DNA of 64,000 nt from Candidatus Dormiibacterota bacterium. Lineage in GTDB: Bacteria; Vulcanimicrobiota; Vulcanimicrobiia; Vulcanimicrobiales; Vulcanimicrobiaceae. The notes beneath the pieces were generated by a model. That model had not been told where the DNA came from, made no database searches, and saw nothing but the letters and a program-made list of their open reading frames with translations. The translations under genes were made by a program, and so were the position numbers. Position 1 is the stretch's first letter; each line of letters begins with the position of its first letter. Positions 1 through 64,000 of the stretch are shown piece by piece. The DNA lies in contig DATKQG010000035.1 of the NCBI GenBank assembly GCA_035532835.1, positions 1 through 64,000 on the forward strand. The letters run 5' to 3'.

Positions 1-1148
1 AGGACGAACGGTTCGTAGAGAAAGCGCTCTTCGAGCGGATGCGCGGCCCGCAAACGCGCTCGCCGCACCGGCTCGCCGAGCATCGCCTCGAGCCGCGCGA
101 GCGTCACGCCGACGCTGCGTTCGTCGATATCGGCAGCGGCAAAGAGCGCGAGCGGCTCTCCGCCTTCATCCAACTGCACGACGCGCACCCGCACGCCCAC
201 GATCGGCGCGAGAAAGCGCATGCCTTCGAGCTTGGCGCGCACGAGATCGAGCATCGTGCGCTCGTCGGCGGTGGGCGTAGCGAGCGCCACTTCCAGCGAT
301 AGGCGTTCGCCCGTATCGAGTTCGATATCCACGTGCAGCGCGCCGCCGCGCTTTCCGCACGCGGCAAGATCGGCGCAGACGCGCGCGAGTACGGTCCGGA
401 GCGCGAAGAACACTTGCGCTTCTTCCTCCGCGTGGCCTTCGCCGAAGAGTGCCGCTTCGATCGTCATCGCGTGGCCGCGCGGCAGAAACGGCGCGCGATC
501 GATACCGCGCGCGCAATCGTGCCAACGGCGCGCCTGCGCACCGAAGCGTCGTATGAACGGCCCGTGCGGCAGACGCGCGAGCTCGCCCAACGTAGCGATG
601 CCCAACAGTTGCAAGCGTTGGAGCACGGCCGGATCGAGATCGAGCACGTCGAGCGGTAGCGGGGCGAGCGCGAGCGCCTCTTGCCCGGCTTCGAGCAGCG
701 CGCCGTCACCGATCCACGTCGCTGCGTACGCGCCGAATTTGTTTGCGCCAAAACCGACGCGCAACGGGAGCTTGTGGGCCTGGGCGATCGCGCGCGCGTG
801 TGCGACCCAAGCGGACGCATCGCCCGGAATGCCGCGCATATCGAGATAGGCCAGGCCCGGACGCGCATCTTCGATGAGCGGGGTGAGCGCGTCGAAGGCA
901 TCGAGCAACGCCTCCCAACATCGGCGCCCATGGACGGCATCGTACGCGGTTATCTGCGCATCGGGGACCGCAGCGAGCGCTTGCGTAGCCGTCTGGCCGA
1001 CCCGCGCACCGCCGCGAGATGCGGCGGCATCGAGCGCGATCACGTGCCCTCGATCGGGCCGGTCGACGATCAGCACCGGGTGCTCGGCTTGCTCGCCGGC
1101 GAGCGTCACCGCAACCGGATACTCGGGCACGCTGGCGCAGAGCAGCAT
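1..1148 (-). CDS. imuB: ImuB-like Y-family polymerase homologue (3' end outside window)
   Basis: An open frame runs from an ATG at 1148 to the window edge with no stop, so the C-terminus is missing. The start lies 3 bp after the imuA stop. The translation has a Y-family polymerase fold pattern (starts MLLCASVPEYPV; later PGLAYLDMRGI and RVGFGANKFGAY). The acidic residues that bind metal in true Y polymerases are not in place: the first motif has no aspartate and the SIDE-type motif reads AYLDM. That is the usual state of ImuB, the non-catalytic partner that bridges ImuA, the beta clamp and DnaE2 in damage-induced mutagenesis. It is co-transcribed with imuA and therefore presumably under LexA control. 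No dnaE2 is visible; it could lie beyond the edge. Confidence 0.82.
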   Translation of the reverse strand, partial: MLLCASVPEYPVAVTLAGEQAEHPVLIVDRPDRGHVIALDAAASRGGARVGQTATQALAAVPDAQITAYDAVHGRRCWEALLDAFDALTPLIEDARPGLAYLDMRGIPGDASAWVAHARAIAQAHKLPLRVGFGANKFGAYAATWIGDGALLEAGQEALALAPLPLDVLDLDPAVLQRLQLLGIATLGELARLPHGPFIRRFGAQARRWHDCARGIDRAPFLPRGHAMTIEAALFGEGHAEEEAQVFFALRTVLARVCADLAACGKRGGALHVDIELDTGERLSLEVALATPTADERTMLDLVRAKLEGMRFLAPIVGVRVRVVQLDEGGEPLALFAAADIDERSVGVTLARLEAMLGEPVRRARLRAAHPLEERFLYEPFV

Positions 1149-1151
1149 CGG

Positions 1152-1850
1152 TTAACAAGCCTCGCTAGCGAATGCTCGCAGGCGTGCGTGCGCGCCGGGC
1201 GCGCTCCGTTTATGCTTGTGCAGTTCGGCCCGCAGATCGTATCCCTCGAAGCGGCACCACACGCCACGCGCCCCTCGCACGATTGCGCGCTCGAGGACGC
1301 ATCGCAGCCGCAGCCCGGTAACGATCGCGAGCTCCTGGGTCGCCTGTGCGCTCACAACCACCAGCAAAGCATCCATGCGATGCGCAAGGCCGGCCAGCCG
1401 CGCCCAGACGGCCGCCCGTAACGCCGCGACCGGCATCACGACGATCCGGCAGATACGCGAACGCAAAAGAATATCGGCGGCTCTGGCAATGCGTAGGGCC
1501 GTCTGCGCCGGGACAATGAGGAGCCGATCGAGGCAGACGCCCGCCTGGGCAAGCGCGGGCGGATAGAGCGCCCCATCATCGATGACGGCCGCCAGCCCCC
1601 GCCGGGTCGCTTGGGCGAGCAAACTTGCCACGACGCCCCAACGCCCCGCGCTCAGGCCGGAGCCTTCCAACGCCACCACGCTCCCACAGGGAAAGCCCCC
1701 GCCGAGCAGGTGGTCTAAGCCGGGGATGGCAGTGGGGAGAGAGCGCCTCTGCGGAGCCCGCGCGACGACCTCATGCAGTCGCTCTTTCAGCTGCGCGAAG
1801 GCCGCCTGACGGTCGCCTAGAGTGGAGAAAGGCTCGGCTAAGATGGCCAT
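1152..1850 (-). CDS. imuA: ImuA-like RecA-fold protein of the SOS mutasome
   Basis: A 232-residue protein with a RecA/SulA-like core. The segment ATPGLDHLLGGGFPCGSV (about residues 40-60) matches the RecA-fold entry of ImuA-type proteins, but the Walker A lysine is not preserved, since the loop reads ALEGSGLSAGRWG. ImuA works with ImuB and DnaE2 in translesion synthesis. The ATG at 1850 is chosen because it is the first in frame, and the promoter's -10 box ends only 9 bases upstream, so the mRNA is probably leaderless or nearly so. imuB follows after 3 bp. The basic C-terminal tail (AELHKHKRSAPGAHARLR) is typical of the family. Confidence 0.8.
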   Translation of the reverse strand: MAILAEPFSTLGDRQAAFAQLKERLHEVVARAPQRRSLPTAIPGLDHLLGGGFPCGSVVALEGSGLSAGRWGVVASLLAQATRRGLAAVIDDGALYPPALAQAGVCLDRLLIVPAQTALRIARAADILLRSRICRIVVMPVAALRAAVWARLAGLAHRMDALLVVVSAQATQELAIVTGLRLRCVLERAIVRGARGVWCRFEGYDLRAELHKHKRSAPGAHARLRAFASEAC

Positions 1851-1858
1851 GGGAGCCC

Positions 1859-1887
1859 ATCCTAATCGAACATATGTTCGATGTCAA
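1859..1887 (-). promoter_or_regulatory. LexA-type SOS operator inside the imuA promoter
   Basis: On the minus strand, TTGACA (1887-1882) and TAGGAT (1864-1859) are separated by 17 bases. That spacer is occupied by the perfect 18-bp palindrome ATCGAACATATGTTCGAT (1865-1882). The core CGAAC-N4-GTTCG is the Gram-positive-type LexA box. A repressor bound there would block polymerase directly. The transcription start should fall near 1852, next to the ATG at 1850. Confidence 0.88.
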
Positions 1888-2171
1888 GCGGCAATTATAT
1901 ACTTGAGGAAAGTGGAAGAAAGTGCATGATTGAAAAACGAGCAGACCCGCCGTGACACGGTGGAAACTCAATCAGCTCCGCCTGCGCTACATCTTTGTGG
2001 TGCGGGCTCTATCCCTAGCCTGGCATCGGCTTTAGGGGGTTGTTTCCAAGATGATGTTATTGCTGGTTGCAAGCGGGTTCCAGCGATCCCGGATGTCCTT
2101 CTCCTCATCGCGTCTCGTCTGGTCGCTAGTAACGCTCGTATGAACGTGTATATGCGTCGCACCCTGCTTCT
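1888..2171. other. Intergenic region at island edge, possible gene stump
   Basis: No convincing complete gene. On the plus strand an ATG at 2140 (or 2152) opens a short frame reading MRRTLLLYALILVVIAWA, which looks like a signal peptide or membrane anchor. It runs straight into the transposase remnant near 2200, so it could be the stump of a gene cut by the insertion. Two long overlapping frames here (1930-2355 plus, 1968-2162 minus) have no recognisable content. Confidence 0.25.
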
Positions 2172-2818
2172 CTATGCACTCATCCTGGTGGTGATTGCGT
2201 GGGCGGATGGATCGACGCTCGCAAGGACCTTTGGAACGAGCGTATCCTTAGAGGCGCTTGGAACAACCTCAGCGCGAACGCGGCCCTTACGTTCAATCAT
2301 GCCGAGCACAGGCGTCTTGCCGATATTGCCGGACTTCAAGCCAGACTTAACGTGATAGTGGCTGCGGCGTTTGAAGCGCAGTTTTCCGCCGACGAACGTT
2401 TCGTCAACTTCTACGTTGCCATTAAGGGGCTCGGACGACCTGTCACGCATAGCAACGCGGATGCGGTGCAGCATGAACCACGCCGTCTTTTGCGTGACGT
2501 TCAGAGCGCGAGCGACTTCGCAAGACGAGATACCATTGCGGTTGCTCGCCAGGAGTCAGATCGCCGGAAGCCACTTGTCAAAGCCGATAGGCGAATCTTC
2601 GAAGATGGTCCCAACCTTGGCCGTAAATTGCCCCTTGCAGTCGTTACAGTACAACGCCGACGGTTCGGCATGTAGGCGACGGCGACCGAGCCACACGACC
2701 GAGGGCATGCAACGACACCGTTCGGCCAACGAAGCTGAACGAACAAGTCATGCGCGACCTCTGGGTCCGCAAAGTAGCGAACCGCCTCGATCATGGTCTC
2801 CGGGACCTTGTGTTCCAT
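2172..2818 (-). pseudogene. Decayed IS1595 (ISXO2-like) transposase
   Basis: Read on the minus strand, the N-terminal part starts MEHKVPETMIEAVRYFADP and enters a zinc-ribbon region. A frameshift near the NRRR segment moves the reading frame, after which YCNDCKGQFTAKVGTIFED and SPIGFDKWLPAI appear. An in-frame TGA then replaces the usual tryptophan before LLASNRNGISSCEVARALN. The final frame carries TAWFMLHRIRVAMRD and VEVDETFVGGK, which is the start of the DDE/DDN catalytic domain. The reading frame ends at 2172, before the later catalytic residues. Frameshift, nonsense codon and C-terminal truncation show it is inactive. I saw no clear terminal inverted repeats. It marks the edge of the low-G+C island. 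Confidence 0.85.
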
Positions 2819-3115
2819 AGGAAAAGCGTACCAAAACGAACCACTTACGTCACGTATATAATAACCATTTCAAGATTGTCGATGCTTCCGCTTTTTTCGA
2901 TTCCGCTACGCGCCGACTCGGAATTAAGCCCCAATTTGCCCGAACATCGTGTAGTTTTGGCTCTTTTGGACCGCATTCGGCGAATGGTGCAATGAACCGC
3001 ATCCCGGCCAGGCTGAGAGCAGCCGGCAATCAGGGCCGACAGTCTGGCAGCATCTAATAGCGTATTAGTGAGGGTTGGAGCGCTGCCGCGCACCCGAACA
3101 ACCAGGGGGCTTATA
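2819..3115. other. Intergenic stretch, nothing recognised
   Basis: About 300 bases between the transposase remnant and the 3' end of the ATPase gene. I see no gene, RNA or clear repeat. Frames on both strands are short and unlike known proteins. Confidence 0.5.
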
Positions 3116-5095
3116 TCACAAAACTTTTTGCTCGAACCACAGGCAGGCATCGCTTGCAGCTAAGTACTGCGCATCGTCGGCACACATTTGAATCTTGCGG
3201 TGGTCCGAAATAGGGCGAGCACTTTCGGCTAGCCTCTTCTGGTTCTGCAGAAATTCGGTGCGGCTAATAAAAACCTTCGAGAAAAGCTTCCAATGGTGAA
3301 GAATCGTCGAGAGCAGGTCTGTTAAAAACGTCTCCTCGATCAGTTCAAGATTATTCAGGTCGCCTTTTTGCTCGATGCGTTCTCTATCAACATTTTTCAT
3401 CTGGACAGCTGAAAACCAATTGCCACCAAATTCGCCTTGCAGTCGCCCAAATACAAGCATACGTAGAGCTGGTTCAATGCTGTTCATCCGACTCTGTAAG
3501 CGGAGATGGCGTTCACGGCCTGCCTCCGGTATATCATCTTGCTTAAACTCCGGCGGCGGAACAGTGATGAGGTACGGTGGCAATGCGGCCATATTGAATT
3601 TGTAACTATTCTTTGTTTTACGAATCAGCCCATAACCGATTAAATGTTGACCAGCTAAAGGACGATCTTCTAGCATCTTGAGGGCCTTACGCTCGTCCTC
3701 CGCAAGCTCTTGAAGAATTTCGCGCTCTTCTGGATAGAAGTCCGAGAACAGCTTCAGAATTGCGTCTAGATCGCCTCGGAACTGAGAACCATTTGATTCA
3801 ATGCTGATGTCAACGTTGCGAGCATTTGCAATCAGAGGTCTCTCCGGCAAATCTCGCGCTATGGCACTACAAAGTTGTCTGCTCAAGAAAGGGTGTCCCC
3901 CGAACCACTCATGGATGCTCTCAACGGCTTCCCTCTGAAACGAAACGCCCATGGGTTGACCAAGCTTGCCGATCATTTCGGCAAGGTCGTCAACACCAAA
4001 CGGCGTTAAATAACGAGCCTTAATAAAACGATAAAGAGGATTATCTTCGCCGGCAACGTTGGCCACTTCCGCAAAATAAGGGTTCGTGGATGCGACCAAA
4101 AAAACAAACTTTCCGGCTCGTATCTGACTCTCAGAACGCATCAAACGCCACAGATCAATGTATTGTGTATTCCAAGCATTCGTCGACGAGGAAGTAGGCA
4201 ATATCCGCTCAAGCTCATCAATTATCACTAAAAGCGGCTTATTGCTTTGAGCTATTAGCCGCGTCAGGAAGTCCCTCAGAAATCGGCTCGCGTCTAAAAG
4301 GTTGCCGCCGCTTGGTACATCTTTCTGAAATGGTTGACCATGACGCTGCGCATACGAACGATTAAAGGCTCGCGCAATTTCGTAGGCAACTCCGGCCGGA
4401 TCATTTCGGTACACCTCAGGCGACTGCGCATCGAGATAAGCAATGTGAAATTTCCCTGTTAGGTCATTTTTCTTTCGCAGCCGTTCGAGAACACTTGTTT
4501 TGCCGATTTTTCTCAGACCAAAAATACCACTCGATTGTCCGCTTACAAGAGCATCATAAATTTCATCAACAAGCTTATAACGCGCAAAAAACTGTTCATC
4601 TGTCGAAACCGGATCGCTGACATCAAACAAATCGCGACTGTAGAGAAATCGTCTTAACAACTCTGCCGCGAAATCCTCGCCCGCCGACTGCAGATCTGCA
4701 AAACTACAATAAATCAGCTTCCTTCCCGTCTCCTCGATGTGCTCTGCGCAAAGTTTTTCCGCGCGCACATCCTGCGAGGCAACAAAGACAACGTCCTGCA
4801 TCAGTCTAAGCTTGTTATCATCAAGTAAGCGCGTGATATTCTGGAAGGATTTGCTAGTAAAAGCGGTTGATTCGTCTGCATAAAACAGAACTTCCCGGAT
4901 GATATTGAACTCACTCGAAATGCGAGCAGTGGGGCCCAAAAAAAGGTATCCGAATGAATTGTCGACTCGCGAATGTTCTGAATTGGCATGATTAGTCCTA
5001 AAGGACTGGCCAAATATTTCTGTAGCGCGATAAAGGTTTTTGTTGTCGTACAGATGTTTTAAAGCTGACTCAGAAGCGTTTAATTTTGCTTGCAT
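3116..5095 (-). CDS. STAND-like AAA ATPase with C-terminal HEPN-like motif (candidate defence protein)
   Basis: A 659-residue protein starting at the ATG at 5095, which has GAAGGTG just upstream; a GTG at 5101 is also in frame. Residues about 1-170 are an unassigned domain. The Walker A motif is GLRKIGKTS (about 193-201, Lys199). Walker B is LLVIIDELER (Asp293, Glu294). GGHPFLSRQL near 400 resembles the winged-helix region behind STAND NTPase cores. The C-terminal part (about 525-659) has HWKLFSKVF followed by ESARPISDHRK. This gives Arg627-x4-His632, the spacing of a HEPN RNase motif. STAND ATPases sense a trigger and release an effector, and many are anti-phage. Base composition is far lower in G+C than the flanks (40% in the 60-base row at 4201), suggesting transfer. 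The HEPN call rests on the motif alone. Confidence 0.6.
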   Translation of the reverse strand: MQAKLNASESALKHLYDNKNLYRATEIFGQSFRTNHANSEHSRVDNSFGYLFLGPTARISSEFNIIREVLFYADESTAFTSKSFQNITRLLDDNKLRLMQDVVFVASQDVRAEKLCAEHIEETGRKLIYCSFADLQSAGEDFAAELLRRFLYSRDLFDVSDPVSTDEQFFARYKLVDEIYDALVSGQSSGIFGLRKIGKTSVLERLRKKNDLTGKFHIAYLDAQSPEVYRNDPAGVAYEIARAFNRSYAQRHGQPFQKDVPSGGNLLDASRFLRDFLTRLIAQSNKPLLVIIDELERILPTSSSTNAWNTQYIDLWRLMRSESQIRAGKFVFLVASTNPYFAEVANVAGEDNPLYRFIKARYLTPFGVDDLAEMIGKLGQPMGVSFQREAVESIHEWFGGHPFLSRQLCSAIARDLPERPLIANARNVDISIESNGSQFRGDLDAILKLFSDFYPEEREILQELAEDERKALKMLEDRPLAGQHLIGYGLIRKTKNSYKFNMAALPPYLITVPPPEFKQDDIPEAGRERHLRLQSRMNSIEPALRMLVFGRLQGEFGGNWFSAVQMKNVDRERIEQKGDLNNLELIEETFLTDLLSTILHHWKLFSKVFISRTEFLQNQKRLAESARPISDHRKIQMCADDAQYLAASDACLWFEQKVL

Positions 5096-5153
5096 TACCA
5101 CACCTTCTCGGTCACGTCGAGTGTTTTCACGCTTGCCGACTGCGATGGTCAGC

Positions 5154-5330
5154 CTATTTTTTATACATTGGCATGCGGCCTGCCTCTGATAAATACGTAC
5201 GCATAATCAAAACGAATGCGAGTATGACTGCGGCATCACCTGACGCTTTGAGGGCATGATTGCAGCGATCCACAGGATCGTAGTGGCGCGTAAACGGCAC
5301 CACCCAATCGTAGCGCAAGAGAGCGGCCAT
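5154..5330 (-). CDS. Possible 58-residue small membrane protein
   Basis: An ATG at 5330 opens a 58-codon frame on the same strand as the ATPase, ending 58 bases before its start codon. It contains the hydrophobic run DAAVILAFVLIM flanked by charged residues. I do not recognise a family and see no good ribosome binding site. It may be a small partner of the ATPase or a chance frame. Confidence 0.25.
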   Translation of the reverse strand: MAALLRYDWVVPFTRHYDPVDRCNHALKASGDAAVILAFVLIMRTYLSEAGRMPMYKK

Positions 5331-5851
5331 CGTGGCCTTCGGACTGGAGTTGCTTTTGCAGACACTACCGGCCGAGCAAAACCAGGCTGACCGATCTTAG
5401 TATCGCACTTTCCGAGCTCGTCGAAAAGAGCGACGATATCAAATTTTGCGCGGATACTTCAGTTCATTGCACAGCGCGCCTCATGGATGCCAACGTGGAC
5501 GGACGCTGTGGCGCCGACTATGACGAGCCTCGCGTCCCGCCATAACGCCCAATCCGCTCGAACACATGATCTGAAATCAAGCGCCATACCGACGTGGCTG
5601 GCATTCCCCCCAACACCGTATGCCTCGTCGGCGTACTGCCGCTCAAAACGACGAAGACTAGTGACCGCAACCCTGTATGCAGCTCGAGGAGATGAAGCTC
5701 AGCAGGGCATATCCCAGGGTCGCCGAGGCTCGCCGCCACGGGCACCGGTTGATCGCCTACTTCGCCGAGTAGCGGTTCGTACACTACGCGCCGAGGCACA
5801 ATCCAGCCGCTGACTTGACCTTGAAGTTGCTAGCGTCCTGAAAATATACAG
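5331..5851. other. Intergenic stretch in the island, no gene recognised
   Basis: Two overlapping opposed frames exist (5487-5813 plus, 5518-5799 minus) but neither has a recognisable motif, a good start site or relatives known to me. The stretch may be decayed mobile DNA. Confidence 0.4.
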
Positions 5852-6700
5852 CTATTTGACCCAAATGGTGAGAGGCACAGTCAGATCCGGGAACTTCGCG
5901 CAGAAATGTGCGTTGGCCAACGCCATGCCTACGCTCGTGAGGGTGAAACTTTTAGCCTGCGAAGATGCCCAATACTCGGCGACCCTCCGCAGAGTCGGTG
6001 AATGTTGCATGAACGTCTCGATTATCTTTGGATCCATCTGATGCGTCTGGAATAGTTCCGGATATTCACCTACCAATATTCTAAGGATGGTGATCTCGCC
6101 CATTTCTATCGCGCCACATCCGGCATATTGCATATGGCTGTACGACGAGTCCTCCGCTCGAAGATCATGTGAGAAAGGTTCCATCCATTGCGCATATGAG
6201 TCGAATATCGCCTCTTTGCTCGAAAATTTAAATTTGGTGCAACGCATCACCCAAGACAACGATAACAAATCTAGTTGATGGACGTTCAGCTTTGGAGCCA
6301 CCTGTAACGATTCATTTAGTACTAGCTGTAGCGTAGTACGTTGAGGCTCCTTACTTCGACGAAGCAAGAGGTCAGATAGCAGAAGGCCCAATTCGGGCTC
6401 TCCTGAGCGTGCGAATCCTTTCTGCGCATCGAAAATCGCGTATTGCATATCGGGATCTGAGACAGTAATCGATGGATCGATTTTTTCCGTTCGGAGTTTC
6501 TCGAGAAAAGAATCTAAAATTTGTTGAGCGCGGCTCTCCGCAATCTCCCGCGCCATATCGCGCATCTGAAGAAAATTTGCTCGGAACACATCTAAAGCTA
6601 TCATTCGCGCTTCGGTGTAGCTAACACCAAAATTCACATCACCTGATGACTGAATATTTACGGAGCCAGCACCGGAGCGTAGTTCTTGGCGATCACTCAT
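5852..6700 (-). CDS. LPO_1073/Vpar_1526-like family protein
   Basis: A 282-residue protein. The ATG at 6700 is preferred because it overlaps the stop of the upstream small gene by 8 bases; an in-frame GTG at 6709 would add three residues. The N-terminus carries SGAGSVNIQSSGDVNFGVSY, then helices with SYTEARMIALDVFRANF, DPDMQYAIFDAQKGFARSG and LGLLLSDLLLRRSKEPQRT. These segments resemble the family named LPO_1073/Vpar_1526, whose biochemical role is not established to my knowledge. The S-x-NIQ element is also found in the neighbouring membrane protein. G+C is low, as for the ATPase upstream. The family assignment is from memory of the pattern and should be confirmed. Confidence 0.65.
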   Translation of the reverse strand: MSDRQELRSGAGSVNIQSSGDVNFGVSYTEARMIALDVFRANFLQMRDMAREIAESRAQQILDSFLEKLRTEKIDPSITVSDPDMQYAIFDAQKGFARSGEPELGLLLSDLLLRRSKEPQRTTLQLVLNESLQVAPKLNVHQLDLLSLSWVMRCTKFKFSSKEAIFDSYAQWMEPFSHDLRAEDSSYSHMQYAGCGAIEMGEITILRILVGEYPELFQTHQMDPKIIETFMQHSPTLRRVAEYWASSQAKSFTLTSVGMALANAHFCAKFPDLTVPLTIWVK

Positions 6701-6905
6701 CTTTGCCACCGCGGTGTATATCGCGGCCCGCCTGGATGTTAATGGAATTGTGACCAGACCGCTGGATCATTTGACGGCCCGGCGCAGAGCGAAGGCTCCA
6801 GATGCTTTTCCCGGCCCACCCTACAATGCTCAGCCCGACGACAACACCGGCCCCATCAAACAACCATCGATAGTTGTCCGAAAACCAACTCAAAAAGCTC
6901 GCCAT
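6693..6905 (-). CDS. Small membrane protein with SxNIQ motif
   Basis: From the ATG at 6905 this encodes 70 residues; in-frame ATGs at 6962 and 7010 would lengthen it to 89 or 105 and none has a strong ribosome binding site. It has one membrane span (FDGAGVVVGLSIVGWAG) and then a cytoplasmic-type tail ending GHNSINIQAGRDIHRGGK. The NSINIQAGRD segment is the same kind of motif as SVNIQSSGDV at the N-terminus of the next gene. Its stop overlaps that gene's start by 8 bases, so the two are translated as a pair. I infer that one anchors the other at the membrane through this element. The family is not otherwise recognised. Confidence 0.55.
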   Translation of the reverse strand: MASFLSWFSDNYRWLFDGAGVVVGLSIVGWAGKSIWSLRSAPGRQMIQRSGHNSINIQAGRDIHRGGKDE

Positions 6906-7068
6906 TTTTGCGAAATTCGGCACGAGCCGAGCTGACCCCTTAGGGCCTTCAGGCTGCGCCATGGCAGCACTTAGAAAATCTTTTCGATTTTCGTTCGAGC
7001 AACGTAGCATACGCGGTAGCCGGGCCGGGGAGTGCGGCCTGCCTACCCTACCAGGTGCCGCGCCAGCT

Positions 7069-7968
7069 TTAGCGCCTCGGCGTGGACGTGGGAGCGGGGG
7101 CTGGTGCCGGGGGCTTGCCGTTCGGATTGCCGCCGCAGAGCGCGACCGCTTGGACGATGTCTTTTGCCGCGACGTTTTCGCGCAGCGCCGTCTGCTTGCG
7201 CGACCACTGGAGCGCGCCGAGCAGGCGGGTCACGGGGTTATAGCCCACCGAAAGGCCCGGCACGGCCGCGGGATCGATGGTGTAGGGGTCGGCCGGCAAT
7301 CCCGCCGCGTTGGGGTCGTGCGTCATGGGATCGGCCGTAGGCTGGGCTTTCATCGCCTGTTCCTGCGACATCGAGCCGCCGTTGGTGATCGCGTTGATGT
7401 AGCCCATGCCTTCGTGCTGCATGTCGCCCAGCTGTTGGGTGGTTACGAAGCCGTTGATGATGTCCAGCGCCAGTTCCTGGCCGGCCAGCGCGCTCAGCAG
7501 CTTCTGGCGGATCTGCTCCATCAGCTTGGCATCGCTCGTCGTCTTGGCGTAGGCGGGAATGTAATTCGGGTCTTCGAGCAGCTTCTTGATCTCGATCGTG
7601 TTGTTGGCGAGCGAGGGCACCAGCTGCTCCATGTGCATCAGGAGCATGTTCTTGCTGGCATTGTTATCGATGCTCTCGCTGGTGCTATCGTCGATCTCGT
7701 AATTGAACTCCGTGAAGAGCGGCGGGCTCTTGGAGATCGTCTGATCGTTCTGCAGCATGCGTGCGATCGAGGGGGCGATCCGTTTGCGCAGGGCGGCGCA
7801 CACCGGGCGGCTCACCACACGCCCGATCTCCGGCGGCGGCGTCCCCAGCTCGCTGGGCACGGGGGTTGCGCTCGTACCGGCCGCCTGAGCAAGCGGCGCC
7901 AACGTGGGGGCGGCCAGCGCGAGGACCAGCGCTATTACCGCAAAGATCGGTTTATACATCGAAGCCAT
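7069..7968 (-). CDS. Secreted hypothetical protein in the chemotaxis operon
   Basis: A 299-residue protein with a signal peptide (MASMYKPIFAVIALVLALAAPTLAPLAQA, likely cleaved near residue 30). The mature part is helical, rich in Asn, Asp and Ala, with a proline-rich C-terminus. I do not recognise a domain. It lies 79 bp downstream of cheW on the same strand and has the high G+C of the flagellar genes rather than the island, so it belongs to the native genome. It could be a periplasmic or surface partner of the motility system. A second in-frame ATG at 7959 is possible as the start. Confidence 0.6.
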   Translation of the reverse strand: MASMYKPIFAVIALVLALAAPTLAPLAQAAGTSATPVPSELGTPPPEIGRVVSRPVCAALRKRIAPSIARMLQNDQTISKSPPLFTEFNYEIDDSTSESIDNNASKNMLLMHMEQLVPSLANNTIEIKKLLEDPNYIPAYAKTTSDAKLMEQIRQKLLSALAGQELALDIINGFVTTQQLGDMQHEGMGYINAITNGGSMSQEQAMKAQPTADPMTHDPNAAGLPADPYTIDPAAVPGLSVGYNPVTRLLGALQWSRKQTALRENVAAKDIVQAVALCGGNPNGKPPAPAPAPTSTPRR

Positions 7969-8047
7969 TCTACGCTCTCAACGGTGGAGGAGGCCTGCTT
8001 GTTACGTCGTTCCTGGGGGCCATCTCCAGAAACCTTAGGAACGGCCC

Positions 8048-8563
8048 CTAGGAGGCCGCGTACTGCGTCTCGACGCCGTCGAGCTGTTGCTTCTCCTCGC
8101 CGGAAATCACCATCGTCAAATCGAGCATAATGATCAGGCGGTCGTTCATCTTGCCCACGCCCTGAATGTACTCGGTGCCGACGCCGGCGATCATTTCGGG
8201 CGCGTCCTCGACGTTTTCGATCGGAATGTTCAGCACCTCGGAGACGCTATCGACGACCATGCCGACGCGTTTGGTGCCGATCTCGGTCACCACGATACGC
8301 GTGCTCTTGGTCGAAGCGATGCGCGACATGCCGAAGCGCGTGCGCAGGTCGATGATCGGGATCAGCTGCCCGCGCAGATTGATCACGCCTTCCATAAAGC
8401 GCGGCGCGCGCGGCACGTGCGTAATCTCGACCATGCGAATGATTTCTTGCACTTGCGCGATATCGACGCCGTACTCTTCGCTTCCCAATCGAAACGAGAC
8501 GACTTGAACGACTTCGCCGGAGAACTGCTGCTTGCGATCTTCTTTTACGTCCGCCATCGTCAT
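8048..8563 (-). CDS. cheW: Chemotaxis coupling protein CheW
   Basis: A 171-residue CheW with the two beta-barrel subdomains: VVSFRLGSEEYGVDIAQVQEIIRM near the start, INLRGQLIPIIDLRTRFGM in the middle, and RVGMVVDSVSEVLNIP after it. CheW links chemoreceptors to CheA in the membrane array. Its ATG shares one base with the cheA stop (TAATG), so translation is coupled. No receptor gene is present in the window. Confidence 0.95.
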   Translation of the reverse strand: MTMADVKEDRKQQFSGEVVQVVSFRLGSEEYGVDIAQVQEIIRMVEITHVPRAPRFMEGVINLRGQLIPIIDLRTRFGMSRIASTKSTRIVVTEIGTKRVGMVVDSVSEVLNIPIENVEDAPEMIAGVGTEYIQGVGKMNDRLIIMLDLTMVISGEEKQQLDGVETQYAAS

Positions 8564-10515
8564 TAGACTCCTGAAAACTCGGCGCGAGCGACTCTGCCGC
8601 TGACATAGGCTTCGCTCACTAGTGAATGCACGTCGATGATGAGCGAAATCGATCCATTGCCCAAGATGGTTGCACCGGAGATGCCCGCAATCCGGCCGAC
8701 CACATCGGAGAGCGGCTTGATCACGATCTCTTGTTCGCCTTCGAACGAATCGACGACCAGCCCAACCTGGCGCCCTTGCAGGCCGACGATCACGATCATC
8801 ACCTTGTCGGGGTCGCGCGTGCCGTCGAGTTCGAAGAATTCCGCGATGCGCAGCAGCGGCACCACCTGGCCGCGCAACGTGATCACTTCATTCCCATGCA
8901 CGGTGCGTACGTCGCGCATTTCGACGCGCTGCGATTCGATCACCGAATCGAGCGGTATCGCGTAGAGCTCGTGAACCACCCGCACCAAGAGTGCCTGGAT
9001 GATGGCGAGCGTCAGCGGGAGCTTGATCGTAAAGCGCGTGCCCTGCCCGGCCACCGAATCCACGTCGAAAATGCCTTTGAGGCGCGTGATGTTCTTCTTT
9101 ACCACATCCATGCCGACGCCGCGGCCGCTCACGTCCGAGATCACTTCGGCCGTCGAAAAACCGGGCGTAAAAATCAGTTCGACGAGTTCGCGATCCGTCA
9201 GCCGGTCTTCCGCGGAGATGAGCCCCTGTTTGATGCCGCGCGCGCGCACCTTATCCAAATCGATGCCGCCGCCGTCGTCGGAGACTTCGATGATGATCTG
9301 GTTGCCTTCGTGGTATGCATTGAGCGAGATCGTTCCGGCCCGCGGTTTGCCGCTCGCCTCGCGCGCGTCGGGCGATTCGATGCCGTGGTCCACGCAGTTG
9401 CGCAGCAGATGCATCAGCGGCTCGCCGACTTCGTCCACGATCGTCTTATCCAGATCGGTTTCGGCGCCCGAGATGTTCAGAAGCACTTCTTTGCCGCGCG
9501 CCTTGGCGACGTCGCGCACCAAGCGCGGGAACCGGTCGAACACCTGGCCGATCGGGACCATGCGCACCTTCATGATCGATTCTTGAATCTCGTTGGTCGT
9601 GCGCGCGAGCAGCGCGGCGCTGTCGGCTAAATCTTTGGCGAGCGGCGCGACGATGCCGGTGGATGCGCCGACGCTCTTGTCGGCCATCAAGCGCTCGAGC
9701 GTGTTGGCGATGTCGGAGATGCGCGTGCGGTTGATCACCAATTCGCCGACCAGGTTGAGCAGCGCGTCCAAACGCTCGATATCGACGCGAATCGTCTGAT
9801 GAATCGAGCCGCGCTTGGGTGCAGCCTTCTCGGTAGCGGCCTTTTTCGCGTCGGCCGCTTCGGGTGCGGCGGGAACGACGGCAGGCGCCGGAGCCACTTC
9901 CATGGTCGCGCTTACAACAGTCTCGGCGGGGGGCGGCGGTGCCGGCGCTTGCGCGCGCTTCAATTCGGCTTCTGCAAGTAGCCGCGCGATCTCAGCTTCA
10001 AATGCTTCAACATCGGCAACGCTCGCCGACTTGCTCTCAACCGCCGTCGCTTCCTCAAAGGTCTGCTCGGGGCCCGTGCGGCCTTCGATGACGTGCGACG
10101 TCTCTTCGTAAATGGCGACGAACTGGTCCAGGCGCGCGCCGTACTCGTCCAGCCCCTTAGGCGGCTCGTGGTCGCCGATCGCGACTTCGACTAAATCGGT
10201 GAGAAAATCGCGCCCTGAAAAGAGAATGTCGACGCAACTCTCGGAGAGCGGCATGCGATCTTTGCGCAGCAGATCGCAGAGATTCTCCAACTTGTGCGCG
10301 AGATTTTGCACGTCGGAAAAGCCCAGCATTCCCGAACTGCCCTTGACGGTGTGCAGCGCGCGGAAGAGCGAGTTGACGATCTCGGGGTCGGTCTCGCCGG
10401 ACTCGACGAATTCCTCGAGTCTGAGCAAATCCGCATCAATCTGCTGAAGCAGTTCCTCCGCTTCGTCGCGGAAGTACGAGATAAATTCTTCGCGATTGAA
10501 CAGTTCGTCAGACAT
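8563..10515 (-). CDS. cheA: Chemotaxis histidine kinase CheA
   Basis: A 650-residue kinase. The HPt domain carries ALHTVKGSSGML with the phosphorylated His55. An Ala/Pro-rich linker (about 165-235) follows where a P2 domain would lie. Next come the P3 dimerisation helices (IRVDIERLDALLNLVGELVINRTR) and the ATPase domain, with the N box LMHLLRNCVDHGIES, G1 DDGGGID and G2 SGRGVGMDVV. A CheW-like P5 domain ends the protein. It autophosphorylates in response to receptors and passes phosphate to CheY and CheB. It is the third gene of the cheY-cheC-cheA-cheW run. Confidence 0.96.
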   Translation of the reverse strand: MSDELFNREEFISYFRDEAEELLQQIDADLLRLEEFVESGETDPEIVNSLFRALHTVKGSSGMLGFSDVQNLAHKLENLCDLLRKDRMPLSESCVDILFSGRDFLTDLVEVAIGDHEPPKGLDEYGARLDQFVAIYEETSHVIEGRTGPEQTFEEATAVESKSASVADVEAFEAEIARLLAEAELKRAQAPAPPPPAETVVSATMEVAPAPAVVPAAPEAADAKKAATEKAAPKRGSIHQTIRVDIERLDALLNLVGELVINRTRISDIANTLERLMADKSVGASTGIVAPLAKDLADSAALLARTTNEIQESIMKVRMVPIGQVFDRFPRLVRDVAKARGKEVLLNISGAETDLDKTIVDEVGEPLMHLLRNCVDHGIESPDAREASGKPRAGTISLNAYHEGNQIIIEVSDDGGGIDLDKVRARGIKQGLISAEDRLTDRELVELIFTPGFSTAEVISDVSGRGVGMDVVKKNITRLKGIFDVDSVAGQGTRFTIKLPLTLAIIQALLVRVVHELYAIPLDSVIESQRVEMRDVRTVHGNEVITLRGQVVPLLRIAEFFELDGTRDPDKVMIVIVGLQGRQVGLVVDSFEGEQEIVIKPLSDVVGRIAGISGATILGNGSISLIIDVHSLVSEAYVSGRVARAEFSGV

Positions 10516-10553
10516 CGATCTTCTGCATCAAACCGCGACCGCGCGCGATGACG

Positions 10554-11162
10554 CTACTCCACTCCGAAAACGGAGAGCAGTGGCCCGAGCGATCCGGTCT
10601 CTGGAATCAAGATAAACTGGCCCGCGACTTCTTTCTCTTTATCGAGGAAGGCGGACTCGATCAAGAAGACGTCTTGATCGGGAAGAATCGACATCAAGGT
10701 ACGGAAGGCGGCCTGTACGGTTCCGTATGAGAGCGTCGGAACCGAAGGCAACAGGTTCGAGCCGGTCAGTTGAATGATCGCGGTGAGGTACGAACCGGCG
10801 ATGATGTTGCCCAGCTCCTTGAGCGTCGAATCGGCGATCGAATCGAAGATTTGAATATCGCCGATGACGCGGTGCAAGAACTGGCTGACGAAGTCGAGCG
10901 CCTGTTCGCGGTCGAAGAGCACGACCATCTGGCCGGGAGCCTCGCCACGCAGGTACATGTGCAATGCCGCGACGGTCCGGCTTTCGTGCCCGACGCGCGA
11001 TGCGAGGTCGCGAAACTTGATGACGTCGATGCGCGGCTCGCTCAGATTGATCTTGGTGTTGAGCAACTGCGAGAGGGCGGTGGCCGCGTGGCCCGCGCCG
11101 ATATTGCCGACCTCTTTAAGGGCGTCTTTTTGCAGGTCGGTGAGATTCATGCCCTGGCTCAT
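10554..11162 (-). CDS. cheC: CheY-P phosphatase CheC
   Basis: A 202-residue protein from the ATG at 11162, which overlaps the cheY stop as ATGA. Two copies of the CheC active-site pattern E-x2-N with a downstream proline are present: LKEVGNIGAGHAATALSQLL and LKELGNIIAGSYLTAIIQL. CheC dephosphorylates CheY-P and acts in adaptation in Bacillus and Thermotoga. A longer frame reaches 11282 but would lie inside cheY. Spacing to cheA is 38 bp. Confidence 0.92.
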   Translation of the reverse strand: MSQGMNLTDLQKDALKEVGNIGAGHAATALSQLLNTKINLSEPRIDVIKFRDLASRVGHESRTVAALHMYLRGEAPGQMVVLFDREQALDFVSQFLHRVIGDIQIFDSIADSTLKELGNIIAGSYLTAIIQLTGSNLLPSVPTLSYGTVQAAFRTLMSILPDQDVFLIESAFLDKEKEVAGQFILIPETGSLGPLLSVFGVE

Positions 11163-11521
11163 GAGAGCACCTTTTGAATGGTCTCCAAAATCTTCGGCGG
11201 CTGGAACGGCTTGGTGATGAACGATTTCGCTCCGGCTTGGATCGCCTCGACGACCAAGGCCTGCTGTCCCATCGACGTGCACATGATGATCTTTGCGTTG
11301 GGGTCGTGCGCAACGATCTGCTTGACGGCCGTGATCCCGTCCATCTCCGGCATCACCATATCCATGGTCACCAGATCCGGCGAGAGTTGTTTGTACTTAT
11401 CGACGGCCTCGACACCGTTCTGGGCTTCGCCCACCACGTCGAAGCCGTTCTTAGAAAGAATCCCCTTGATCATCATTCGCATGACGACGGCGTCATCGAC
11501 GATCAGGACTCTCTTGCTCAT
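11159..11521 (-). CDS. cheY: Chemotaxis response regulator CheY
   Basis: A 120-residue single receiver domain. The acidic pocket is Asp9/Asp10, the phosphoacceptor Asp54 (DLVTMDMVMPEMDG), Thr82/Ser83 follows, and Lys104 sits in FITKPF. CheY-P binds the FliM N-terminus, which in this window has the expected EIDALI motif. It is the first gene after the sigma-28-like promoter at 11611-11638. Confidence 0.94.
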   Translation of the reverse strand: MSKRVLIVDDAVVMRMMIKGILSKNGFDVVGEAQNGVEAVDKYKQLSPDLVTMDMVMPEMDGITAVKQIVAHDPNAKIIMCTSMGQQALVVEAIQAGAKSFITKPFQPPKILETIQKVLS

Positions 11522-11610
11522 CCGTTGCTCCCAAGACAGAAATAGAGTGCTCTAGGGCATACTACGTGCAATGCTTTTCCAAGCAGAGCGCCCCTACGCC
11601 ATCTTTTGAA

Positions 11611-11638
11611 CCATCGGCTAAAGAAGCAGGCAACTTTA
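11611..11638 (-). promoter_or_regulatory. Sigma-28 (FliA)-like promoter of the che operon
   Basis: On the minus strand TAAAGTTG (11638-11631) and GCCGATGG (11618-11611) match the sigma-28 consensus TAAA and GCCGAT elements. There are 16 bases between TAAA and GCCGAT, close to the usual 15. The transcript would start near 11605, about 85 bases ahead of cheY. The cognate sigma factor fliA is at 47885-48811. Confidence 0.7.
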
Positions 11639-11647
11639 AGGGCGGCC

Positions 11648-12316
11648 CTATGCTAGGCCCCGATTGCGAAGGTCGGTTTGCTTGCGATTGATGAACTCGA
11701 CGATCGCCTGATCTTCCTCTGGGCGAAGGCCGTGAAAGCGCAGCCCGTGCGACTGCTTCCCCGACGTCTTGATCTCCTCGTGGCGCATCACTTCGCCCAA
11801 GAGCATGAGCGGGGCTCCCGCCGAGTTGAGATCCATCTTTACCTCAACCATCGTCCCGTGCTTCATCGCCCGGTCCGTGATGAGCGAACAGCCGCCGCGG
11901 CTGATGTCGCGGATCGTCGCGCGTACGAATTCGCCCACGCCCTTGCCCGCGGGGGCAAAGCGCCAGCCGCCGATGACCAGCGCGTCGAGGCGAACGCTCT
12001 GACGCTTCTGCGCCCCCGTGGCGGCCCCGACCAGCGCAACGCGTCGCGGCACCTCGAAGACCGTGCTCGTTCCGTTGGAGGAGAGAATCTTCGAGGCGGC
12101 GCGAAAGCGGCCGGCCCCGGTCGTATAGAGGAGGACCGCGGTCTCGCCCGGCCGGCCGAGCGACTCGCGCGTGACGATACCCTTGCCGCCGACCGATTCC
12201 ACCGTCACCGAGCGCGAGGGGCGGCCCGCCACGATCGCATCGATGAACGTGTTGACCTGGGGCAACTTGGCCGAGGGAAGGTCGTTACTACTGCCGCCAA
12301 AGAGCGATTTAAACAT
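11648..12316 (-). CDS. PilZ-domain protein, YcgR-like flagellar brake
   Basis: A 222-residue protein; the ATG at 12316 shares one base with the flhA stop (TGATG). The N-terminal half (about 30-95) resembles the YcgR N-terminal beta domain. The PilZ domain follows with KRQSVR (the RxxxR c-di-GMP contact) and DISRGGCSL (the D/N-x-S-x-x-G motif). Such proteins slow or bias the motor when c-di-GMP rises. The last residues (LRPEEDQAIVEFINRKQ) are typical of the family. Confidence 0.85.
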   Translation of the reverse strand: MFKSLFGGSSNDLPSAKLPQVNTFIDAIVAGRPSRSVTVESVGGKGIVTRESLGRPGETAVLLYTTGAGRFRAASKILSSNGTSTVFEVPRRVALVGAATGAQKRQSVRLDALVIGGWRFAPAGKGVGEFVRATIRDISRGGCSLITDRAMKHGTMVEVKMDLNSAGAPLMLLGEVMRHEEIKTSGKQSHGLRFHGLRPEEDQAIVEFINRKQTDLRNRGLA

Positions 12317-14454
12317 CAACGAGCCGTCGTTTCCATCGTGTCCGAGGAGGGTTCTTCCGTCGTGGAGACCTGGCCGATCGACTCGACTCGCAGCCCCGGC
12401 GCGATCTCGGAATACGAGAGCACGACGAGCTGTGGAGCCGCTCGCTCGGTCAGCCGCTTGAGGGCCAACCGTACAGAAGGCGAGCACAGGACGATGGGTT
12501 GCAACCCGGCGTTCTGCGCGACCGCGATTTGCTTGGTTAGCGACGCGTAGACTCGCGCGACCGTATTCGGGTCGAGCAGAGCATAGGCGTCCTCGCCACG
12601 GCGCACGGCTTCACCCAACAGCGATTCGAGCCGCGGATCGACCGTAATCACCGAGAGCAAGCCGTTTTCAGCGTACTCCGCCGAAATATGGCGGGCAAGA
12701 GCCGCTCGGACCCTTTCGGTCAGATAGTCGATGTCTTTGCTCACGCGCCCCGCGTCGGCCAAGGTCTCTAGGATCAGCACGAGGTTGCGGACGGGGATGC
12801 GCTCGCGCAGCAGATTCTGGAGTACGCGCTGGATTTCGCCGACCGTCAGCAGGCCGGGAACCAGCTCTTCCACCACCACCGGGTAGTGGGATTTGATGTT
12901 GTCGAGCAGCGCCGAGACCTCTTGGCGCCCCAGCAAGTCGGGCGCGTGGCCCTTGATGATTTCGGTTAGGTGCGTCGCGATGACGCTGGTGGGATCGATG
13001 ACGGTGTAGCCCGCCATCTCGGCTTCGATGCGAGCCGATTCGGAGATCCAGAGCGCCGGCAGGCCGAAGGCCGGCTCGGTCGTCGGAATACCGTCGATGG
13101 GCGCGGTCGCCGTGCCCGGATTCATCGCCAGCAACCGGCTGACCATCACTTCGGCCTGAGCGACCTCCAACCCATAAATCTTCACCTGATAGCTGTTGGG
13201 CTTGAGCTGCAGGTTGTCGCGTACGCGAATCGGCGGGACCACGATCCCGAGATCCCGCGCGGCATGGCGGCGGATCAACGTGATGCGCTCGAGCAGATCG
13301 CCGCCTTGATTGACGTCGACCAGGGGAATCAATCCAAAGCCGATCTCGAGTTCCATCGGATCGTACGAGAGCAGCGGCACGACGCTCTCGGCCGGCTTCG
13401 GCGCGGCGGCCGCGGCGCTGGCGGCGGCGACGGCTTGCTGCGCGGCAAGGCCCGTGGGGCCCGCCGCGAGTACCGCACGGCGGCGAGCGAAGTAGGCGAA
13501 GAACAGTATCGCCGACATCACGAGCATGAACCAGCGCGCGAGGCCGAAGAGCCCAAATAGCCCGGTCATGATGGCGGCGATCAGAATAGCGTTCGGCTGC
13601 GCGTTCAATTGCTTGACGATATCTTTGCCGAAGTCCGATTCGGAGGCCGCGCGCGTGACGATGATGCCGGTTGCCGTGGAGATCAGCAGCGCGGGGACTT
13701 GCGTCACGATACCTTCGCCGACCGTGAGCAGCGTGAAGTGCTGGAGCGCCTGCACGAAATCCATGTGCATCTGCGCGACCCCGACGATAAATCCGCCGAC
13801 GGTATTGATCGCAACGATGATGATCGCGGCGATCGCATCGCCCCGAACGAACTTGCTGGCGCCGTCCATAGCGCCGTAGAAATCGGCCGAACGTTGAATA
13901 TCCTTGCGGCGTTGCCGCGCGTCGGCTTCGGTGATAAGGCCGGAATTCAAGTCGGCGTCGATCGCCAGCTGCTTGCCGGGCATGGCGTCCAAGGTGAAGC
14001 GCGCCGCGACTTCGGCCACGCGCCCGGCGCCGTTGGTAATGACGACGAACTGAATGACGACCAGGATCAGGAAGATCACGAACCCGACCGCGTAATTGCC
14101 GCCGACCACGATCTGTCCGAAGAACCCGATCACCTCACCCGCATAGCCGTGCAGCAGAATCTGCCGCGTTGCGGTGATGTTCAGCGAGAGGCGAAAGAGC
14201 GTGATGATGAGGAGCAACGACGGAAAGACCGAGAACGAAAGCGCGTTCTCGGTATAGAGGCTCGTACCGATAATGACCAGCGCGGCGGCGATGTTCAGCG
14301 TTAAGAGCGCGTCCAACACCTGCGTGGGAATCGGCACGATCATCAGGATGACCAGCATCACCGATGCGCCGGCAATCCAAATCGGAGCCGTCGCCGCAAT
14401 CCGTTGCGAGATCGTCTGCGGCGCCGCGCCGGTCGTCGTCGGAACGGCGGCCAT
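12316..14454 (-). CDS. flhA: Flagellar export gate protein FlhA
   Basis: A 712-residue protein of the usual length. Eight membrane spans lie in the first 330 residues, with the conserved cytoplasmic loop region GRVAEVAARFTLDAMPGKQLAIDADLNSGLI. The large C-terminal cytoplasmic domain has PIRVRDNLQLKPNSYQVKI and RNLVLILETLAD. FlhA is the nonameric export gate that couples proton flow to substrate export. It is coupled to flhB by a one-base overlap (TAATG at 14454). Confidence 0.96.
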   Translation of the reverse strand: MAAVPTTTGAAPQTISQRIAATAPIWIAGASVMLVILMIVPIPTQVLDALLTLNIAAALVIIGTSLYTENALSFSVFPSLLLIITLFRLSLNITATRQILLHGYAGEVIGFFGQIVVGGNYAVGFVIFLILVVIQFVVITNGAGRVAEVAARFTLDAMPGKQLAIDADLNSGLITEADARQRRKDIQRSADFYGAMDGASKFVRGDAIAAIIIVAINTVGGFIVGVAQMHMDFVQALQHFTLLTVGEGIVTQVPALLISTATGIIVTRAASESDFGKDIVKQLNAQPNAILIAAIMTGLFGLFGLARWFMLVMSAILFFAYFARRRAVLAAGPTGLAAQQAVAAASAAAAAPKPAESVVPLLSYDPMELEIGFGLIPLVDVNQGGDLLERITLIRRHAARDLGIVVPPIRVRDNLQLKPNSYQVKIYGLEVAQAEVMVSRLLAMNPGTATAPIDGIPTTEPAFGLPALWISESARIEAEMAGYTVIDPTSVIATHLTEIIKGHAPDLLGRQEVSALLDNIKSHYPVVVEELVPGLLTVGEIQRVLQNLLRERIPVRNLVLILETLADAGRVSKDIDYLTERVRAALARHISAEYAENGLLSVITVDPRLESLLGEAVRRGEDAYALLDPNTVARVYASLTKQIAVAQNAGLQPIVLCSPSVRLALKRLTERAAPQLVVLSYSEIAPGLRVESIGQVSTTEEPSSDTMETTAR

Positions 14455-15518
14455 TATGCGATCGTCTTTCGCTTGAGCTTATACACGAAGGCAATCACCT
14501 GAGCTACCGCGGCATAGAGATTGGGCGGAATGGATTGATCGAGTTCGACGCGCTCGTAAAGCGTGCGCGCAAGCGGAGGATTCTCCATGATCGGAATCCG
14601 ATGTTCCCGCGCAAGGTCGCGAATCCGCTTTGCCACTAAATCCGCGCCCTTCGCAACGACGACCGGCGCGTCCATCTCGACCTCGTCCCATTCGAGCGCG
14701 ACCGCATAGTGCGTCGGATTCGTTACCACCACCGTCGCGCGCGGGACCGCGGACATCATGCGCCGGCGCGAACTCTCGCGCTGACGGCGCTTGAGCTGGC
14801 CCTTGACCTCGGGGTTACCCTCGGCTTGCCGGTGCTCGTCTCGCACCTCTTGCTTGGTCATCTTGAGGTTTTGCTCCAACTGCCACTTCTCGTAAGCGAA
14901 ATCGAGCAAACCTACGATCACGAGCAGCATCCCGAATTTCCATGCGATGCCGTAGATGAGATTGGCAGTCAACATGACGATGGTCGCGGGCGTCGATTGC
15001 CCAACCTTATCGAAGAACGAGAGATTGCTGGAGACCGCGCTGTAAATCAAGATTCCGACTGCGGAGAGCTTGATCAGCTGCTTGGCGAGTGAGACCACGA
15101 CTTGTTTGGAAAAGAGCCGCTTGAAGCCGTTGATCGGGTTGAGTTTACCGAACGACGGAGCGAGCGGCTTCATCGTAAAAAGAAAACCGAACTGCAGCAC
15201 GTTCGCCAGAATACCCACCACCAGTGCGACGCCGAAGAGCAGCACCAAGACGAAGCCCAGCCCACCGGTCGCTTGGATAAAGAGCAACCAGACCGACTTC
15301 ACGGTGAAGTCTTGGTGGTTCGCCACCCGGGAGAGCACGGCCGTGGCCGTGGACTCAAGGCCGGCCATAGTCTGCATGAAAAAGCCATGGATAACGAAGA
15401 CGCTCACGAGGAAAATCGCCGCGCCACCAAGCTCCTGACTCTTAGGAACTTGGCCGCGCTTTCGCGACTCCTCGCGGCGTTTCGGGGTGGCCTTCTCGGT
15501 CTGCTCCGGTTTAGGCAC
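14454..15518 (-). CDS. flhB: Flagellar export switch protein FlhB
   Basis: A 354-residue protein starting MPKPEQTEKATPKRREESRKRGQ, the hallmark N-terminus. Four membrane spans are followed by a cytoplasmic domain with the self-cleavage site NPTH (VVVTNPTHYAVALEW). Cleavage there changes export specificity from hook to filament in concert with FliK. A second FlhB-like cytoplasmic domain is encoded separately at 45491-45793. Confidence 0.96.
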   Translation of the reverse strand: MPKPEQTEKATPKRREESRKRGQVPKSQELGGAAIFLVSVFVIHGFFMQTMAGLESTATAVLSRVANHQDFTVKSVWLLFIQATGGLGFVLVLLFGVALVVGILANVLQFGFLFTMKPLAPSFGKLNPINGFKRLFSKQVVVSLAKQLIKLSAVGILIYSAVSSNLSFFDKVGQSTPATIVMLTANLIYGIAWKFGMLLVIVGLLDFAYEKWQLEQNLKMTKQEVRDEHRQAEGNPEVKGQLKRRQRESSRRRMMSAVPRATVVVTNPTHYAVALEWDEVEMDAPVVVAKGADLVAKRIRDLAREHRIPIMENPPLARTLYERVELDQSIPPNLYAAVAQVIAFVYKLKRKTIA

Positions 15519-15571
15519 CGTTCGAACTCGCGGTTATCATCTGTTCCTTAGGTTTTCGGCTGTTTTGCGAC

Positions 15572-15659
15572 TTTCTCCAAGTCTGGGAACGCCAAAGCGG
15601 GAAGGTGGGTGCAGCCTGCCAATAAGGGAGGCTGACCCAAACACGACTCCGAGGAGAGA
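15572..15659 (+). promoter_or_regulatory. Structured leader that may mask the lipoprotein ribosome binding site
   Basis: TTTCTCC (15572-15578) can pair with GGAGAGA (15653-15659), which includes the ribosome binding site of the lipoprotein gene. Between them a hairpin at 15607-15638 has a 10-bp stem with one bulge. I could not match it to a known riboswitch class. Confidence 0.35.
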
Positions 15660-15662
15660 ACA

Positions 15663-16700
15663 TTGCAACGAACGCTGGGGATCTTCACCGGTGCGGCGAT
15701 GGCAGCCGCGCTATTGGCCGGTTGCGGCAAAGCCACGCCGATCACGAGCGCTACCCCCACCCCGGCCCCCACGCTCCAGCCGAAAGTCTCGAGCGAGTAT
15801 CCGATTCCCACGGCCAACGCGCAGCCTGAGGGCATCTCACGCGGCGCCGACGGCTCGCTCTGGTTCGTCGAAACGAACACGAACAAACTCGCTAGGCTGG
15901 ACAAAACGGCAACCGTTACCGAGTTCCCGATGCCCAGCGCGAACGGCGGACCGGTCAGCATTACCACCGGCCCCGATCAGCAGCTCTGGATGACCGAGCC
16001 CGGCGCGGGCAAGGTCGCGCGCTTCAGTCTCAACACGTTCACCTTCACCGAGGTCACGCTCCCGAACCCGGCGGCCAAGCCGACCGGCATCGCCACCGGG
16101 CTCGACGGCAATCTCTGGGTGACCGATCCCGGAGCCAACGGTATCTGGAAGATCGTCCCATCCAGCACACCGCCGTATGCGACAACCTTCTATCCGCTCA
16201 CCACGCCTAACGCGCAGCCCGGCGCGATCGTCTACGGCCCCGATTCGAACCTGTGGTTCGTCGAAACCGCCGTTAGCCGCATCGGAAAGCTGAATATCAG
16301 CGGCTGCTCCGGCGGAGCCTGTTCGGTAAGCGAGACACAAGTCAGCGCCGGTGCCGGCCTCTCGTCGATCGCTAACGGCAGCGACGGCGCGCTATGGTTC
16401 ACCGAGACCACCGCCGACAAGATCGGCCGCGTCACGACCAACGGCGTGCTCACCGGAGAGTATCCTCTGGCACCGCTCAAAGCCCCGGTCGGGCTTGTGC
16501 TCGGAGAAGATAACAACTTCTACATCGCCGATCAGACCGGCAATCAAATCGGGCAGTTCGTACCGGGCACGCAGGCCGTCAAAGCCTATCCCGTCCCGAC
16601 GGCCGCCGCGGCACCCTACGGCATCACGCTCGGCCCCGACGGTGAAGTGTACTTCACCGAACAGGCCGGCAACAAGATCGGCCAGTTCCTCTACTTCTAG
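15663..16700 (+). CDS. Lipoprotein with virginiamycin-B-lyase-like beta-propeller repeats
   Basis: A 345-residue protein. The start is the TTG at 15663, supported by GAGGAGAG 5 bases upstream. The lipobox is LLAGC (Cys about 21), followed by a Pro/Thr linker. Six or seven repeats of the type 'GPDGNLWFxExxxNKIGR' follow, the pattern of Vgb/NHL-like beta propellers. The fold is the supported part; lyase activity is not implied. It is the only plus-strand gene in the first 40 kb and sits between two convergent or divergent flagellar runs. A perfect hairpin terminator closes it. Confidence 0.8.
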   Translation: MQRTLGIFTGAAMAAALLAGCGKATPITSATPTPAPTLQPKVSSEYPIPTANAQPEGISRGADGSLWFVETNTNKLARLDKTATVTEFPMPSANGGPVSITTGPDQQLWMTEPGAGKVARFSLNTFTFTEVTLPNPAAKPTGIATGLDGNLWVTDPGANGIWKIVPSSTPPYATTFYPLTTPNAQPGAIVYGPDSNLWFVETAVSRIGKLNISGCSGGACSVSETQVSAGAGLSSIANGSDGALWFTETTADKIGRVTTNGVLTGEYPLAPLKAPVGLVLGEDNNFYIADQTGNQIGQFVPGTQAVKAYPVPTAAAAPYGITLGPDGEVYFTEQAGNKIGQFLYF

Positions 16701-16717
16701 GAACCCGCCTCAGCACG

Positions 16718-16758
16718 CGTAAAGAGCGCCCGGCCATCGTGGCCGGGCGCTCTTTACG
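16718..16758. terminator. Bidirectional terminator between lipoprotein and fliR
   Basis: A perfect 19-bp inverted repeat (16718-16736 and 16740-16758) with a 3-base loop. It lies between the stop of the plus-strand lipoprotein (16700) and the stop of the minus-strand fliR (16760). The stem ends in AAAG/CTTT, so each strand gets a short U-containing end. Confidence 0.85.
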
Positions 16759-16759
16759 T

Positions 16760-17542
16760 TCAATGGACGCGCAGGCCGCGCATGACGACGTCCATCTGGT
16801 ACGCCACGTTGGCGAACAGATCGGGAGCGACGTTCCCAAGCAGCGGCATCGTCACCGCGAGCATAATCAGCCCGACGCCCACTTGAATCGGAAAGCCCAC
16901 CACGAACACGTTCATCTGCGGCGCGACGCGCGACATGAACGCGAAGGCGATGTTCGTCACGAACAGCGCCACGGCAACCGGCGCGGCGATTTTAAAAGCC
17001 GACGTAAATGCCGCGCTGAAAAATATCATGACGTTCCCGGCCACGCTGGGATCTAAATGGATGTACGGAAGCGGCACCAGATTGAACGAACCCGCGACGC
17101 CTTGAATCAGATAGTAGTGGGCGTTGGTCACGAAAAAGAGCAGCGTCGCGATCGCCAACTCGAACTCGCCGATAATCGTCACCTGTTGCTGGGTGGTCGG
17201 ATTAATCACATTCGCTACGGCGAATCCGATCTGGAGATCGATCAACTCGCCCGCAAATTGAATCCCAATGAAGACGAACGATGAAACGAATCCGACGAGC
17301 AGGCCCAAGACTACTTGGCAGACCACCGCGAACACCAGCTCAGATATGCCGGGCGCGAGCGTCACCAGCGGAACGCTCCGGTATAGGATGAACGCCAGTA
17401 GCGCGCTCAGCCCCAGGCGCACCTGCATGGGAACCTGCGGCGACGAGATCGCCGGAAAAACGAAGAGCATCGTGCTGATGCGAATGAATACGAGAAGAAA
17501 GGTTTCGAATTGCGCGCCGCTCAGGCCGAAAAGATCGACCAC
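16760..17542 (-). CDS. fliR: Flagellar export apparatus protein FliR
   Basis: A 260-residue membrane protein with six predicted spans. It has the family's features FLLVFIRISTMLFVFPAIS near the start and a QIGFAVANVINPTTQQQVTIIGEF segment. FliR forms the export gate with FliP and FliQ. It is the last gene of the fliM-N-O-P-Q-R run, 2 bp after fliQ, and is followed by the hairpin terminator. Confidence 0.94.
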   Translation of the reverse strand: MVDLFGLSGAQFETFLLVFIRISTMLFVFPAISSPQVPMQVRLGLSALLAFILYRSVPLVTLAPGISELVFAVVCQVVLGLLVGFVSSFVFIGIQFAGELIDLQIGFAVANVINPTTQQQVTIIGEFELAIATLLFFVTNAHYYLIQGVAGSFNLVPLPYIHLDPSVAGNVMIFFSAAFTSAFKIAAPVAVALFVTNIAFAFMSRVAPQMNVFVVGFPIQVGVGLIMLAVTMPLLGNVAPDLFANVAYQMDVVMRGLRVH

Positions 17543-17544
17543 GG

Positions 17545-17814
17545 TTACCTGATGTAACTAGGCAGATTCGAAAAAACGCGGCTCATGAAATCGGTCAGCA
17601 TCGCCAAAATGAACGGGCCGAAGAACAGAATCGCAAAGCCGGCCGTGACGATCTTGGGAATGAACGCAAGCGTGGGTTCTTGGATCTGGGTCACCGCCTG
17701 GAAGAGCGAGACCACCAAACCGACGATCATGCTCAGCAGCAACACCGGAGCTGCCGCCACCAGCGCAACGAAGACCGCTTCTCGCCCGAGCCCGATCGCG
17801 TCGCCGAAGGTCAT
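17545..17814 (-). CDS. fliQ: Flagellar export apparatus protein FliQ
   Basis: An 89-residue protein from the ATG at 17814, overlapping the fliP stop by ATGA. It has two membrane spans with the family segment [22 protein letters not shown] between them. A longer frame to 17856 would lie inside fliP and is rejected. Confidence 0.95.
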
Positions 17815-18629
17815 TGCTTGAAACTCTGAAAGATCGCGGCCACGGTCAAATTCCATCCGTCGACCAGAATGAAGATCAAGATTTTAAACGGTAATGAAAT
17901 GATGATCGGCGGAAGCATCATCATGCCCATCGAGAGCAAGATGCTCGCAACCACCATATCGATGACAATAAACGGAATGTAGATCGCGAACCCGATCTCG
18001 AACGCCGTCTTGAGCTCGGAGATGACGAACGCCGGTATCAACAGATACGTCGGCACGTCGGCCTGGGCTTTCGGCCGCGGCTCTTTCGAAATCGAATAGA
18101 ACAGTTGGATGTCTTTCTCGCGGGTCTGTTTGAACATGAACGTGCGCAACGGAGCGGCGGCGCGATCGAGCGCCACCGATTGCGAAATCTGGTTCTTCAT
18201 GTACGGCTGCAAGGCGTTGGTGTTGACCGCACGGATGACGGGGTTCATCGTAAAGAACGTCAGGAACAGCGCTAGGCCGATGAGGACCTGGTTCGGGGGC
18301 GTCTGCTGCGTCCCGAGCGCGGTGCGCACGAACGAGAGCACGACGATGATCCGCGTGAACGACGTCACCATTACCAGCAACGTCGGCGCCAGCGCCAGCA
18401 CCGTCAGCAGCAAGAGAATCTGGAGCGCGGCCACGACTTGGGTCGGGCTCTTGGCCGCGCCGACGCCGATATTCAGCGACGGAATCGGCAAGGTCGGCGC
18501 GGTGGGCGCCGTCGCCGCAGCGGCAATCGCCGGCAACACCCATAGCGTGAAGACCGCCAGTGCCGCGCCGATGAGAAACCATTGGTGGCGCTCCCAAACC
18601 TGCGCCAGAACCGCGCGAACCTTCTTCAC
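17811..18629 (-). CDS. fliP: Flagellar export apparatus protein FliP
   Basis: A 272-residue protein with a cleavable signal sequence ([23 protein letters not shown]), as in other FliP proteins. The family block [21 protein letters not shown] and the block [29 protein letters not shown] are present. FliP forms the pentameric base of the export gate. Its ATG overlaps the fliO stop by ATGA. Confidence 0.96.
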
Positions 18630-18991
18630 GGCTTCCTACGAAAGGTCTTGAACGTGTCCATCAGCGACGAGCGCTGCATCCCGAGTACCGAGCGCTGCGC
18701 GGCGAGCCACGGCTCGACCTCGTCGGTCGGAAGCTCCGCCAGCGTGCTCACCTGCGCGTTGCCGCCGCCGACCAGCAGATATCGAGCACCCACCTTCACG
18801 ACGTGCAGCGAAACGTGCTGCGAGAGCATCGTCGATTCCAAAACCGTGACGAGCCGCCGATCCGCCGAAAGCAGGACGCGTCCGCGCGCGATCCCGCGCA
18901 CGACCACCCACAGGCCCACGAGCATGAGCCCAACCACGACCAGCGCCAGGATGTAGTTCGACCAAAATCCGCTGGACACGCCGGCGATCAA
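18626..18991 (-). CDS. fliO: FliO-like export gate assembly factor
   Basis: A 121-residue protein with one N-terminal membrane span ([19 protein letters not shown]) and a cytoplasmic beta-rich domain ([30 protein letters not shown]). That is the FliO pattern. FliO helps assemble the FliP-FliR complex. The sequence is divergent, so the call leans on position between fliN and fliP and on topology. It overlaps both neighbours by 4 bases. Confidence 0.8.
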
Positions 18992-19902
18992 CCGATCTGC
19001 GGATTGAGTTCGCTGATCTTCACCGCGTACTTATCATCGACCACGACGACCTCTCCACGCGCGATCAGGATATTGTTCACATAGAGATCGATCGGTTCGG
19101 CAGCGAGCTTATCGAGCTCGAATACGGTCCCGGACTGGAACGAAACGACCTCCCGCAGCGGCATCACGGTCTTTCCTAGGACCGCGCTGATCTGCAGCGG
19201 CACGTCGTGAACGAGATCCAGGTTGGCCTGCCCGGGCTGCGCCGCCCGCACCGGGGTTGGCTGCATCGGCGTAAAGGCCACCGTTTGCGCATTGCTCACC
19301 GCCGCCGAAGCCCGCGCCGCGGACGGCGATTGGCGTGGCGGTGGCTCGGGAGCAACCGGTTCCGGAGCGGCCGCAGGCGCGGCTTGCTGCGCCGGGGATA
19401 GCCCGAATTTCGAGAGGGTAATCGCGGCGAAATCCAAGCTCAGACGCGGCGTGAGATCGGCGCCGACTTGCACTTCGCCCTCGTACGATTCGAACGGCGG
19501 CGGCGGCAAGAGCGTCGCATCGGTGCAGAGCTCGGCGTGCACGCCTTCCGCGCTCGTTCCGAGCTCCTGTGCGAGTTGCTCGATCATCGCGGCTGAAATC
19601 TGAGATGCGGTCTCCGAGGCGATCGAGAGCTGCATCGGCCCCATCTCGGCCATGTCCTCGCTCCCGCCCAGCATCACGCCCACGACGTGTTGCATATCGG
19701 ACTTCGGAAAGCGGACGACGATCTGCGCGCCCAGCGACGGGATTTCGGCGATCGTCACCAACTCGTCACCGTCGGTCTTGATCGATCCCTCGTGATCGTT
19801 GCGGGTCGCTGCGGTCGCCGCGGCGGGTTGCTCCACCAACCGGCCGAGCACCGTGCCGGCGGCCGCCAGCATCGCATCGGCTAGTTGTTGCATATCCGGC
19901 AT
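18988..19902 (-). CDS. fliN: FliN/FliY-type motor switch protein
   Basis: A 304-residue protein, much longer than a minimal FliN. The C-terminal 75 residues are the SpoA/FliN domain (DVPLQISAVLGKTVMPLREVVSFQSG). The first 165 residues contain MQLSIASETASQISAAMIEQL, resembling the CheC-like domain of FliY, followed by an Ala/Pro-rich linker. FliY in Bacillus is both a switch part and a CheY-P phosphatase. The phosphatase signature E-x2-N is not clearly kept here, so activity is uncertain. fliM ends 3 bp upstream. Confidence 0.9.
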   Translation of the reverse strand: MPDMQQLADAMLAAAGTVLGRLVEQPAAATAATRNDHEGSIKTDGDELVTIAEIPSLGAQIVVRFPKSDMQHVVGVMLGGSEDMAEMGPMQLSIASETASQISAAMIEQLAQELGTSAEGVHAELCTDATLLPPPPFESYEGEVQVGADLTPRLSLDFAAITLSKFGLSPAQQAAPAAAPEPVAPEPPPRQSPSAARASAAVSNAQTVAFTPMQPTPVRAAQPGQANLDLVHDVPLQISAVLGKTVMPLREVVSFQSGTVFELDKLAAEPIDLYVNNILIARGEVVVVDDKYAVKISELNPQIG

Positions 19903-19905
19903 ACG

Positions 19906-20901
19906 CTATTCGTCCTCGCTATGGATGACTTGAGCTACTTGCACCGCCACCTGATCTTTATTCCGCCCCGGGAACACGCGGAATTTCTCTTTGTCGTTAA
20001 CCCTGGCGCTGAGCGGTTCGCTGGTCAGTTTGTCAAACACCACGACGTCGCCTTCGCGCAGTACCACGAGATCCCGCAGCGAGAGCATCGTCTTGCCCAA
20101 CTCCACTTCGACCTCGACATCGGCGCGTTCGACGTTGCGCGTCAATTGCGCGATGTCTTCCTCGGTCATGCCGCGTCCGGCGATCACCGTCGGCGACCAT
20201 TGGAAATCGGTCAACTGTTGTCCGATCGACTGCAGCACGAGATACGGGAGGCAGAAGTTCATCACCCCGGCCATATCTCCAACCTTCAATTCCATCGATA
20301 CGTATGCCACGATTTGATCGAGCGGAATAATACGCGGGATGAACTGCGGGTTCGAATCGAGCGCCTCGATCTTAAGCGAGAGCGTCAACAGATAGTTCCA
20401 CGATTCGCGGTAGCTGTTGAGCATGCGCGCCATGAAGCGCTGCATCAGCGTTCGCTCGATATCGGTGAGGTCGCGAAGCTTGTTCGGAAACCAGCCCGGT
20501 CCGCCCAACAAGCGGTCGATGATCGAGAATACTAAATTGAGATCGACCTGCACGATACCGCTGCCCGGCAACGGATCCATCGAATAGATTGCCAGAATCG
20601 AAGGCGTACCGATCGAGGCGATAAAGTCGCCGTAGCTGATCTGTTCGATCGAGATGATCGTCGCTTCGACGCGCGTCCTTAAATATACCGAGAGCGAGTT
20701 GTTGAGCAGGCGCGTGAAATTCTCGTGAAGCGTCCGCAACGTCTGCAACTGATTGTTGCTAAATTTATCGAGCCGCTTGTTGAAGCGGAAATCGAACGAC
20801 TTGACCCGCCGGCCGTCGATGGCTTCTTTAGCGGGCGCTCCGCCCTGCCCCGAAAGCTGGTTGATGAGCGCATCAATTTCTTCTTGTGAGAGACTCGACA
20901 T
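19906..20901 (-). CDS. fliM: Flagellar motor switch protein FliM
   Basis: A 331-residue FliM. The N-terminus MSSLSQEEIDALINQL is the CheY-P docking motif. The middle domain has TRVEATIISIEQISYGDFIASI and a GGPG loop (RLLGGPGWFPNKL). The SpoA domain is at the C-terminus. FliM forms the C-ring with FliG and FliN and sets rotation direction. Confidence 0.96.
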   Translation of the reverse strand: MSSLSQEEIDALINQLSGQGGAPAKEAIDGRRVKSFDFRFNKRLDKFSNNQLQTLRTLHENFTRLLNNSLSVYLRTRVEATIISIEQISYGDFIASIGTPSILAIYSMDPLPGSGIVQVDLNLVFSIIDRLLGGPGWFPNKLRDLTDIERTLMQRFMARMLNSYRESWNYLLTLSLKIEALDSNPQFIPRIIPLDQIVAYVSMELKVGDMAGVMNFCLPYLVLQSIGQQLTDFQWSPTVIAGRGMTEEDIAQLTRNVERADVEVEVELGKTMLSLRDLVVLREGDVVVFDKLTSEPLSARVNDKEKFRVFPGRNKDQVAVQVAQVIHSEDE

Positions 20902-20910
20902 CCGAGAACG

Positions 20911-21678
20911 CTATTGACCTTTCTCCGCTTTTGAAAGCGTCGCATTGAGCAGGACTATATCCACCCGACGGTTCTGCTGACGTTCTGCTTCCGTGCGATT
21001 CTGCGTTCGCGGCTTATACTCTCCATACCCGGCCGCCGAGATGCGGTACGGGTCGAGATGGTCCTTTTCGACCAGATACCGCACCACGTTGACGGCCCGC
21101 GCCGCCGAAAGTTCCCAATTCGTGGGATAGAGGGCGTTATGGATCGGGACGTTATCCGTATTGCCCTCGACCCGGATCAGGTTCTTATTCTTGACCAGAA
21201 ATGTATCGATACCATCCAGGATCTGCTTGGTATGCGGCCGCAGCTCGGCGCTGCCGCTATCGTAGTACGACTGGTCCGAAAGCAGCGTAATCACCAATCC
21301 GCGATGGTCGACGTGGACCTGCACTTGCTTGCCGAGCCGGTGCTGCTGCACGAATTTTTCGAGGTCTTTTTGAATGGCCGGAATGCTGGCGCTCGCGTTG
21401 TTGGCCTGGCTGCCGTTCGCTCCGCCGCTCGGCGGCTGGTTGACCGACCAGGTATTGTCGAAACCGCCCGAGACGCTGCGCGCGAACTGCTGCACTTTCA
21501 CGCGGCTGATCGTCGACATCGCGAAGAGAATAATGAAGAGCGCGAGCATCAACGTGATCATGTCCGCATACGTCAATAGCCAGCGCATCATACCGGCCGT
21601 TTCGAGCGATTGCTCTTTCTGACGATTGCGGAACTTGGATTCGGCCGCGCGGGCGGCGGTCTTTGCCGGTTGTGCCAT
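20911..21678 (-). CDS. motB: Stator protein MotB
   Basis: A 255-residue protein. The single membrane span after a charged N-terminus has the proton-carrying aspartate (WLLTYADMITLM, Asp39). The OmpA-like peptidoglycan-binding domain follows with VEGNTDNVPI, ELSAARAVNVVRYLV and QNRRVDIVLL. It anchors the stator to the wall. It is 12 bp downstream of motA. Confidence 0.95.
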   Translation of the reverse strand: MAQPAKTAARAAESKFRNRQKEQSLETAGMMRWLLTYADMITLMLALFIILFAMSTISRVKVQQFARSVSGGFDNTWSVNQPPSGGANGSQANNASASIPAIQKDLEKFVQQHRLGKQVQVHVDHRGLVITLLSDQSYYDSGSAELRPHTKQILDGIDTFLVKNKNLIRVEGNTDNVPIHNALYPTNWELSAARAVNVVRYLVEKDHLDPYRISAAGYGEYKPRTQNRTEAERQQNRRVDIVLLNATLSKAEKGQ

Positions 21679-21690
21679 CGATCGGGTGCG

Positions 21691-22533
21691 CTATGCCGAC
21701 GAGGCCGAGTAACCGGCCTCCCCTGCAACGGCTCCGCCCTCTTCTACATCCGGCTCGCGCTCCTTGGGGTCCAGGAATGCGAGGAGTTTTTCTTCGAGCA
21801 AGCGCGGATTGTCGCCGGCTTGGATCGCGAGAATTCCCTCGATCATGATCTCGCGGACCAGCAACAACTCGCCGTTGCGCTCTTTGATCTTGGTCGCGAG
21901 CGGCAACCATAGCAGATTGGCAAACATGATGCCGAAGAACGTCGCGACGAACGCTTGCGCGGTTGCCACGCCGATGGTTCCGGCCACGTTGCTGCTGTTG
22001 CCCATCTCGGAGAGGCCCTTGAGCATGCCGATCAAGCCGAGCACTGTTCCGATGATACCCAGCGTGGGCGAGTAGCCGCCCAAGCACGTGAAGACCGCTT
22101 CGGCCTTGCCGCCGGCTTCTTGCGTGTTGCTCACCTCGGTCTCGAGCACGCGGCGAATGATCTCCGTATCGCGGCCGTCGATGACCAGTTGAATGCCTTT
22201 GCGCATGAACTCATCGTCGAGCGCCGCCGCCTCGTTTTCCAGCGCCAGCAGCCCCTCGCGCCGAGCTTTCTCTGCAAAGGAAACAAGCGTCGAGATGACG
22301 TCGCGCTCGTGATAGTTGGGCTCGATGAACGCCGTGCGGAAACCGCCAAAGAACCCGCGCACGAAAACCCGCATGGGAAAAGAGGTTAACGTGGCGCCGA
22401 GGGTTCCGCCGATGATCAAAAACAAAGCTTCCCATCGTCCAAAGATGATGTGAGGATCTGTTCCGCCGACGTATCCGGCAACAAAGATGGCGCCGAACCC
22501 GAGTATCAAGCCGGCTATGGTCGCGATGTCCAA
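21691..22533 (-). CDS. motA: Stator protein MotA
   Basis: A 280-residue protein with four membrane spans, the cytoplasmic loop between spans 2 and 3, and the family segment GGYSPTLGIIGTVLGLIGML. The start is the TTG at 22533, preceded by GGAG about 9 bases upstream. MotA couples ion flow to torque on FliG. It follows flbD after 80 bp. Confidence 0.95.
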   Translation of the reverse strand: MDIATIAGLILGFGAIFVAGYVGGTDPHIIFGRWEALFLIIGGTLGATLTSFPMRVFVRGFFGGFRTAFIEPNYHERDVISTLVSFAEKARREGLLALENEAAALDDEFMRKGIQLVIDGRDTEIIRRVLETEVSNTQEAGGKAEAVFTCLGGYSPTLGIIGTVLGLIGMLKGLSEMGNSSNVAGTIGVATAQAFVATFFGIMFANLLWLPLATKIKERNGELLLVREIMIEGILAIQAGDNPRLLEEKLLAFLDPKEREPDVEEGGAVAGEAGYSASSA

Positions 22534-22613
22534 CGATCGATCTCCGCTGGTGGTTGTCTACAAGTGGTATCGGCCACGACGGCCCGAACATCAAGTTTCG
22601 CTCGGCCGGGCCC

Positions 22614-22805
22614 CTACTCGGCGGGGCCGTAAATCTTTCGTTTGAAATCGATAATCTTCTGCTGGACCTGCGCCATGCGGTCGCGGACGATCAGTTTATT
22701 GCCGGAAGTCAGCGTCACGACGGTATCGGGGGTCTCCTCGAGCGACTCGATGAGGTCGCTGTTTACCATGACGGCTTGCCCGTTAAGGCGGATCAGTTGT
22801 ATCAC
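22614..22805 (-). CDS. flbD: FlbD family flagellar protein
   Basis: A 63-residue protein when started at the GTG at 22805 (VIQLIRLNGQAVMVNSDLIE). This matches the normal FlbD N-terminus and length. The longer frame from 22901 would read through the terminator hairpin and is rejected. The protein has LTSGNKLIVRD and a lysine-rich tail. FlbD proteins sit beside motAB in many Firmicutes-like flagellar clusters and may act as swarming-related regulators. Confidence 0.85.
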   Translation of the reverse strand: MIQLIRLNGQAVMVNSDLIESLEETPDTVVTLTSGNKLIVRDRMAQVQQKIIDFKRKIYGPAE

Positions 22806-22856
22806 GCGGTTCGCTTCTGCGCGTGGGGACCAAAGGCCCACGCCCGGATAGAAAAC

Positions 22857-22884
22857 GGGGGCCGTCGATCCGTCGACAGCCCCC
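22857..22884 (-). terminator. Rho-independent terminator after flgE
   Basis: On the minus strand a stem of six G-C-rich pairs, one mismatch and five more pairs (22857-22884, loop of 4) is followed by GTTTTCT. It lies between the flgE stop (22927) and the flbD start (22805). A second hairpin (CGTGGG/CCCACG) sits between this and flbD. Confidence 0.75.
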
Positions 22885-22926
22885 GCTCCGCTTCCCCGCA
22901 TGGTGGTGGGGACGGTGGGTGGAGCG

Positions 22927-24777
22927 CTAGTTCTCGCTCGCCTGGAGATGGATCACGGTCTGCAGATTTTGGTCGGCAGTCGTGATGCCACGCGTATTCG
23001 CTTCGAATGCGCGCTGCGCGAGAATCAGGTTGGTGAATTCGGTCGAGAGGGAGACGTTCGATTGCTCGAGCGACCCCGCAACGATCGATCCGAATCGGCC
23101 CGCGCCGGCCGTCCCGACCTGTGCGAGCCCGGAGGCCGACGTGGACGAGAACTGGTTCCCGCCGATGCGCGAGAGGCCGTCCTCATTTTGGAAGGTGGCT
23201 ACCGCGACTTGCGCCAGTGCCCGGTTCTGGCCGTTGGTGAAGGCGCCGGTGACGGTACCGTCCTGGCCGACCGTGATGTTCGCGAGGGTGCCGGCCGGGT
23301 AGCCGTTCTGCGAAACCACGCTGGCCGTGTAGGCGCCCGCTAAGCTGGCATCGCCGGAGTAGTCGAGCCCGATCGGGCCGGGCGTCGGTGCCGCTCCGCC
23401 CGCGGTCGGGGCATTGGAGTTGTTGCCGGCGCTGGGTCCCCATTGGGTCACGTTGATCTGGTTGCCTTGAGCGATCGCCGGCAGGCCGCCGTTTCCGGTA
23501 TGGAGATACGCGGTCGCGTTGGTATCGAGCTGGTATCCGGGGACGCCGCTCTCGATGGCCGAGGAGTTGATGAACTGCCCGTTCTGGTCGAAATACGCGT
23601 ACCCGATGGTCCCCGACGAGCCGGTGCCGTACGTCGGAGCCGTGACGGCGCCGCCCGCGCCGACCGTTCCGGGGGTCGCGATGGTCGAGAACTGGGTGCC
23701 GTCGGCAAAGCTGACGCTCACCTGCCAGCGCGTGGCCGGAACCACAGCCGTTCCGTTCTCTACCTGTACCGAGCTGGGAAGGCCGTTCGTCGCCGCAGTG
23801 ACGGTGACGGTTTGCGTGTTGGTTCCGGGCATGGGACTAGCGAGCGTAAACGTCGCGCCGCCCATGGTGACCGTCTGGCCGGCGGCAACGGTCTGGGAAT
23901 TCCCAAGCGTATCGCTCACGAGTGCAGACGTTCCGGCTGCGTTTGAGACGATCTTAATGGTGTCGTTTTGGCTAGCCGCTAGGTTGACCGTCGGAGCGCC
24001 CGTGGTATTGGGGACGCCGGCCGAAGCTACGCTAGCCGGGGTTGCGCCCGCAACGTCCGGGGTGTAAGTGATCGTGGCTTGGTGCGCGTTGCCGAGCGAA
24101 TCGTAAACCGTAGTCGAGATCGACTTCGGCGTGCCGCTGGTAACGGTCGCTCCGACGTTATAGAGGAACTGCTGCGACCACTGCGTCTGGTCGAGATTCC
24201 CGCCCATCGCCATGTCGAAGACCTGGTCGTTCGAGCTGGGTCCAACCTTGGTGCCCGAGCCCGTCGCCGTGGCCTGCTCTTGCAAGCCGAGCGGGATCGT
24301 GACGTTGCCGGGGCTGCCGGTCTGCGAGATCTGCCCGTTCGTGCCGGTCATGTAGCCTTGCACGGCCAGACCCGAGGCGGGATCGTACAAGAGCCCGTTG
24401 GAGTTGAGCGAGAACGCGCCGTCGCGGGTGTAGGTCGGCGCCGAAGTGCCGTTGGTGTTGCGCAGGATGAAGAATCCGTCGCCGTTGATCGCGAGATCGG
24501 TATTGACGCCGGTCGTTTCGAGGCCGCCCTGACCGAACTGCGTGTCGATCGAGTTGACCTTGACGCCCAAGCCCTGGTCTTGCGGGTTGATGCCGCCGCT
24601 GGTCGCGGTCGGCCCCGACGGGTAGCCGGATTGCTGATAGAACATGTCGGCGAACGTCATCCGCTGGCCTTTGAAGCCGGTGGTTGCCGTATTCGCGATG
24701 TTGTTCGAGATCATATCGATCCAGCTCTGGTATGCGTTCAAGCCGGTGATGCCGGTGAACATTGAATCGAATGCCAT
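22927..24777 (-). CDS. flgE: Flagellar hook protein FlgE
   Basis: A 616-residue hook protein. The N-terminal rod/hook signature is MFTGITGLNAYQSWIDMISNNIANTATTGFKG, shown here only in part to mark the class. The C-terminus has EFTNLILAQRAFEANTRGI and ends QTVIHLQASEN. The centre is Ser/Thr/Gly-rich and variable, with FlgE D1/D2-type blocks such as TTVYDSLGNAHQATITYT. The start ATG at 24777 follows a structured 89-base leader. It is the last hook gene before the terminator at 22857-22884. Confidence 0.95.
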   Translation of the reverse strand: MAFDSMFTGITGLNAYQSWIDMISNNIANTATTGFKGQRMTFADMFYQQSGYPSGPTATSGGINPQDQGLGVKVNSIDTQFGQGGLETTGVNTDLAINGDGFFILRNTNGTSAPTYTRDGAFSLNSNGLLYDPASGLAVQGYMTGTNGQISQTGSPGNVTIPLGLQEQATATGSGTKVGPSSNDQVFDMAMGGNLDQTQWSQQFLYNVGATVTSGTPKSISTTVYDSLGNAHQATITYTPDVAGATPASVASAGVPNTTGAPTVNLAASQNDTIKIVSNAAGTSALVSDTLGNSQTVAAGQTVTMGGATFTLASPMPGTNTQTVTVTAATNGLPSSVQVENGTAVVPATRWQVSVSFADGTQFSTIATPGTVGAGGAVTAPTYGTGSSGTIGYAYFDQNGQFINSSAIESGVPGYQLDTNATAYLHTGNGGLPAIAQGNQINVTQWGPSAGNNSNAPTAGGAAPTPGPIGLDYSGDASLAGAYTASVVSQNGYPAGTLANITVGQDGTVTGAFTNGQNRALAQVAVATFQNEDGLSRIGGNQFSSTSASGLAQVGTAGAGRFGSIVAGSLEQSNVSLSTEFTNLILAQRAFEANTRGITTADQNLQTVIHLQASEN

Positions 24778-24800
24778 GGAATCTAACCTCTAGCATGGAT

Positions 24801-24858
24801 CCGCGTTACCTCTTTCGATCGGTAACACGGCTGAGGCCCCGCAAGCGGTCCGCCTCAG
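24801..24858 (-). promoter_or_regulatory. Two adjacent stem-loops in the flgE leader
   Basis: In the 89 bases between the upstream gene's stop (24867) and flgE (24777) two hairpins abut. One pairs CTGAGGC (24831-24837) with GCCTCAG (24852-24858). The other pairs 24801-24810 with 24821-24830 over 10 bp with one G-U. Together they fill most of the leader. I know no RNA class that matches. Confidence 0.55.
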
Positions 24859-24866
24859 ATAGTGCG

Positions 24867-25274
24867 TTAAATGATTGCCGCGGAGTCGATATTGGTGAAC
24901 ACGTTCTCTTTCATCGATTCCGCATCGACGGCGGTAATGACGGTGCGATTCTTGATGCTTACCACCATCGCGGTATCGCGCATGATGAAAAGCGAGTTTT
25001 TCGCACCTTTCGCCGCAGCTTTGTCCGCCATCGCGTTCATCTTGGCCACGTCGTCGTTCGAGAGGCTGATGTTGCGCGATTGCAAGCGCGCGATGGCGTG
25101 CGCCGAGAACTTGAGCGGCTCGCTCGTCGAAGACGAGGACGACGCGCGCTCGAGCGCCGAGCGAAAGCTCTCCGAGCTCGTTGGCGGGATCTGGACCGGT
25201 TGCCCGACCGGGCGCGGCCCGGGTCCGGGAATAATCGCGGACGATTGAACGCGATTGATGTCGTTCGAATCCAC
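24867..25274 (-). CDS. TIGR02530-type flagellar operon protein
   Basis: A 135-residue protein. The C-terminal 80 residues match the conserved block of the TIGR02530 flagellar family: LKFSAHAIARLQSRNIS, DKAAAKGAKNSLFIMRDTAMVVS and KNRTVITAVD, ending FTNIDSA. The N-terminal 50 residues are Pro/Ser-rich. Members sit between flgD and flgE in Gram-positive-type clusters and may assist hook assembly; the function is not defined. It is 3 bp downstream of flgD. Confidence 0.88.
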   Translation of the reverse strand: MDSNDINRVQSSAIIPGPGPRPVGQPVQIPPTSSESFRSALERASSSSSTSEPLKFSAHAIARLQSRNISLSNDDVAKMNAMADKAAAKGAKNSLFIMRDTAMVVSIKNRTVITAVDAESMKENVFTNIDSAAII

Positions 25275-25277
25275 GAT

Positions 25278-25748
25278 TTAGCTACCGATGCCGACGATGT
25301 CCGAGATCGAGAACAGCAGCGGGTTGCCGTTGTTATCGGTCAACGCGGTGCCGCTCGAGTTCGTCATCGTGAAGTAGGGCGTGCCGTTCTGCACGGTGAT
25401 CGACGAAATCGTACCGGTGGCGGTCGAGGAATTGCCGGTCGTTGCGTTGGTCCCGGTGTTCACCGTTGCGGTCTTACCAACGAGCGATGCAGCCTGCATC
25501 ACGCCGAAGTTGGACTGGAACGATTGGAACGACGAGCTCAACTGCTGCTGGTATTGCAACTGCGAAAATTGTGCGAGTTGCGTCACCGATTGGGTGGGGT
25601 CTTGGGGCTGCGTCGGGTCTTGATTCTGCAGCTCCGTGGTGAGTAGCGTCAGGAACGCATTCGGACCAAGCGTAGAACTCGGCGGCGTTGTCGTCGGCTG
25701 ATTCACGTTGATCAGTTGGTTGATTCCGGACGTAGTGGTTAGGGACAT
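25278..25748 (-). CDS. flgD: Hook capping protein FlgD
   Basis: A 156-residue protein. The conserved N-terminal region is FLTLLTTELQNQDPTQPQDP and TQLAQFSQLQ. A short FlgD beta domain follows with SLVGKTATVN. FlgD caps the growing hook and is exported in the hook phase. It ends without the long tudor/FnIII region of enteric FlgD. Confidence 0.92.
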   Translation of the reverse strand: MSLTTTSGINQLINVNQPTTTPPSSTLGPNAFLTLLTTELQNQDPTQPQDPTQSVTQLAQFSQLQYQQQLSSSFQSFQSNFGVMQAASLVGKTATVNTGTNATTGNSSTATGTISSITVQNGTPYFTMTNSSGTALTDNNGNPLLFSISDIVGIGS

Positions 25749-25757
25749 ATCGTCCTC

Positions 25758-27410
25758 CTAGACGAGATAGTTGAAGAGTTCGAGGGTCGATCCGTTGACG
25801 ATCGAGGGCGACGAACTCGGGCCGGTTGCCGCGATCGCTTCGGGCGATCCCGGTAGTTCGTGGATGACGTAGTGTCGGCCGAAGCCGGAGGCACGGTCTT
25901 TGTTGCCGCCGTTACCGGCATCGCCCCCCGAAACGTCGACCGAGAAACCCGAGAGGGTCAGGCCGGCTTCATTCAAGGAACGCGCGAGTTGTTGGTGGCC
26001 GTTAACCAGCGCGCTTTGCACGGTGCTGTTCTGCGCTACGATACTGGCGTTGACCGAAGATCCCGCGATCGTGAGCTTCATCGAGACCTCCCCGAGATTT
26101 TCGGGGAACAATCTCAGCCGAATCTCCGAGGTCCCGTTGGAGAGGCTGCGCATCGCCATGCCTTTGACGACCTGCTCCACGATCGCCGTTGGATCGGGTA
26201 GCGCGGGCGTTGCGGGCATCGCCGCTTGTTGCGCTTGCGTCTGCATCGCCACGGTCGGAAGCGCACCGAGCGCAAGGCTCGGCTGATCCGTCGTGGAGCG
26301 GGCAGATGCGGTACGCGAAGTGTCGCGGCCCGTGCCGAAGCCCGAACCGGTCCACGTGGAGGTTTGCGCATCGGATGACGATCCGGACGCGGGCACGCCC
26401 ACCGTCGTTGCTAACGCCGCCGCAAAGCGGGCGGCGAGCATGGACGGGGTTGAGAGCGTTCCGTCGCCACGCGTAGCGGCGGCGGTTGCCTGCGAAGTGG
26501 CCTCCGAGGCTGCAGCCGCAATCGCCGGAGCATTCAACTGCGCGTCGACGCTCGAAGCGCGCACGATCATGCGCGCCAGAAGGTCGGGTGCAGCCGTTTG
26601 CCCGTTGGCCGGCGCCGGGGTTGACGTAGCGACGGATGATATCGCCGTATCGGCGCCGTGCGCCGGTACGGAGGGTACGAGCGTCGCCGCGTTTTGCGCG
26701 GTCTGCGGAGAAGACGAAACAGGCGGAGACAGCGATGCCGTCACCGTTGCGAGGAGCGATTGCGCGAGGCTTGCGGCGTCAAACGCGAAGTTTGACGTTC
26801 GCTGTGTGTCGTGCTGGGCCGGGGTTTCTTTCACCGAAGTGGTGTCCAAGATTGATCCCGAGATGTCGCTCTGCTGCCCTGCTTGTCCCTGCGCTACCCC
26901 CGCAACTCCGCTCAGCCATTGCTGCAACTGCGCTACGAGGGTCGCCGCTTGTTCGGCGGCGGTTCCAGGTGGAGCATGTGCGGGTGGAGAGAGCGCGTTC
27001 GTGAGGGATTGCAAGAGCGAGCTATCGATCTGACCCGATACCGAAGCCATCCCTTGCGGCAATGCTCGATGCAACGCTGCGGAGATGATCGACGAGAGGC
27101 GGGCAATGATCGACGAGAGTGGGACTCCACTTTGCAGCAAACCCGTCACCTGTGAGACCACTTGCGAGGTTGCACCGCCGCTCGAAGTTCCAGCGAGGTC
27201 ATTCTTCGATGCGACCGGTTGCGGCGTCGCGCCGCGCGCTAAGCCGGGTAGGCCGAGCGATGCAAAGATCGATGCGAAGGCGTTCGGTGCCGTAGCAACC
27301 GTCGTGCCCCGATCGGTCGGGCTTTGCATGGAGGTGACCGGCGATTTGAAGCCCGGAGCGCCGCCATGCGCTACCGGTAAAATCCCGATAAAAGGACTGA
27401 TTGATGCCAT
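25758..27410 (-). CDS. fliK: Hook-length control protein FliK
   Basis: A 550-residue protein from the ATG at 27410, which has a strong AGGAGGTG upstream. In-frame sequence extends to 27458 but lacks such support. The long N-terminal and central part is low-complexity Ala/Ser/Thr. The C-terminal switch domain has EIRLRLFPENLGEVSMKLTI and LARSLNEAGLTLSGFSVDV. FliK measures the hook and triggers the FlhB switch. It follows aroF by 63 bp. A second FliK-like protein is at 45790-47628. Confidence 0.88.
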   Translation of the reverse strand: MASISPFIGILPVAHGGAPGFKSPVTSMQSPTDRGTTVATAPNAFASIFASLGLPGLARGATPQPVASKNDLAGTSSGGATSQVVSQVTGLLQSGVPLSSIIARLSSIISAALHRALPQGMASVSGQIDSSLLQSLTNALSPPAHAPPGTAAEQAATLVAQLQQWLSGVAGVAQGQAGQQSDISGSILDTTSVKETPAQHDTQRTSNFAFDAASLAQSLLATVTASLSPPVSSSPQTAQNAATLVPSVPAHGADTAISSVATSTPAPANGQTAAPDLLARMIVRASSVDAQLNAPAIAAAASEATSQATAAATRGDGTLSTPSMLAARFAAALATTVGVPASGSSSDAQTSTWTGSGFGTGRDTSRTASARSTTDQPSLALGALPTVAMQTQAQQAAMPATPALPDPTAIVEQVVKGMAMRSLSNGTSEIRLRLFPENLGEVSMKLTIAGSSVNASIVAQNSTVQSALVNGHQQLARSLNEAGLTLSGFSVDVSGGDAGNGGNKDRASGFGRHYVIHELPGSPEAIAATGPSSSPSIVNGSTLELFNYLV

Positions 27411-27473
27411 ATTCCATTCACCTCCTTTCGCACCAATTCGATACGAAGGCCCACGCATGGACCCTCGCTAATT

Positions 27474-28283
27474 TCATCGGCTCGGCGAGGCGGCGACCTT
27501 AGGGGCAGGCGCTACCCGGGCCATCAGTCCGGCGAAGGCACCCAAGTCGAGTGCCTGTTCTGCGTCCGACCGCGCGCGGGCCGGGTCCGGATGGACCTCC
27601 ACCATCGCACCGTCCAAACCCGCCGCGGCGGACGCTGCGACCAGCGGCGCAATCAAGCTGCGCCGTCCGGTCGCATGGCTGGGGTCGACTATCACGGGCA
27701 AGTGCGTTAGCTCCTTGAGCCGCAGCGCCCCAGCCAAATCGAAGAGGTTGCGGGTCTGCGGATCGAATCCGCGGACGCCGCGTTCGCATAAAACCACCCG
27801 CTCGTTGCCCTCGACCAAGAGGTACTCGGCGGCGTACAGGACCTCGTCCAACGTCGCGGCCGGGCCGCGCTTGAGCAGGATCGGCTTCCCGGTTCGGGCG
27901 GCGGCCTGCAGCAACGAGTAGTTCTGCATGTTCCGCGCACCGATCTGAATCATCGATACGTGCGAGGAAAGCAGGCCGAGTTGCGATTCGGCCATCGCTT
28001 CCACGACCGTCGGCATCCGATGCTTTTCGGCGACGCGCGCGATCAGCTCGACCCCGGCTTCACCCAAGCCTTGGAATGAGTACGGCGACGTCCGCGGCTT
28101 GAAAGCGCCGCCGCGAAGCATGTGGGCGCCGCAGGACGCAACGCCGCGCGTGACCGCCTCCATCTGGAACTCGTCCTCGACGGCGCACGGGCCGGCGATA
28201 ACGACGAAGCCCTCACCGAAACGCACCCCGTCCACGTCGACGATCGACCCTTCACGCTCTCCCCTGCTCGCCAATTGATACAC
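27474..28283 (-). CDS. aroF: 3-deoxy-7-phosphoheptulonate (DAHP) synthase
   Basis: A 269-residue enzyme of the AroF/KDO8PS-like class. Motifs are VVIAGPCAVED, MLRGGAFKPRTSPYSFQG, IQIGARNMQNYSLL, LLKRGPAATLDEVLYAAEYL and VIVDPSHATGRR. It condenses phosphoenolpyruvate and erythrose 4-phosphate, the first step of aromatic amino acid synthesis. The start is the GTG at 28283 with AGGAG upstream. No regulatory domain is fused. Its leader carries a Trp-rich mini-ORF and an intrinsic terminator, so expression is probably set by tryptophan attenuation. The next gene is fliK. Confidence 0.93.
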   Translation of the reverse strand: MYQLASRGEREGSIVDVDGVRFGEGFVVIAGPCAVEDEFQMEAVTRGVASCGAHMLRGGAFKPRTSPYSFQGLGEAGVELIARVAEKHRMPTVVEAMAESQLGLLSSHVSMIQIGARNMQNYSLLQAAARTGKPILLKRGPAATLDEVLYAAEYLLVEGNERVVLCERGVRGFDPQTRNLFDLAGALRLKELTHLPVIVDPSHATGRRSLIAPLVAASAAAGLDGAMVEVHPDPARARSDAEQALDLGAFAGLMARVAPAPKVAASPSR

Positions 28284-28308
28284 GGAACACTACTCCTAAC
28301 TCGACGCA

Positions 28309-28344
28309 TAAAAAACGAGGCCGCCCCGGTTGGGGCGGCCTCGT
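28309..28344 (-). terminator. Transcription attenuator terminator ahead of aroF
   Basis: On the minus strand a perfect 13-bp G-C-rich stem (28315-28344, 4-base loop) is followed by a run of six T. It lies 25 bases after the stop of the Trp-rich leader ORF and 31 bases before the aroF start codon. This is the geometry of a classical attenuator. Confidence 0.88.
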
Positions 28345-28369
28345 CAACGATGGTGAACCAGCTTCTAGT

Positions 28370-28459
28370 TCATTCGCTCCACGACAATAGCACGCGCGCC
28401 TCACCGGCAATTTCTGCGGTCAGGTGCCACCACCAACGAGCGGTCTGCGTGGTTGTCAT
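28370..28459 (-). CDS. Trp leader peptide controlling aroF
   Basis: A 29-codon ORF starting ATG at 28459 and reading MTTTQTARWWWHLTAE at its start, with three consecutive TGG codons at positions 9-11. A GTG at 28477 in the same frame overlaps the trpG stop as GTGA and would give 35 residues. It is followed by the terminator at 28309-28344. Ribosome stalling at the Trp codons when charged tRNA-Trp is scarce should prevent the terminator, as in other trp leaders. The alternative antiterminator pairing was not worked out. Confidence 0.82.
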   Translation of the reverse strand: MTTTQTARWWWHLTAEIAGEARVLLSWSE

Positions 28460-28473
28460 TAACGCGAAGTCTA

Positions 28474-29076
28474 TCACGGTGCCGCCGTAGCCGTCAATCG
28501 CGCGAGCCGCAAAAAATTGCGAATCAACGCTTCGCCGTGCTCGCTCAGCACCGACTCCGGGTGGAATTGCACCGCGTGCACCGGCAACGCGCGATGGGCG
28601 ATCCCCTGAATCACGCCGTCTTCGCTGCGGGCCGTAACCAGCAACGCCGAAGGGATCGTGGCCGGGTCCAATGCGAGCGAATGATAGCGCGTCGCCGTAA
28701 ACGGCGAGGGCAGGCCGCTAAAGACGCCCGAAGCGTCGTGCGAAATGGCGGAGGTCTTCCCATGCATTTGGCTGGGCGCGTGCGTTACGGTTGCGCCCAG
28801 CGCTTCCCCGATCGCCTGCAATCCCAGGCAGACGCCGAACGTCGGCATCGAACGCGCGATCGCCGCTCGCAGCAGCGCCATCATCTGCGGCTTCTGCGAC
28901 GGATTACCGGGCCCCGGGCCGATCGCCAGCGCATCGTAGCGATCGAGCAACGCGGCTTCAAGCACCGAATCGTCGTTCAGCACCACGTCCGGCGCACAAC
29001 CCGCCGCCGCAAACAAATGCACGACGTTGTACGCAAACGAATCGTAATTATCAACGAACAGAACGCGCACATTCAC
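28474..29076 (-). CDS. trpG: Anthranilate synthase glutamine amidotransferase subunit
   Basis: A 200-residue class I amidotransferase. The N-terminus is VLFVDNYDSFAYNVVHLF. The oxyanion segment is AIGPGPGNP. The nucleophile lies in FGVCLGLQAIGE (Cys near residue 84), and the His/Glu pair in QFHPESVLSEHG. It supplies ammonia to TrpE and may also serve PabB. The start is a GTG at 29076 with GGGAGG upstream; a second GTG two codons later is possible. A 170-bp inverted-repeat element separates it from trpE. Confidence 0.92.
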   Translation of the reverse strand: MNVRVLFVDNYDSFAYNVVHLFAAAGCAPDVVLNDDSVLEAALLDRYDALAIGPGPGNPSQKPQMMALLRAAIARSMPTFGVCLGLQAIGEALGATVTHAPSQMHGKTSAISHDASGVFSGLPSPFTATRYHSLALDPATIPSALLVTARSEDGVIQGIAHRALPVHAVQFHPESVLSEHGEALIRNFLRLARLTATAAP

Positions 29077-29098
29077 CTCCCATTCCCGAGCGTGCGGC

Positions 29099-29268
29099 TA
29101 CCTGTTGGCCGCATGCCCTACGTCCGTTGGGGGACCGTTCGTCAGCGCGCATCCTGCGCGCTTCCTACTCGTACGTTTTTGCGCAACGGCCAAAGGAAGT
29201 CGACATCCTGTCGATTGCGCAAAAATCGCACGTCCCCCAACGAACGTAGGGCATGCGGCCAACAGGTA
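29099..29268. repeat. 170-bp palindromic element between trpE and trpG
   Basis: Outer arms 29099-29135 and 29232-29268 are 37 bases each and pair with one mismatch. Inside are a hairpin at 29144-29162 (7-bp stem) and another arm pair, TTTTTGCGCAA (29176-29186) with TTGCGCAAAAA (29215-29225), which encloses TCGACA/TGTCGA (29200-29214). The whole can fold into a branched cruciform. It starts 8 bases after the trpE stop. It resembles a non-autonomous element (MITE) or a complex REP unit. I see no clear target duplication, and no second copy was noticed in the window. Confidence 0.8.
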
Positions 29269-29275
29269 CAATGGG

Positions 29276-30652
29276 TCACAATCCCAATACCTCGCGCGCG
29301 ATGCGCGTCTTCTGTAGCACTTCTTCGTACTCCGATTGCGGGTCGCTATCGGCGACGATGCCCGCGGAGGCTTGCCAATACACGCGTCTATCGTGCGCGT
29401 GCAAGCTGCGCAGCGTGATGCATGAATCGAAGTCTCCGCCGAAGGACCAGCGGCCGATGCTTCCCGCGTAGAAACCACGCGAGACCGGTTCGAATTCGTC
29501 GATGAGTTGCATCGCGCGCACTTTGGGCGTTCCTGTGACCGTCCCCGCGGGGAAGCCGGCTCGGAAGAGATCGAGGCCGTCGCGGCCGTCGCGTAGCGTT
29601 CCCACCACGTCGGAAACGATGTGCATCACGTGGCTATAGCGCTCGATTTGCAAGAGTTCGTCCACGGCGACGCTGCCGTATTCGCAAACCGCGCCCAAAT
29701 CGTTGCGACCGAGATCGACCAGCATCACGTGCTCGGCGCGTTCCTTTTCGTTCTGCAGCAACTCGCCGGCGATCCGTTCGTCTTCTGCTTCATTCGCGCC
29801 GCGCGAGCGGGTGCCGGCGAGCGGGCGAATGCGCGCGCGGCGCCCTTCAAGACGCACCAAGAACTCCGGCGAGGCGCCAAGCAATTGCCCGAACGGCGCG
29901 TCCACGTAGAACATGTAGGGAGAGGGATTTCTTCGCCGCAGCGCGCGGTAGAGATCGAACGCGTCGCCCTCTAGATCGACGCCGAAGCGGATGCCGATTT
30001 GGAGTTGATAGACGTCGCCGTCGTAGATGTGCTGTTTGATCCGCGCGACGCGACTCAGGTAGGCATCGCGATCGAGCGACGACCACACGGGGCCGATCGC
30101 TCGTACGGGCGCGGCAAGGACCGGTCGCGCGGCCAGCAGACGCTCGATATACGCATCGATACGTGCGTCGACGGATCGCTCGTCCTCCCCGCAGGCCCAG
30201 ATCGTTAACGTGTGCGTGAAGTGGTCGAAGATGAGCCAGCTCGACGGAATCGTCACATAGGCGGCGGGCATGGGCGGCTCGGCGGCGTGCCCGGGGTTCA
30301 TCCGCGCGGACGGCCGAGCGGCGTCGTAGGCAAATGCGAGCAGTGCACCGCCGAGTTCCGGGCGATCGCCTGCGATCCGATAGCCACGCACCATCGCGCG
30401 AATGCGCTCGTACATGTCGGGGGTGGCCTCGAACGATTCGCTGTGCAGGTAATCCAGGCCGATGAACGAGTAGCGCGAGATGCGGCCGCCGTGCTCGACG
30501 CTTTCGAGCAAACACGCGTTGCCCGGCGTTGCCAGCGCGCGATAGGCGCCGATCGGCGTGAGGACGTCGGACCCGATGGTGCGGGCCCGGGATACGAGAA
30601 GGCCGCCCGGTTGCGGGCGGCCTTCTACGGATATTTCTCCGAACGAACGCAT
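29276..30652 (-). CDS. trpE: Anthranilate synthase component I
   Basis: A 458-residue chorismate-binding enzyme. The N-terminal Trp-binding motif LLES is present (CLLESVEHGGRISRYSFIG), which favours TrpE over PabB. The catalytic domain has PLAGTRSRG, LVDLGRNDLG, FPAGTVTGTPKVRAMQ and YWQASAGIVADSD. It makes anthranilate from chorismate with TrpG. The start is tentative: the ATG at 30652 lies 4 bases after the stop of a Trp-rich leader ORF, and a strong hairpin then falls inside codons 9-19. No ATG, GTG or TTG lies between that hairpin and the conserved region. Confidence 0.9.
   Translation of the reverse strand: MRSFGEISVEGRPQPGGLLVSRARTIGSDVLTPIGAYRALATPGNACLLESVEHGGRISRYSFIGLDYLHSESFEATPDMYERIRAMVRGYRIAGDRPELGGALLAFAYDAARPSARMNPGHAAEPPMPAAYVTIPSSWLIFDHFTHTLTIWACGEDERSVDARIDAYIERLLAARPVLAAPVRAIGPVWSSLDRDAYLSRVARIKQHIYDGDVYQLQIGIRFGVDLEGDAFDLYRALRRRNPSPYMFYVDAPFGQLLGASPEFLVRLEGRRARIRPLAGTRSRGANEAEDERIAGELLQNEKERAEHVMLVDLGRNDLGAVCEYGSVAVDELLQIERYSHVMHIVSDVVGTLRDGRDGLDLFRAGFPAGTVTGTPKVRAMQLIDEFEPVSRGFYAGSIGRWSFGGDFDSCITLRSLHAHDRRVYWQASAGIVADSDPQSEYEEVLQKTRIAREVLGL
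30597..30626 (-). promoter_or_regulatory. Hairpin at the 5' end of trpE
   Basis: A perfect 13-bp stem (30597-30609 with 30614-30626, 4-base loop) close in sequence to the attenuator stem ahead of aroF. It is followed by CGTATCC and not by a T run, so termination would be weak. It lies within the trpE frame if the ATG at 30652 is used. It may be an attenuator or a translational block. Confidence 0.55.
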
Positions 30653-30656
30653 GCCG

Positions 30657-30716
30657 CTACCGCTGGACTCCCAGGAGCCAATGCCAACGATACCATGCTG
30701 CGAGGCGGACGATCAT
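30657..30716 (-). CDS. Putative Trp leader peptide for trpE
   Basis: A 19-codon ORF beginning MIVRLAAWYRWHWLL, with Trp codons at positions 8, 11 and 13. It begins 9 bases after the stop of the MotE-like gene and ends 4 bases before the trpE ATG. Three Trp codons in six, placed directly before trpE, are unlikely by chance and suggest attenuation or translational coupling. Confidence 0.65.
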   Translation of the reverse strand: MIVRLAAWYRWHWLLGVQR

Positions 30717-30725
30717 GCGCGCTTC

Positions 30726-31394
30726 TTACCGTCGCAGCTCGGGGTGTTCCTGCGTCAGCCGCGCGGCGACCGCTGCCGGCAACGCATCCAGAATCGCGCC
30801 CGCGGCATCCGGTGACATGAGCGACATCACGCGCGCGACGTACGCAGAGGGCAATTTTTGCACGACTTTCGCGGCGTTCTGAGGTTCCATGTTCGCCCAA
30901 TACTGGGCGGTGCGCCGCATATCCGGGGTAGCCCCGGCCGAAAGATCGCCGGTCGTGGGGCCGGCTTGCGCGCTCGTGCCGGTTCCGGCGGCGGCCGACC
31001 CGGCCGCGATCGGCGAGCCGGACGACGCGGAAGGCTTGGCGGCTTTCGCATTCGCAGCTTGCGATTCGAATTGCGTTATCTGCGCCTGAAGTCTCGAAAT
31101 TTGCCGGTCTTTGGACTTCGAAGCATTTTGCGCGGCGGTAACCTGATGTTGCAATTGGAGGATCTGGTGCTTCAAATCGGTCATCGCTTGATTTTGCGCG
31201 GCGAAATGGAATGGTCCGGCGATCGTGTCGGCCATCGGAGCGCTCGCGCGCCAAACCGGGGCAAGCGGACCGTTGACGATCTCGTTTCGCGACGGCTGCC
31301 AGACGAAGGCGAATGCGACCAGTGCGATGGCGATCAGCGGCAACAGCACGCGACTCCACGGAAAGGTCTTACGCCGTTGGCGCGTTACGATCAC
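30726..31394 (-). CDS. MotE-like flagellar protein (MgtE_N-type)
   Basis: A 222-residue protein. One N-terminal span (VLLPLIAIALVAFAFVW) precedes a coiled coil (about 75-120, MTDLKHQILQLQHQV) and a Ser/Ala/Gly linker. The C-terminal MgtE-N-like domain has TAQYWANMEPQNAAKVVQKL and LMSPDAAGAILDALP. MotE-type proteins stabilise stator or export components. It overlaps fliJ by ATGA. It is the last flagellar gene before the trp genes. Confidence 0.75.
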   Translation of the reverse strand: MIVTRQRRKTFPWSRVLLPLIAIALVAFAFVWQPSRNEIVNGPLAPVWRASAPMADTIAGPFHFAAQNQAMTDLKHQILQLQHQVTAAQNASKSKDRQISRLQAQITQFESQAANAKAAKPSASSGSPIAAGSAAAGTGTSAQAGPTTGDLSAGATPDMRRTAQYWANMEPQNAAKVVQKLPSAYVARVMSLMSPDAAGAILDALPAAVAARLTQEHPELRR

Positions 31395-31855
31395 GATGCT
31401 CCTCCCATCTGTTGCATGCTCCGGCCGAACCGGCGAGCGTTTCCGTCGTCGAGTTCGTTCTGCTCGATGCGCAACTCTTCGTTCGTAAATGCTTCGCGGC
31501 GACGCTCTTTGAGCTTCTCCACGATCTTGCGTTCTTTGCTCGATGCCAAGAGTTCCTGGCGCGAGCGGTCGAGCTCGATCCTACGCTCGGCGACCACGCG
31601 GATCTGCGCCACGATGGCTCGATCGAGAAATTGCACGTGCGCGTAATGGAGCCGTAACTGCTCGAGGTCGTAGCGTTTATGCTCGGTGCGCAAGCGCGCC
31701 GAACTATCGCGAAACTCGCGGTCGAGCCGGTCGAGATCGCGCTGGGCTTCATCGTGCGCGATCTGACGCAGCGCCACGGCTTGCTGCTTTTGGTTTTCGA
31801 TGCGGCCGCGGTGCTCGAGGAGCGGTTGCAGCGTAAAGCGGAAGCGGCGTGCCAT
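31391..31855 (-). CDS. fliJ: Flagellar export chaperone FliJ
   Basis: A 154-residue, almost wholly coiled-coil protein (FTLQPLLEHRGRIENQKQQ at the start, high Arg/Glu/Gln). FliJ binds the FliI ATPase ring as a central stalk and escorts chaperones. It is coupled to fliI by TAATG and to the MotE-like gene by ATGA. Sequence alone is weakly diagnostic; position makes it firm. Confidence 0.88.
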   Translation of the reverse strand: MARRFRFTLQPLLEHRGRIENQKQQAVALRQIAHDEAQRDLDRLDREFRDSSARLRTEHKRYDLEQLRLHYAHVQFLDRAIVAQIRVVAERRIELDRSRQELLASSKERKIVEKLKERRREAFTNEELRIEQNELDDGNARRFGRSMQQMGGAS

Positions 31856-33168
31856 TATGCGACGCTCATGAGCGACTGCACCGCCTGTTCGTACCCGGTC
31901 GTTTCGTAGATGCCTTGCCGCAGAAAGTGTCGGATCGATTCGATTTTCGAGAGCGCTAGATCGACGCGGGGATTGCTGCCCTGCACGTAGGCGCCGATGT
32001 TGATGAGATCTTCGGCATCGCGATAGGTCGCAAGCACGTCGCGAATCGCCGATGCCGCCGAGTAGTGGTTTTCATCGACGACGTCGGGCATCACGCGGCT
32101 GACGCTCTGCAGGACGTCGATGGCGGGATAATGATTCGCCGAGGCGAGTTGGCGCGAAAGCACGATGTGCCCGTCGAGAATCGAGCGCACCGCATCGGCA
32201 ACCGGCTCGTTCATGTCGTCTCCGTCCACCAAAACCGAGAAGAGTCCCGTAATCGTCCCGCGTTGGGACGTCCCGGCTCGCTCGAGCAGTTTTGGGAGCA
32301 TGGCGAAGACCGATGGCGTGTAGCCGCGAGTCGTCGTCGGCTCGCCGATCGCTAGGCCCACCTCGCGCTGGGCCATGGCAAACCGCGTGACCGAGTCCAT
32401 CATGAACATCACGTCCAACCCTTGGTCGCGAAAGTACTCGGCGATCGTCATTGCCACGGATGCGGCCTTGATGCGGACCAGAGCCGGCTGATCGCTGGTG
32501 GAGACGACGACGACGCTGCGGCGCAGGCCCTCTTCGCCGAGATCGCGCTCGATGAAGTCGCGTACTTCTTTACCGCGCTCGCCGACCAAGGCGATCACGT
32601 TGACGTCGGCCGACGTGTTACGCGCGATCATCCCCAAAATCGTCGATTTGCCGACGCCGGAACCGGCGAACACGCCGACGCGCTGCCCCTTACCGCAGGT
32701 CAACATTCCGTCGATCGCCCGGATACCCAGCGCCAGCGGCTCGGTTACCCGTTGGCGCGTGAGCGCCCCGGGCGGCGCCGAGTTCACTTCGGCGCGATGA
32801 TCGGCCACGATCGATCCCTTACCGTCCATCGGGCGGCCCAGGCCGTCGAGCACGCGGCCCAGCAGCCGATCGGTGACTCCGATTTCGAGCGGCTTTCCAT
32901 GCGCGATCACGTCGCTGCCGGCGCCGATGCCCTTGAGCTCGCCAAGCGGCATAATCAAGACCTTGCTGTCGCGAAATCCGACGACTTCGGCAAGCACCGG
33001 CTCGGCGGTACGCTTGTACGAAATCGAGCACGTTTCGCCGATCGCCATATTCGGACCGTGGCTCTCGATCACCACACCGATGACCTGGCGAACTTTGCCG
33101 TACTGCGAAACGAGATCCGCGTTGCGTAAGTTGGCGATATAGCGGTCGGCGTTAAACGTCATCGACAC
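31855..33168 (-). CDS. fliI: Flagellar export ATPase FliI
   Basis: A 437-residue F1-beta-like ATPase. Walker A is VFAGSGVGKSTILGMIARN, Walker B lies in DVMFMMDSVTRFAMAQREVGLA, and the family segment GEPTTTRGYTPSVFAMLPKLLERAG is present. It energises unloading of export substrates. Nine bases separate it from fliH. Confidence 0.96.
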   Translation of the reverse strand: MSMTFNADRYIANLRNADLVSQYGKVRQVIGVVIESHGPNMAIGETCSISYKRTAEPVLAEVVGFRDSKVLIMPLGELKGIGAGSDVIAHGKPLEIGVTDRLLGRVLDGLGRPMDGKGSIVADHRAEVNSAPPGALTRQRVTEPLALGIRAIDGMLTCGKGQRVGVFAGSGVGKSTILGMIARNTSADVNVIALVGERGKEVRDFIERDLGEEGLRRSVVVVSTSDQPALVRIKAASVAMTIAEYFRDQGLDVMFMMDSVTRFAMAQREVGLAIGEPTTTRGYTPSVFAMLPKLLERAGTSQRGTITGLFSVLVDGDDMNEPVADAVRSILDGHIVLSRQLASANHYPAIDVLQSVSRVMPDVVDENHYSAASAIRDVLATYRDAEDLINIGAYVQGSNPRVDLALSKIESIRHFLRQGIYETTGYEQAVQSLMSVA

Positions 33169-33177
33169 GGCGGCCGC

Positions 33178-34056
33178 CTAGCTCGCCTGGGCCGGCGGAC
33201 GGAGCAGCTCCGTGCCGGATTGGCCGAGTTCGATGGCCTCATCGTTCTGCAGCGCCTTGCGCGCTTCGCGCAACTGCGTGGAAATCTTGGCATCGATCGT
33301 GCCGGCCTCGGTCTCGAGGACGACGCCGCCGCGATCCACGCGCTGATCCTCGACGATCCGCAAGTGCTCGACGTCGTGCGACGCCACGATCGCATCGCGA
33401 TGCTGGCGGATCATGTCGAGATCTATCGGATTGACGCGGAGCGTTACGACCTCGCGCGACACTAAGCGCGTGAGCGCATTGCGGACGTTTTCGACCACGA
33501 CGCTAGGATCCAACGCGATGTGTTGATGCACGACGCTTTCGGCGATCGCCATCGCCAGACGTACCAGCTCCGGCTCCGCGCCCTCGATAACCGTGTGGCG
33601 TTCGTTACGCGCCGAGTCAACGAGCTCGCGCAACGTCGCGATCAGTGAGGCCGTCTCGGCTTCGATCTGCTGGCGACCCTCGGCGAATCCCTGTTCGCGA
33701 GCGCTCGCCTTGGCCTGGCTCTCGATCTCGAGGACGCGCTCGTCGGCTCGCGCGATGAGCGCGCGTCCGCGTTCGGCTGCGTCCGCAAGCAGCGTCCGCG
33801 CATCCTCCGCGGCCCGATCGATCAATGCGTCCGCTTCGGCGGCAACCGCGTCCCAATCGATCTGCGGTACCGGCGTTTCTTCAACGATCGGTTCGGGAAC
33901 CGGCTGCTCGAGCACGTCCGCATCGCCACGGAACGGCGCCGCGAAGCGGGCGTCGAGTTCTCCCTGCCGCTCGGGCTCGGCGGCACGATCGAAATGCGGG
34001 ATCGGGACGACGTACGAACCGTCGATAAAGCGCGCTTCGCGAACGACTTTACCCAT
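33178..34056 (-). CDS. fliH: Flagellar export regulator FliH
   Basis: A 292-residue protein with a long Ala/Glu/Arg-rich coiled coil (about 70-150) and a C-terminal V-ATPase-E-like domain (LVRLAMAIAESVVHQHIALDPSVV). FliH binds FliI and links it to the C-ring. Its ATG shares one base with the fliG stop (TAATG). Confidence 0.9.
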   Translation of the reverse strand: MGKVVREARFIDGSYVVPIPHFDRAAEPERQGELDARFAAPFRGDADVLEQPVPEPIVEETPVPQIDWDAVAAEADALIDRAAEDARTLLADAAERGRALIARADERVLEIESQAKASAREQGFAEGRQQIEAETASLIATLRELVDSARNERHTVIEGAEPELVRLAMAIAESVVHQHIALDPSVVVENVRNALTRLVSREVVTLRVNPIDLDMIRQHRDAIVASHDVEHLRIVEDQRVDRGGVVLETEAGTIDAKISTQLREARKALQNDEAIELGQSGTELLRPPAQAS

Positions 34057-35138
34057 TAAACCAGTCGTTCGTCTTTAGCGCCACGCGCGATAACGATCTG
34101 CCCGTTCTCTTCGAGCGTACGAATCACGTCCACGATCTGCTGCTGCGCCTTGCCGACCTCACGCATCCGTGTCGGTCCCAGCAGCTCGATCTCTTCTTTG
34201 AGCATGCTTGCGGCGCGCGATGACATATTTTTGTAGACGCGGCCGAGCAGTTCGTCGTTCGCAACTTTGAGCGCGAGAGCCAGATCTTTGCCGTCCACCT
34301 CTTTGAGGATACGCTGGATCGAGCGATCGTCGAGATTGACGATGTCCTCGAAGACGAAGAGCAGGTTCTTGACTTCTTGAGCGAGTTCCGGGTCGCGCTT
34401 TGCCAATCCGTCTAAGATGTTTTTCTCGGTCTCGCGGTCGACGAAGTTCATCACGTTCGCAAGCGACTGCACGCCGCCGGCCTTCGCAAAATCCGCGCCC
34501 TGAACGAGCAGACGGCGTCCGAGCAGCTCGTCGAGTTGCTCCAGAACTTCCGGTGCGGTTTTCTGCAAGATCGCAATGCGCATCGCAACCTCCGCTTGGA
34601 GTTCGGGCGGGAGCGCCGAGAGTACCGCGCCGGCCTGTTCGGCCTGCATGTACACCAATATCAGCGCGATCGTCTGCGGATGTTCGTCTTGGATGAATTG
34701 CAGCAGCTGTGCGGGTTCGGTGTTTTTGATCAGCTCTAGGGGATTGCCGTGTTTGAGCGCCGCGAACAGGCGGCTGGTCATATCGTCGGCTTGGCCCGAA
34801 CCGAAGCTCCGCTCGAGAATCTCCTTCGCGTATTCGATGCCGCCTTCGTTGATGTACTTTAGGGCAATCGCACGCTGATAGGCTTCTTGAACGACGGCGT
34901 CGCGCCGTTCGATCGAGACGGTCGTGATCTTGGCGATTTCGAGAACGATGCGCTCGACTTCGTCCTGCCGTAAGAACTTAAAGATCGTTGCCGAGAGTTC
35001 GAGCCCCAGCGTGATCAACAGGATTGCGGCCTTCTCGGGACCGGAGATTTCGATCTGCGGTGCGTCGCTGAAGGGCGACGCCGCGAATGCGGTTTCGGCA
35101 AATCCGGAACCCGACAGATTGACGATCGGCGATTCCAT
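34056..35138 (-). CDS. fliG: Flagellar motor switch protein FliG
   Basis: A 360-residue FliG with all three domains. The N-terminal part contains SGPEKAAILLITLGLE and FKFLRQDEVERIVLEIAKI. The middle has the EHPQTIALIL motif (FIQDEHPQTIALILVYM). The C-terminal torque helix is DDRSIQRILKEVDGKDLALAL. It rides on FliF and contacts MotA. Spacing from fliF is 3 bp. Confidence 0.96.
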   Translation of the reverse strand: MESPIVNLSGSGFAETAFAASPFSDAPQIEISGPEKAAILLITLGLELSATIFKFLRQDEVERIVLEIAKITTVSIERRDAVVQEAYQRAIALKYINEGGIEYAKEILERSFGSGQADDMTSRLFAALKHGNPLELIKNTEPAQLLQFIQDEHPQTIALILVYMQAEQAGAVLSALPPELQAEVAMRIAILQKTAPEVLEQLDELLGRRLLVQGADFAKAGGVQSLANVMNFVDRETEKNILDGLAKRDPELAQEVKNLLFVFEDIVNLDDRSIQRILKEVDGKDLALALKVANDELLGRVYKNMSSRAASMLKEEIELLGPTRMREVGKAQQQIVDVIRTLEENGQIVIARGAKDERLV

Positions 35139-35141
35139 CGC

Positions 35142-36821
35142 TTATTCCGCTAGCCAGAGCTTGACGAGCTTGGCGATGCTGTCCGGGTTCTCTTGTGCCA
35201 CGGTCGTGACGTATTCGATCATCTGCTCCCTGGTGAGATCGGCGGCCGATCGGATCGGCGCGGCGATGCCCGCCACGCCCTCGAGGATTGGATGTTCTTC
35301 GAACGGCGGCAGTTCGTCCGCCAGCGAAGAATCGAAAGACGGAAGATCGGTAGCTGGACTGAAGCGCGAGCGGCGCGAGCGGGCTGCGAGCAGTCCGAGT
35401 GCGGCAAGGAGTGCGATACCGCCCAGCGAGATGAGTGCCCAGAGCGGAATGCCAAGAACGGTCGTCGTGACCGCGCTCGGCTGTTGTTGCGTCTCGACCG
35501 ACGGATTGAACGGAATCGCTTCAACCGAGACTTGGTCGCCCTGGGCGAGGTTCAAGCCCGCCGCGGCGATGACCGTGTTGCGAATCTGCTGCACGTTCGC
35601 CGGGCTGAGCTGGTAAGGTTGCGCGTTACGTGCGGCGGCGGTGCCGTTCGGAACGTTGGTGGTTACCGGGGACGAATCGACGATCACCGCAACGCTGGTC
35701 TGCAATACTTTGCCGGGCGCATTGATGTGTTTGATGTTTTGGACGGATATGTCGTAATTGGTCGTCGATTTCGATTTGTTGTAACGGCCCTGCGTCTGCG
35801 TCGTTTGCGGCGCTTGATACGTGCCGATGTTGCTCGTCGTACCGGGGACGCCGATGGCCGCTTGCGCGGCGGGTTGCGTACCGTTATAGGACTCGCGTTC
35901 CGACTGCGCCGAGAGGACCGTGCCTTGCGGCGAGTAGACCTTGCTATCCGACTGGGTCGCATCGAAATCCATCTTCGTCGATACGCGCGCGACGGCACGG
36001 TTTTTGCCGAGCGTGGTATCGAGCATCGATTGAATGCTCTGCTGAAGATCGGATTCGTATCGCTGCTTGGCCAGCAACTGTTCCTGCGTCAACTTCAGAG
36101 CGTCCGGTGCCGACGTACCGTCGCCGCCGACCGCGCCGACGCCGGGCAGAAGCACTTGGCCGTCCTGGTTCACAATCGTGACGTTGTCTGGCTTGAGCCC
36201 CTCGACCGCGTTGGCGACAAGCATCGTTATGCCGCGCACTTGCGAGGGCAAGAGACTTTGGCCCGGTTTGGTCTTGATCGCGATCGAGGCGGTAGTGGGC
36301 TCTTGGGTGGAGGTGTAGAGCGACTGGTCCGGCGTCGCGATGGCGACGCGCGAGGTTTCGACCGGGTCCAACCCGTCGATGGTTCGTTCGAGCTCGCCCT
36401 CGATCGCGCGCGTCTTGTCGAGCTTCTCCTCGAATTGCGTCATGCCGAAGTTGGTCTTGTCGAACAACTCGTATCCGGTTCCGCCGCCTTTGATGAGCCC
36501 GGACCCGGCGATCGCGACGCGCTCTCCGCTCACGTCCTCGGCGGGGACGTAGACCGTCTTGCCGTCGGTCGAGAGGCGGTACGGAATCTTATCGCTCTTC
36601 AGGCGCGTGACGACGGTATTTGCGTCCGCGGAACCAAGATTCGAGAACAGCGTCTCGTACGAAGGACCGCGGCCGAAGTAGAGGTATCCCAACCCAAGGA
36701 TGGCCGCCAAAATGATGGCGGTGCCGGTGACGGCCAACATCCGGGTCTGCCGATTTTGGCCTTCCCAGAGTATTTGAAACCGTCCAGCCATATCGGACCA
36801 GATCGATGCGAGGCGATCCAC
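35142..36821 (-). CDS. fliF: Flagellar MS-ring protein FliF
   Basis: A 559-residue protein when started at the GTG at 36821, which has AGGTAAGAG just upstream. The frame runs to 36881 without better signals, and an ATG at 36791 is also possible. It has an N-terminal span (MLAVTGTAIILAAILGLGYLYF), ring-building motifs (YETLFSNLGSADANTVVTRLK, EGELERTIDGLDPVETSRVAIA) and a C-terminal span, then a FliG-binding tail. It is the first gene of the fliFGHIJ run. fliE, flgB and flgC are not next to it. Confidence 0.93.
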   Translation of the reverse strand: MDRLASIWSDMAGRFQILWEGQNRQTRMLAVTGTAIILAAILGLGYLYFGRGPSYETLFSNLGSADANTVVTRLKSDKIPYRLSTDGKTVYVPAEDVSGERVAIAGSGLIKGGGTGYELFDKTNFGMTQFEEKLDKTRAIEGELERTIDGLDPVETSRVAIATPDQSLYTSTQEPTTASIAIKTKPGQSLLPSQVRGITMLVANAVEGLKPDNVTIVNQDGQVLLPGVGAVGGDGTSAPDALKLTQEQLLAKQRYESDLQQSIQSMLDTTLGKNRAVARVSTKMDFDATQSDSKVYSPQGTVLSAQSERESYNGTQPAAQAAIGVPGTTSNIGTYQAPQTTQTQGRYNKSKSTTNYDISVQNIKHINAPGKVLQTSVAVIVDSSPVTTNVPNGTAAARNAQPYQLSPANVQQIRNTVIAAAGLNLAQGDQVSVEAIPFNPSVETQQQPSAVTTTVLGIPLWALISLGGIALLAALGLLAARSRRSRFSPATDLPSFDSSLADELPPFEEHPILEGVAGIAAPIRSAADLTREQMIEYVTTVAQENPDSIAKLVKLWLAE

Positions 36822-36892
36822 GCGTCTCTTACCTAACTCTCCAGCCGACCGTGGCCCGTAGCGCCGGGCATCCATGCCCAACGACGCTCGTG

Positions 36893-36919
36893 CCGGCAGA
36901 CATTCAAAATGTCAGCCGG
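36893..36919 (-). promoter_or_regulatory. Hairpin in the fliF leader
   Basis: CCGGC and GACATT (36893-36904) pair with AATGTC and GCCGG (36908-36919) around a 3-base loop, with one mismatch. It lies just downstream of the sigma-28-like site and about 70 bases before the fliF start. It may protect the transcript end or bind a regulator. Confidence 0.45.
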
Positions 36920-36932
36920 ACTCTTATGAAGA

Positions 36933-36960
36933 GTATCGGTCGCCCCCGCACGCACTTTTA
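36933..36960 (-). promoter_or_regulatory. Sigma-28-like promoter candidate for fliF
   Basis: On the minus strand TAAA (36960-36957) and ACCGATAC (36940-36933) are 16 bases apart, the same spacing as the cheY promoter. The site lies in the gap between the purA stop (36964) and fliF. The first base of the -10 element differs from the consensus G. Confidence 0.45.
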
Positions 36961-36963
36961 CCG

Positions 36964-38214
36964 TCATCGCGCTAATTGCGACCGCTCGCGGCCGACGGAG
37001 ACGAGTTCGACCGGGACGCCGAGCAGCGCTTGGATGCGCGCGACGTAGCGCGCGGCCGCCGGCGGCAGGGCGGAAATATCGCGCACCTGGTCGATCGCCT
37101 CGCTCCAGCCCTCGTGTTCTTCAATATCCAACTCCAGTTCCGGCGCACCCGCCGAGCCGAAATCAACGGCCTCTCCGCGCAGCCGATACCCGGTCACGAT
37201 ACCGATCCGCTCGAAGCCCGAGAGAACGTCAAGTTTTGTAATGGCAATCGACGAGAGGCCGTTGAGGCGTACGGCGTAGCGCGCGGCGACGGCATCAAAC
37301 CAGCCGCAGCGACGCGGCCGGCCGGTCACCGTCCCGAACTCGCCGCCCTGGCGCCGCAGGCGTTCGCCGCGATCATCATGCAGTTCCGACGGGAACGGCC
37401 CCGCCCCGACGCGGGTGCAATACGCTTTGACCACGCCGATCACGCGTCCGATTGCGGTGGGCCCAATCCCTAGACCGGTGCACGCACCGCCTGCGATCGT
37501 GTGCGAGCTAGTGACGTACGGGTAGGTTCCGTATCCGACATCCAGCAACGTCCCCTGAGCACCCTCGATCAAGATACGCTTTCCGGCCTCCAGCCGGTCG
37601 TGAAGATACGCCACGCCGTCCACGACGTGGGGAAGTAAGCGATCGGCAGCCTCCAAGGTCTGCGCGATCAAATCGCCTTCGCTAGGCAAGACTTCGTCCA
37701 CGGTGTTGACCCGGTTCGCCAGATTCGCGCGAAGCTTATCCGCTAGTAGCTCGGGTCGCGAGAGATCGCCGAACGTGATGCCCGAGCGCGCGACTTTGTC
37801 GATGTAGGCGGGCCCGATCCCGCGACCGGTCGTGCCGATTGCCGCGGCCCCCCGGGCGCGCTCGCTGGCGCGGTCGGCGGCGGCGTGATACGGGAGCACG
37901 ACGTGGGCCCGGTCGGAGATGCGGATGCGCGACGTATCGACGCCGATCGCCGCTAGGCGCGCGAGCTCGTCGGTCAGGCCGGCCAAACTCACAACCGTTC
38001 CGCCCCCAATGAAGAGCTCGACGCTCGGATTGAGCACGCCGGACGGAACGATGCGCAGGGCTACGTCGGTCGTGCCGACGTTGATCTGGTGGCCGGCATT
38101 ATCGCCGCCTCCGAAGCGCGCCACGACATCGTAATCGTTCGCGAAGAGATCGACGATACGGCCCTTGCCTTCGTCGCCCCATTGGATGCCGACGATGATA
38201 TCAGCTTTGTTCAT
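36964..38214 (-). CDS. purA: Adenylosuccinate synthetase
   Basis: A 416-residue enzyme from the ATG at 38214, which overlaps the GH125 stop by ATGA. Motifs are VGIQWGDEGKGRIVDLFA (GTP-binding, catalytic Asp), GGDNAGHQI, EGAQGTLLDVGYGTYPYVTSSH and VTGRPRRCGWFDAVAA. It joins IMP and aspartate in AMP synthesis. In-frame sequence up to 38478 lies inside the neighbouring gene and is excluded. Hypoxanthine salvage (hpt) is two genes upstream. Confidence 0.95.
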   Translation of the reverse strand: MNKADIIVGIQWGDEGKGRIVDLFANDYDVVARFGGGDNAGHQINVGTTDVALRIVPSGVLNPSVELFIGGGTVVSLAGLTDELARLAAIGVDTSRIRISDRAHVVLPYHAAADRASERARGAAAIGTTGRGIGPAYIDKVARSGITFGDLSRPELLADKLRANLANRVNTVDEVLPSEGDLIAQTLEAADRLLPHVVDGVAYLHDRLEAGKRILIEGAQGTLLDVGYGTYPYVTSSHTIAGGACTGLGIGPTAIGRVIGVVKAYCTRVGAGPFPSELHDDRGERLRRQGGEFGTVTGRPRRCGWFDAVAARYAVRLNGLSSIAITKLDVLSGFERIGIVTGYRLRGEAVDFGSAGAPELELDIEEHEGWSEAIDQVRDISALPPAAARYVARIQALLGVPVELVSVGRERSQLAR

Positions 38215-39524
38215 TCCGAGCGAAACTCCAGATCGCTCGTATCGCCCATCGGGATCTCGCTCAACCCTTGAAACTGCGTCATCACAAACTCCGAAAACAG
38301 TGCGTTCGGCCATCCGAAATCCTGGCGCGTGTATCGCTTGGGGTCGTTTGGATCGAACGACTCGTGCAGCAGATGGTCGCCCGGATCGCTCGCGAGCAAT
38401 TGCGCCAACACGTCCTGCTTTTCGGTAGGATTGGTCGTGGTCATCCCCTGCATGATTAGCGCGAGCGGCCACACCCAATGATCCGGCGTGTGATAGCTGC
38501 CGATTCCGCGCGCCATCTGCCCTTGATAGAATGACGGGTTGTCGGACGAGAGTAGAAATTTCCGCGTATTCTCGTAAAACCGGTCGCCGGGCTGTGTGTA
38601 GCCGATGTACGGGGCGGAGAGCAGCGAAGGAATGTTCGCGTCGTCGGTTAGAATCGCGTGCCCGAGGCCGTCGACTTCGTACGCATAGATGTAACCGTAT
38701 TTCGGAACCAGCACCAGCCCGTAGGTTTGGATGCCGCGCTGCACCTCATCGCGGAGGGCCGTCGCCTCATCGGCCTTTACCACATTGTGGTAGACGTTGC
38801 GCTCGATGTCCGCCATGTCGCCCAACGCGACGACCGCGAACATCTCCGAAGGGATCAAGAAATTATAGTAACAGGCATCGTCGGACGGGCGAAAGCCGGT
38901 CCAAATCATGCCCGTATATCCGACCGGACGCCCCTTGCCGCCGTCGGCGAGTTCTTTCTCCGTGTAGTGCGAATCGCGGGGATGGTCCTGTTCGCGCTGC
39001 ATCGTCGCCAGAATGCTATCGAGCGCCTTCGCGTAGTCGTCGTCGAAGACCGAGGTATCGCCGGTGGTCTTCCAATAGCTCCACGCGAGGGTCACCGGAT
39101 AGGCGAGGGAATCGAGCTCGAACTTTTGCTCCCACACGCGATAGTCTAACGTAAAGGCGTTCGCATACGGATCGACCTGGAGATATTTGGCCATGCGCTG
39201 AATGATCGCGCGCAGCAACTTGCGCACGTCCGGATCGTCTTTGGCGAAAAAGAGATACGGGCGCGCCTGCGCGCTGGCATCCCGCAGCCACTCGGCCGGA
39301 ATGTCGCCGGTCTTGATATATGCGGTACCGTCCGGCGCGTACTGCGCGAGCTTGCCCGTATCGAGCAACGCGGCCCGAAACATGTCTTCCAAATGCGCGT
39401 TCGTGCTGTGGTAGTCAGCGGCTGCTTGCTCGATCGATCGAATCTCCAGCGCGCCGGCCGACAACGGAGAGAGCCCCAATGCAAAGGCGACGAGAAGCGC
39501 GAGAATGCGCGCGTAGCGACTCAA
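38211..39524 (-). CDS. GH125 family exo-alpha-1,6-mannosidase-like protein, secreted
   Basis: A 437-residue protein with a signal peptide (MSRYARILALLVAFALGLSPLSAGA). Motifs of glycoside hydrolase family 125 include YIKTGDIPAEWLRDASAQARPYLFF, TGMIWTGFRPSDDACYYNFLIP and GIGSYHTPDHWVWPLALIMQG. Known members are metal-independent inverting exo-alpha-1,6-mannosidases. It overlaps hpt upstream and purA downstream by 4 bases each, so it is expressed with purine genes. The link between mannose trimming outside the cell and purine metabolism is not obvious. Confidence 0.88.
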   Translation of the reverse strand: MSRYARILALLVAFALGLSPLSAGALEIRSIEQAAADYHSTNAHLEDMFRAALLDTGKLAQYAPDGTAYIKTGDIPAEWLRDASAQARPYLFFAKDDPDVRKLLRAIIQRMAKYLQVDPYANAFTLDYRVWEQKFELDSLAYPVTLAWSYWKTTGDTSVFDDDYAKALDSILATMQREQDHPRDSHYTEKELADGGKGRPVGYTGMIWTGFRPSDDACYYNFLIPSEMFAVVALGDMADIERNVYHNVVKADEATALRDEVQRGIQTYGLVLVPKYGYIYAYEVDGLGHAILTDDANIPSLLSAPYIGYTQPGDRFYENTRKFLLSSDNPSFYQGQMARGIGSYHTPDHWVWPLALIMQGMTTTNPTEKQDVLAQLLASDPGDHLLHESFDPNDPKRYTRQDFGWPNALFSEFVMTQFQGLSEIPMGDTSDLEFRSE

Positions 39525-40060
39525 CGACGCGAACCGCGGGCGTGCAGCGCCGGAAGCTCGCGATAACGGCCGCGATCGTCGAGGCCGTATCCAACGACAT
39601 AGGTATCAGTCACATCGAAAGCGCGGTACATGATTTCAATATCGGCAACTCTGCGGCCGGGTCTATCCAGTAGGGTGCACACGGCCAGCGAGGCCGGGAG
39701 CCGGGCGCGCAAGGTGCCTACCACGTAGCGCAGGGTAACGCCCGTATCGACGACGTCGTCGATCAACACGACGTGCCGGCCTTCAATCGCCGCAACGGTA
39801 TCCTTCTCGATTCGCAACCCGTCCGAGCCGCTCGCCTTGCTGACGGCAATCCAGTCGTACTCGCAGGGAATCGTGACGGCGCGCGTGAGATCGGCAAGAA
39901 ACGGCGCGGCCGCATTCAGGATGCCGATGAAGAGCGGAAGCCGGCCCTCATACTCGCTCGAGAGCTGCTCGCCGAGCTGCTGCACGCGCAATGCGATCAC
40001 CCGCTCGCTGAAAAGTTCCTCGCCGATTGCGCCTTGCCCGAGACGAATAGTCACGGGCAT
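39521..40060 (-). CDS. hpt: Hypoxanthine phosphoribosyltransferase
   Basis: A 179-residue enzyme from the ATG at 40060. The GTG at 40054 fits the AGGAG ribosome site better (7-base spacing against 1) and would give 177 residues. The PRPP-binding motif is VVLIDDVVDTGVTL; ISVSKAS-type residues appear as WIAVSKASGSD. It salvages hypoxanthine and guanine. The AGGAG lies over the stop of the kinase gene upstream, so the two are coupled. Confidence 0.92.
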   Translation of the reverse strand: MPVTIRLGQGAIGEELFSERVIALRVQQLGEQLSSEYEGRLPLFIGILNAAAPFLADLTRAVTIPCEYDWIAVSKASGSDGLRIEKDTVAAIEGRHVVLIDDVVDTGVTLRYVVGTLRARLPASLAVCTLLDRPGRRVADIEIMYRAFDVTDTYVVGYGLDDRGRYRELPALHARGSRR

Positions 40061-40064
40061 ACTC

Positions 40065-41237
40065 CTACGACGGAAGCGCTCGCAATTCCGCCCCGGCAAC
40101 GCTCGCAGCGGGAACCCTGAATACAAACTGGGAGCCGCCCAGGGCCGAGGTGCCCACGGTCACGTCGCCGCCGGATCGCTCGGCGATGGTCTTGACGATC
40201 GCGAGGCCGATGCCATTGCCGCGCTCGTCGCGGCGATTACCGCGCTCGCGGATGCCGAAAATGCGCGAACGTTCCGACAGGGTCACGCCCGGGCCGTCGT
40301 CATCCACGACCACTTCAACGCATCCTTCGCGCAGTCGCGCCGAGACTTCGACGCGTCCCGCCGGCCGGCCGTATTTAATCGCGTTCTCGATCAGGTTGAC
40401 CAGCACGTGCATGAGCGCGTCGTCGCGAATCCGGCCGCGCAGCGATCCGGCCGGAATGCTCCGTAGCAGGATGCCGCGTTGCGCGGCAACGGGTTCCAAC
40501 GCCGCGCAAGCAGCTTCAATCTGCTCCGAGACGCCGGTCGTAGCGCAGAGCGATGCCGCCGCGGAGAGATCGAGTAGCGAAAACTCCAACATCCCGTCCA
40601 CCAAACGAGCTAGTCGCAGCGCCTCGCGCCGCGCCACGTGCAAGAAGCGGCGCGCGGTATTGGGATCGACGTTGTGCTCCAGCAACGTCTCGAGGTATCC
40701 GCGGATCGACGTCAGCGGCGTGCGCAGCTCGTGGCCGACGGTCGCGAAGAATTCATAGCGCTCGCGTTCGCGTTCGCCGCGCTCGAGCGCACGTTCCACG
40801 ATCGCGTCGATATCGCGCGCGCCGTGGCTTCCTGCGTCCACGTGACACCATCCCGTCTGCACCTCGACATTACACGATGCGACCACGGCCTGCGCGATCC
40901 GCTCCAGGGCAGCTCGCGCGTCGATCGTGGCGCGTGGGGCTGCCTCCCGGGACGGCTCCAACATCGCGATCGCAAACCAGTCGCACCCATCGCCGTGGCT
41001 GACCGCGTCGCCGTCGCGCAGAATCGAGCGCGCCGCGGTCAGAAACGCACGAGCGGTACGGCGCTCCAAGCGACGCGCCGAGGCCTTTCCGTCTCGCCAA
41101 GCTCGCTGCGCGAAAGCCGGAACCCGAAGGACCAGCACGGGGACCGCATCTCCGAGCGCCGCGCGCCTTTCGATGGCCTGTACGAATGGCGGCCCATGCA
41201 AGAAGTTACCCGCGCTGGAATTTGTATCCGAAGCCAT
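40065..41237 (-). CDS. Cytoplasmic sensor histidine kinase
   Basis: About 390 residues from the ATG at 41237, which lies inside the response regulator's end; a TTG just after that gene's stop is an alternative, so the start is unsure. No membrane span is seen. The first 170 residues form an unassigned sensor region. The kinase core has the H box FFATVGHELRTPLTSIRGYLE (phospho-His), N box LVNLIENAIKYG, G1 DDDGPGV and G2 GNGIGLAIVK. It pairs with the regulator upstream. It precedes hpt, so it may respond to an internal metabolite. Confidence 0.88.
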   Translation of the reverse strand: MASDTNSSAGNFLHGPPFVQAIERRAALGDAVPVLVLRVPAFAQRAWRDGKASARRLERRTARAFLTAARSILRDGDAVSHGDGCDWFAIAMLEPSREAAPRATIDARAALERIAQAVVASCNVEVQTGWCHVDAGSHGARDIDAIVERALERGERERERYEFFATVGHELRTPLTSIRGYLETLLEHNVDPNTARRFLHVARREALRLARLVDGMLEFSLLDLSAAASLCATTGVSEQIEAACAALEPVAAQRGILLRSIPAGSLRGRIRDDALMHVLVNLIENAIKYGRPAGRVEVSARLREGCVEVVVDDDGPGVTLSERSRIFGIRERGNRRDERGNGIGLAIVKTIAERSGGDVTVGTSALGGSQFVFRVPAASVAGAELRALPS

Positions 41238-41895
41238 GGACCGTCTGCACCAGCTTCCGCAGTTCCGCCCGCTCCGCAAGACGCGCGCGCAGCCGCCGAA
41301 CGTGCACGTCGACGGTGCGTTCGTCGCCTTCGAAGTCGAAGCCCCACACTCTCTGCAGCAGGCGTTCGCGCGTCAGCGCTATGCCGGGATTTCCCGCCAG
41401 TTCCAGCAGTAGCGCAAATTCGCGCGGTTTGAGTTTGAGATCCTCACCGTCGACGCGCGCTTCACGAGCGGACTCGTCGATTTCGAGCCGGCCGAAACGC
41501 AACACGCTGGGCGCTAGCGTCTGGCCCTTTCCCGTTCGGCGCAACAGCGCTTTGACGCGAGCGACCACCTCGCGCGGCGAGAACGGCTTGCAGACGTAGT
41601 CGTCGGCGCCCAGTTCGAAGCCGACGACGCGATCGACCTCGTCGGTGCGGGCGGTGAGCATCAGGATCGGCATCTCATGCCGCTCGCGGCGCAACACGCG
41701 CGCCACTTCGAAACCATCCACGCCCGGCAACCCGACATCCAGAATCAGCGCGTCGACGCCGCTACGGCCAACGCGAATCGCGGCCAACCCATCCGAAACG
41801 GGAATCACGTGGAAGGCCTCGCGTTCGAGGTGGTGCGCCAAAAGATCGCGGATCGCCGATTCGTCCTCGGCGACCAGAATGCTTGGGAACGGCAT
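41206..41895 (-). CDS. OmpR/PhoB-type response regulator
   Basis: A 229-residue regulator from the ATG at 41895. The receiver has ILVAEDESAIRDLL, the phosphoacceptor in ALILDVGLPGVDG, and DDYVCKPFSPREVVARV. The winged-helix DNA-binding domain has LKLKPREFALLLELAGNPG and ERTVDVHVRRLRARL and ends GFGYKFQRG. It is cotranscribed with the kinase and probably with hpt, GH125 and purA. Confidence 0.92.
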   Translation of the reverse strand: MPFPSILVAEDESAIRDLLAHHLEREAFHVIPVSDGLAAIRVGRSGVDALILDVGLPGVDGFEVARVLRRERHEMPILMLTARTDEVDRVVGFELGADDYVCKPFSPREVVARVKALLRRTGKGQTLAPSVLRFGRLEIDESAREARVDGEDLKLKPREFALLLELAGNPGIALTRERLLQRVWGFDFEGDERTVDVHVRRLRARLAERAELRKLVQTVHGFGYKFQRG

Positions 41896-41957
41896 GTGCC
41901 TATCGGTGCCCGTTCTTTTCGATCCATGGACGCGATTGCTCGGCCGGCGAAATGGGT

Positions 41958-42845
41958 ATGTCACCGCGCATGGACGAGCATATGATCGTGAAGCCGGCTT
42001 CGGAGCGCGACGGGGAGACCGTCCAGCTCTCGGATTCCGAGCGCAAGGAATCCAAGCGCCGGGTCGGCCTGCGCGCGGCCGTCGTCTTTGAAACCGTGCG
42101 ACGCGAGGGCGAGCAGGAGCTCGAACGGCCGATGGCCGCGCTCGCGTTCTCGGGCCTAGCCGCCGGCCTATCGATGGGATTCTCGCTGATCGCCACCGGC
42201 GTGATCCGCGCGTCGCTCCCCGATACGCCGTGGAGAGCGTTGGTCGAAAACTTTGGCTACACGCTCGGATTTTTGATCGTTGTGCTCGGGCGTCAGCAGC
42301 TCTTCACCGAAAATACCGTTACCGCCGTTCTCCCCTTTTTGGACCACACCGATGCGCGCACGTTCGGCAAGGTCGCTCGCCTCTGGGCTATCGTGCTGGT
42401 GACCAACCTGGTCGGAGCGCTCATCGTCGCGGTGGCCCTCGCACATACCGGCGCCTTTTCCCCGACGGTAAAGGCGGCGTTTCTGTCGATCGGCCGGGAA
42501 ACGCTTTCGCACGGTTTTAACATCGTGCTGCTCAAGGGCATCTTTGCCGGTTGGCTCATCGCGCTGATGGTATGGCTTCTGCCTGCAGCAGAAAACTCGC
42601 GCGTCTCGGTCATCATCATCGTCACGTACATCGTCGGCGCGGCCGGCTTGAGCCACGTCGTCGCCGGTTCGGTCGAGGGGCTTTACGCCGTCGTCAGCGG
42701 CGCCGCATCGTGGCCCGCGTACCTCGTCGGCTTTCTTCTGCCCGTGTTTATCGGCAACTCCATCGGCGGGGTGCTCTTGGTGTCGATGATCAACTACGGC
42801 CAGGTCGCGACCGAGAGCGACGAGCCGCGTGCTACGACTCGCTAA
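41958..42845 (+). CDS. Formate/nitrite transporter family protein (YfdC-like)
   Basis: About 295 residues from the ATG at 41958; ATGs at 41952 and 41970 are also in frame. The soluble N-terminus is charged ([11 protein letters not shown]). Six membrane spans follow, with FNT features such as [23 protein letters not shown] and [22 protein letters not shown] channels move small monovalent acids. The substrate cannot be told from sequence. It diverges from the response regulator and converges with recX, overlapping its end by 14 bases. Confidence 0.87.
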
Positions 42846-43302
42846 GATCGATTCCGGCAAGCGGACCATGCGTAGCCGCATGTTCGCGCAGCACGCGATA
42901 GATGATCGACGCGGGGAAGCCTAAGCGTTCGAGACCGCGAGCCGCTGATGGATAGCTCATGTTGTTTTTTTTTCGCAGAAGACTACCCAATGCCGCGCCG
43001 CAACGATCTGCCTGCGATGCCTCTAGCGCCTCGACGGCCGTGCGCGCGGCATCGCGATCGATGCCCTTACGCACGAGTTCGCCGACGAGGCGGGCATCTC
43101 CGATGGCCCTGCGTTTACCCTCGACGTAGAGTTGCGCGAAAAGCCGGTCGTCGAGAAATCCCTCCGCCCGGCAACGATCGACGACGCCACGAATGGCGTC
43201 GTCCTCGTATCCGCGGCGTTCGAGCCGCTGCCAGAGTTGCGCTTCGGTGAGCCGTTGCCGCGCGAGCAAACCGAGCGCCGCCGCATACGGGCTCCTCGCC
43301 AT
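42832..43302 (-). CDS. recX: RecA regulator RecX
   Basis: A 156-residue protein made of RecX three-helix repeats: [25 protein letters not shown], then [19 protein letters not shown] and a third ending YRVLREH. RecX limits RecA filament activity. It starts 3 bp after recA. The run of T on the plus strand near 42965 encodes KKN and could be a slippage site but the frame is intact. Confidence 0.92.
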
Positions 43303-43305
43303 CGC

Positions 43306-44349
43306 TTACTCTTCGCTGACGGTAACCGCGTTTGCCGAACCGTTTTTCGAAACCGTTCCGGCCAACGCTTCGCGAATTTTCGTCTCGATCTCGGCCGCCA
43401 TATCGCTGTGCTCTTCCAAAAACGCTTTCGCATTTTCGCGACCCTGACCGATGCGGTTGTCGCCGTACGTGTACCACGACCCGCTCTTGCCGACGATGTT
43501 CTGCTCGAGCGCGACATCGAGAATCGAGCCCATCTTCGAAATACCGCGGCCGTACGTGATGTCGAACTCCGCCTGTCGGAATGGCGGCGCAACTTTATTT
43601 TTCACCACTTTGACGCGGGTGCGCGTGCCGACGACATCCTGGCCGACCTTGATCTGTTCGAGCTTACGCACGTCGAGCCGAATCGATGCGTAGAATTTGA
43701 GCGCGCGGCCACCCGACGTCGTTTCGGGGCTGCCGAACATCACGCCGACCTTTTCGCGAAGCTGGTTGATGAAGATCATCACCGCTTTGCTGCGCGAGAT
43801 CGCGGAAGTGAGCTTTCGTAGCGCTTGCGACATCAAGCGAGCCTGCAGGCCGACGTGGGCATCGCCCATGTCTCCTTCGAGTTCGGCTTTGGTAACGAGG
43901 GCGGCGACCGAATCGACGACGATGACGTCGACGGCGTTGCTGCGCGTGAGCATCTCGGCGATTTCGAGCGCTTGTTCGCCGGTATCGGGCTGCGAAACCA
44001 GGAGGTTATCGAGATCGATGCCGAGCGCTGCGGCGTAGTTGGGATCGAGCGCGTGTTCGACGTCGATGAACGCCGCCGTGCCGCCGCTCTTTTGCGCTTC
44101 GGCAATCGCATGCAGCGCGAGCGTCGTCTTACCGCTCGATTCCGGCCCATAGATCTCGACGATGCGTCCGCGCGGGAAGCCGCCGACGCCTAGTGCCAAG
44201 TCGAGCGCGATCGAACCGCTCCGAATCACCTCGAAGGAGAGGCGCTCCTGAAAATCGCCCATCCGCATAATCGACCCCTTGCCGAATTGACGCTCGATCT
44301 GCGCCAATGCGTTTCCGAGGGCTACTTGCCGTTCGTCTTGCGCCGCCAT
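43306..44349 (-). CDS. recA: Recombinase RecA
   Basis: A 347-residue RecA from the ATG at 44349 with AAAGGA upstream. Walker A is [19 protein letters not shown], Walker [12 protein letters not shown], and the L2-region block [28 protein letters not shown] is complete. RecA mediates homologous recombination and LexA self-cleavage. No LexA box was seen in the 99 bases directly upstream; the nearest candidate is ahead of ftsY. Confidence 0.97.
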
Positions 44350-44448
44350 GCTCGTTCCTTTCGAAGTTTTGGTGCTCTTGCTGGTTGGTGGTGTTTCGAT
44401 GACCTTCACCCCATCACGCTCTCACATAGGAATGCCAAGTGGGTGGCA

Positions 44449-45378
44449 TTACGATCGTACCGATTCCGGCGCATCGTCGAAGAGCGCACGCGTAAATTCG
44501 GAGGGAACGAACGGCCGCAGCGCGTCCGCCGATTCGCCCAGGCCGATGAATTTAATCGGGATCTCGAGCGTATCGACGATGGCGACGAGCACGCCGCCCT
44601 TGGCGGTGGAATCCAGCTTCGTCACGATCACCCCGGTGAGTTCGGCCGTTTCGTTGAAGAGTTTTGCTTGAGAGATCGCGTTCTGGCCGGTCGTGCCGTC
44701 GACCACCAGTAGCGTCTCCGCCGGCGGGGCGCCGAGCTCGCGCTCGATCACGCGTCGCATTTTTTTGAGTTCTTCCATGAGGTTGGTCTTGTTCTGCAAA
44801 CGACCGGCCGTATCGATGAGAATGACATCGACGCCGCGCGCCACGCCCGCTCGAATTCCGTCGAAAACCACCGATGCCGGGTCGGCGCCGGCCGCTCCGC
44901 GGACGATGTCGCTGCCGCTGCGTTCGGCCCAAATCTGCAACTGTTCGGCCGCCGCGGCGCGAAACGTATCTCCGGCCACGAGCAGCACGCGTTTGCCCTG
45001 AGCCCGCAGCGCGGTGGCGAGCTTGCCGATCGTCGTGGTTTTGCCGCTTCCGTTCACGCCGACGACGAGAACGGCCGCCGGATGGGCGGCGAGCTGTAGC
45101 TCGGGATGCGGAAGCGTCAAGAACCGCTCGACATCTTTATGAAAGCGCGCCACGGCTTGAGCGGTGGTTTTCCACGCCTCCTGTTTCGCGACCGTCTGGA
45201 GTCCGCGACAGATCTTCTGCGTGGTGGGGACCCCGAAGTCCGCCAACACGAGTAGCTCCTCGAGCTCGTCCCAAAATTCGGGCGTCAGCGGCTTCTCGGC
45301 GCGGCCGAGGCCCTGTACCGCCGCAAATGTTTCGCGGGCCTTGCCCAGCGAACCGCGTAGTCGCTCAAACCAGTTCAC
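44449..45378 (-). CDS. ftsY: Signal recognition particle receptor FtsY
   Basis: A 309-residue GTPase from the GTG at 45378 (VNWFERLRGSLGKARE). Longer frames to 45459 would cross a hairpin and are rejected. Motifs are VVGVNGSGKTTTIGKLA (G1), DTAGRLQNKTNLMEEL (G3) and TKLDSTAKGG (G4). It delivers ribosome-nascent chains to the Sec translocon. It lacks the long acidic A domain of enteric FtsY. Confidence 0.93.
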   Translation of the reverse strand: MNWFERLRGSLGKARETFAAVQGLGRAEKPLTPEFWDELEELLVLADFGVPTTQKICRGLQTVAKQEAWKTTAQAVARFHKDVERFLTLPHPELQLAAHPAAVLVVGVNGSGKTTTIGKLATALRAQGKRVLLVAGDTFRAAAAEQLQIWAERSGSDIVRGAAGADPASVVFDGIRAGVARGVDVILIDTAGRLQNKTNLMEELKKMRRVIERELGAPPAETLLVVDGTTGQNAISQAKLFNETAELTGVIVTKLDSTAKGGVLVAIVDTLEIPIKFIGLGESADALRPFVPSEFTRALFDDAPESVRS

Positions 45379-45405
45379 GGAGTACGCCCATTTCCCAAAA
45401 ACTAT

Positions 45406-45419
45406 CGAACTCCTGTTCG
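45406..45419 (-). promoter_or_regulatory. Possible LexA box upstream of ftsY-recA-recX
   Basis: CGAACTCCTGTTCG matches CGAAC-N4-GTTCG on both arms. It lies 28 bases before the ftsY start. The central four bases do not fully fit the Bacillus consensus and the flanking -10 is not clear. Confidence 0.4.
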
Positions 45420-45441
45420 GGTTAAGGCTTCGCCTTAACCC
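45419..45441 (-). terminator. Hairpin between the FlhB-like gene and ftsY
   Basis: A perfect 10-bp stem, GGGTTAAGGC with GCCTTAACCC, around TTC. There is no T run, so it may be a REP-like palindrome rather than a terminator. It abuts the LexA-like box. Confidence 0.5.
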
Positions 45442-45490
45442 ATCGCCCTTCGGGCCCAAAGGAATTGTTTTAGGGCCCTGCGCCCCGCTC

Positions 45491-45793
45491 TTAGTGGGGG
45501 GTTTTGGATTCTGCGTCTACGCGGAAGACGTAGGCTAGGACTTCGGCTACGACGGCGTAGAGTTCGCGGGGAATGTAGTCGCTGACGTCCAGATGCGCGA
45601 GCGCTTCGACCAGCCCGGCGTCTTCGTAGAGCGGGATGCCGTGTTCTTTTGCCACGGCTAAAATCTGTTCCGCCGTAACGCCGCGCCCCACCGCCACGAT
45701 TTGCGGTGGCTCGCTCTTGCTCGGGTCGTAGGTCAGCGCGGCCGCCGCCGGGCGCTTGTACCGCCCTTTGCGGAAATCGAAGAATCGATTCAT
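45491..45793 (-). CDS. FlhB-like cytoplasmic domain protein (YlqH/FhlB type)
   Basis: A 100-residue protein resembling only the C-terminal cytoplasmic domain of FlhB: ALTYDPSKSEPPQIVAVGRGVTAEQILAVAKEHGIP, LVEALAHLDVSDYIPRELYAVVAEVLAYVF. The NPTH site region is replaced by DPSK, so self-cleavage is not expected. Such stand-alone proteins occur in Bacillus (YlqH) beside a FliK-like gene, as here, where they overlap by ATGA. Confidence 0.85.
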   Translation of the reverse strand: MNRFFDFRKGRYKRPAAAALTYDPSKSEPPQIVAVGRGVTAEQILAVAKEHGIPLYEDAGLVEALAHLDVSDYIPRELYAVVAEVLAYVFRVDAESKTPH

Positions 45794-47628
45794 GCGTGCA
45801 AATCCAACTGAGCGGCCGGCGGCTCGTCCGGCTCGACGGACGCCGGTGCGGCAGCCTCGGCCGCGGCACGAACGGGAGCGACGTCGGCGCCGATCGCGGA
45901 GACCCGATAACGCAGGTGCTCTAAGCGCGATCGCAGATCGGCAAGCGTGGAACGAAAGCGAGCCGCGGCGCCCGAGCGCTCGGTTTTGACGCTCACGCTG
46001 ACCTCGCGCCCAACCGCCTGCAAATCGATCGCGACGGTTCCGAGCGTTTTGGTATCCAGCACGAAAGCGACGTGAAAGCTATCCCCGTCGAGCGAGGCAC
46101 CTTTACGAGCATCGCGCGCGATGCGCAACTGCGTCGGAGCGCCGCCGTCGCGATAGAACACCGGGACCGAAATCAGCATCGCGTTCGGATCGCTCTGGCG
46201 CGCGTTCAAAACGTTCAATTGCGCAGCGGTGATTGCGTTGAGCGCGCTACCGAGAGCTGCGGGAAGATTCGGCGCGCCGCCGTTCGGGGGCGCTTGCAGC
46301 AGCGACATGATCGCCGTTTTGACATCGAGTGCCAACGCGGCGCTGCGCTCGGCGACTTGCGCTTGCGTGGCCGGCGGCAGCACCAGCGCGGGCGCGTTAG
46401 GCTGCGCGGGCACCGTGCGTTCTTCAAACGCAGCGGGGGCCGCCGTGCCGAGCGCCGGCTCTTGCTCCGGCTGTTCGAGCGCGGTGAACGCTCGAACGAT
46501 GGCCGCAAATTTTGATTCGCGCCCATCGAGAACGTTGCTCACGTACGATGCCAGTTGTTCCGCCAGCGTACGCGTATTCGACGGATCGATGCGGCCGGTA
46601 AACGAGAGCAGGCCGCGTAGTCCCGGCACGCGCGGGTCGCCGGCCGGCGTCTGCGCGAGCGCTCGCTCCAGCGCAGCAAACGCACGCGGTATCTCGCGAA
46701 CGCCCTGGGCGAGGATCCGGGCGGCGGCCAGCGTTAATGCGGTTTGCGGCACGCGCAGCCGGCTCAGGAGCGCCTGCTCGGGCGAAACGGATTGGGAGGG
46801 GGCCGCCGCTACCGCCGCCGGAGTCTGCCGCGCCGGGAGCATCGGAGCCCGTTCGGGGCCCGGCGCCGTCGACGCTCGAGCCGTCGCTTCGGCCGCGGGA
46901 TCGGTCCCGATACGGGCTCCGATCTCGGCCGAGGTCGCCCGGGCGGCGGCGATCCGCGCCTCGATCTCGGCTTGAATCGGCTGGACGGGCAGCCCCGTTT
47001 GCGGCTGCGCGGCCGTCGTCTGCGGGAGCGCCGGCCCCGCCCGAAGGGCTGCCGCCGCGAATACGGCCGGCGAAGGCGCCATACTGCCGGTCGGAATCGC
47101 GGGTGAAGGATTGGGCCCCGCTGCAGGCTGATTCGGTGCGGCGGCGCTCGGCGGCTCGGGGGCCTGCTGCGGCAGTACGCGCAACGGGACGCGGTCGCTA
47201 GGCGATCCGGCGACCGGCGGCCCGGGGGCTTGCGGGCTCGGCACCTCGGTTTGGAGCACCGCGGAGGCCGGTGCGCCCGCGGCCGGCGGCTCGAGGGCGA
47301 CCGGCGGGGGTAGGTTCGCGGGGTCGGCAACCCCCAAATTTCGAACCAGGATCTGGCTCCCCGAAAATCCGGTGACTTGCAGCGCGAGCGTTTCGCCGGG
47401 GTAGACGCCTTGCGGCAGCGACGCGACGACCGTCTGCCCGAGAAACGAGAGCAGATCGTTACCGCCGGATGGCGGAAGAATCGTGGCCGGGATGACGTCG
47501 CCGACCGAAACCTGAGCTTGCAGCACCCCGGCCGACACGCCGAGGTCGATGGTTGCCTGCGCGATCGCTTGTTGCGCCGCGGCCACCGCTTCGAGCCCGA
47601 ACGCGGCTAACGGATCGAACGAGGCCAT
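45790..47628 (-). CDS. Second FliK-like hook-length-control protein
   Basis: A 612-residue protein rich in Ala, Pro and Gln. The N-terminal region (VGDVIPATILPPSGG, LGQTVVASLPQGVYPGETLALQV) and a C-terminal FliK-type domain (VAFVLDTKTLGTVAIDLQAVGREVSVSVKTER) are separated by low-complexity sequence. It resembles the Bacillus YlqG protein that neighbours YlqH. Whether it acts as a second ruler or is specialised for another secretion role is unknown. It is followed by the FlhB-like gene. Confidence 0.72.
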   Translation of the reverse strand: MASFDPLAAFGLEAVAAAQQAIAQATIDLGVSAGVLQAQVSVGDVIPATILPPSGGNDLLSFLGQTVVASLPQGVYPGETLALQVTGFSGSQILVRNLGVADPANLPPPVALEPPAAGAPASAVLQTEVPSPQAPGPPVAGSPSDRVPLRVLPQQAPEPPSAAAPNQPAAGPNPSPAIPTGSMAPSPAVFAAAALRAGPALPQTTAAQPQTGLPVQPIQAEIEARIAAARATSAEIGARIGTDPAAEATARASTAPGPERAPMLPARQTPAAVAAAPSQSVSPEQALLSRLRVPQTALTLAAARILAQGVREIPRAFAALERALAQTPAGDPRVPGLRGLLSFTGRIDPSNTRTLAEQLASYVSNVLDGRESKFAAIVRAFTALEQPEQEPALGTAAPAAFEERTVPAQPNAPALVLPPATQAQVAERSAALALDVKTAIMSLLQAPPNGGAPNLPAALGSALNAITAAQLNVLNARQSDPNAMLISVPVFYRDGGAPTQLRIARDARKGASLDGDSFHVAFVLDTKTLGTVAIDLQAVGREVSVSVKTERSGAAARFRSTLADLRSRLEHLRYRVSAIGADVAPVRAAAEAAAPASVEPDEPPAAQLDLHA

Positions 47629-47631
47629 GCC

Positions 47632-47952
47632 CTAAACAACGACGTCGATGAAGTGCTCGCCGTCGCCGGCCAGGATCGCGGACGAATCTATAAAGGGAGC
47701 GTCGTGGGGCTGACGTTGCTCCGGCGTGTACGAATCGGCGTTTCCGCCTCCGTCCGCATCGGCGCGCAGATGAGCGCTCTCCGTATCGGCGGTCTCCGCG
47801 ATCGTCTCCTCGCGCTGGTGCACCTGATTGGCGAACGCCACCTGCGCGGCTTGCTGGGCTATTCCAGGTGCATTCTGCTCGCTGCTAACCAGGGCCGCGT
47901 TCTGCGGCCCAGCCAGGTAAGCGAGTTGCAGATCCACGGGACGAATCGCCAT
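47632..47952 (-). CDS. Small protein between fliA and the FliK-like gene
   Basis: A 106-residue acidic protein starting MAIRPVDLQLAYLAGPQNAAL, then SSEQNAPGIAQQAAQVAFANQ with Gln/Glu-rich helices and REETIAETAD. Small proteins with this kind of start are found downstream of the flagellar sigma factor in some clostridia-like clusters; I do not know a function. Its first 68 bases overlap the 3' end of fliA in another frame. It ends 3 bp before the FliK-like gene. Confidence 0.6.
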   Translation of the reverse strand: MAIRPVDLQLAYLAGPQNAALVSSEQNAPGIAQQAAQVAFANQVHQREETIAETADTESAHLRADADGGGNADSYTPEQRQPHDAPFIDSSAILAGDGEHFIDVVV

Positions 47953-48811
47953 GGTCGGGTATTTCCCCCCGCACGGTAAGTTCTACTCTACCATCGGCCG
48001 AAGGAACGGGCTTCCTGAGATATTTTTGCTTGATCGTCGGGTCGTCGTCGCGGTAGCCCAGATCCTCGCGGAGCTCCTTCAATCGTTGGCGTAAATGAAT
48101 CACGGCTTGAGCGTGAATCTGCGAGACGCGCGACTCGGATACCCCAAGCGCGCCTTTGATTTCTTTGAGGGTCTGCCCCTCGAAGTAGTAGAGGCTGATC
48201 ACCGTGCGCTCTTGCTGCGGCAGGCTTTCGACCGCGCGAACCAGTTCGACCCGAACCTCGTGCGCCTCGACCTCGACGGTCACGTCGTTGTCGTCGTCCT
48301 TTAGCGTGTCGACCAGTGGAATTTCGTAGCCTTTTTCGTTTGGCAGAAACTCCTCGAGCGAGAGCACCGAGGTGCCGCGCACTCGCTGCACGAGCTGATC
48401 CAGCTCCTTCTTCGAGAGGCCGAGCTTGGCCGCGACTTCATCTTCGGTAGGGGCTCGACCGTGCTCGGTTTCGAGCTCCGCGAAGGCGCGCTCGAGTTCT
48501 CTGGCACGCTGGCGAACGGCGCGCGGAACCCAATCCAGCGAGCGAAGCGCATCTAAAATTGCGCCGTTAATGCGCGTGATCGCATACGTTTCGAATTTGA
48601 CGCCTCGGCCGTCGTCGTATTTTTCGATCGCGTCGATCAGGCCCAATATTCCATCGTTGATGAGATCGTTAATCTCAACATTCGGCGGCAAATTAACGGA
48701 GATGCGACCGGCCACATACTTGACCAAATGCAAGTATTTATGCACGATCTCTTCTCGCGAAAGTTCGACGCCGCCGATGACGTAGCGGCGCTGACTACGG
48801 CCCAGCTTCAT
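47885..48811 (-). CDS. fliA: Flagellar sigma factor FliA (sigma-28)
   Basis: A 308-residue sigma factor from the ATG at 48811. Region 2 reads NDLINDGILGLIDAIEKYDDGRGVKF and AITRINGAILDALRSLDWVPR. Region 3 is RAPTEDEVAAKLGLSKKELDQ. Region 4 is GQTLKEIKGALGVSESRVSQIHAQA. It should read the TAAA/GCCGAT promoters seen ahead of cheY and fliF. The C-terminus extends about 50 residues past region 4 and overlaps the next gene by 68 bases, which is unusual. Confidence 0.93.
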   Translation of the reverse strand: MKLGRSQRRYVIGGVELSREEIVHKYLHLVKYVAGRISVNLPPNVEINDLINDGILGLIDAIEKYDDGRGVKFETYAITRINGAILDALRSLDWVPRAVRQRARELERAFAELETEHGRAPTEDEVAAKLGLSKKELDQLVQRVRGTSVLSLEEFLPNEKGYEIPLVDTLKDDDNDVTVEVEAHEVRVELVRAVESLPQQERTVISLYYFEGQTLKEIKGALGVSESRVSQIHAQAVIHLRQRLKELREDLGYRDDDPTIKQKYLRKPVPSADGRVELTVRGEIPDHGDSSRGSATRLPGWAAERGPG

Positions 48812-48905
48812 GCAACCCCATTCGCGCAACGCGCGCTTGAGCCGGATAATTCACAGTCTATCCACAGCTTCCTACCCACGGCTCCAATCGTTGCCATTCG
48901 ATCGG

Positions 48906-49979
48906 TTAAGCCTTCGCCGCGCCGACCAGTTCGTTGAGCACGTATGGCATATCGTCGAGCGCTGCAACCCGATCCACCAATCCCTCCTTCGCCGCCGCGC
49001 GGGGCATCCCGTAGACCACGCACGTCGCCTCATCTTGCCCGACGACGTAGCCGCCGCGCTCCTTGATTTTCCGAAGGCCGCGCACGCCGTCTTGTCCCAT
49101 TCCGGTCAGAATGACGCCGAGCGACGAGGCTCCGAAAATCTCCGCAACGTGTTCGTCCATCACGTCGACGCTGGGAACGTGCAACGAAGTACCGTCGTCG
49201 TCAACCAAACGGACCTCGATATCGCCGAGTGAACGATGCAAAGAGAGTTGCCTGCCGGATGGGACGATGAACGCCACGCCCGGCTTGAGAAACATTCCGG
49301 TGGCGGCCTCGACGACCCGAATTTTACTGAGCGCATTCAATCGATCGGCAAGCGGCCGCGTGAATCCGAGCGGCATGTGCTGAACGATCACGATCGGCGT
49401 CGGAAAGCCCTGCGGAAGATACGGTATCACGTGGGATAGCGCGACCGGCCCGCCGGTGGACGTACCGATCGCTACGCAAGCAAAGGGCTCGCGCCCTTGG
49501 CGCGGATGCTGGGACGGTGGCGAGGGCGGAGCCTTGCGTTCGGCGACGCGCGGGAGCGGGCTCTCGACGAACGGGCGCGCGCCGCGGCGGGCGAAGGTGC
49601 GGATCTTCCGAACGAGATCGCGGGCGACTTCGTTAATATTCGTATAGGCGGCATCTGGTTTCGCGATGAAATCGACCGCTCCGTTTTCGAGCGCACGAAA
49701 CGTCGTTTCCGCTCCGTCTCGCGTGAGCGTACTGACCATGATGATCGGCACGCGATGATGGGCCGCGATCTGACGAACCGCTTCCAATCCCCCGATGCCC
49801 GGCATCTCGACGTCCATCGTAATGATGTCGGGATTGACTTGTTCGGCCTTGGCGATCGCCTCCTCGCCGCTACGAGCCGTCGCGACCACGTGAACGTCCG
49901 GCTCGTTCTCCAGCATCTTCGTGATCGCGCGTCGCATGAACGCCGAGTCGTCGACGACCAAGACATTGATGTGATCCAC
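48906..49979 (-). CDS. cheB: Chemoreceptor methylesterase CheB
   Basis: A 357-residue two-domain protein. The receiver has VLVVDDSAFMRRAITKML and the phospho-Asp in IITMDVEMPGIGG. The esterase domain has the serine in AIGTSTGGPVAL, the histidine in VQHMPLGFTRPLA and the aspartate in GMGQDGVRG. It deamidates and demethylates receptors. It ends 95 bp before fliA and follows cheR by 4 bp. Confidence 0.95.
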   Translation of the reverse strand: MDHINVLVVDDSAFMRRAITKMLENEPDVHVVATARSGEEAIAKAEQVNPDIITMDVEMPGIGGLEAVRQIAAHHRVPIIMVSTLTRDGAETTFRALENGAVDFIAKPDAAYTNINEVARDLVRKIRTFARRGARPFVESPLPRVAERKAPPSPPSQHPRQGREPFACVAIGTSTGGPVALSHVIPYLPQGFPTPIVIVQHMPLGFTRPLADRLNALSKIRVVEAATGMFLKPGVAFIVPSGRQLSLHRSLGDIEVRLVDDDGTSLHVPSVDVMDEHVAEIFGASSLGVILTGMGQDGVRGLRKIKERGGYVVGQDEATCVVYGMPRAAAKEGLVDRVAALDDMPYVLNELVGAAKA

Positions 49980-49983
49980 GAAG

Positions 49984-50814
49984 CTAATCCGCCTTCCGTC
50001 GGTAGTAGATGGCTTTGGGCGTGACGAGCGGTTCGTACAAGTCGGTAATCCTCATGATCGATTCGGCGTGGCCGAGAAACAAGAATCCGCCCGGGCGTAA
50101 GGCTTTTGCGAACGCCTCCACGACGCGCTTTTGTGTCGGCTTATCGAAATAAATCAACACGTTTCGGCAAAAAATCGCGTCGTGAATACCCATGGCGGCG
50201 ACCGCTCGTTCGTCGAGCAAGTTGATTCGCGAAAAATCGACCATCTGTTTTACGTCATCGTTGAGGAAAAAGCCGCCTTGAAACGGACGAAAGTACTTTT
50301 GAACCATTTCGGGCGGCGTCGCCCGAAATGAAAGTTCGCGATAGAACGCCGTCGCCGCGCGATCGAGGGCGCGCGGCGAAAGGTCGGTTGCACGGATGGT
50401 GATACTGGAAGTTTGCAATCGCCGTCCTTCGCGCAGCATCATCGCGATCGTGTACGGCTCTTCCCCGGTCGAACTCGCCGACGACCAAATCCGCAAGCGT
50501 CCGCCGTTCGTCTTGAGCGCTTCATCGACGACGTCGCTCACGAGTACGTCGAGCTGCGATCTCTCGCGAAAAAAATACGTCTCGTTGTTCGTCAGGACCG
50601 AAGCGAGCTCGCCCCACTCGGTCTCACGCTCCGGGGACGACGTGAGGAAACGATGGTACTCGGTAAACGTCGAGACGCGACACTTGAGCAAACGCGTCTG
50701 CAAGCGGCTCTGCAAAAGAAACAGCTTCGTGTCGTCGTAGAAAATGCCGAAGCGCGAACGGATGATGTCGCGCAACGCCTGGAATTCCGCTTCCGAGATG
50801 ATGGTCGTCGACAC
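49984..50814 (-). CDS. cheR: Chemoreceptor methyltransferase CheR
   Basis: A 276-residue CheR. The N-terminal helical domain (FQALRDIIRSRFGIFYDD) precedes the SAM-binding domain with IWSSASSTGEEPYTIAMML and DAIFCRNVLIYFDKPTQ. It adds methyl groups to receptor glutamates. It lies between the FAD oxidoreductase gene (13 bp) and cheB. Confidence 0.95.
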   Translation of the reverse strand: MSTTIISEAEFQALRDIIRSRFGIFYDDTKLFLLQSRLQTRLLKCRVSTFTEYHRFLTSSPERETEWGELASVLTNNETYFFRERSQLDVLVSDVVDEALKTNGGRLRIWSSASSTGEEPYTIAMMLREGRRLQTSSITIRATDLSPRALDRAATAFYRELSFRATPPEMVQKYFRPFQGGFFLNDDVKQMVDFSRINLLDERAVAAMGIHDAIFCRNVLIYFDKPTQKRVVEAFAKALRPGGFLFLGHAESIMRITDLYEPLVTPKAIYYRRKAD

Positions 50815-50827
50815 GATCGGTTATCGG

Positions 50828-52054
50828 TTACGCACGAGCCGCGCGCAGGGCAAAGCGCGCCGCGTGCGCGTAGAGATGCACGCGATCCATGAAGCTTCGC
50901 TCCCCGTCTTCGCGCGCAAGCGCGTCGGAGAATTTTGGCGAGCCGGCAAGTTGTTCGAACAACACGCGAAAGCGCGCCGGGCGCGCTTCGAGAAATCGCA
51001 TCAGTTCGACGCGGTGGGTGAGGCGGCGCGCAAAGCGCTCTCGCAAGGCCCGAGCATAGTGAGCCGCGGCGCGGCCTCCTTGGTTACGGTACGTGATGAT
51101 CGCTTCCGCGGCCAGCCGTCCGCTCATGGCCGCTTCGAAGATGCCCTCGCCGTTGGTGGCATCGACCAGTCCCGCCGCCGTACCGCCGACCATCACCGCT
51201 CCGTCGCTCACGCGAGGCCTCGGCAAGCCGCCGTAGAGGAGATGCCCCTCCTGTTTGACGCGAAGGACTTGCGCATCGGGATAGAGTCGCCCGCGCACGC
51301 GCTCGGTAAAGCGCTCCAATTCGGCGCGAAGTTCCGCCCCGCCCAATTTCCCCACCAGCCCGAGGCCAATCGCCAAGTGATCGCGCTTGGGAAACATCCA
51401 CGCGACGATGGTGCGTCCGTCCGCCGCGGCATAGTAATGAAGTTCGAGCGTACGGTAGGCGATGGACGCCGCCGGACGATCCAAATACACGCGATATTGC
51501 AGCGTGGTCATCAAGCCGTCGTTCCAAGCATCGTAGGTGAACGCCGGAACGCCCCCGTCGGATGCGCCCCGAGCTCTCTCGTACGGAGCCGTCGCGCCTT
51601 GCGCGAGAAAGACCGAACGCGCGACGATGCGGCGCCGCTCGCCGGAGCGATAATCGGCATACTCCACGATGGTTCGATCGCCCGAACGTTCCAATCCGCG
51701 AAACAGCGATTGCGTGCGAACCTGCGCCCCTTCGCCCAGGGCAAGCGCCGCCATCGTCCCGTCGAGTTCTTCGCGCGTGGTCGTGTGGCCGGGACCGAAG
51801 AAGACTTCGTGCTCGCCCCCGTTCGCATCGAACAGCGCGAGCCGCGGGGTATCGCAATGCACCAGTTGACGCGGCAGATCGAAGGTTCGGCAGAAGCCCG
51901 GGCGCAGGCCGGCCGCGCATACGCGCTTCGCCCCGACGACCGCGTCTTTCTCGAGCACCGTGGTTGCGATACCCGCTCGCGCGGCTTCTCGCGCAGCGGT
52001 AGCGCCTGCCGGCCCGCAGCCGACAACGAGGAGCTCGGTCGTTTCCACCTTCAC
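50828..52054 (-). CDS. Geranylgeranyl-reductase-type FAD oxidoreductase
   Basis: A 408-residue flavoprotein starting at a GTG at 52054. The dinucleotide-binding site is LLVVGCGPAGATAAREAARAG. The class segments KRVCAAGLRPG and VMVGGTAAGLVDATNGEGIFEAAMSGR match the geranylgeranyl reductase family. These enzymes saturate isoprenoid chains of quinones, chlorophyll or lipids. The substrate cannot be named here. It is immediately upstream of cheR, which is an odd pairing, and diverges from ppa. Confidence 0.82.
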   Translation of the reverse strand: MKVETTELLVVGCGPAGATAAREAARAGIATTVLEKDAVVGAKRVCAAGLRPGFCRTFDLPRQLVHCDTPRLALFDANGGEHEVFFGPGHTTTREELDGTMAALALGEGAQVRTQSLFRGLERSGDRTIVEYADYRSGERRRIVARSVFLAQGATAPYERARGASDGGVPAFTYDAWNDGLMTTLQYRVYLDRPAASIAYRTLELHYYAAADGRTIVAWMFPKRDHLAIGLGLVGKLGGAELRAELERFTERVRGRLYPDAQVLRVKQEGHLLYGGLPRPRVSDGAVMVGGTAAGLVDATNGEGIFEAAMSGRLAAEAIITYRNQGGRAAAHYARALRERFARRLTHRVELMRFLEARPARFRVLFEQLAGSPKFSDALAREDGERSFMDRVHLYAHAARFALRAARA

Positions 52055-52162
52055 GCCTGCGTGCTTCGCGAGACCCTAGCGGGACACTTGCGTTGGCACG
52101 CGCGCCGAACGAAAGTCTTTACGAGGGACCGATTGCGGCCGCCTCGAAACCGCGAGGCCGTC

Positions 52163-52705
52163 ATGCATGTACCCCAACCGCGCAACTACCTCCACATTCC
52201 GCTGGGAGAGCACCAGCCGGACGAGATCAACGTCATCGTCGAGATTCCCGAAGGCTCGCGCAACAAATACGAATACGATAAGTCGTTCGATATCTTTAGG
52301 CTGGATCGCGCCCTGCACTCGGCGATTCACTACCCCGGCGATTACGGATTCTCTCCGCAGACGCTCGCGCTGGACGGCGATCCGCTCGACGTGCTGGTGC
52401 TGGTCATTCAGCCGACTTTCCCGGGTTGCTTGGTGGCGGCGCGCCCGATCGGGCTGCTCGAGATGCTTGACGAAGGCAAGGAGGACGATAAAATCCTGGC
52501 CGTCCCGGTGGGCGAACCCGCCTTCGACGAAATCTACAACTATTCGCAGATCTTCCCGCACACGCTGCGCAAAATCTCGCATTTCTTCGAGACCTACAAG
52601 GCCCTCGAAGGCAAGCAAACCTCCGTCGTCGGCTGGCACGATGCTGCCCGCGCCCGCACGGTGATTACCGAATCCCACCAGCGGTTTATCGACGGGGAAG
52701 GCTAG
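52163..52705 (+). CDS. ppa: Soluble inorganic pyrophosphatase (family I)
   Basis: A 180-residue enzyme from the ATG at 52163 with GAGG upstream. The family I signature is LALDGDPLDVLVL with metal-binding aspartates, and VIVEIPEGSRNKYEYDK and DEGKEDDKILAVP add the other active-site residues. The frame is open far upstream (to 50744), but that part is the reverse of the oxidoreductase gene. The next gene is a membrane pyrophosphatase. Confidence 0.95.
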   Translation: MHVPQPRNYLHIPLGEHQPDEINVIVEIPEGSRNKYEYDKSFDIFRLDRALHSAIHYPGDYGFSPQTLALDGDPLDVLVLVIQPTFPGCLVAARPIGLLEMLDEGKEDDKILAVPVGEPAFDEIYNYSQIFPHTLRKISHFFETYKALEGKQTSVVGWHDAARARTVITESHQRFIDGEG

Positions 52706-52811
52706 CAACCGGGCAGGATTGTCTCCGTCGTCGCAGTAGGCAGCGCATCGAAGCGCCTCGGCCCCTCGGGCCGAAAACGCGAAACCGCACTTCCATTTGT
52801 AAGGATACTAC

Positions 52812-54917
52812 GTGACGGCACAATCAGCGATTTGGGCCGGTTTGATCGGCGGCGCACTCGCCGTGATCTACGGCATTCTACTTGCCTTCTGGGTCCTGCG
52901 CCAGCCGGACGGCAACGAGCGCATGAGAGAGATTGCCGCGGCCATCCAGGAAGGCGCTATGGCCTTTCTCCAGCGGCAGTACCTCACCATCGGGATCGTG
53001 GCCATCGTGCTCGCGATCCTGATTTTCTTTGCGCCGAAGCTCGGCGCCGAATCCGCGATCGGCTTTTTGATCGGGGCGATCCTCTCGGGCGCGGCTGGGT
53101 TCGCCGGCATGATCGTTTCGGTGCGCGCGAACGTGCGTACCGCCGAGGCGGCGCGCGGCGGCCTCAAGCCCGCGCTCAACGTCGCATTTCGCGGCGGTAC
53201 CGTAACGGGAATGCTCGTGGTGGGCCTTGGCCTGTTCGCGGTCACCTCGTACTATGCGATCCTACTCCGCGTCAACCAAGGTGACGTCACGCAGTCGCTC
53301 TCCGCGATGGTCGGGCTAGCCTTTGGTTGCTCGCTGATCTCCGTCTTCGCCCGTCTGGGCGGCGGCATTTACACCAAGGCCGCCGACGTCGGCGCCGACC
53401 TGGTCGGTAAGGTCGAGGCGGGGATCCCCGAGGACGATCCGCGCAATCCGGCCGTGATCGCCGACAACGTCGGCGACAACGTCGGCGATTGTGCCGGTAT
53501 GGCCGCCGACCTCTTCGAGACCTATTGCGTCACGACGGTCGCGGCGATGCTGCTCGGGAACCTCGTCTTCGGCGATACGCTCCCGGGAGCGACCACCTTT
53601 CCGCTCCTGCTCGGCGCGTTCTCGATCGTCGCTTCGATCGTCGGATCGTGGCTCGTGGGCGTCGGCAAAGTGGAAAAGGGCCATATCATGGCCTCGCTCT
53701 ACCGCGGTATGGCCGTTGCGGGAATCCTCGCGCTCGTCGGCTTCTACTTCATCACGCAGAACGTGTTCGCGGGCGCGACCGGCGTCAGCGCAAACAGCAT
53801 CTTCATCTGCGCGGTGGTCGGCGTGCTGATTACCGGCCTGATCACGTTCATCACGGAATACTACACCGGTACGCAGTACGGCCCGGTTCAACGCATCGCT
53901 AAGGCTTCGGTCACCGGGCATGCGACCAACATGATCGCGGGTTTAGCAGTATCGATGCAAGGCACGGCGCTGCCCGCCATCGTCATCGTTATCGGTATCC
54001 TCGTGAGCTTCTCCATGGCGGGAACGTACGGCGTCGGCATCGCGGTCATGTCGATGCTCTCGCTCGCCGGCATCGTGGTCGCGATCGACTCGTTCGGGCC
54101 GATCACCGACAACGCGGGCGGCATCGCCGAGATGGCCGATATGCCCGAAGACGTGCGCAACGTCACCGACCCGCTCGATGCGGTCGGCAACACCACCAAG
54201 GCCGTCACCAAGGGCTATGCAATCGGCTCGGCAGCCCTCGCGGCCGTCGTGCTCTTCGCCGCGTTCCTACAAGAACTCATCAAGGCGAAATGCGTGGGCG
54301 GCGGTGCGGATTGCGCGGCGTCGGTCACCAATCTCTTTGCGATCGGCAACCCCTTCGTCTTGGCCGGCCTCTTCATCGGCGGGCTGCTCCCGTATCTCTT
54401 CGCATCGATCTCGATGGAAGCCGTCGGGCGCGCCGCCGGATCGGTCGTTGAAGAAGTGCGCCGGCAGTTCCGCGAGATTCCGGGGATCATGGAAGGCACG
54501 ACCAAGCCGAACTACGCGACCACGGTCGACATCGTGACGCGCTCGGCGCTCAAGGAGATGATCGTCCCGGCGCTGATTCCGGTCGGCGTTCCGGTGGTGG
54601 TCGTCTTGCTCACCGTCCTCAACGTTCTGCGCGGCGATACCGGCGCGCAGATGATGGGCGGCATCCTTGTCGGCTCGATCGTCACCGGACTCTTCGTAGC
54701 GATCTCCATGACCACCGGCGGCGGTGCGTGGGATAACGCGAAGAAGTACATCGAGGACGGGCATTACGGTGGAAAGGGCTCCATCGCGCATCAAGCCGCG
54801 GTTACCGGAGACACCGTCGGCGACCCGTATAAGGACACGGCGGGCCCTGCGATCAACCCCATGATCAAGGTGCTCAATATCGTCGCGCTGCTGCTGGTGA
54901 GCTTCTTGGTTCACTAG
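52812..54917 (+). CDS. hppA: Membrane-bound proton-pumping pyrophosphatase
   Basis: A 701-residue protein from the GTG at 52812 with AAGGA upstream. About 16 membrane spans are expected. The catalytic loop [23 protein letters not shown] and [20 protein letters not shown] is complete, as are the later [12 protein letters not shown] and [18 protein letters not shown]. The lysine in GNTTKA marks the K+-independent, proton-pumping class. It stores pyrophosphate energy as a membrane gradient. Confidence 0.95.
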
Positions 54918-54944
54918 CAGTCCATCACCCCTTCTTCGGTCTGC

Positions 54945-54978
54945 GCTGCGCCCCGGTCTACCCAGACCGGGGCGCAGC
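54945..54978 (+). terminator. Hairpin downstream of hppA
   Basis: A perfect 15-bp G-C-rich stem (54945-54959 with 54964-54978) with a 4-base loop, 28 bases after the hppA stop. The downstream tract CATATCC is not T-rich, so termination may be incomplete. It separates hppA from the transporter operon. Confidence 0.65.
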
Positions 54979-55151
54979 CATATCCCCGGGGCCCATTCGA
55001 TGGTATACGCATGCTCGTGCTTGGCATATATAGCTCAAGGAACGCCCGCTACTAAGCGTAAGTTGTGCTCCCTGAGTTCCTCGCGTCTGATAGTTCCTTT
55101 GAACCTATGCTATTTTGCCGACTTTATACGGCATCGAGAGGGAGAGACTTC

Positions 55152-56423
55152 ATGACGGATTTTAAAGTTGATCGGAAAACATTTCTGACAACTGCTGCGA
55201 TCGCATCTGCCGGCGCCGCAACCGGCTTCCCAACGATTCTTCGAAGTACCGCGTCCGCAAAAGACGTGATCAAAATCGGACTCGATTACGAGTATACCGG
55301 TGTATACGCTGCATACGCCCAGAGCGAAACCCGCGGCGCGATGATGGCGATGGACGCGTGGAACGCGCGCGGCGGCGTCATGGGCGGCACCAGAGTTACG
55401 ACGGTCTCCGAAGACAACGATAACAATCCCGGCATCGCGGTCGAGAAGGCGCGCAAACTCGTCAACGTCGATAAATGCGCGGCCTTGATGGGCTCGATCA
55501 ATAGCTCCGTGTCGCTCGCAGTCAGCGGCGCAGCCAATGCCATGAACATCCTGTACATCGATTCCGGCGGCCACGCCGATGCGGTGACGGGCGCGGATTG
55601 CAAATACAGCACGTTCCGCACGTGCCATAGCACGTGGATGGAGACGCACGCAACCGGCTTCTCGCTGGGCAAGAAGTTCGGCAAAAAATGGTATCTCATC
55701 ACGCCCGATTACGCGTTCGGCCACGCACTCGATACCGGCTATCGCGATGTCGCGAAAAAGATCGGCGCGACGATCGTCGGCGACGATCTCACACCGTTGG
55801 GCACGACCGATTTCAGCCCGTATCTCACCAAGGTGCTCGGCGCGAAACCCGACCTCTTACTCGTGCTGGTGCAAGGCGACGATTTCGTGAATTGCCTCAA
55901 GCAAGCGCACGAATTCGGTTTGGTCGGAAAGATACCGATCGGCGGCCCGCAGGTCGAACTCGAAGCCGTTTGGGCCCTGCCCGAAGCGGCCCGCGTCGGT
56001 TTCTGGGGCGTCGAATGGTACTATAAGGGCGCGAACGTTCTAGGTACCAACAATAAACTCGCGACCAACTTCGTGAACGAGTACCGAAAGAAGTACCACA
56101 CGCCTCCGACCGCGCGATCGGCATTCGGATACATCACGATGGACCGGCTGCTCTGGGGCATCAACCAAGCCAAATCGACGAACGCGGCGAAGATCGCGCA
56201 CGCGCTTGCGGGAACCAAATTCCAGACGATCTTCGAGGGGACGACGTACTATCGCGCCGCCGATCATCAACTGATGTGGCCGATGTGGCTGGGCGGTATT
56301 CGTGCCAAGGGTACGCCGCAGGATAAATACGACGTCTTCGATATCGTCGATCGCCAAGAACCCGATGCCATCGAGCAGAGCGTTGCCGAAAAGGCAAAAG
56401 TCTGCAAGATGGTTTGGCCGTAA
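55152..56423 (+). CDS. Liv-type ABC transporter substrate-binding protein
   Basis: A 423-residue protein from the ATG at 55152 with GGGAGAG upstream. The N-terminus VDRKTFLTTAAIASAGAATG is Tat-like, with an R-K rather than R-R pair. The mature part has the Leu/Ile/Val-binding-protein fold: IKIGLDYEYTGVYAAYA, AVEKARKLVNVDKCAALMGS and ITPDYAFGHALDTGY. Substrates in this family include branched-chain amino acids, amides, urea and short carboxylates. Its permeases and ATPases follow. Confidence 0.85.
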   Translation: MTDFKVDRKTFLTTAAIASAGAATGFPTILRSTASAKDVIKIGLDYEYTGVYAAYAQSETRGAMMAMDAWNARGGVMGGTRVTTVSEDNDNNPGIAVEKARKLVNVDKCAALMGSINSSVSLAVSGAANAMNILYIDSGGHADAVTGADCKYSTFRTCHSTWMETHATGFSLGKKFGKKWYLITPDYAFGHALDTGYRDVAKKIGATIVGDDLTPLGTTDFSPYLTKVLGAKPDLLLVLVQGDDFVNCLKQAHEFGLVGKIPIGGPQVELEAVWALPEAARVGFWGVEWYYKGANVLGTNNKLATNFVNEYRKKYHTPPTARSAFGYITMDRLLWGINQAKSTNAAKIAHALAGTKFQTIFEGTTYYRAADHQLMWPMWLGGIRAKGTPQDKYDVFDIVDRQEPDAIEQSVAEKAKVCKMVWP

Positions 56424-56444
56424 GAGACCAGGGAAGGACTATCA

Positions 56445-57314
56445 ATGGCGCACATCGCTCCGGAAATATTCAACGGTCTCATCCTCGGCGCGTTCTACGC
56501 GGTCGTCGCGATCGGCCTCTCCCTCATCATGAACCTCACCGGCACCATCAACATGGCGCACGGATCGTTTATGACGTTGGCAGGCTATCTGGCGTTCGCT
56601 CTGGTTGGTGCGGGCACCAACTACTGGTACGCGCTGGCGATTGCGCCACTGATGGCCGTCGTTATCGGCATACTGATGGAGCGGACGATGATTCGTCCGC
56701 TCTATCGCCGCGATCCCGTATACAGCTTGCTCCTCACCTTCGGCATTTCACTCATCGCCGAAGAGGCGTTTCGACTGATTTGGGGGCCCAACGGCGTACC
56801 GTTTTCGCCGCCGAAGATACTGAGCGGGGGTATCTCGCTGGGCTTCACGGTTTTCCCAGTCTACCGGCTCTTCATCGCCGGCGCCCTCGTGGTCATCATC
56901 GTTGCGCTGGTAATCTTCTTACAGCACACGCGGTACGGACTGCGCTTGCGGGCGGCAGTGCAGGATCACGAAATGATCTCCGCGCTAGGAACGAACACGC
57001 AACTTCTCTACATGATCAACTTTGGGCTCGGCATCCTGATCGCGGGAATCGCCGGCGTGCTGGCGGCGGGAATGCTCGGGCTCAATCCGCAGAGCGGTAA
57101 TTCGCTGCTGATGCCGGCCTTCGTTACCGTGATCGTCGGCGGAATGGGAAGCCTGTACGGCGCCATTGTCGGCGGCCTGCTCATCGGACTCGCGATCAGC
57201 CTGACGACGCTGTACATACCGGCCGCGAGCGAAATCGCCATGTACGTCATCATGGCGGTGGTGTTGCTCGTCCGTCCGCGCGGTCTCTTCGGAGAGGAAG
57301 GGATCTTCGGGTGA
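56445..57314 (+). CDS. livH: Liv-type ABC transporter permease (LivH)
   Basis: A 289-residue permease with eight membrane spans. Family segments are GLILGAFYAVVAIGLSLIMN, GTINMAHGSFMTLAGYLAF and MPAFVTVIVGGMGSLYGAIVGGLLIG. A strong GGAAGGA lies 8 bases before the ATG. It overlaps livM by GTGA. Confidence 0.93.
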   Translation: MAHIAPEIFNGLILGAFYAVVAIGLSLIMNLTGTINMAHGSFMTLAGYLAFALVGAGTNYWYALAIAPLMAVVIGILMERTMIRPLYRRDPVYSLLLTFGISLIAEEAFRLIWGPNGVPFSPPKILSGGISLGFTVFPVYRLFIAGALVVIIVALVIFLQHTRYGLRLRAAVQDHEMISALGTNTQLLYMINFGLGILIAGIAGVLAAGMLGLNPQSGNSLLMPAFVTVIVGGMGSLYGAIVGGLLIGLAISLTTLYIPAASEIAMYVIMAVVLLVRPRGLFGEEGIFG

Positions 57315-58327
57315 AGTCGATCGGCATCTGGGGATGGGTGGCCACGGCCATTCTCTTCGTACTGCTCCTACTCGCTCCGCAACTCGCTCCGCGATTGCAT
57401 CTCGCGTTGACGATTTGCACCGACGTGCTCCTCTTCGCGATTGCCGCCATGGCGGTGAATCTGCTGCTCGGATATACGGGCGTGCTGCCGTTCGGAAACG
57501 CCGCGTTTTTCGGCCTTGGCGCGTACGGCGCCGGCCTTTCGATCCAGAACCTCCACGTCGGCTTCATCACCTCGCTTGCCATCGGCACGCTCGCCGGAGT
57601 CGTAGGCGCTCTGCTCATCGGGCCGTTCTTGCTGCGGCGTCGCGGTATTTATTTCGCACTTTTGATGATCGCGTTCGGCCAGGTATTCTACTTCATCGCC
57701 TATCGCTTCACCAACGTCACCGGCGGCGAAGACGGCATGAACTTCACGCGGCCGGCGCTCGAGGGATTCGGCATTCACTTACAGGACGCGGGTTTCTATT
57801 ATGCGATCCTTCTTATTTTCACGCTGGTCGTTGCCGGATTTTGGCTGTTGGTTCGTTCGCCGTTCGGGCGCACGCTGGTCGCTATCAAGCAGAACGAAGT
57901 GCGCGCGCGATACCTCGGCCTCAATACCGACCGCTTCATCTTCGTTGCGCTACTGATCTCGGCCGCGATCGAGGGTCTCGCGGGCGCCTGTTACGGACTA
58001 TCGATCATGTTTGCGTATCCGTTGCTTCTGGACTGGCATCAGTCCGGCGACATCGTGCTCATGACGATTCTCGGCGGCGCGGGGACGATCTTCGGGCCGC
58101 TGGTCGGAGCGATCATTTACGTGATCGGCGAAGACATTCTCTCGACGGCCCTGCCGTGGTGGCAGATTCCGCTGGGCGCCTTGTTTGTCGCATGCGTACT
58201 GGGCTTTCCAAAGGGCTTGCTCGGAACCGCGCTCGATCTTCTTCCCGGGCGCAAGAACCGGATAGAGCCGGGCCACGATCTCGACTTCGCCGCACCCATC
58301 ATCGCCGATCGGGAGACGACACGATGA
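57311..58327 (+). CDS. livM: Liv-type ABC transporter permease (LivM)
   Basis: A 338-residue permease starting at a GTG at 57311 that overlaps the livH stop. Family segments are LLGYTGVLPFGNAAFFGLGAYG, RGIYFALLMIAFGQVFYFIAY and MTILGGAGTIFGPLVGAIIYV. The membrane part pairs with LivH. It overlaps livG by ATGA. Confidence 0.93.
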   Translation: MKSIGIWGWVATAILFVLLLLAPQLAPRLHLALTICTDVLLFAIAAMAVNLLLGYTGVLPFGNAAFFGLGAYGAGLSIQNLHVGFITSLAIGTLAGVVGALLIGPFLLRRRGIYFALLMIAFGQVFYFIAYRFTNVTGGEDGMNFTRPALEGFGIHLQDAGFYYAILLIFTLVVAGFWLLVRSPFGRTLVAIKQNEVRARYLGLNTDRFIFVALLISAAIEGLAGACYGLSIMFAYPLLLDWHQSGDIVLMTILGGAGTIFGPLVGAIIYVIGEDILSTALPWWQIPLGALFVACVLGFPKGLLGTALDLLPGRKNRIEPGHDLDFAAPIIADRETTR

Positions 58328-59094
58328 GCGATTTACTGCTCGAAGCCAACGGAGTCGGGAAACACTTCGGCGGCGTCCATGCCGTCGACGACGTTTCGCT
58401 GCGCGTACACGCGGGCTCGATCAACGCCATCATCGGGCCGAATGGCGCCGGCAAAACGACCTTCTTCAACACCCTCTCCGGATTCTATTTTCCGGATGCC
58501 GGACACGTATCGTTTGTCGGCGTCGACGTGACGCGAGCGCCGTCGTACGACCGCGTGCGGATGGGCATGGGACGAACGTTTCAAACCTCGAGCGTCTTTC
58601 CGGAACTCACGGTGTACGAAAACCTAGCGGTCGGGATCCAAAGCGCCGGCAACCTCTCGTTTCGCTTTCGGACGTTGAGCCGCGGGCAACGGGCCACGCT
58701 CGACCAAAAGGTCGACCGGCTGTTGGGCTTCGTCGGCCTGGGCGCCGTCGCGCACCGCCCGTTAGCCGAGCTGGCTCACGGGAGCCAGCGCTTGTGCGAA
58801 ATCGCGATGAGCCTCTCCACGGATCCAAAACTCGTTCTTCTTGACGAACCCATGGCGGGACTGGCACAGGCGGAGACGTCGCGCGTCGTGTCCGTCATTC
58901 GCAAACTCCACGCCGAACTCGGCCTCACGGTGCTCTTCGTCGAGCACAACATGCGCGTCGTGCTCTCGTTGGCGCAGCAGATCACGGTACTCGATCGCGG
59001 CCGCGTTCTCGCAGCGGGAACGCCCACCGAGATTAGCGCGAATGCGGAAGTTCGCGAAGCATACATCGGCAAAGAGGTGATCGAGCATGTCTGA
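58324..59094 (+). CDS. livG: Liv-type ABC transporter ATPase (LivG)
   Basis: A 256-residue ATPase from the ATG at 58324. Walker A is IIGPNGAGKTTFFNTLSGF. The family-typical FQTSSVFPELTVYENLAVG is present, and the signature reads LAHGSQRLCEIAMSL. Walker B is PKLVLLDEPMAGL. A much longer frame upstream is the shadow of livM. Confidence 0.93.
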   Translation: MSDLLLEANGVGKHFGGVHAVDDVSLRVHAGSINAIIGPNGAGKTTFFNTLSGFYFPDAGHVSFVGVDVTRAPSYDRVRMGMGRTFQTSSVFPELTVYENLAVGIQSAGNLSFRFRTLSRGQRATLDQKVDRLLGFVGLGAVAHRPLAELAHGSQRLCEIAMSLSTDPKLVLLDEPMAGLAQAETSRVVSVIRKLHAELGLTVLFVEHNMRVVLSLAQQITVLDRGRVLAAGTPTEISANAEVREAYIGKEVIEHV

Positions 59095-59812
59095 ACCATT
59101 GCTTCGCGTTGAAAACCTGAACACGTACTACGGGAAAAGCCACATTCTCCACGACGTTTCTTTCGAAGTCGGCAAGGGCGAACTGGTGGCGCTGCTGGGC
59201 TTGAACGGCGCCGGAAAAACGACGACGATGCGCAGCATCCTCGGCTTGACGCGCCCGCGAAGCGGCCAGGTCGCCCTAAACGGAGTCTCGGTCGCCGGTT
59301 CGCCGCCGCATCGCATCGCGCGCATGGGCGTCGGCTACGTGCCCGAAGGACGCCGGATGTTCGCCGGGCTCACCGTTCTGGAAAACTTGCAACTTGCGGA
59401 GAACGGGCGCAAAGGCGACTGGTCGATCGAACGCGTCCTGCAACATCTGCCGAAGCTACGCGAACTCTCGGGACGCAAGGCGGGACGGCTTTCGGGCGGC
59501 GAACAAGAGATGCTTGCCATCGGGCGCGCGATCGTTTCGAATCCGACGCTGATGCTCATCGACGAGGCATCGCAGGGGTTGGCACCGCTGATCGTCGAGG
59601 AAGTCTACCGGCTGATCGAAGAACTCAAGCAGCACGGCGTCGCAATTTTGCTGGTCGAGCAAAACGCGTTGCTTGCATTGAAGATTGCCGACCGCGCATA
59701 CGTGATGGATGAAGGGCGCATCGTCTATCACGGCGATGCGGCGGCGCTGTTGAAGGATCGCGAGCGTATCGCCGATCTCATGGGGCTGAACGCCGGAGAG
59801 CTGGCCTCTTAG
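59087..59812 (+). CDS. livF: Liv-type ABC transporter ATPase (LivF)
   Basis: A 241-residue ATPase. Walker A is LLGLNGAGKTTTMRSILGL, the signature LSGGEQEMLAIGRAI, and Walker B PTLMLIDEASQGLAP. The segment VGYVPEGRRMFAGLTVLENL is typical of LivF. It overlaps livG by 8 bases and converges with mdcH, whose stop overlaps by 4 bases. No terminator separates the two runs. Confidence 0.93.
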   Translation: MSEPLLRVENLNTYYGKSHILHDVSFEVGKGELVALLGLNGAGKTTTMRSILGLTRPRSGQVALNGVSVAGSPPHRIARMGVGYVPEGRRMFAGLTVLENLQLAENGRKGDWSIERVLQHLPKLRELSGRKAGRLSGGEQEMLAIGRAIVSNPTLMLIDEASQGLAPLIVEEVYRLIEELKQHGVAILLVEQNALLALKIADRAYVMDEGRIVYHGDAAALLKDRERIADLMGLNAGELAS

Positions 59813-60729
59813 GGCGCTGCGGCTAAAGCGCGGAGCGAGCGCATACTGCTCTCTTCGAGAGAGACCGCTCGAACCGAGGGGAATGCCGCTTGTGCGAGGT
59901 CGGTGAGTACGCGTCCCGGTACGGCTTCGATCAACAGCGTCGTATCGAGCTCCACGAGCGTCCTTAACGCATCGCACCAGCGCACTTCGTGCGCGACACC
60001 GGCCGCGAGATCCGCACGAACGCTCCGTGCATCGCGCAGTATGCGCGCGCCGACGCTGCCCACATATGCGATGCGCGGCGTGCGTACCTCGATGCCGGCG
60101 AGCACGGATTCGAGCCGGTCTTGCACCGGCGCAAGCAACGCACAATGCGAGGGCACGGCGACATCGAGGCGATCGGCACGGCGTGCACCCGCGGCTCGGG
60201 CTCGAACCAGCGCGCGGTCTAAAGCGTCGTTCTTCCCCGCGAGGACGAATTGCGTCGGCCCGTTGGCGTTGGCGATGTATGCCGGTTCGCCGAGTTCCGC
60301 TTCCGCAGCCACGATCGAGCGCACCGCGGCCTCTCGCAGGCCGACGATCGCCGCCATCCCGTAGCCGCCGGCGAACAACGTTTCCATGGCCGTCGCGCGC
60401 TCCAAGACGACACGTACTGCGTCCGCGAACGCAAGGGCTCCGGCGGTAACCGCGGCGGCGAACGTACCGACGGAATGCCCGGCGACCGCGCGCGCTTCGA
60501 CCCCGTTCGCCGCCAACAAGCGCGCCGACGCTATGCCGCAGACGAGCAGCGCGATCTGCACGTCCACCGTCGAGCCTCGCTCCGTGAAGCCGTTTCGCGT
60601 GCGCGCGTCGTAGCCGAGAATGTCGCGCGCCTCTTCGAATACATCCGCGGCCGCCGGATCGTCGGTAAAGCGATCGAACATCCCCGGATGCTGCGAGCCT
60701 TGGCCGGGAAACAGCAGCCCTACCCGCAC
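59809..60729 (-). CDS. mdcH: Malonate decarboxylase malonyl-CoA:ACP transacylase
   Basis: A 306-residue FabD-like protein: LLFPGQGSQHPGM, the active serine in GHSVGTFAAAVTAG, NANGPTQFVLAGKN, and the histidine in VPSHCALLAPV. In malonate decarboxylase clusters this enzyme loads malonyl onto the acyl carrier subunit. It is last in the run and overlaps mdcB by 10 bases. Confidence 0.9.
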   Translation of the reverse strand: MRVGLLFPGQGSQHPGMFDRFTDDPAAADVFEEARDILGYDARTRNGFTERGSTVDVQIALLVCGIASARLLAANGVEARAVAGHSVGTFAAAVTAGALAFADAVRVVLERATAMETLFAGGYGMAAIVGLREAAVRSIVAAEAELGEPAYIANANGPTQFVLAGKNDALDRALVRARAAGARRADRLDVAVPSHCALLAPVQDRLESVLAGIEVRTPRIAYVGSVGARILRDARSVRADLAAGVAHEVRWCDALRTLVELDTTLLIEAVPGRVLTDLAQAAFPSVRAVSLEESSMRSLRALAAAP

Positions 60730-61556
60730 GTCCGCCGCTCGATCGAGTCAAGAAAGATCGCCGCAGCCAGCAGGTCGGCGGCTCCGCCCGGGGAGGCGTT
60801 ACGGGCAAGCAGCCCCGCATCGAGGAGGGAGAATGCGTGCGCTCCGCGCGATGTTGCGAAGCCTCCCGCCGCCAGCACCGCACGCGCGCCTTCTTGCGCG
60901 ATTCGTAGAGCGGCGGTGCCGCCGCGATGCAAGAGGCACGTGTCTTCGAGCGTCGTCATGATGGCGAGCAAGGCGTTAATCCGCGCCGTGGCGTCGTCCT
61001 CCCCGCGCGCGCGAGCTGCGCGCAGCATCGGAAGCGCGACCCGCACGATGTGCGGAAACCCGTCCGCTGCCTCGCCGGGCGCTCCTCGAACGCCGAAGGC
61101 CTCACGCACGCGCGCGCCGTTGCTTGGAAACGATCCGCCCTCGCGATCGGGCAGCGCCGCGATCGCGCTCGCCGCCGTCGCAAGCTCTCGCGCATCGCTC
61201 GCATCGGTGAGAGCGCACGCGGCAACCAAAAGCCCGAGCGACCATAGCGCGCCGCGATGCGTGTTGACCCCGCCGGTCGCCGCCAACATCCGCCGCTCGC
61301 CGCTACGGCCGATGGCGCCTAGGCGTTCCCGTAACGCGATATCCAAACCGGCATTCCGGCACGCGACCGCAACTTCCTCAAACGTCTCGCGCAGCGCGTG
61401 CGCCGAACGAACGAGCAATGCGAGCGAAAGATCGCGGTGCGCGCCGTTTCCGCGGCCGTCGACAAGGGCGGGCTTAGGCGTAAGCCGGGCTTCGACAATC
61501 AGCGCTTGCATCGCGGTTTGTGCAAGCGATGCGCTCGCGATGCGACGTGCGATCAC
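60720..61556 (-). CDS. mdcB: Triphosphoribosyl-dephospho-CoA synthase
   Basis: A 278-residue CitG/MdcB family protein. Motifs are LTPKPALVDGRGNGAH, MLAATGGVNTHRGALWSLGLL, EAFGVRGAPGEAADGFPHIVRVALP and TLEDTCLLHRGG. It makes the precursor of the prosthetic group that is attached to MdcC by MdcG. Overlaps with both neighbours are 4 to 10 bases. Confidence 0.9.
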   Translation of the reverse strand: MIARRIASASLAQTAMQALIVEARLTPKPALVDGRGNGAHRDLSLALLVRSAHALRETFEEVAVACRNAGLDIALRERLGAIGRSGERRMLAATGGVNTHRGALWSLGLLVAACALTDASDARELATAASAIAALPDREGGSFPSNGARVREAFGVRGAPGEAADGFPHIVRVALPMLRAARARGEDDATARINALLAIMTTLEDTCLLHRGGTAALRIAQEGARAVLAAGGFATSRGAHAFSLLDAGLLARNASPGGAADLLAAAIFLDSIERRTCG

Positions 61557-62137
61557 GAACGCATCCGCGGGCCGTCGGGAGTTTTCACGAGCATCGGCCC
61601 CGCCCGCAGGGCCTCTTCCAGCGCGACCCCGCAGCCCTCCCCGAAGGCAATTTCAACATCGACGCGCGCCGGCAGTTCGCGTAGCGCCTCGGCGAACCGG
61701 CGCAACGCCGGGTCGGACGGATGCGCGCGAACGACGACATCGAGATCGCTCCGAGGAGACACGCACGCCACCCCGGTGGCGAGTTCGAATCCCACGGAGC
61801 CCGTCGGGCCCAGACGCAAACCGTGCTCTTTGCCGGCGCGCGCTACCGCCGCCAGCGCGACGAACGCATCGAGCGCTCTGGTGGCGGGGCGCTCGAGCAA
61901 GCCTTCGGGCGTGAGGACGCATGCGATGTCGTCGATCTGCAGCTCCGTTGCGAAGCGCTCGTCCCGGTGCTCGCCGCGGACGCCGATTGCAACGGCGCCC
62001 GGCACCCGCGCCCTGCGGACGACCGCCCACGGCGCGGCATCCAGACTGCGTTCGACCCAGTACGGAGCACTCCGGGCGATTCGCGCGACGGCTCGCGGCG
62101 CGAGGCGCACGAGATCGTGAGCGCGGAGCTTATGCAT
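61553..62137 (-). CDS. mdcG: Malonate decarboxylase holo-ACP synthase
   Basis: A 194-residue protein from the ATG at 62137 (MHKLRAHDLVRLAP); in-frame sequence up to 62359 is a shadow of mdcE. The nucleotidyltransferase signature is CVSPRSDLDVVVRAHPSD, and RLGPTGSVGFELATG precedes it. It transfers the phosphoribosyl-dephospho-CoA group to a serine on MdcC. It overlaps the mdcE stop by 8 bases. Confidence 0.87.
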   Translation of the reverse strand: MHKLRAHDLVRLAPRAVARIARSAPYWVERSLDAAPWAVVRRARVPGAVAIGVRGEHRDERFATELQIDDIACVLTPEGLLERPATRALDAFVALAAVARAGKEHGLRLGPTGSVGFELATGVACVSPRSDLDVVVRAHPSDPALRRFAEALRELPARVDVEIAFGEGCGVALEEALRAGPMLVKTPDGPRMRS

Positions 62138-62927
62138 CCCAGCCGGCCGCGAGTTCGTCGCGCACGCGGCGCGCCAGAGCGCGGGGCTGGATCGCCGCCG
62201 GCCGGTTGAGGCGCTCGCCGGGCGGGCGCAAACCGCTGCCGTCGCGCAGCGCCGCGCCGAGCGCGCGCGCGAGGGCAGCATACTCTTCATCGGTTGGCGC
62301 CTGCGGATCGGCAACCTCGAACAACGCGTCGATCGCGCCGAGACGCGCAAAGGATGCAATATCTCGCGCGGTTGCCGGGACCTCGCTTGCGATGCGCGCG
62401 AGATCGCCGCGCTGCATGCGCGTTACGCGCGCGACGGCCGGCTCCGACATCACGTGGACGTCGACGCCGGGGTCATCCAACGCGCCGATCCATCCGGCTT
62501 GCATGCCGTGCGCGAGAAACGCTCCGGATATCGCTTTACCGACGATCAACGCCGCGACGGGGTGACCGCTCCTGCGCGCTTGCACGTAGGCATCGACCGA
62601 TGCTGCCAGCGCGCGCTGCAGGCCGATCGCTTCCTCTCGTATCCCGAATGCCTGGCCGGGAACGTCGACCAGCGCCACGATCGCCGAGTTCGGCGGGACG
62701 CCGCGCACCGCCGCTGCAACGCCAAAGGCTTCGTCGATGCCCATCTCGCCCGAACGCGCGCGTGGGAAACGCGCTTGCGGCGCGGGGACGACCGCGATCC
62801 AACGCACCGGCAACCCGTCGAGCGGCGCGTCCGCAGCGAGCACCGATGCGGGGAGTCCATCGGCTCGCGCGCCGCCGGCCGCGAAGCGCTCGAACCACGC
62901 GCGTCCGCGCGAAACCTCTTCGCTCAC
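62130..62927 (-). CDS. mdcE: Malonate decarboxylase gamma subunit
   Basis: A 265-residue carboxyltransferase-like protein with GEMGIDEAFGVAAAVRGVP, ALVDVPGQAFGIREEAIGL, and ALIVGKAISGAFLAHGMQAGWI. With the beta subunit it forms the malonyl-S-ACP decarboxylase. It follows mdcD with an ATGA-type overlap. Confidence 0.9.
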   Translation of the reverse strand: MSEEVSRGRAWFERFAAGGARADGLPASVLAADAPLDGLPVRWIAVVPAPQARFPRARSGEMGIDEAFGVAAAVRGVPPNSAIVALVDVPGQAFGIREEAIGLQRALAASVDAYVQARRSGHPVAALIVGKAISGAFLAHGMQAGWIGALDDPGVDVHVMSEPAVARVTRMQRGDLARIASEVPATARDIASFARLGAIDALFEVADPQAPTDEEYAALARALGAALRDGSGLRPPGERLNRPAAIQPRALARRVRDELAAGWDA

Positions 62928-63730
62928 GGCGTTATGCCGTACGCGCGCAAAAACGCCTCGCGCTCCAAACCGGGGTCGGGAAACTCCGGGCGTTCGATCG
63001 CAACGAACGGTCGGTTCCGGACGAACGCATCTTCAACTGCGGCGCGGATATCGGGCATGTCGTCGGCCACCAGCGCGGTAGCGTGGCCTTGCGCGAAGCG
63101 GCGCCGCCCTCCCGTCACCTTCCAGACCAACGGACGATTCGATGCGTCGAACTCGTCGGCACCGGCCTCCGTTTCAACCACGTCCGGACCGTTGAGGCCG
63201 ACGCGGGCGCCCTCGGTCACGATGACCTCGTTGCAGAGCGCGGTGACGATCGACATGCCGCCGTAGACGCCGACGCGTCCCGCAATCACCGCGACAACCG
63301 GCTGGTGCGTGCGCAACGCGGCGACCGCATCGCAGATTTCGGCGATGGCCAGCAAGCCGAGGTTGGCTTCCTGCAGACGAATGCCCCCGCTATCGAATGC
63401 GAGCACCACGCGCGTGGGCGTCCCGCGCTCTGCGTCGCGCCGCGCGAGTTCGAGCGATGCGGCGATCTTCGCGCCGCCGATCTCGCCGATCGCTCCGCCC
63501 AAGAAACGGCCGTCGGTCGCCGCCACGCAGGCACGCACCCCGCCGAGCGTTCCGCGTGCGACGACCACGCCGTCGTCGGATTGCGACACGACGCCTTGCG
63601 CGGCGAGATACGGCGATCGCATGCGCGCAAACGGATCGAGCAGTTCACGAAACGTGCCCGGATCGAGCAATGTTCGAGCCCGCTCGCGAGCATTGCGTTC
63701 CGCGTAGGAATCGCCGATATGTGGGGTCAT
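62924..63730 (-). CDS. mdcD: Malonate decarboxylase beta subunit
   Basis: A 268-residue crotonase-fold carboxyltransferase subunit from the ATG at 63730 (MTPHIGDSYAERNARERART). It has VVLAFDSGGIRLQEANLGLLAIAEICDAV and GRVGVYGGMSIVTALCNEVIV. It overlaps mdcC by 4 bases. In-frame sequence to 63937 is a shadow of mdcC. Confidence 0.91.
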   Translation of the reverse strand: MTPHIGDSYAERNARERARTLLDPGTFRELLDPFARMRSPYLAAQGVVSQSDDGVVVARGTLGGVRACVAATDGRFLGGAIGEIGGAKIAASLELARRDAERGTPTRVVLAFDSGGIRLQEANLGLLAIAEICDAVAALRTHQPVVAVIAGRVGVYGGMSIVTALCNEVIVTEGARVGLNGPDVVETEAGADEFDASNRPLVWKVTGGRRRFAQGHATALVADDMPDIRAAVEDAFVRNRPFVAIERPEFPDPGLEREAFLRAYGITP

Positions 63731-64000
63731 CGCGCCTGCTCCAGGGCCTGTTCCAGGCGCATGGCGACAACCGCCGGCGTCGCACCGAAGTCGTCGATTT
63801 CCAATCGCACCGCGATCGAATGGCGCGCGAAAAACCGCGCCAACACGGCTTCCCACGTCGTCGCGTACCCGCCCACGCTCGTGCGAACGGTCACCGATGC
63901 CGAGGGCTCCGGCGAAGGCTCCAAGAGCAGTTCGCAATTCCCCGACGCCACGACCCCAACGTGGGCACGCCGCGCGACGTGCGCGGATGCGGGATAGGTA
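63727..64000 (-). CDS. mdcC: Malonate decarboxylase acyl carrier subunit (5' end outside window)
   Basis: The frame stays open to the window edge and reads AHVGVVASGNCELLLEPSP. This matches the GVV-SG-x-EVL block of the delta subunit, whose serine in 'SG' carries the prosthetic group. Downstream VAMRLEQALEQAR closes the domain. The family's usual length is about 100 residues, so only a few N-terminal residues are missing. An apparent start at 63951 cuts into the conserved block and is rejected. mdcA should lie beyond the edge. Confidence 0.88.
   Translation of the reverse strand, partial: TYPASAHVARRAHVGVVASGNCELLLEPSPEPSASVTVRTSVGGYATTWEAVLARFFARHSIAVRLEIDDFGATPAVVAMRLEQALEQAR

Follow-up and report, generated by a model that had tools for sequence, protein, structure and literature searches.

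Among the described systems closest to the one reported here, the aroR-aroF attenuator of Corynebacterium glutamicum places Phe-Tyr-Phe codons before a DAHP synthase gene (PMC11802643, PMC4046766), and classical attenuators with trp, ilv, leu, and cys leaders are known from Actinobacteria (PMC1262725). Leaderless variants have also been described, namely trpL of Sinorhizobium meliloti and leaders in Streptomyces (PMC7298713, PMC8079986). We analyzed a window of 64,000 nucleotides (the whole stretch of DNA under study; contig DATKQG010000035.1) from a Candidatus Dormiibacterota bacterium of the family Vulcanimicrobiaceae, in which the DAHP synthase gene aroF follows a short open reading frame with three consecutive Trp codons.

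The genes concerned lie on the minus strand in the order fliH, fliI, fliJ, a gene for an MgtE_N-domain protein, trpE, trpG, aroF, fliK, flgD, a small flagellar gene, and flgE, with trpE, trpG, and aroF embedded in a flagellar operon (fliH-fliI-fliJ ... fliK-flgD-flgE; 22927-34056). By NCBIfam, trpE (29276-30652) and trpG (28474-29076; stop codon at 28476-28474) matched TrpE and TrpG, and aroF (27474-28283; GTG start at 28283) encodes a DAHP synthase of the Bacillus subtilis type (TIGR01361), with AGGAG at 28297-28293. The fliK gene (25758-27458) begins 15 bp past aroF, an adjacency common to many relatives. Between trpE and trpG (29080-29265) lies a repeat of about 115 bp with inverted repeats of about 35 bp at its flanks; more than 20 similar copies occur in the genome, and it looks like a small noncoding mobile element.

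Inspection of the sequence bore out the first-pass annotation in its description and coordinates of a WWW mini-ORF, a 13-bp stem, and T6 ahead of aroF. The leader ORF, MTTTQTARWWWHLTAEIAGEARVLLSWSE, occupies 28370-28459 (minus strand) between trpG and aroF, with its ATG at 28459-28457, a TGA stop at 28372-28370, and the three Trp codons at 28427-28435. An intrinsic terminator (28310-28344) lies between this ORF and aroF and consists of ACGAGGCCGCCCC, an AACC loop, and GGGGCGGCCTCGT (28344-28315), followed by T6 (28315-28310); its stem has 13 perfect pairs counting the first T, or 14 with a G-T pair. The sequence TGGTGGTGG occurs only four times on both strands of the 64 kb. In the sensor run Trp stands alone, without the Phe/Tyr codons of the C. 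glutamicum aroR type. A possible second Trp leader, MIVRLAAWYRWHWLLGVQR, was noted before trpE (30657-30716, minus strand); it is weak, its hairpin (30626-30597) has no T run and overlaps the trpE start, and it is present in both members of the genus and absent from the other trpEG-aroF operons examined.

A pattern scan placed a promoter within the end of trpG, with a -35 element TTGACG (28492-28497) and an extended -10 element, TGATAGACT (28468-28476), whose TGA is the trpG stop codon, which thereby supplies the TG. This promoter, TTGACG-18-TAGACT (28497-28468, minus strand), is the sole promoter-like site in 1.4 kb, where shuffling gave an expectation of 0.3. Nearly all ortholog leaders are likewise preceded by TTGAC(A/G), a spacer of 16-18 nt, usually TG-N, and TAnnnT; TTGAC is kept at this place in nearly all of them, and the TAnnnT core is invariant. 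Transcription usually starts about 7 nt after the -10 element. The leader ATG lies 8 nt past the -10 hexamer in the window and 7-10 nt after it in the orthologs, and a 5' untranslated region of 0-3 nt, and therefore a leaderless transcript, is predicted; the aroF leader mRNA is thus probably leaderless. The first-pass annotation had suggested that the leader may begin at a GTG overlapping the trpG stop, but the sequence there, GTGATAGACT, is the extended -10 element, and the GTG is out of frame or absent in relatives; the start is very probably the ATG at 28459. With its own promoter in the trpG end, the attenuator, which that annotation placed inside an operon, would open a new transcription unit there, one that belongs to aroF.

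Conservation was followed in the genome's family (99 genomes, mostly MAGs with possibly incomplete contigs). Of 149 genomes of the phylum that were compared, 30 had the window's aroF subtype at E <= 1e-90, and every one of these belongs to this family. Wherever the upstream DNA is complete (29 genomes), and in one named contig (L007) as well, there is an aromatic leader (WWW, WWCW, YWW, or YWYW(F/Y)) and a terminator, the latter 20-55 nt before aroF. The N-termini and flanks of the leader peptides diverge while the W/Y run stays, the Tyr codons vary synonymously between TAT and TAC, and some relatives carry a YWYWF sensor before aroF. A covariance model built only from aroF leaders (R1) found aroF leaders in 32 genomes of 13 genera with E below 1e-17 (rough E-values, most matches being training sequences), and it matched the window leader at E 5.8e-24 in its own genome, the window itself being a training sequence. 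The presence of a leader in every complete ortholog, together with this match, was the main and decisive argument against a chance origin. Since the leader is kept with or without trpEG upstream and with or without fliK downstream, it travels with aroF. Directly before more divergent aroF copies, no aromatic leaders were seen in 20 genomes, bar one weak case; the reason is that in several of those inspected aroF forms the C-terminal portion of a fusion with PheA, and in these fusions a Phe/Tyr leader is located further upstream. A T-box suspected from a short motif before aroF in L009 had no Rfam match.

These data also bear on a rival reading, in which the hairpin is a plain terminator of the trpEG transcript, aroF is expressed from its own promoter, and the WWW ORF is incidental. 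A strong terminator directly after trpG and the presence of a promoter fit this; the promoter, however, lies upstream of the terminator, and transcripts starting there would be terminated before aroF unless antitermination intervenes. Moreover, the aromatic ORF is found in every complete ortholog, even where trpEG is missing upstream (L101-L109), and we regard this reading as very improbable.

An attenuator would require a fold that competes with the terminator, and such an antiterminator, between the end of the leader ORF and the terminator 5' arm and loop, was predicted in every member. In the window its 5' strand is CCGGTGAGGCG (region 2; 28400-28410, minus strand), a motif kept in the aroF leaders and identified by pairing computations, and its 3' strand is CCGCCCCAACC (region 3; 28328-28338), comprising the upper terminator 5' arm and loop, with pairing that continues into the CGG of the 3' arm. 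Across the aroF leaders the motif CCGGUGAG lies 17-24 nt past the sensor codons and pairs with the upper 5' arm, the loop, and the first 3'-arm bases of the terminator. When the RNA was treated as covered up to 9 nt past the sensor codons, all 29 leaders formed the antiterminator before the terminator 3' arm was complete; with coverage up to 9 nt past the stop codon, none of the 29 did. All 27 distinct segments formed it, with a mean z of -2.85 against dinucleotide shuffles. Such evidence consists of RNA folding energies, and kinetics lie outside these models. For the window, a pairing between the Trp codons themselves and the terminator arm could be drawn by eye, but it was dropped, as YWYW leaders have no counterpart to it.

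Covariation pointed the same way. The pair CCGGUGAGG/CCUCACCGG changes in a compensating manner to CUGGUGAGG/CCUCACCAG in one leader (L105) and to CCGGUAAG/CUUACCGG in three others (L007, L096, L099), and a further compensated pair, CCGGUGAGA/UCUCACCGG, occurs in L110. For 45 leaders of all gene classes, the two strands paired better with their own partners than with swapped ones (-20.4 versus -17.7 kcal/mol; z -7.3 by permutation, kinship ignored), and the difference persisted with one leader per gene class (p = 0.002). RNAalifold on a MAFFT alignment recovered only the outer five pairs because the length of the inner loop varies, and single-sequence folds and cross-pairing tests were therefore used. 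As judged by fold computation and covariation, antiterminator and terminator are mutually exclusive, and the predicted arrangement of leader, antiterminator, and terminator is the classical 2:3/3:4 logic. In short leaders the stop codon lies inside CCGGUGAGGUAG, in two frames (CCG GTG AGG TAG; TGC CGG TGA), while in long leaders, the window's among them, the ORF runs past the motif and ends within that antiterminator's apical hairpin; in both cases the 5' strand of the antiterminator holds the stop codon. For the long-leader group to which the window belongs, 38 nt separate region 2 from the stop codon, and a ribosome at the stop would for this reason mask the inner hairpin and not region 2 itself.

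The DNA itself shows all the elements of an attenuator together with their conservation and the alternative folds, whereas the start site, translation, stalling, and termination are what we infer from them. Transcription would start from the trpG-end promoter, no more than a few bases from the leader ATG, and the leader would be translated in leaderless form. Under Trp-tRNA scarcity, the ribosome would stall at UGG-UGG-UGG, leaving the downstream strand CCGGUGAGGCG free to pair with the terminator 5' arm and loop, and the polymerase would read into aroF. When Trp-tRNA is plentiful, the ribosome would reach the leader stop, within the antiterminator, and disrupt that fold, and the terminator would form. 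We hold it highly probable that a ribosome-mediated attenuator of this kind ties aroF expression to charged tRNA-Trp and belongs, in this little-studied group, to a lineage-wide set in which one chassis carries exchanged sensor codons. The first-pass annotation had read the locus as a Trp attenuator and had named conserved leaders and alternative foldings as checks; WWW or other aromatic leaders are indeed kept before aroF in the orthologs and in the covariance-model matches, an antiterminator exists and is conserved by fold computation and covariation, and both results support that reading.

Although trained on aroF leaders alone, R1 also matched loci elsewhere in the family and in a neighboring family (f2), with other sensor codons, before proC, ilvE, pheA-aroF fusions, trpE, and ssuA; a broadened model (R2) added ilvB and cysH. 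Across these loci the sensor codons match the product of the downstream gene. The proC leaders carry Pro codons (MTYRASRPLPPPPHHEMPVR; in the window's own genome, on contig C9, MTRAFGPVPCPPSPHRRMPVR), and Pro-run leaders of leaderless type were seen at G000:C9:16848-16936 (L220) and at L164-L167, L170, L172, L174, L180, and L222-L225. Leaders with Ile/Leu/Val codons precede ilvE (MYRSRALLPVIILLSRFARSR) and ilvB (MLSTRHLLVVVLISRPVGIG) (L168, L171, L234), and leaders with Tyr/Phe/Trp codons precede PheA-AroF fusions of prephenate dehydratase and DAHP synthase (MLTDRSLAFAYYYYFCRPPGR, VKNVRAYAYWYSFSGLGGR) and pheA (MIVQRERFARFFFGRRPRTPVG) (L176, L177, L228, L230, L239, L182, L237). The trpE leader is MRLVLSWWWQVSVRSGR. 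Met/Cys codons were found before a sulfonate-binding protein gene (ssuA-like; MTCRPMAMCMAMCCTPRCR) and Cys codons before a PAPS reductase gene (cysH; MISLAVRACASCLRIDPDTA) (L178, L181, L229). The identities of proC, ilvE, the PheA-AroF fusion, the sulfonate-binding protein, and PAPS reductase come from NCBIfam and Pfam, and those of ilvB, pheA, and trpE from their translations. YYYYYY leaders precede a protein of about 250 amino acids (L175, L179, L231) that had no Pfam or NCBIfam match and by eye resembles TenA/PqqC-like proteins. Six R2 matches (L226, L227, L233, L235, L236, L238) looked spurious on inspection and were set aside.

Most of these leaders share the promoter-to-ATG spacing, a stop codon in a GCCGGUGAGGUAG-like sequence, and a complementary terminator; the cysH and YYYYYY leaders fit this core more loosely. 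A strict promoter-plus-motif pattern gave five matches in 12 genomes, all of them attenuators of this type, and none in reversed controls. R1 found proC at E 1.5e-10 and ilvE at 1.1e-7 without prior sight of either, which favors common descent of the set; convergence under the same pairing constraint could also have produced the likeness. On balance we lean toward a history in which duplication and recoding of a single ancestral leaderless attenuator took place in this Eremiobacterota lineage. Its fixed chassis would be the promoter, a short ORF, a stop in GCCGGUGAGGUAG-GCGCGC, and a complementary terminator, and exchangeable codons for Trp, mixed aromatics, Tyr, Pro, Ile/Leu/Val, and Met/Cys would stand before the matching genes, new specificity arising by codon change alone.

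The exchange of sensor codons with the downstream gene also speaks against control by a protein or a small-molecule riboswitch acting on the leader RNA, with the ORF secondary. The RNA near the stop codon is strongly conserved, as such a regulator would lead one to expect, but pairing with the terminator accounts for the conserved strand; Rfam, including Trp_leader and other known RNA families, gave no gathering-score match in the window and none that was credible at a relaxed threshold. This explanation seems to us very improbable. A further alternative is that the attenuator chiefly serves fliK-flgD-flgE, 15 bp past aroF, and links motility to Trp supply. The evidence for a flagellar coupling is gene order, in that aroF and fliK adjoin in the window and many relatives, yet the leader is likewise present at aroF loci for which no downstream fliK was found (L096-L100, L105, L110-L112), and the other members of the set precede amino acid genes. 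We regard a chiefly flagellar role as unlikely.

Beyond the phylum, a comparison of 80 DAHP synthase loci, mostly from other phyla, revealed an aromatic leader (FWYWYF) and a terminator before the gene in an Acidobacteria bin (L010), and also in two loci with acidobacterial names (L017, L039) and three from Calditrichota or related bins (L048, L050, L051). These leaders are Phe/Tyr-rich or mixed aromatic, the bins being named Calditrichota, Caldithrix, Bryobacter, Acidipila, and Acidiferrum; for L050 and L051, the stop codon of the leader apparently also lies in a strand complementary to the terminator. In Veronia nyctiphanis (L077:4475-5001), a Trp-operator-like sequence, a WWW leader (MLSVTVKTRNNTNWWWSSPLR), and a terminator precede a DAHP synthase gene, and this Trp attenuator is apparently independent in origin. 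As the out-of-phylum leader sequences look unrelated, DAHP synthase seems to have come under aromatic attenuation on repeated occasions.

The mechanism itself is classical attenuation and already known. With the trp attenuators of Escherichia coli (trpL), S. meliloti, and Streptomyces, the window element shares consecutive Trp codons and antiterminator/terminator alternatives; unlike trpL, it lies before aroF rather than trpE or trpS, its sequence is unrelated, and it has no Rfam match. The first-pass annotation had called attenuation by a WWW leader uncommon at an aroF-type gene. C. glutamicum aroR-aroF, likewise a leader peptide attenuator at a DAHP synthase gene, is a precedent, but it senses Phe, whereas the window leader is predicted to sense Trp, and we found no description of aroR-aroF as part of a set of shared sequence. 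The open-access literature yielded no report of a DAHP synthase gene preceded by Trp codons, of mixed aromatic sensors, or of a lineage-wide, codon-exchanged chassis, and as far as it shows these three are new; nor was an earlier account found of leader-peptide control in this phylum, into which the attenuator would bring it. Trp-codon attenuation would act at the entry enzyme of the aromatic pathway, with aroF appearing to be switched on only under Trp scarcity; in relatives the sensors shift to Tyr-Trp-Phe mixtures, and the leader thus shows which amino acids are monitored at the branch point. A homologous set would provide a natural series of codon-swapped attenuators in which to study the origin and re-targeting of such switches, and a template for amino acid sensors. 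Like the Actinobacterial attenuators, the set comprises several amino acid leaders in a lineage with cognate codon runs; there each gene has its own leader as described, whereas here a single promoter-stop-antiterminator chassis is common to the Trp, Phe/Tyr, Pro, Ile/Leu/Val, and Met/Cys leaders.
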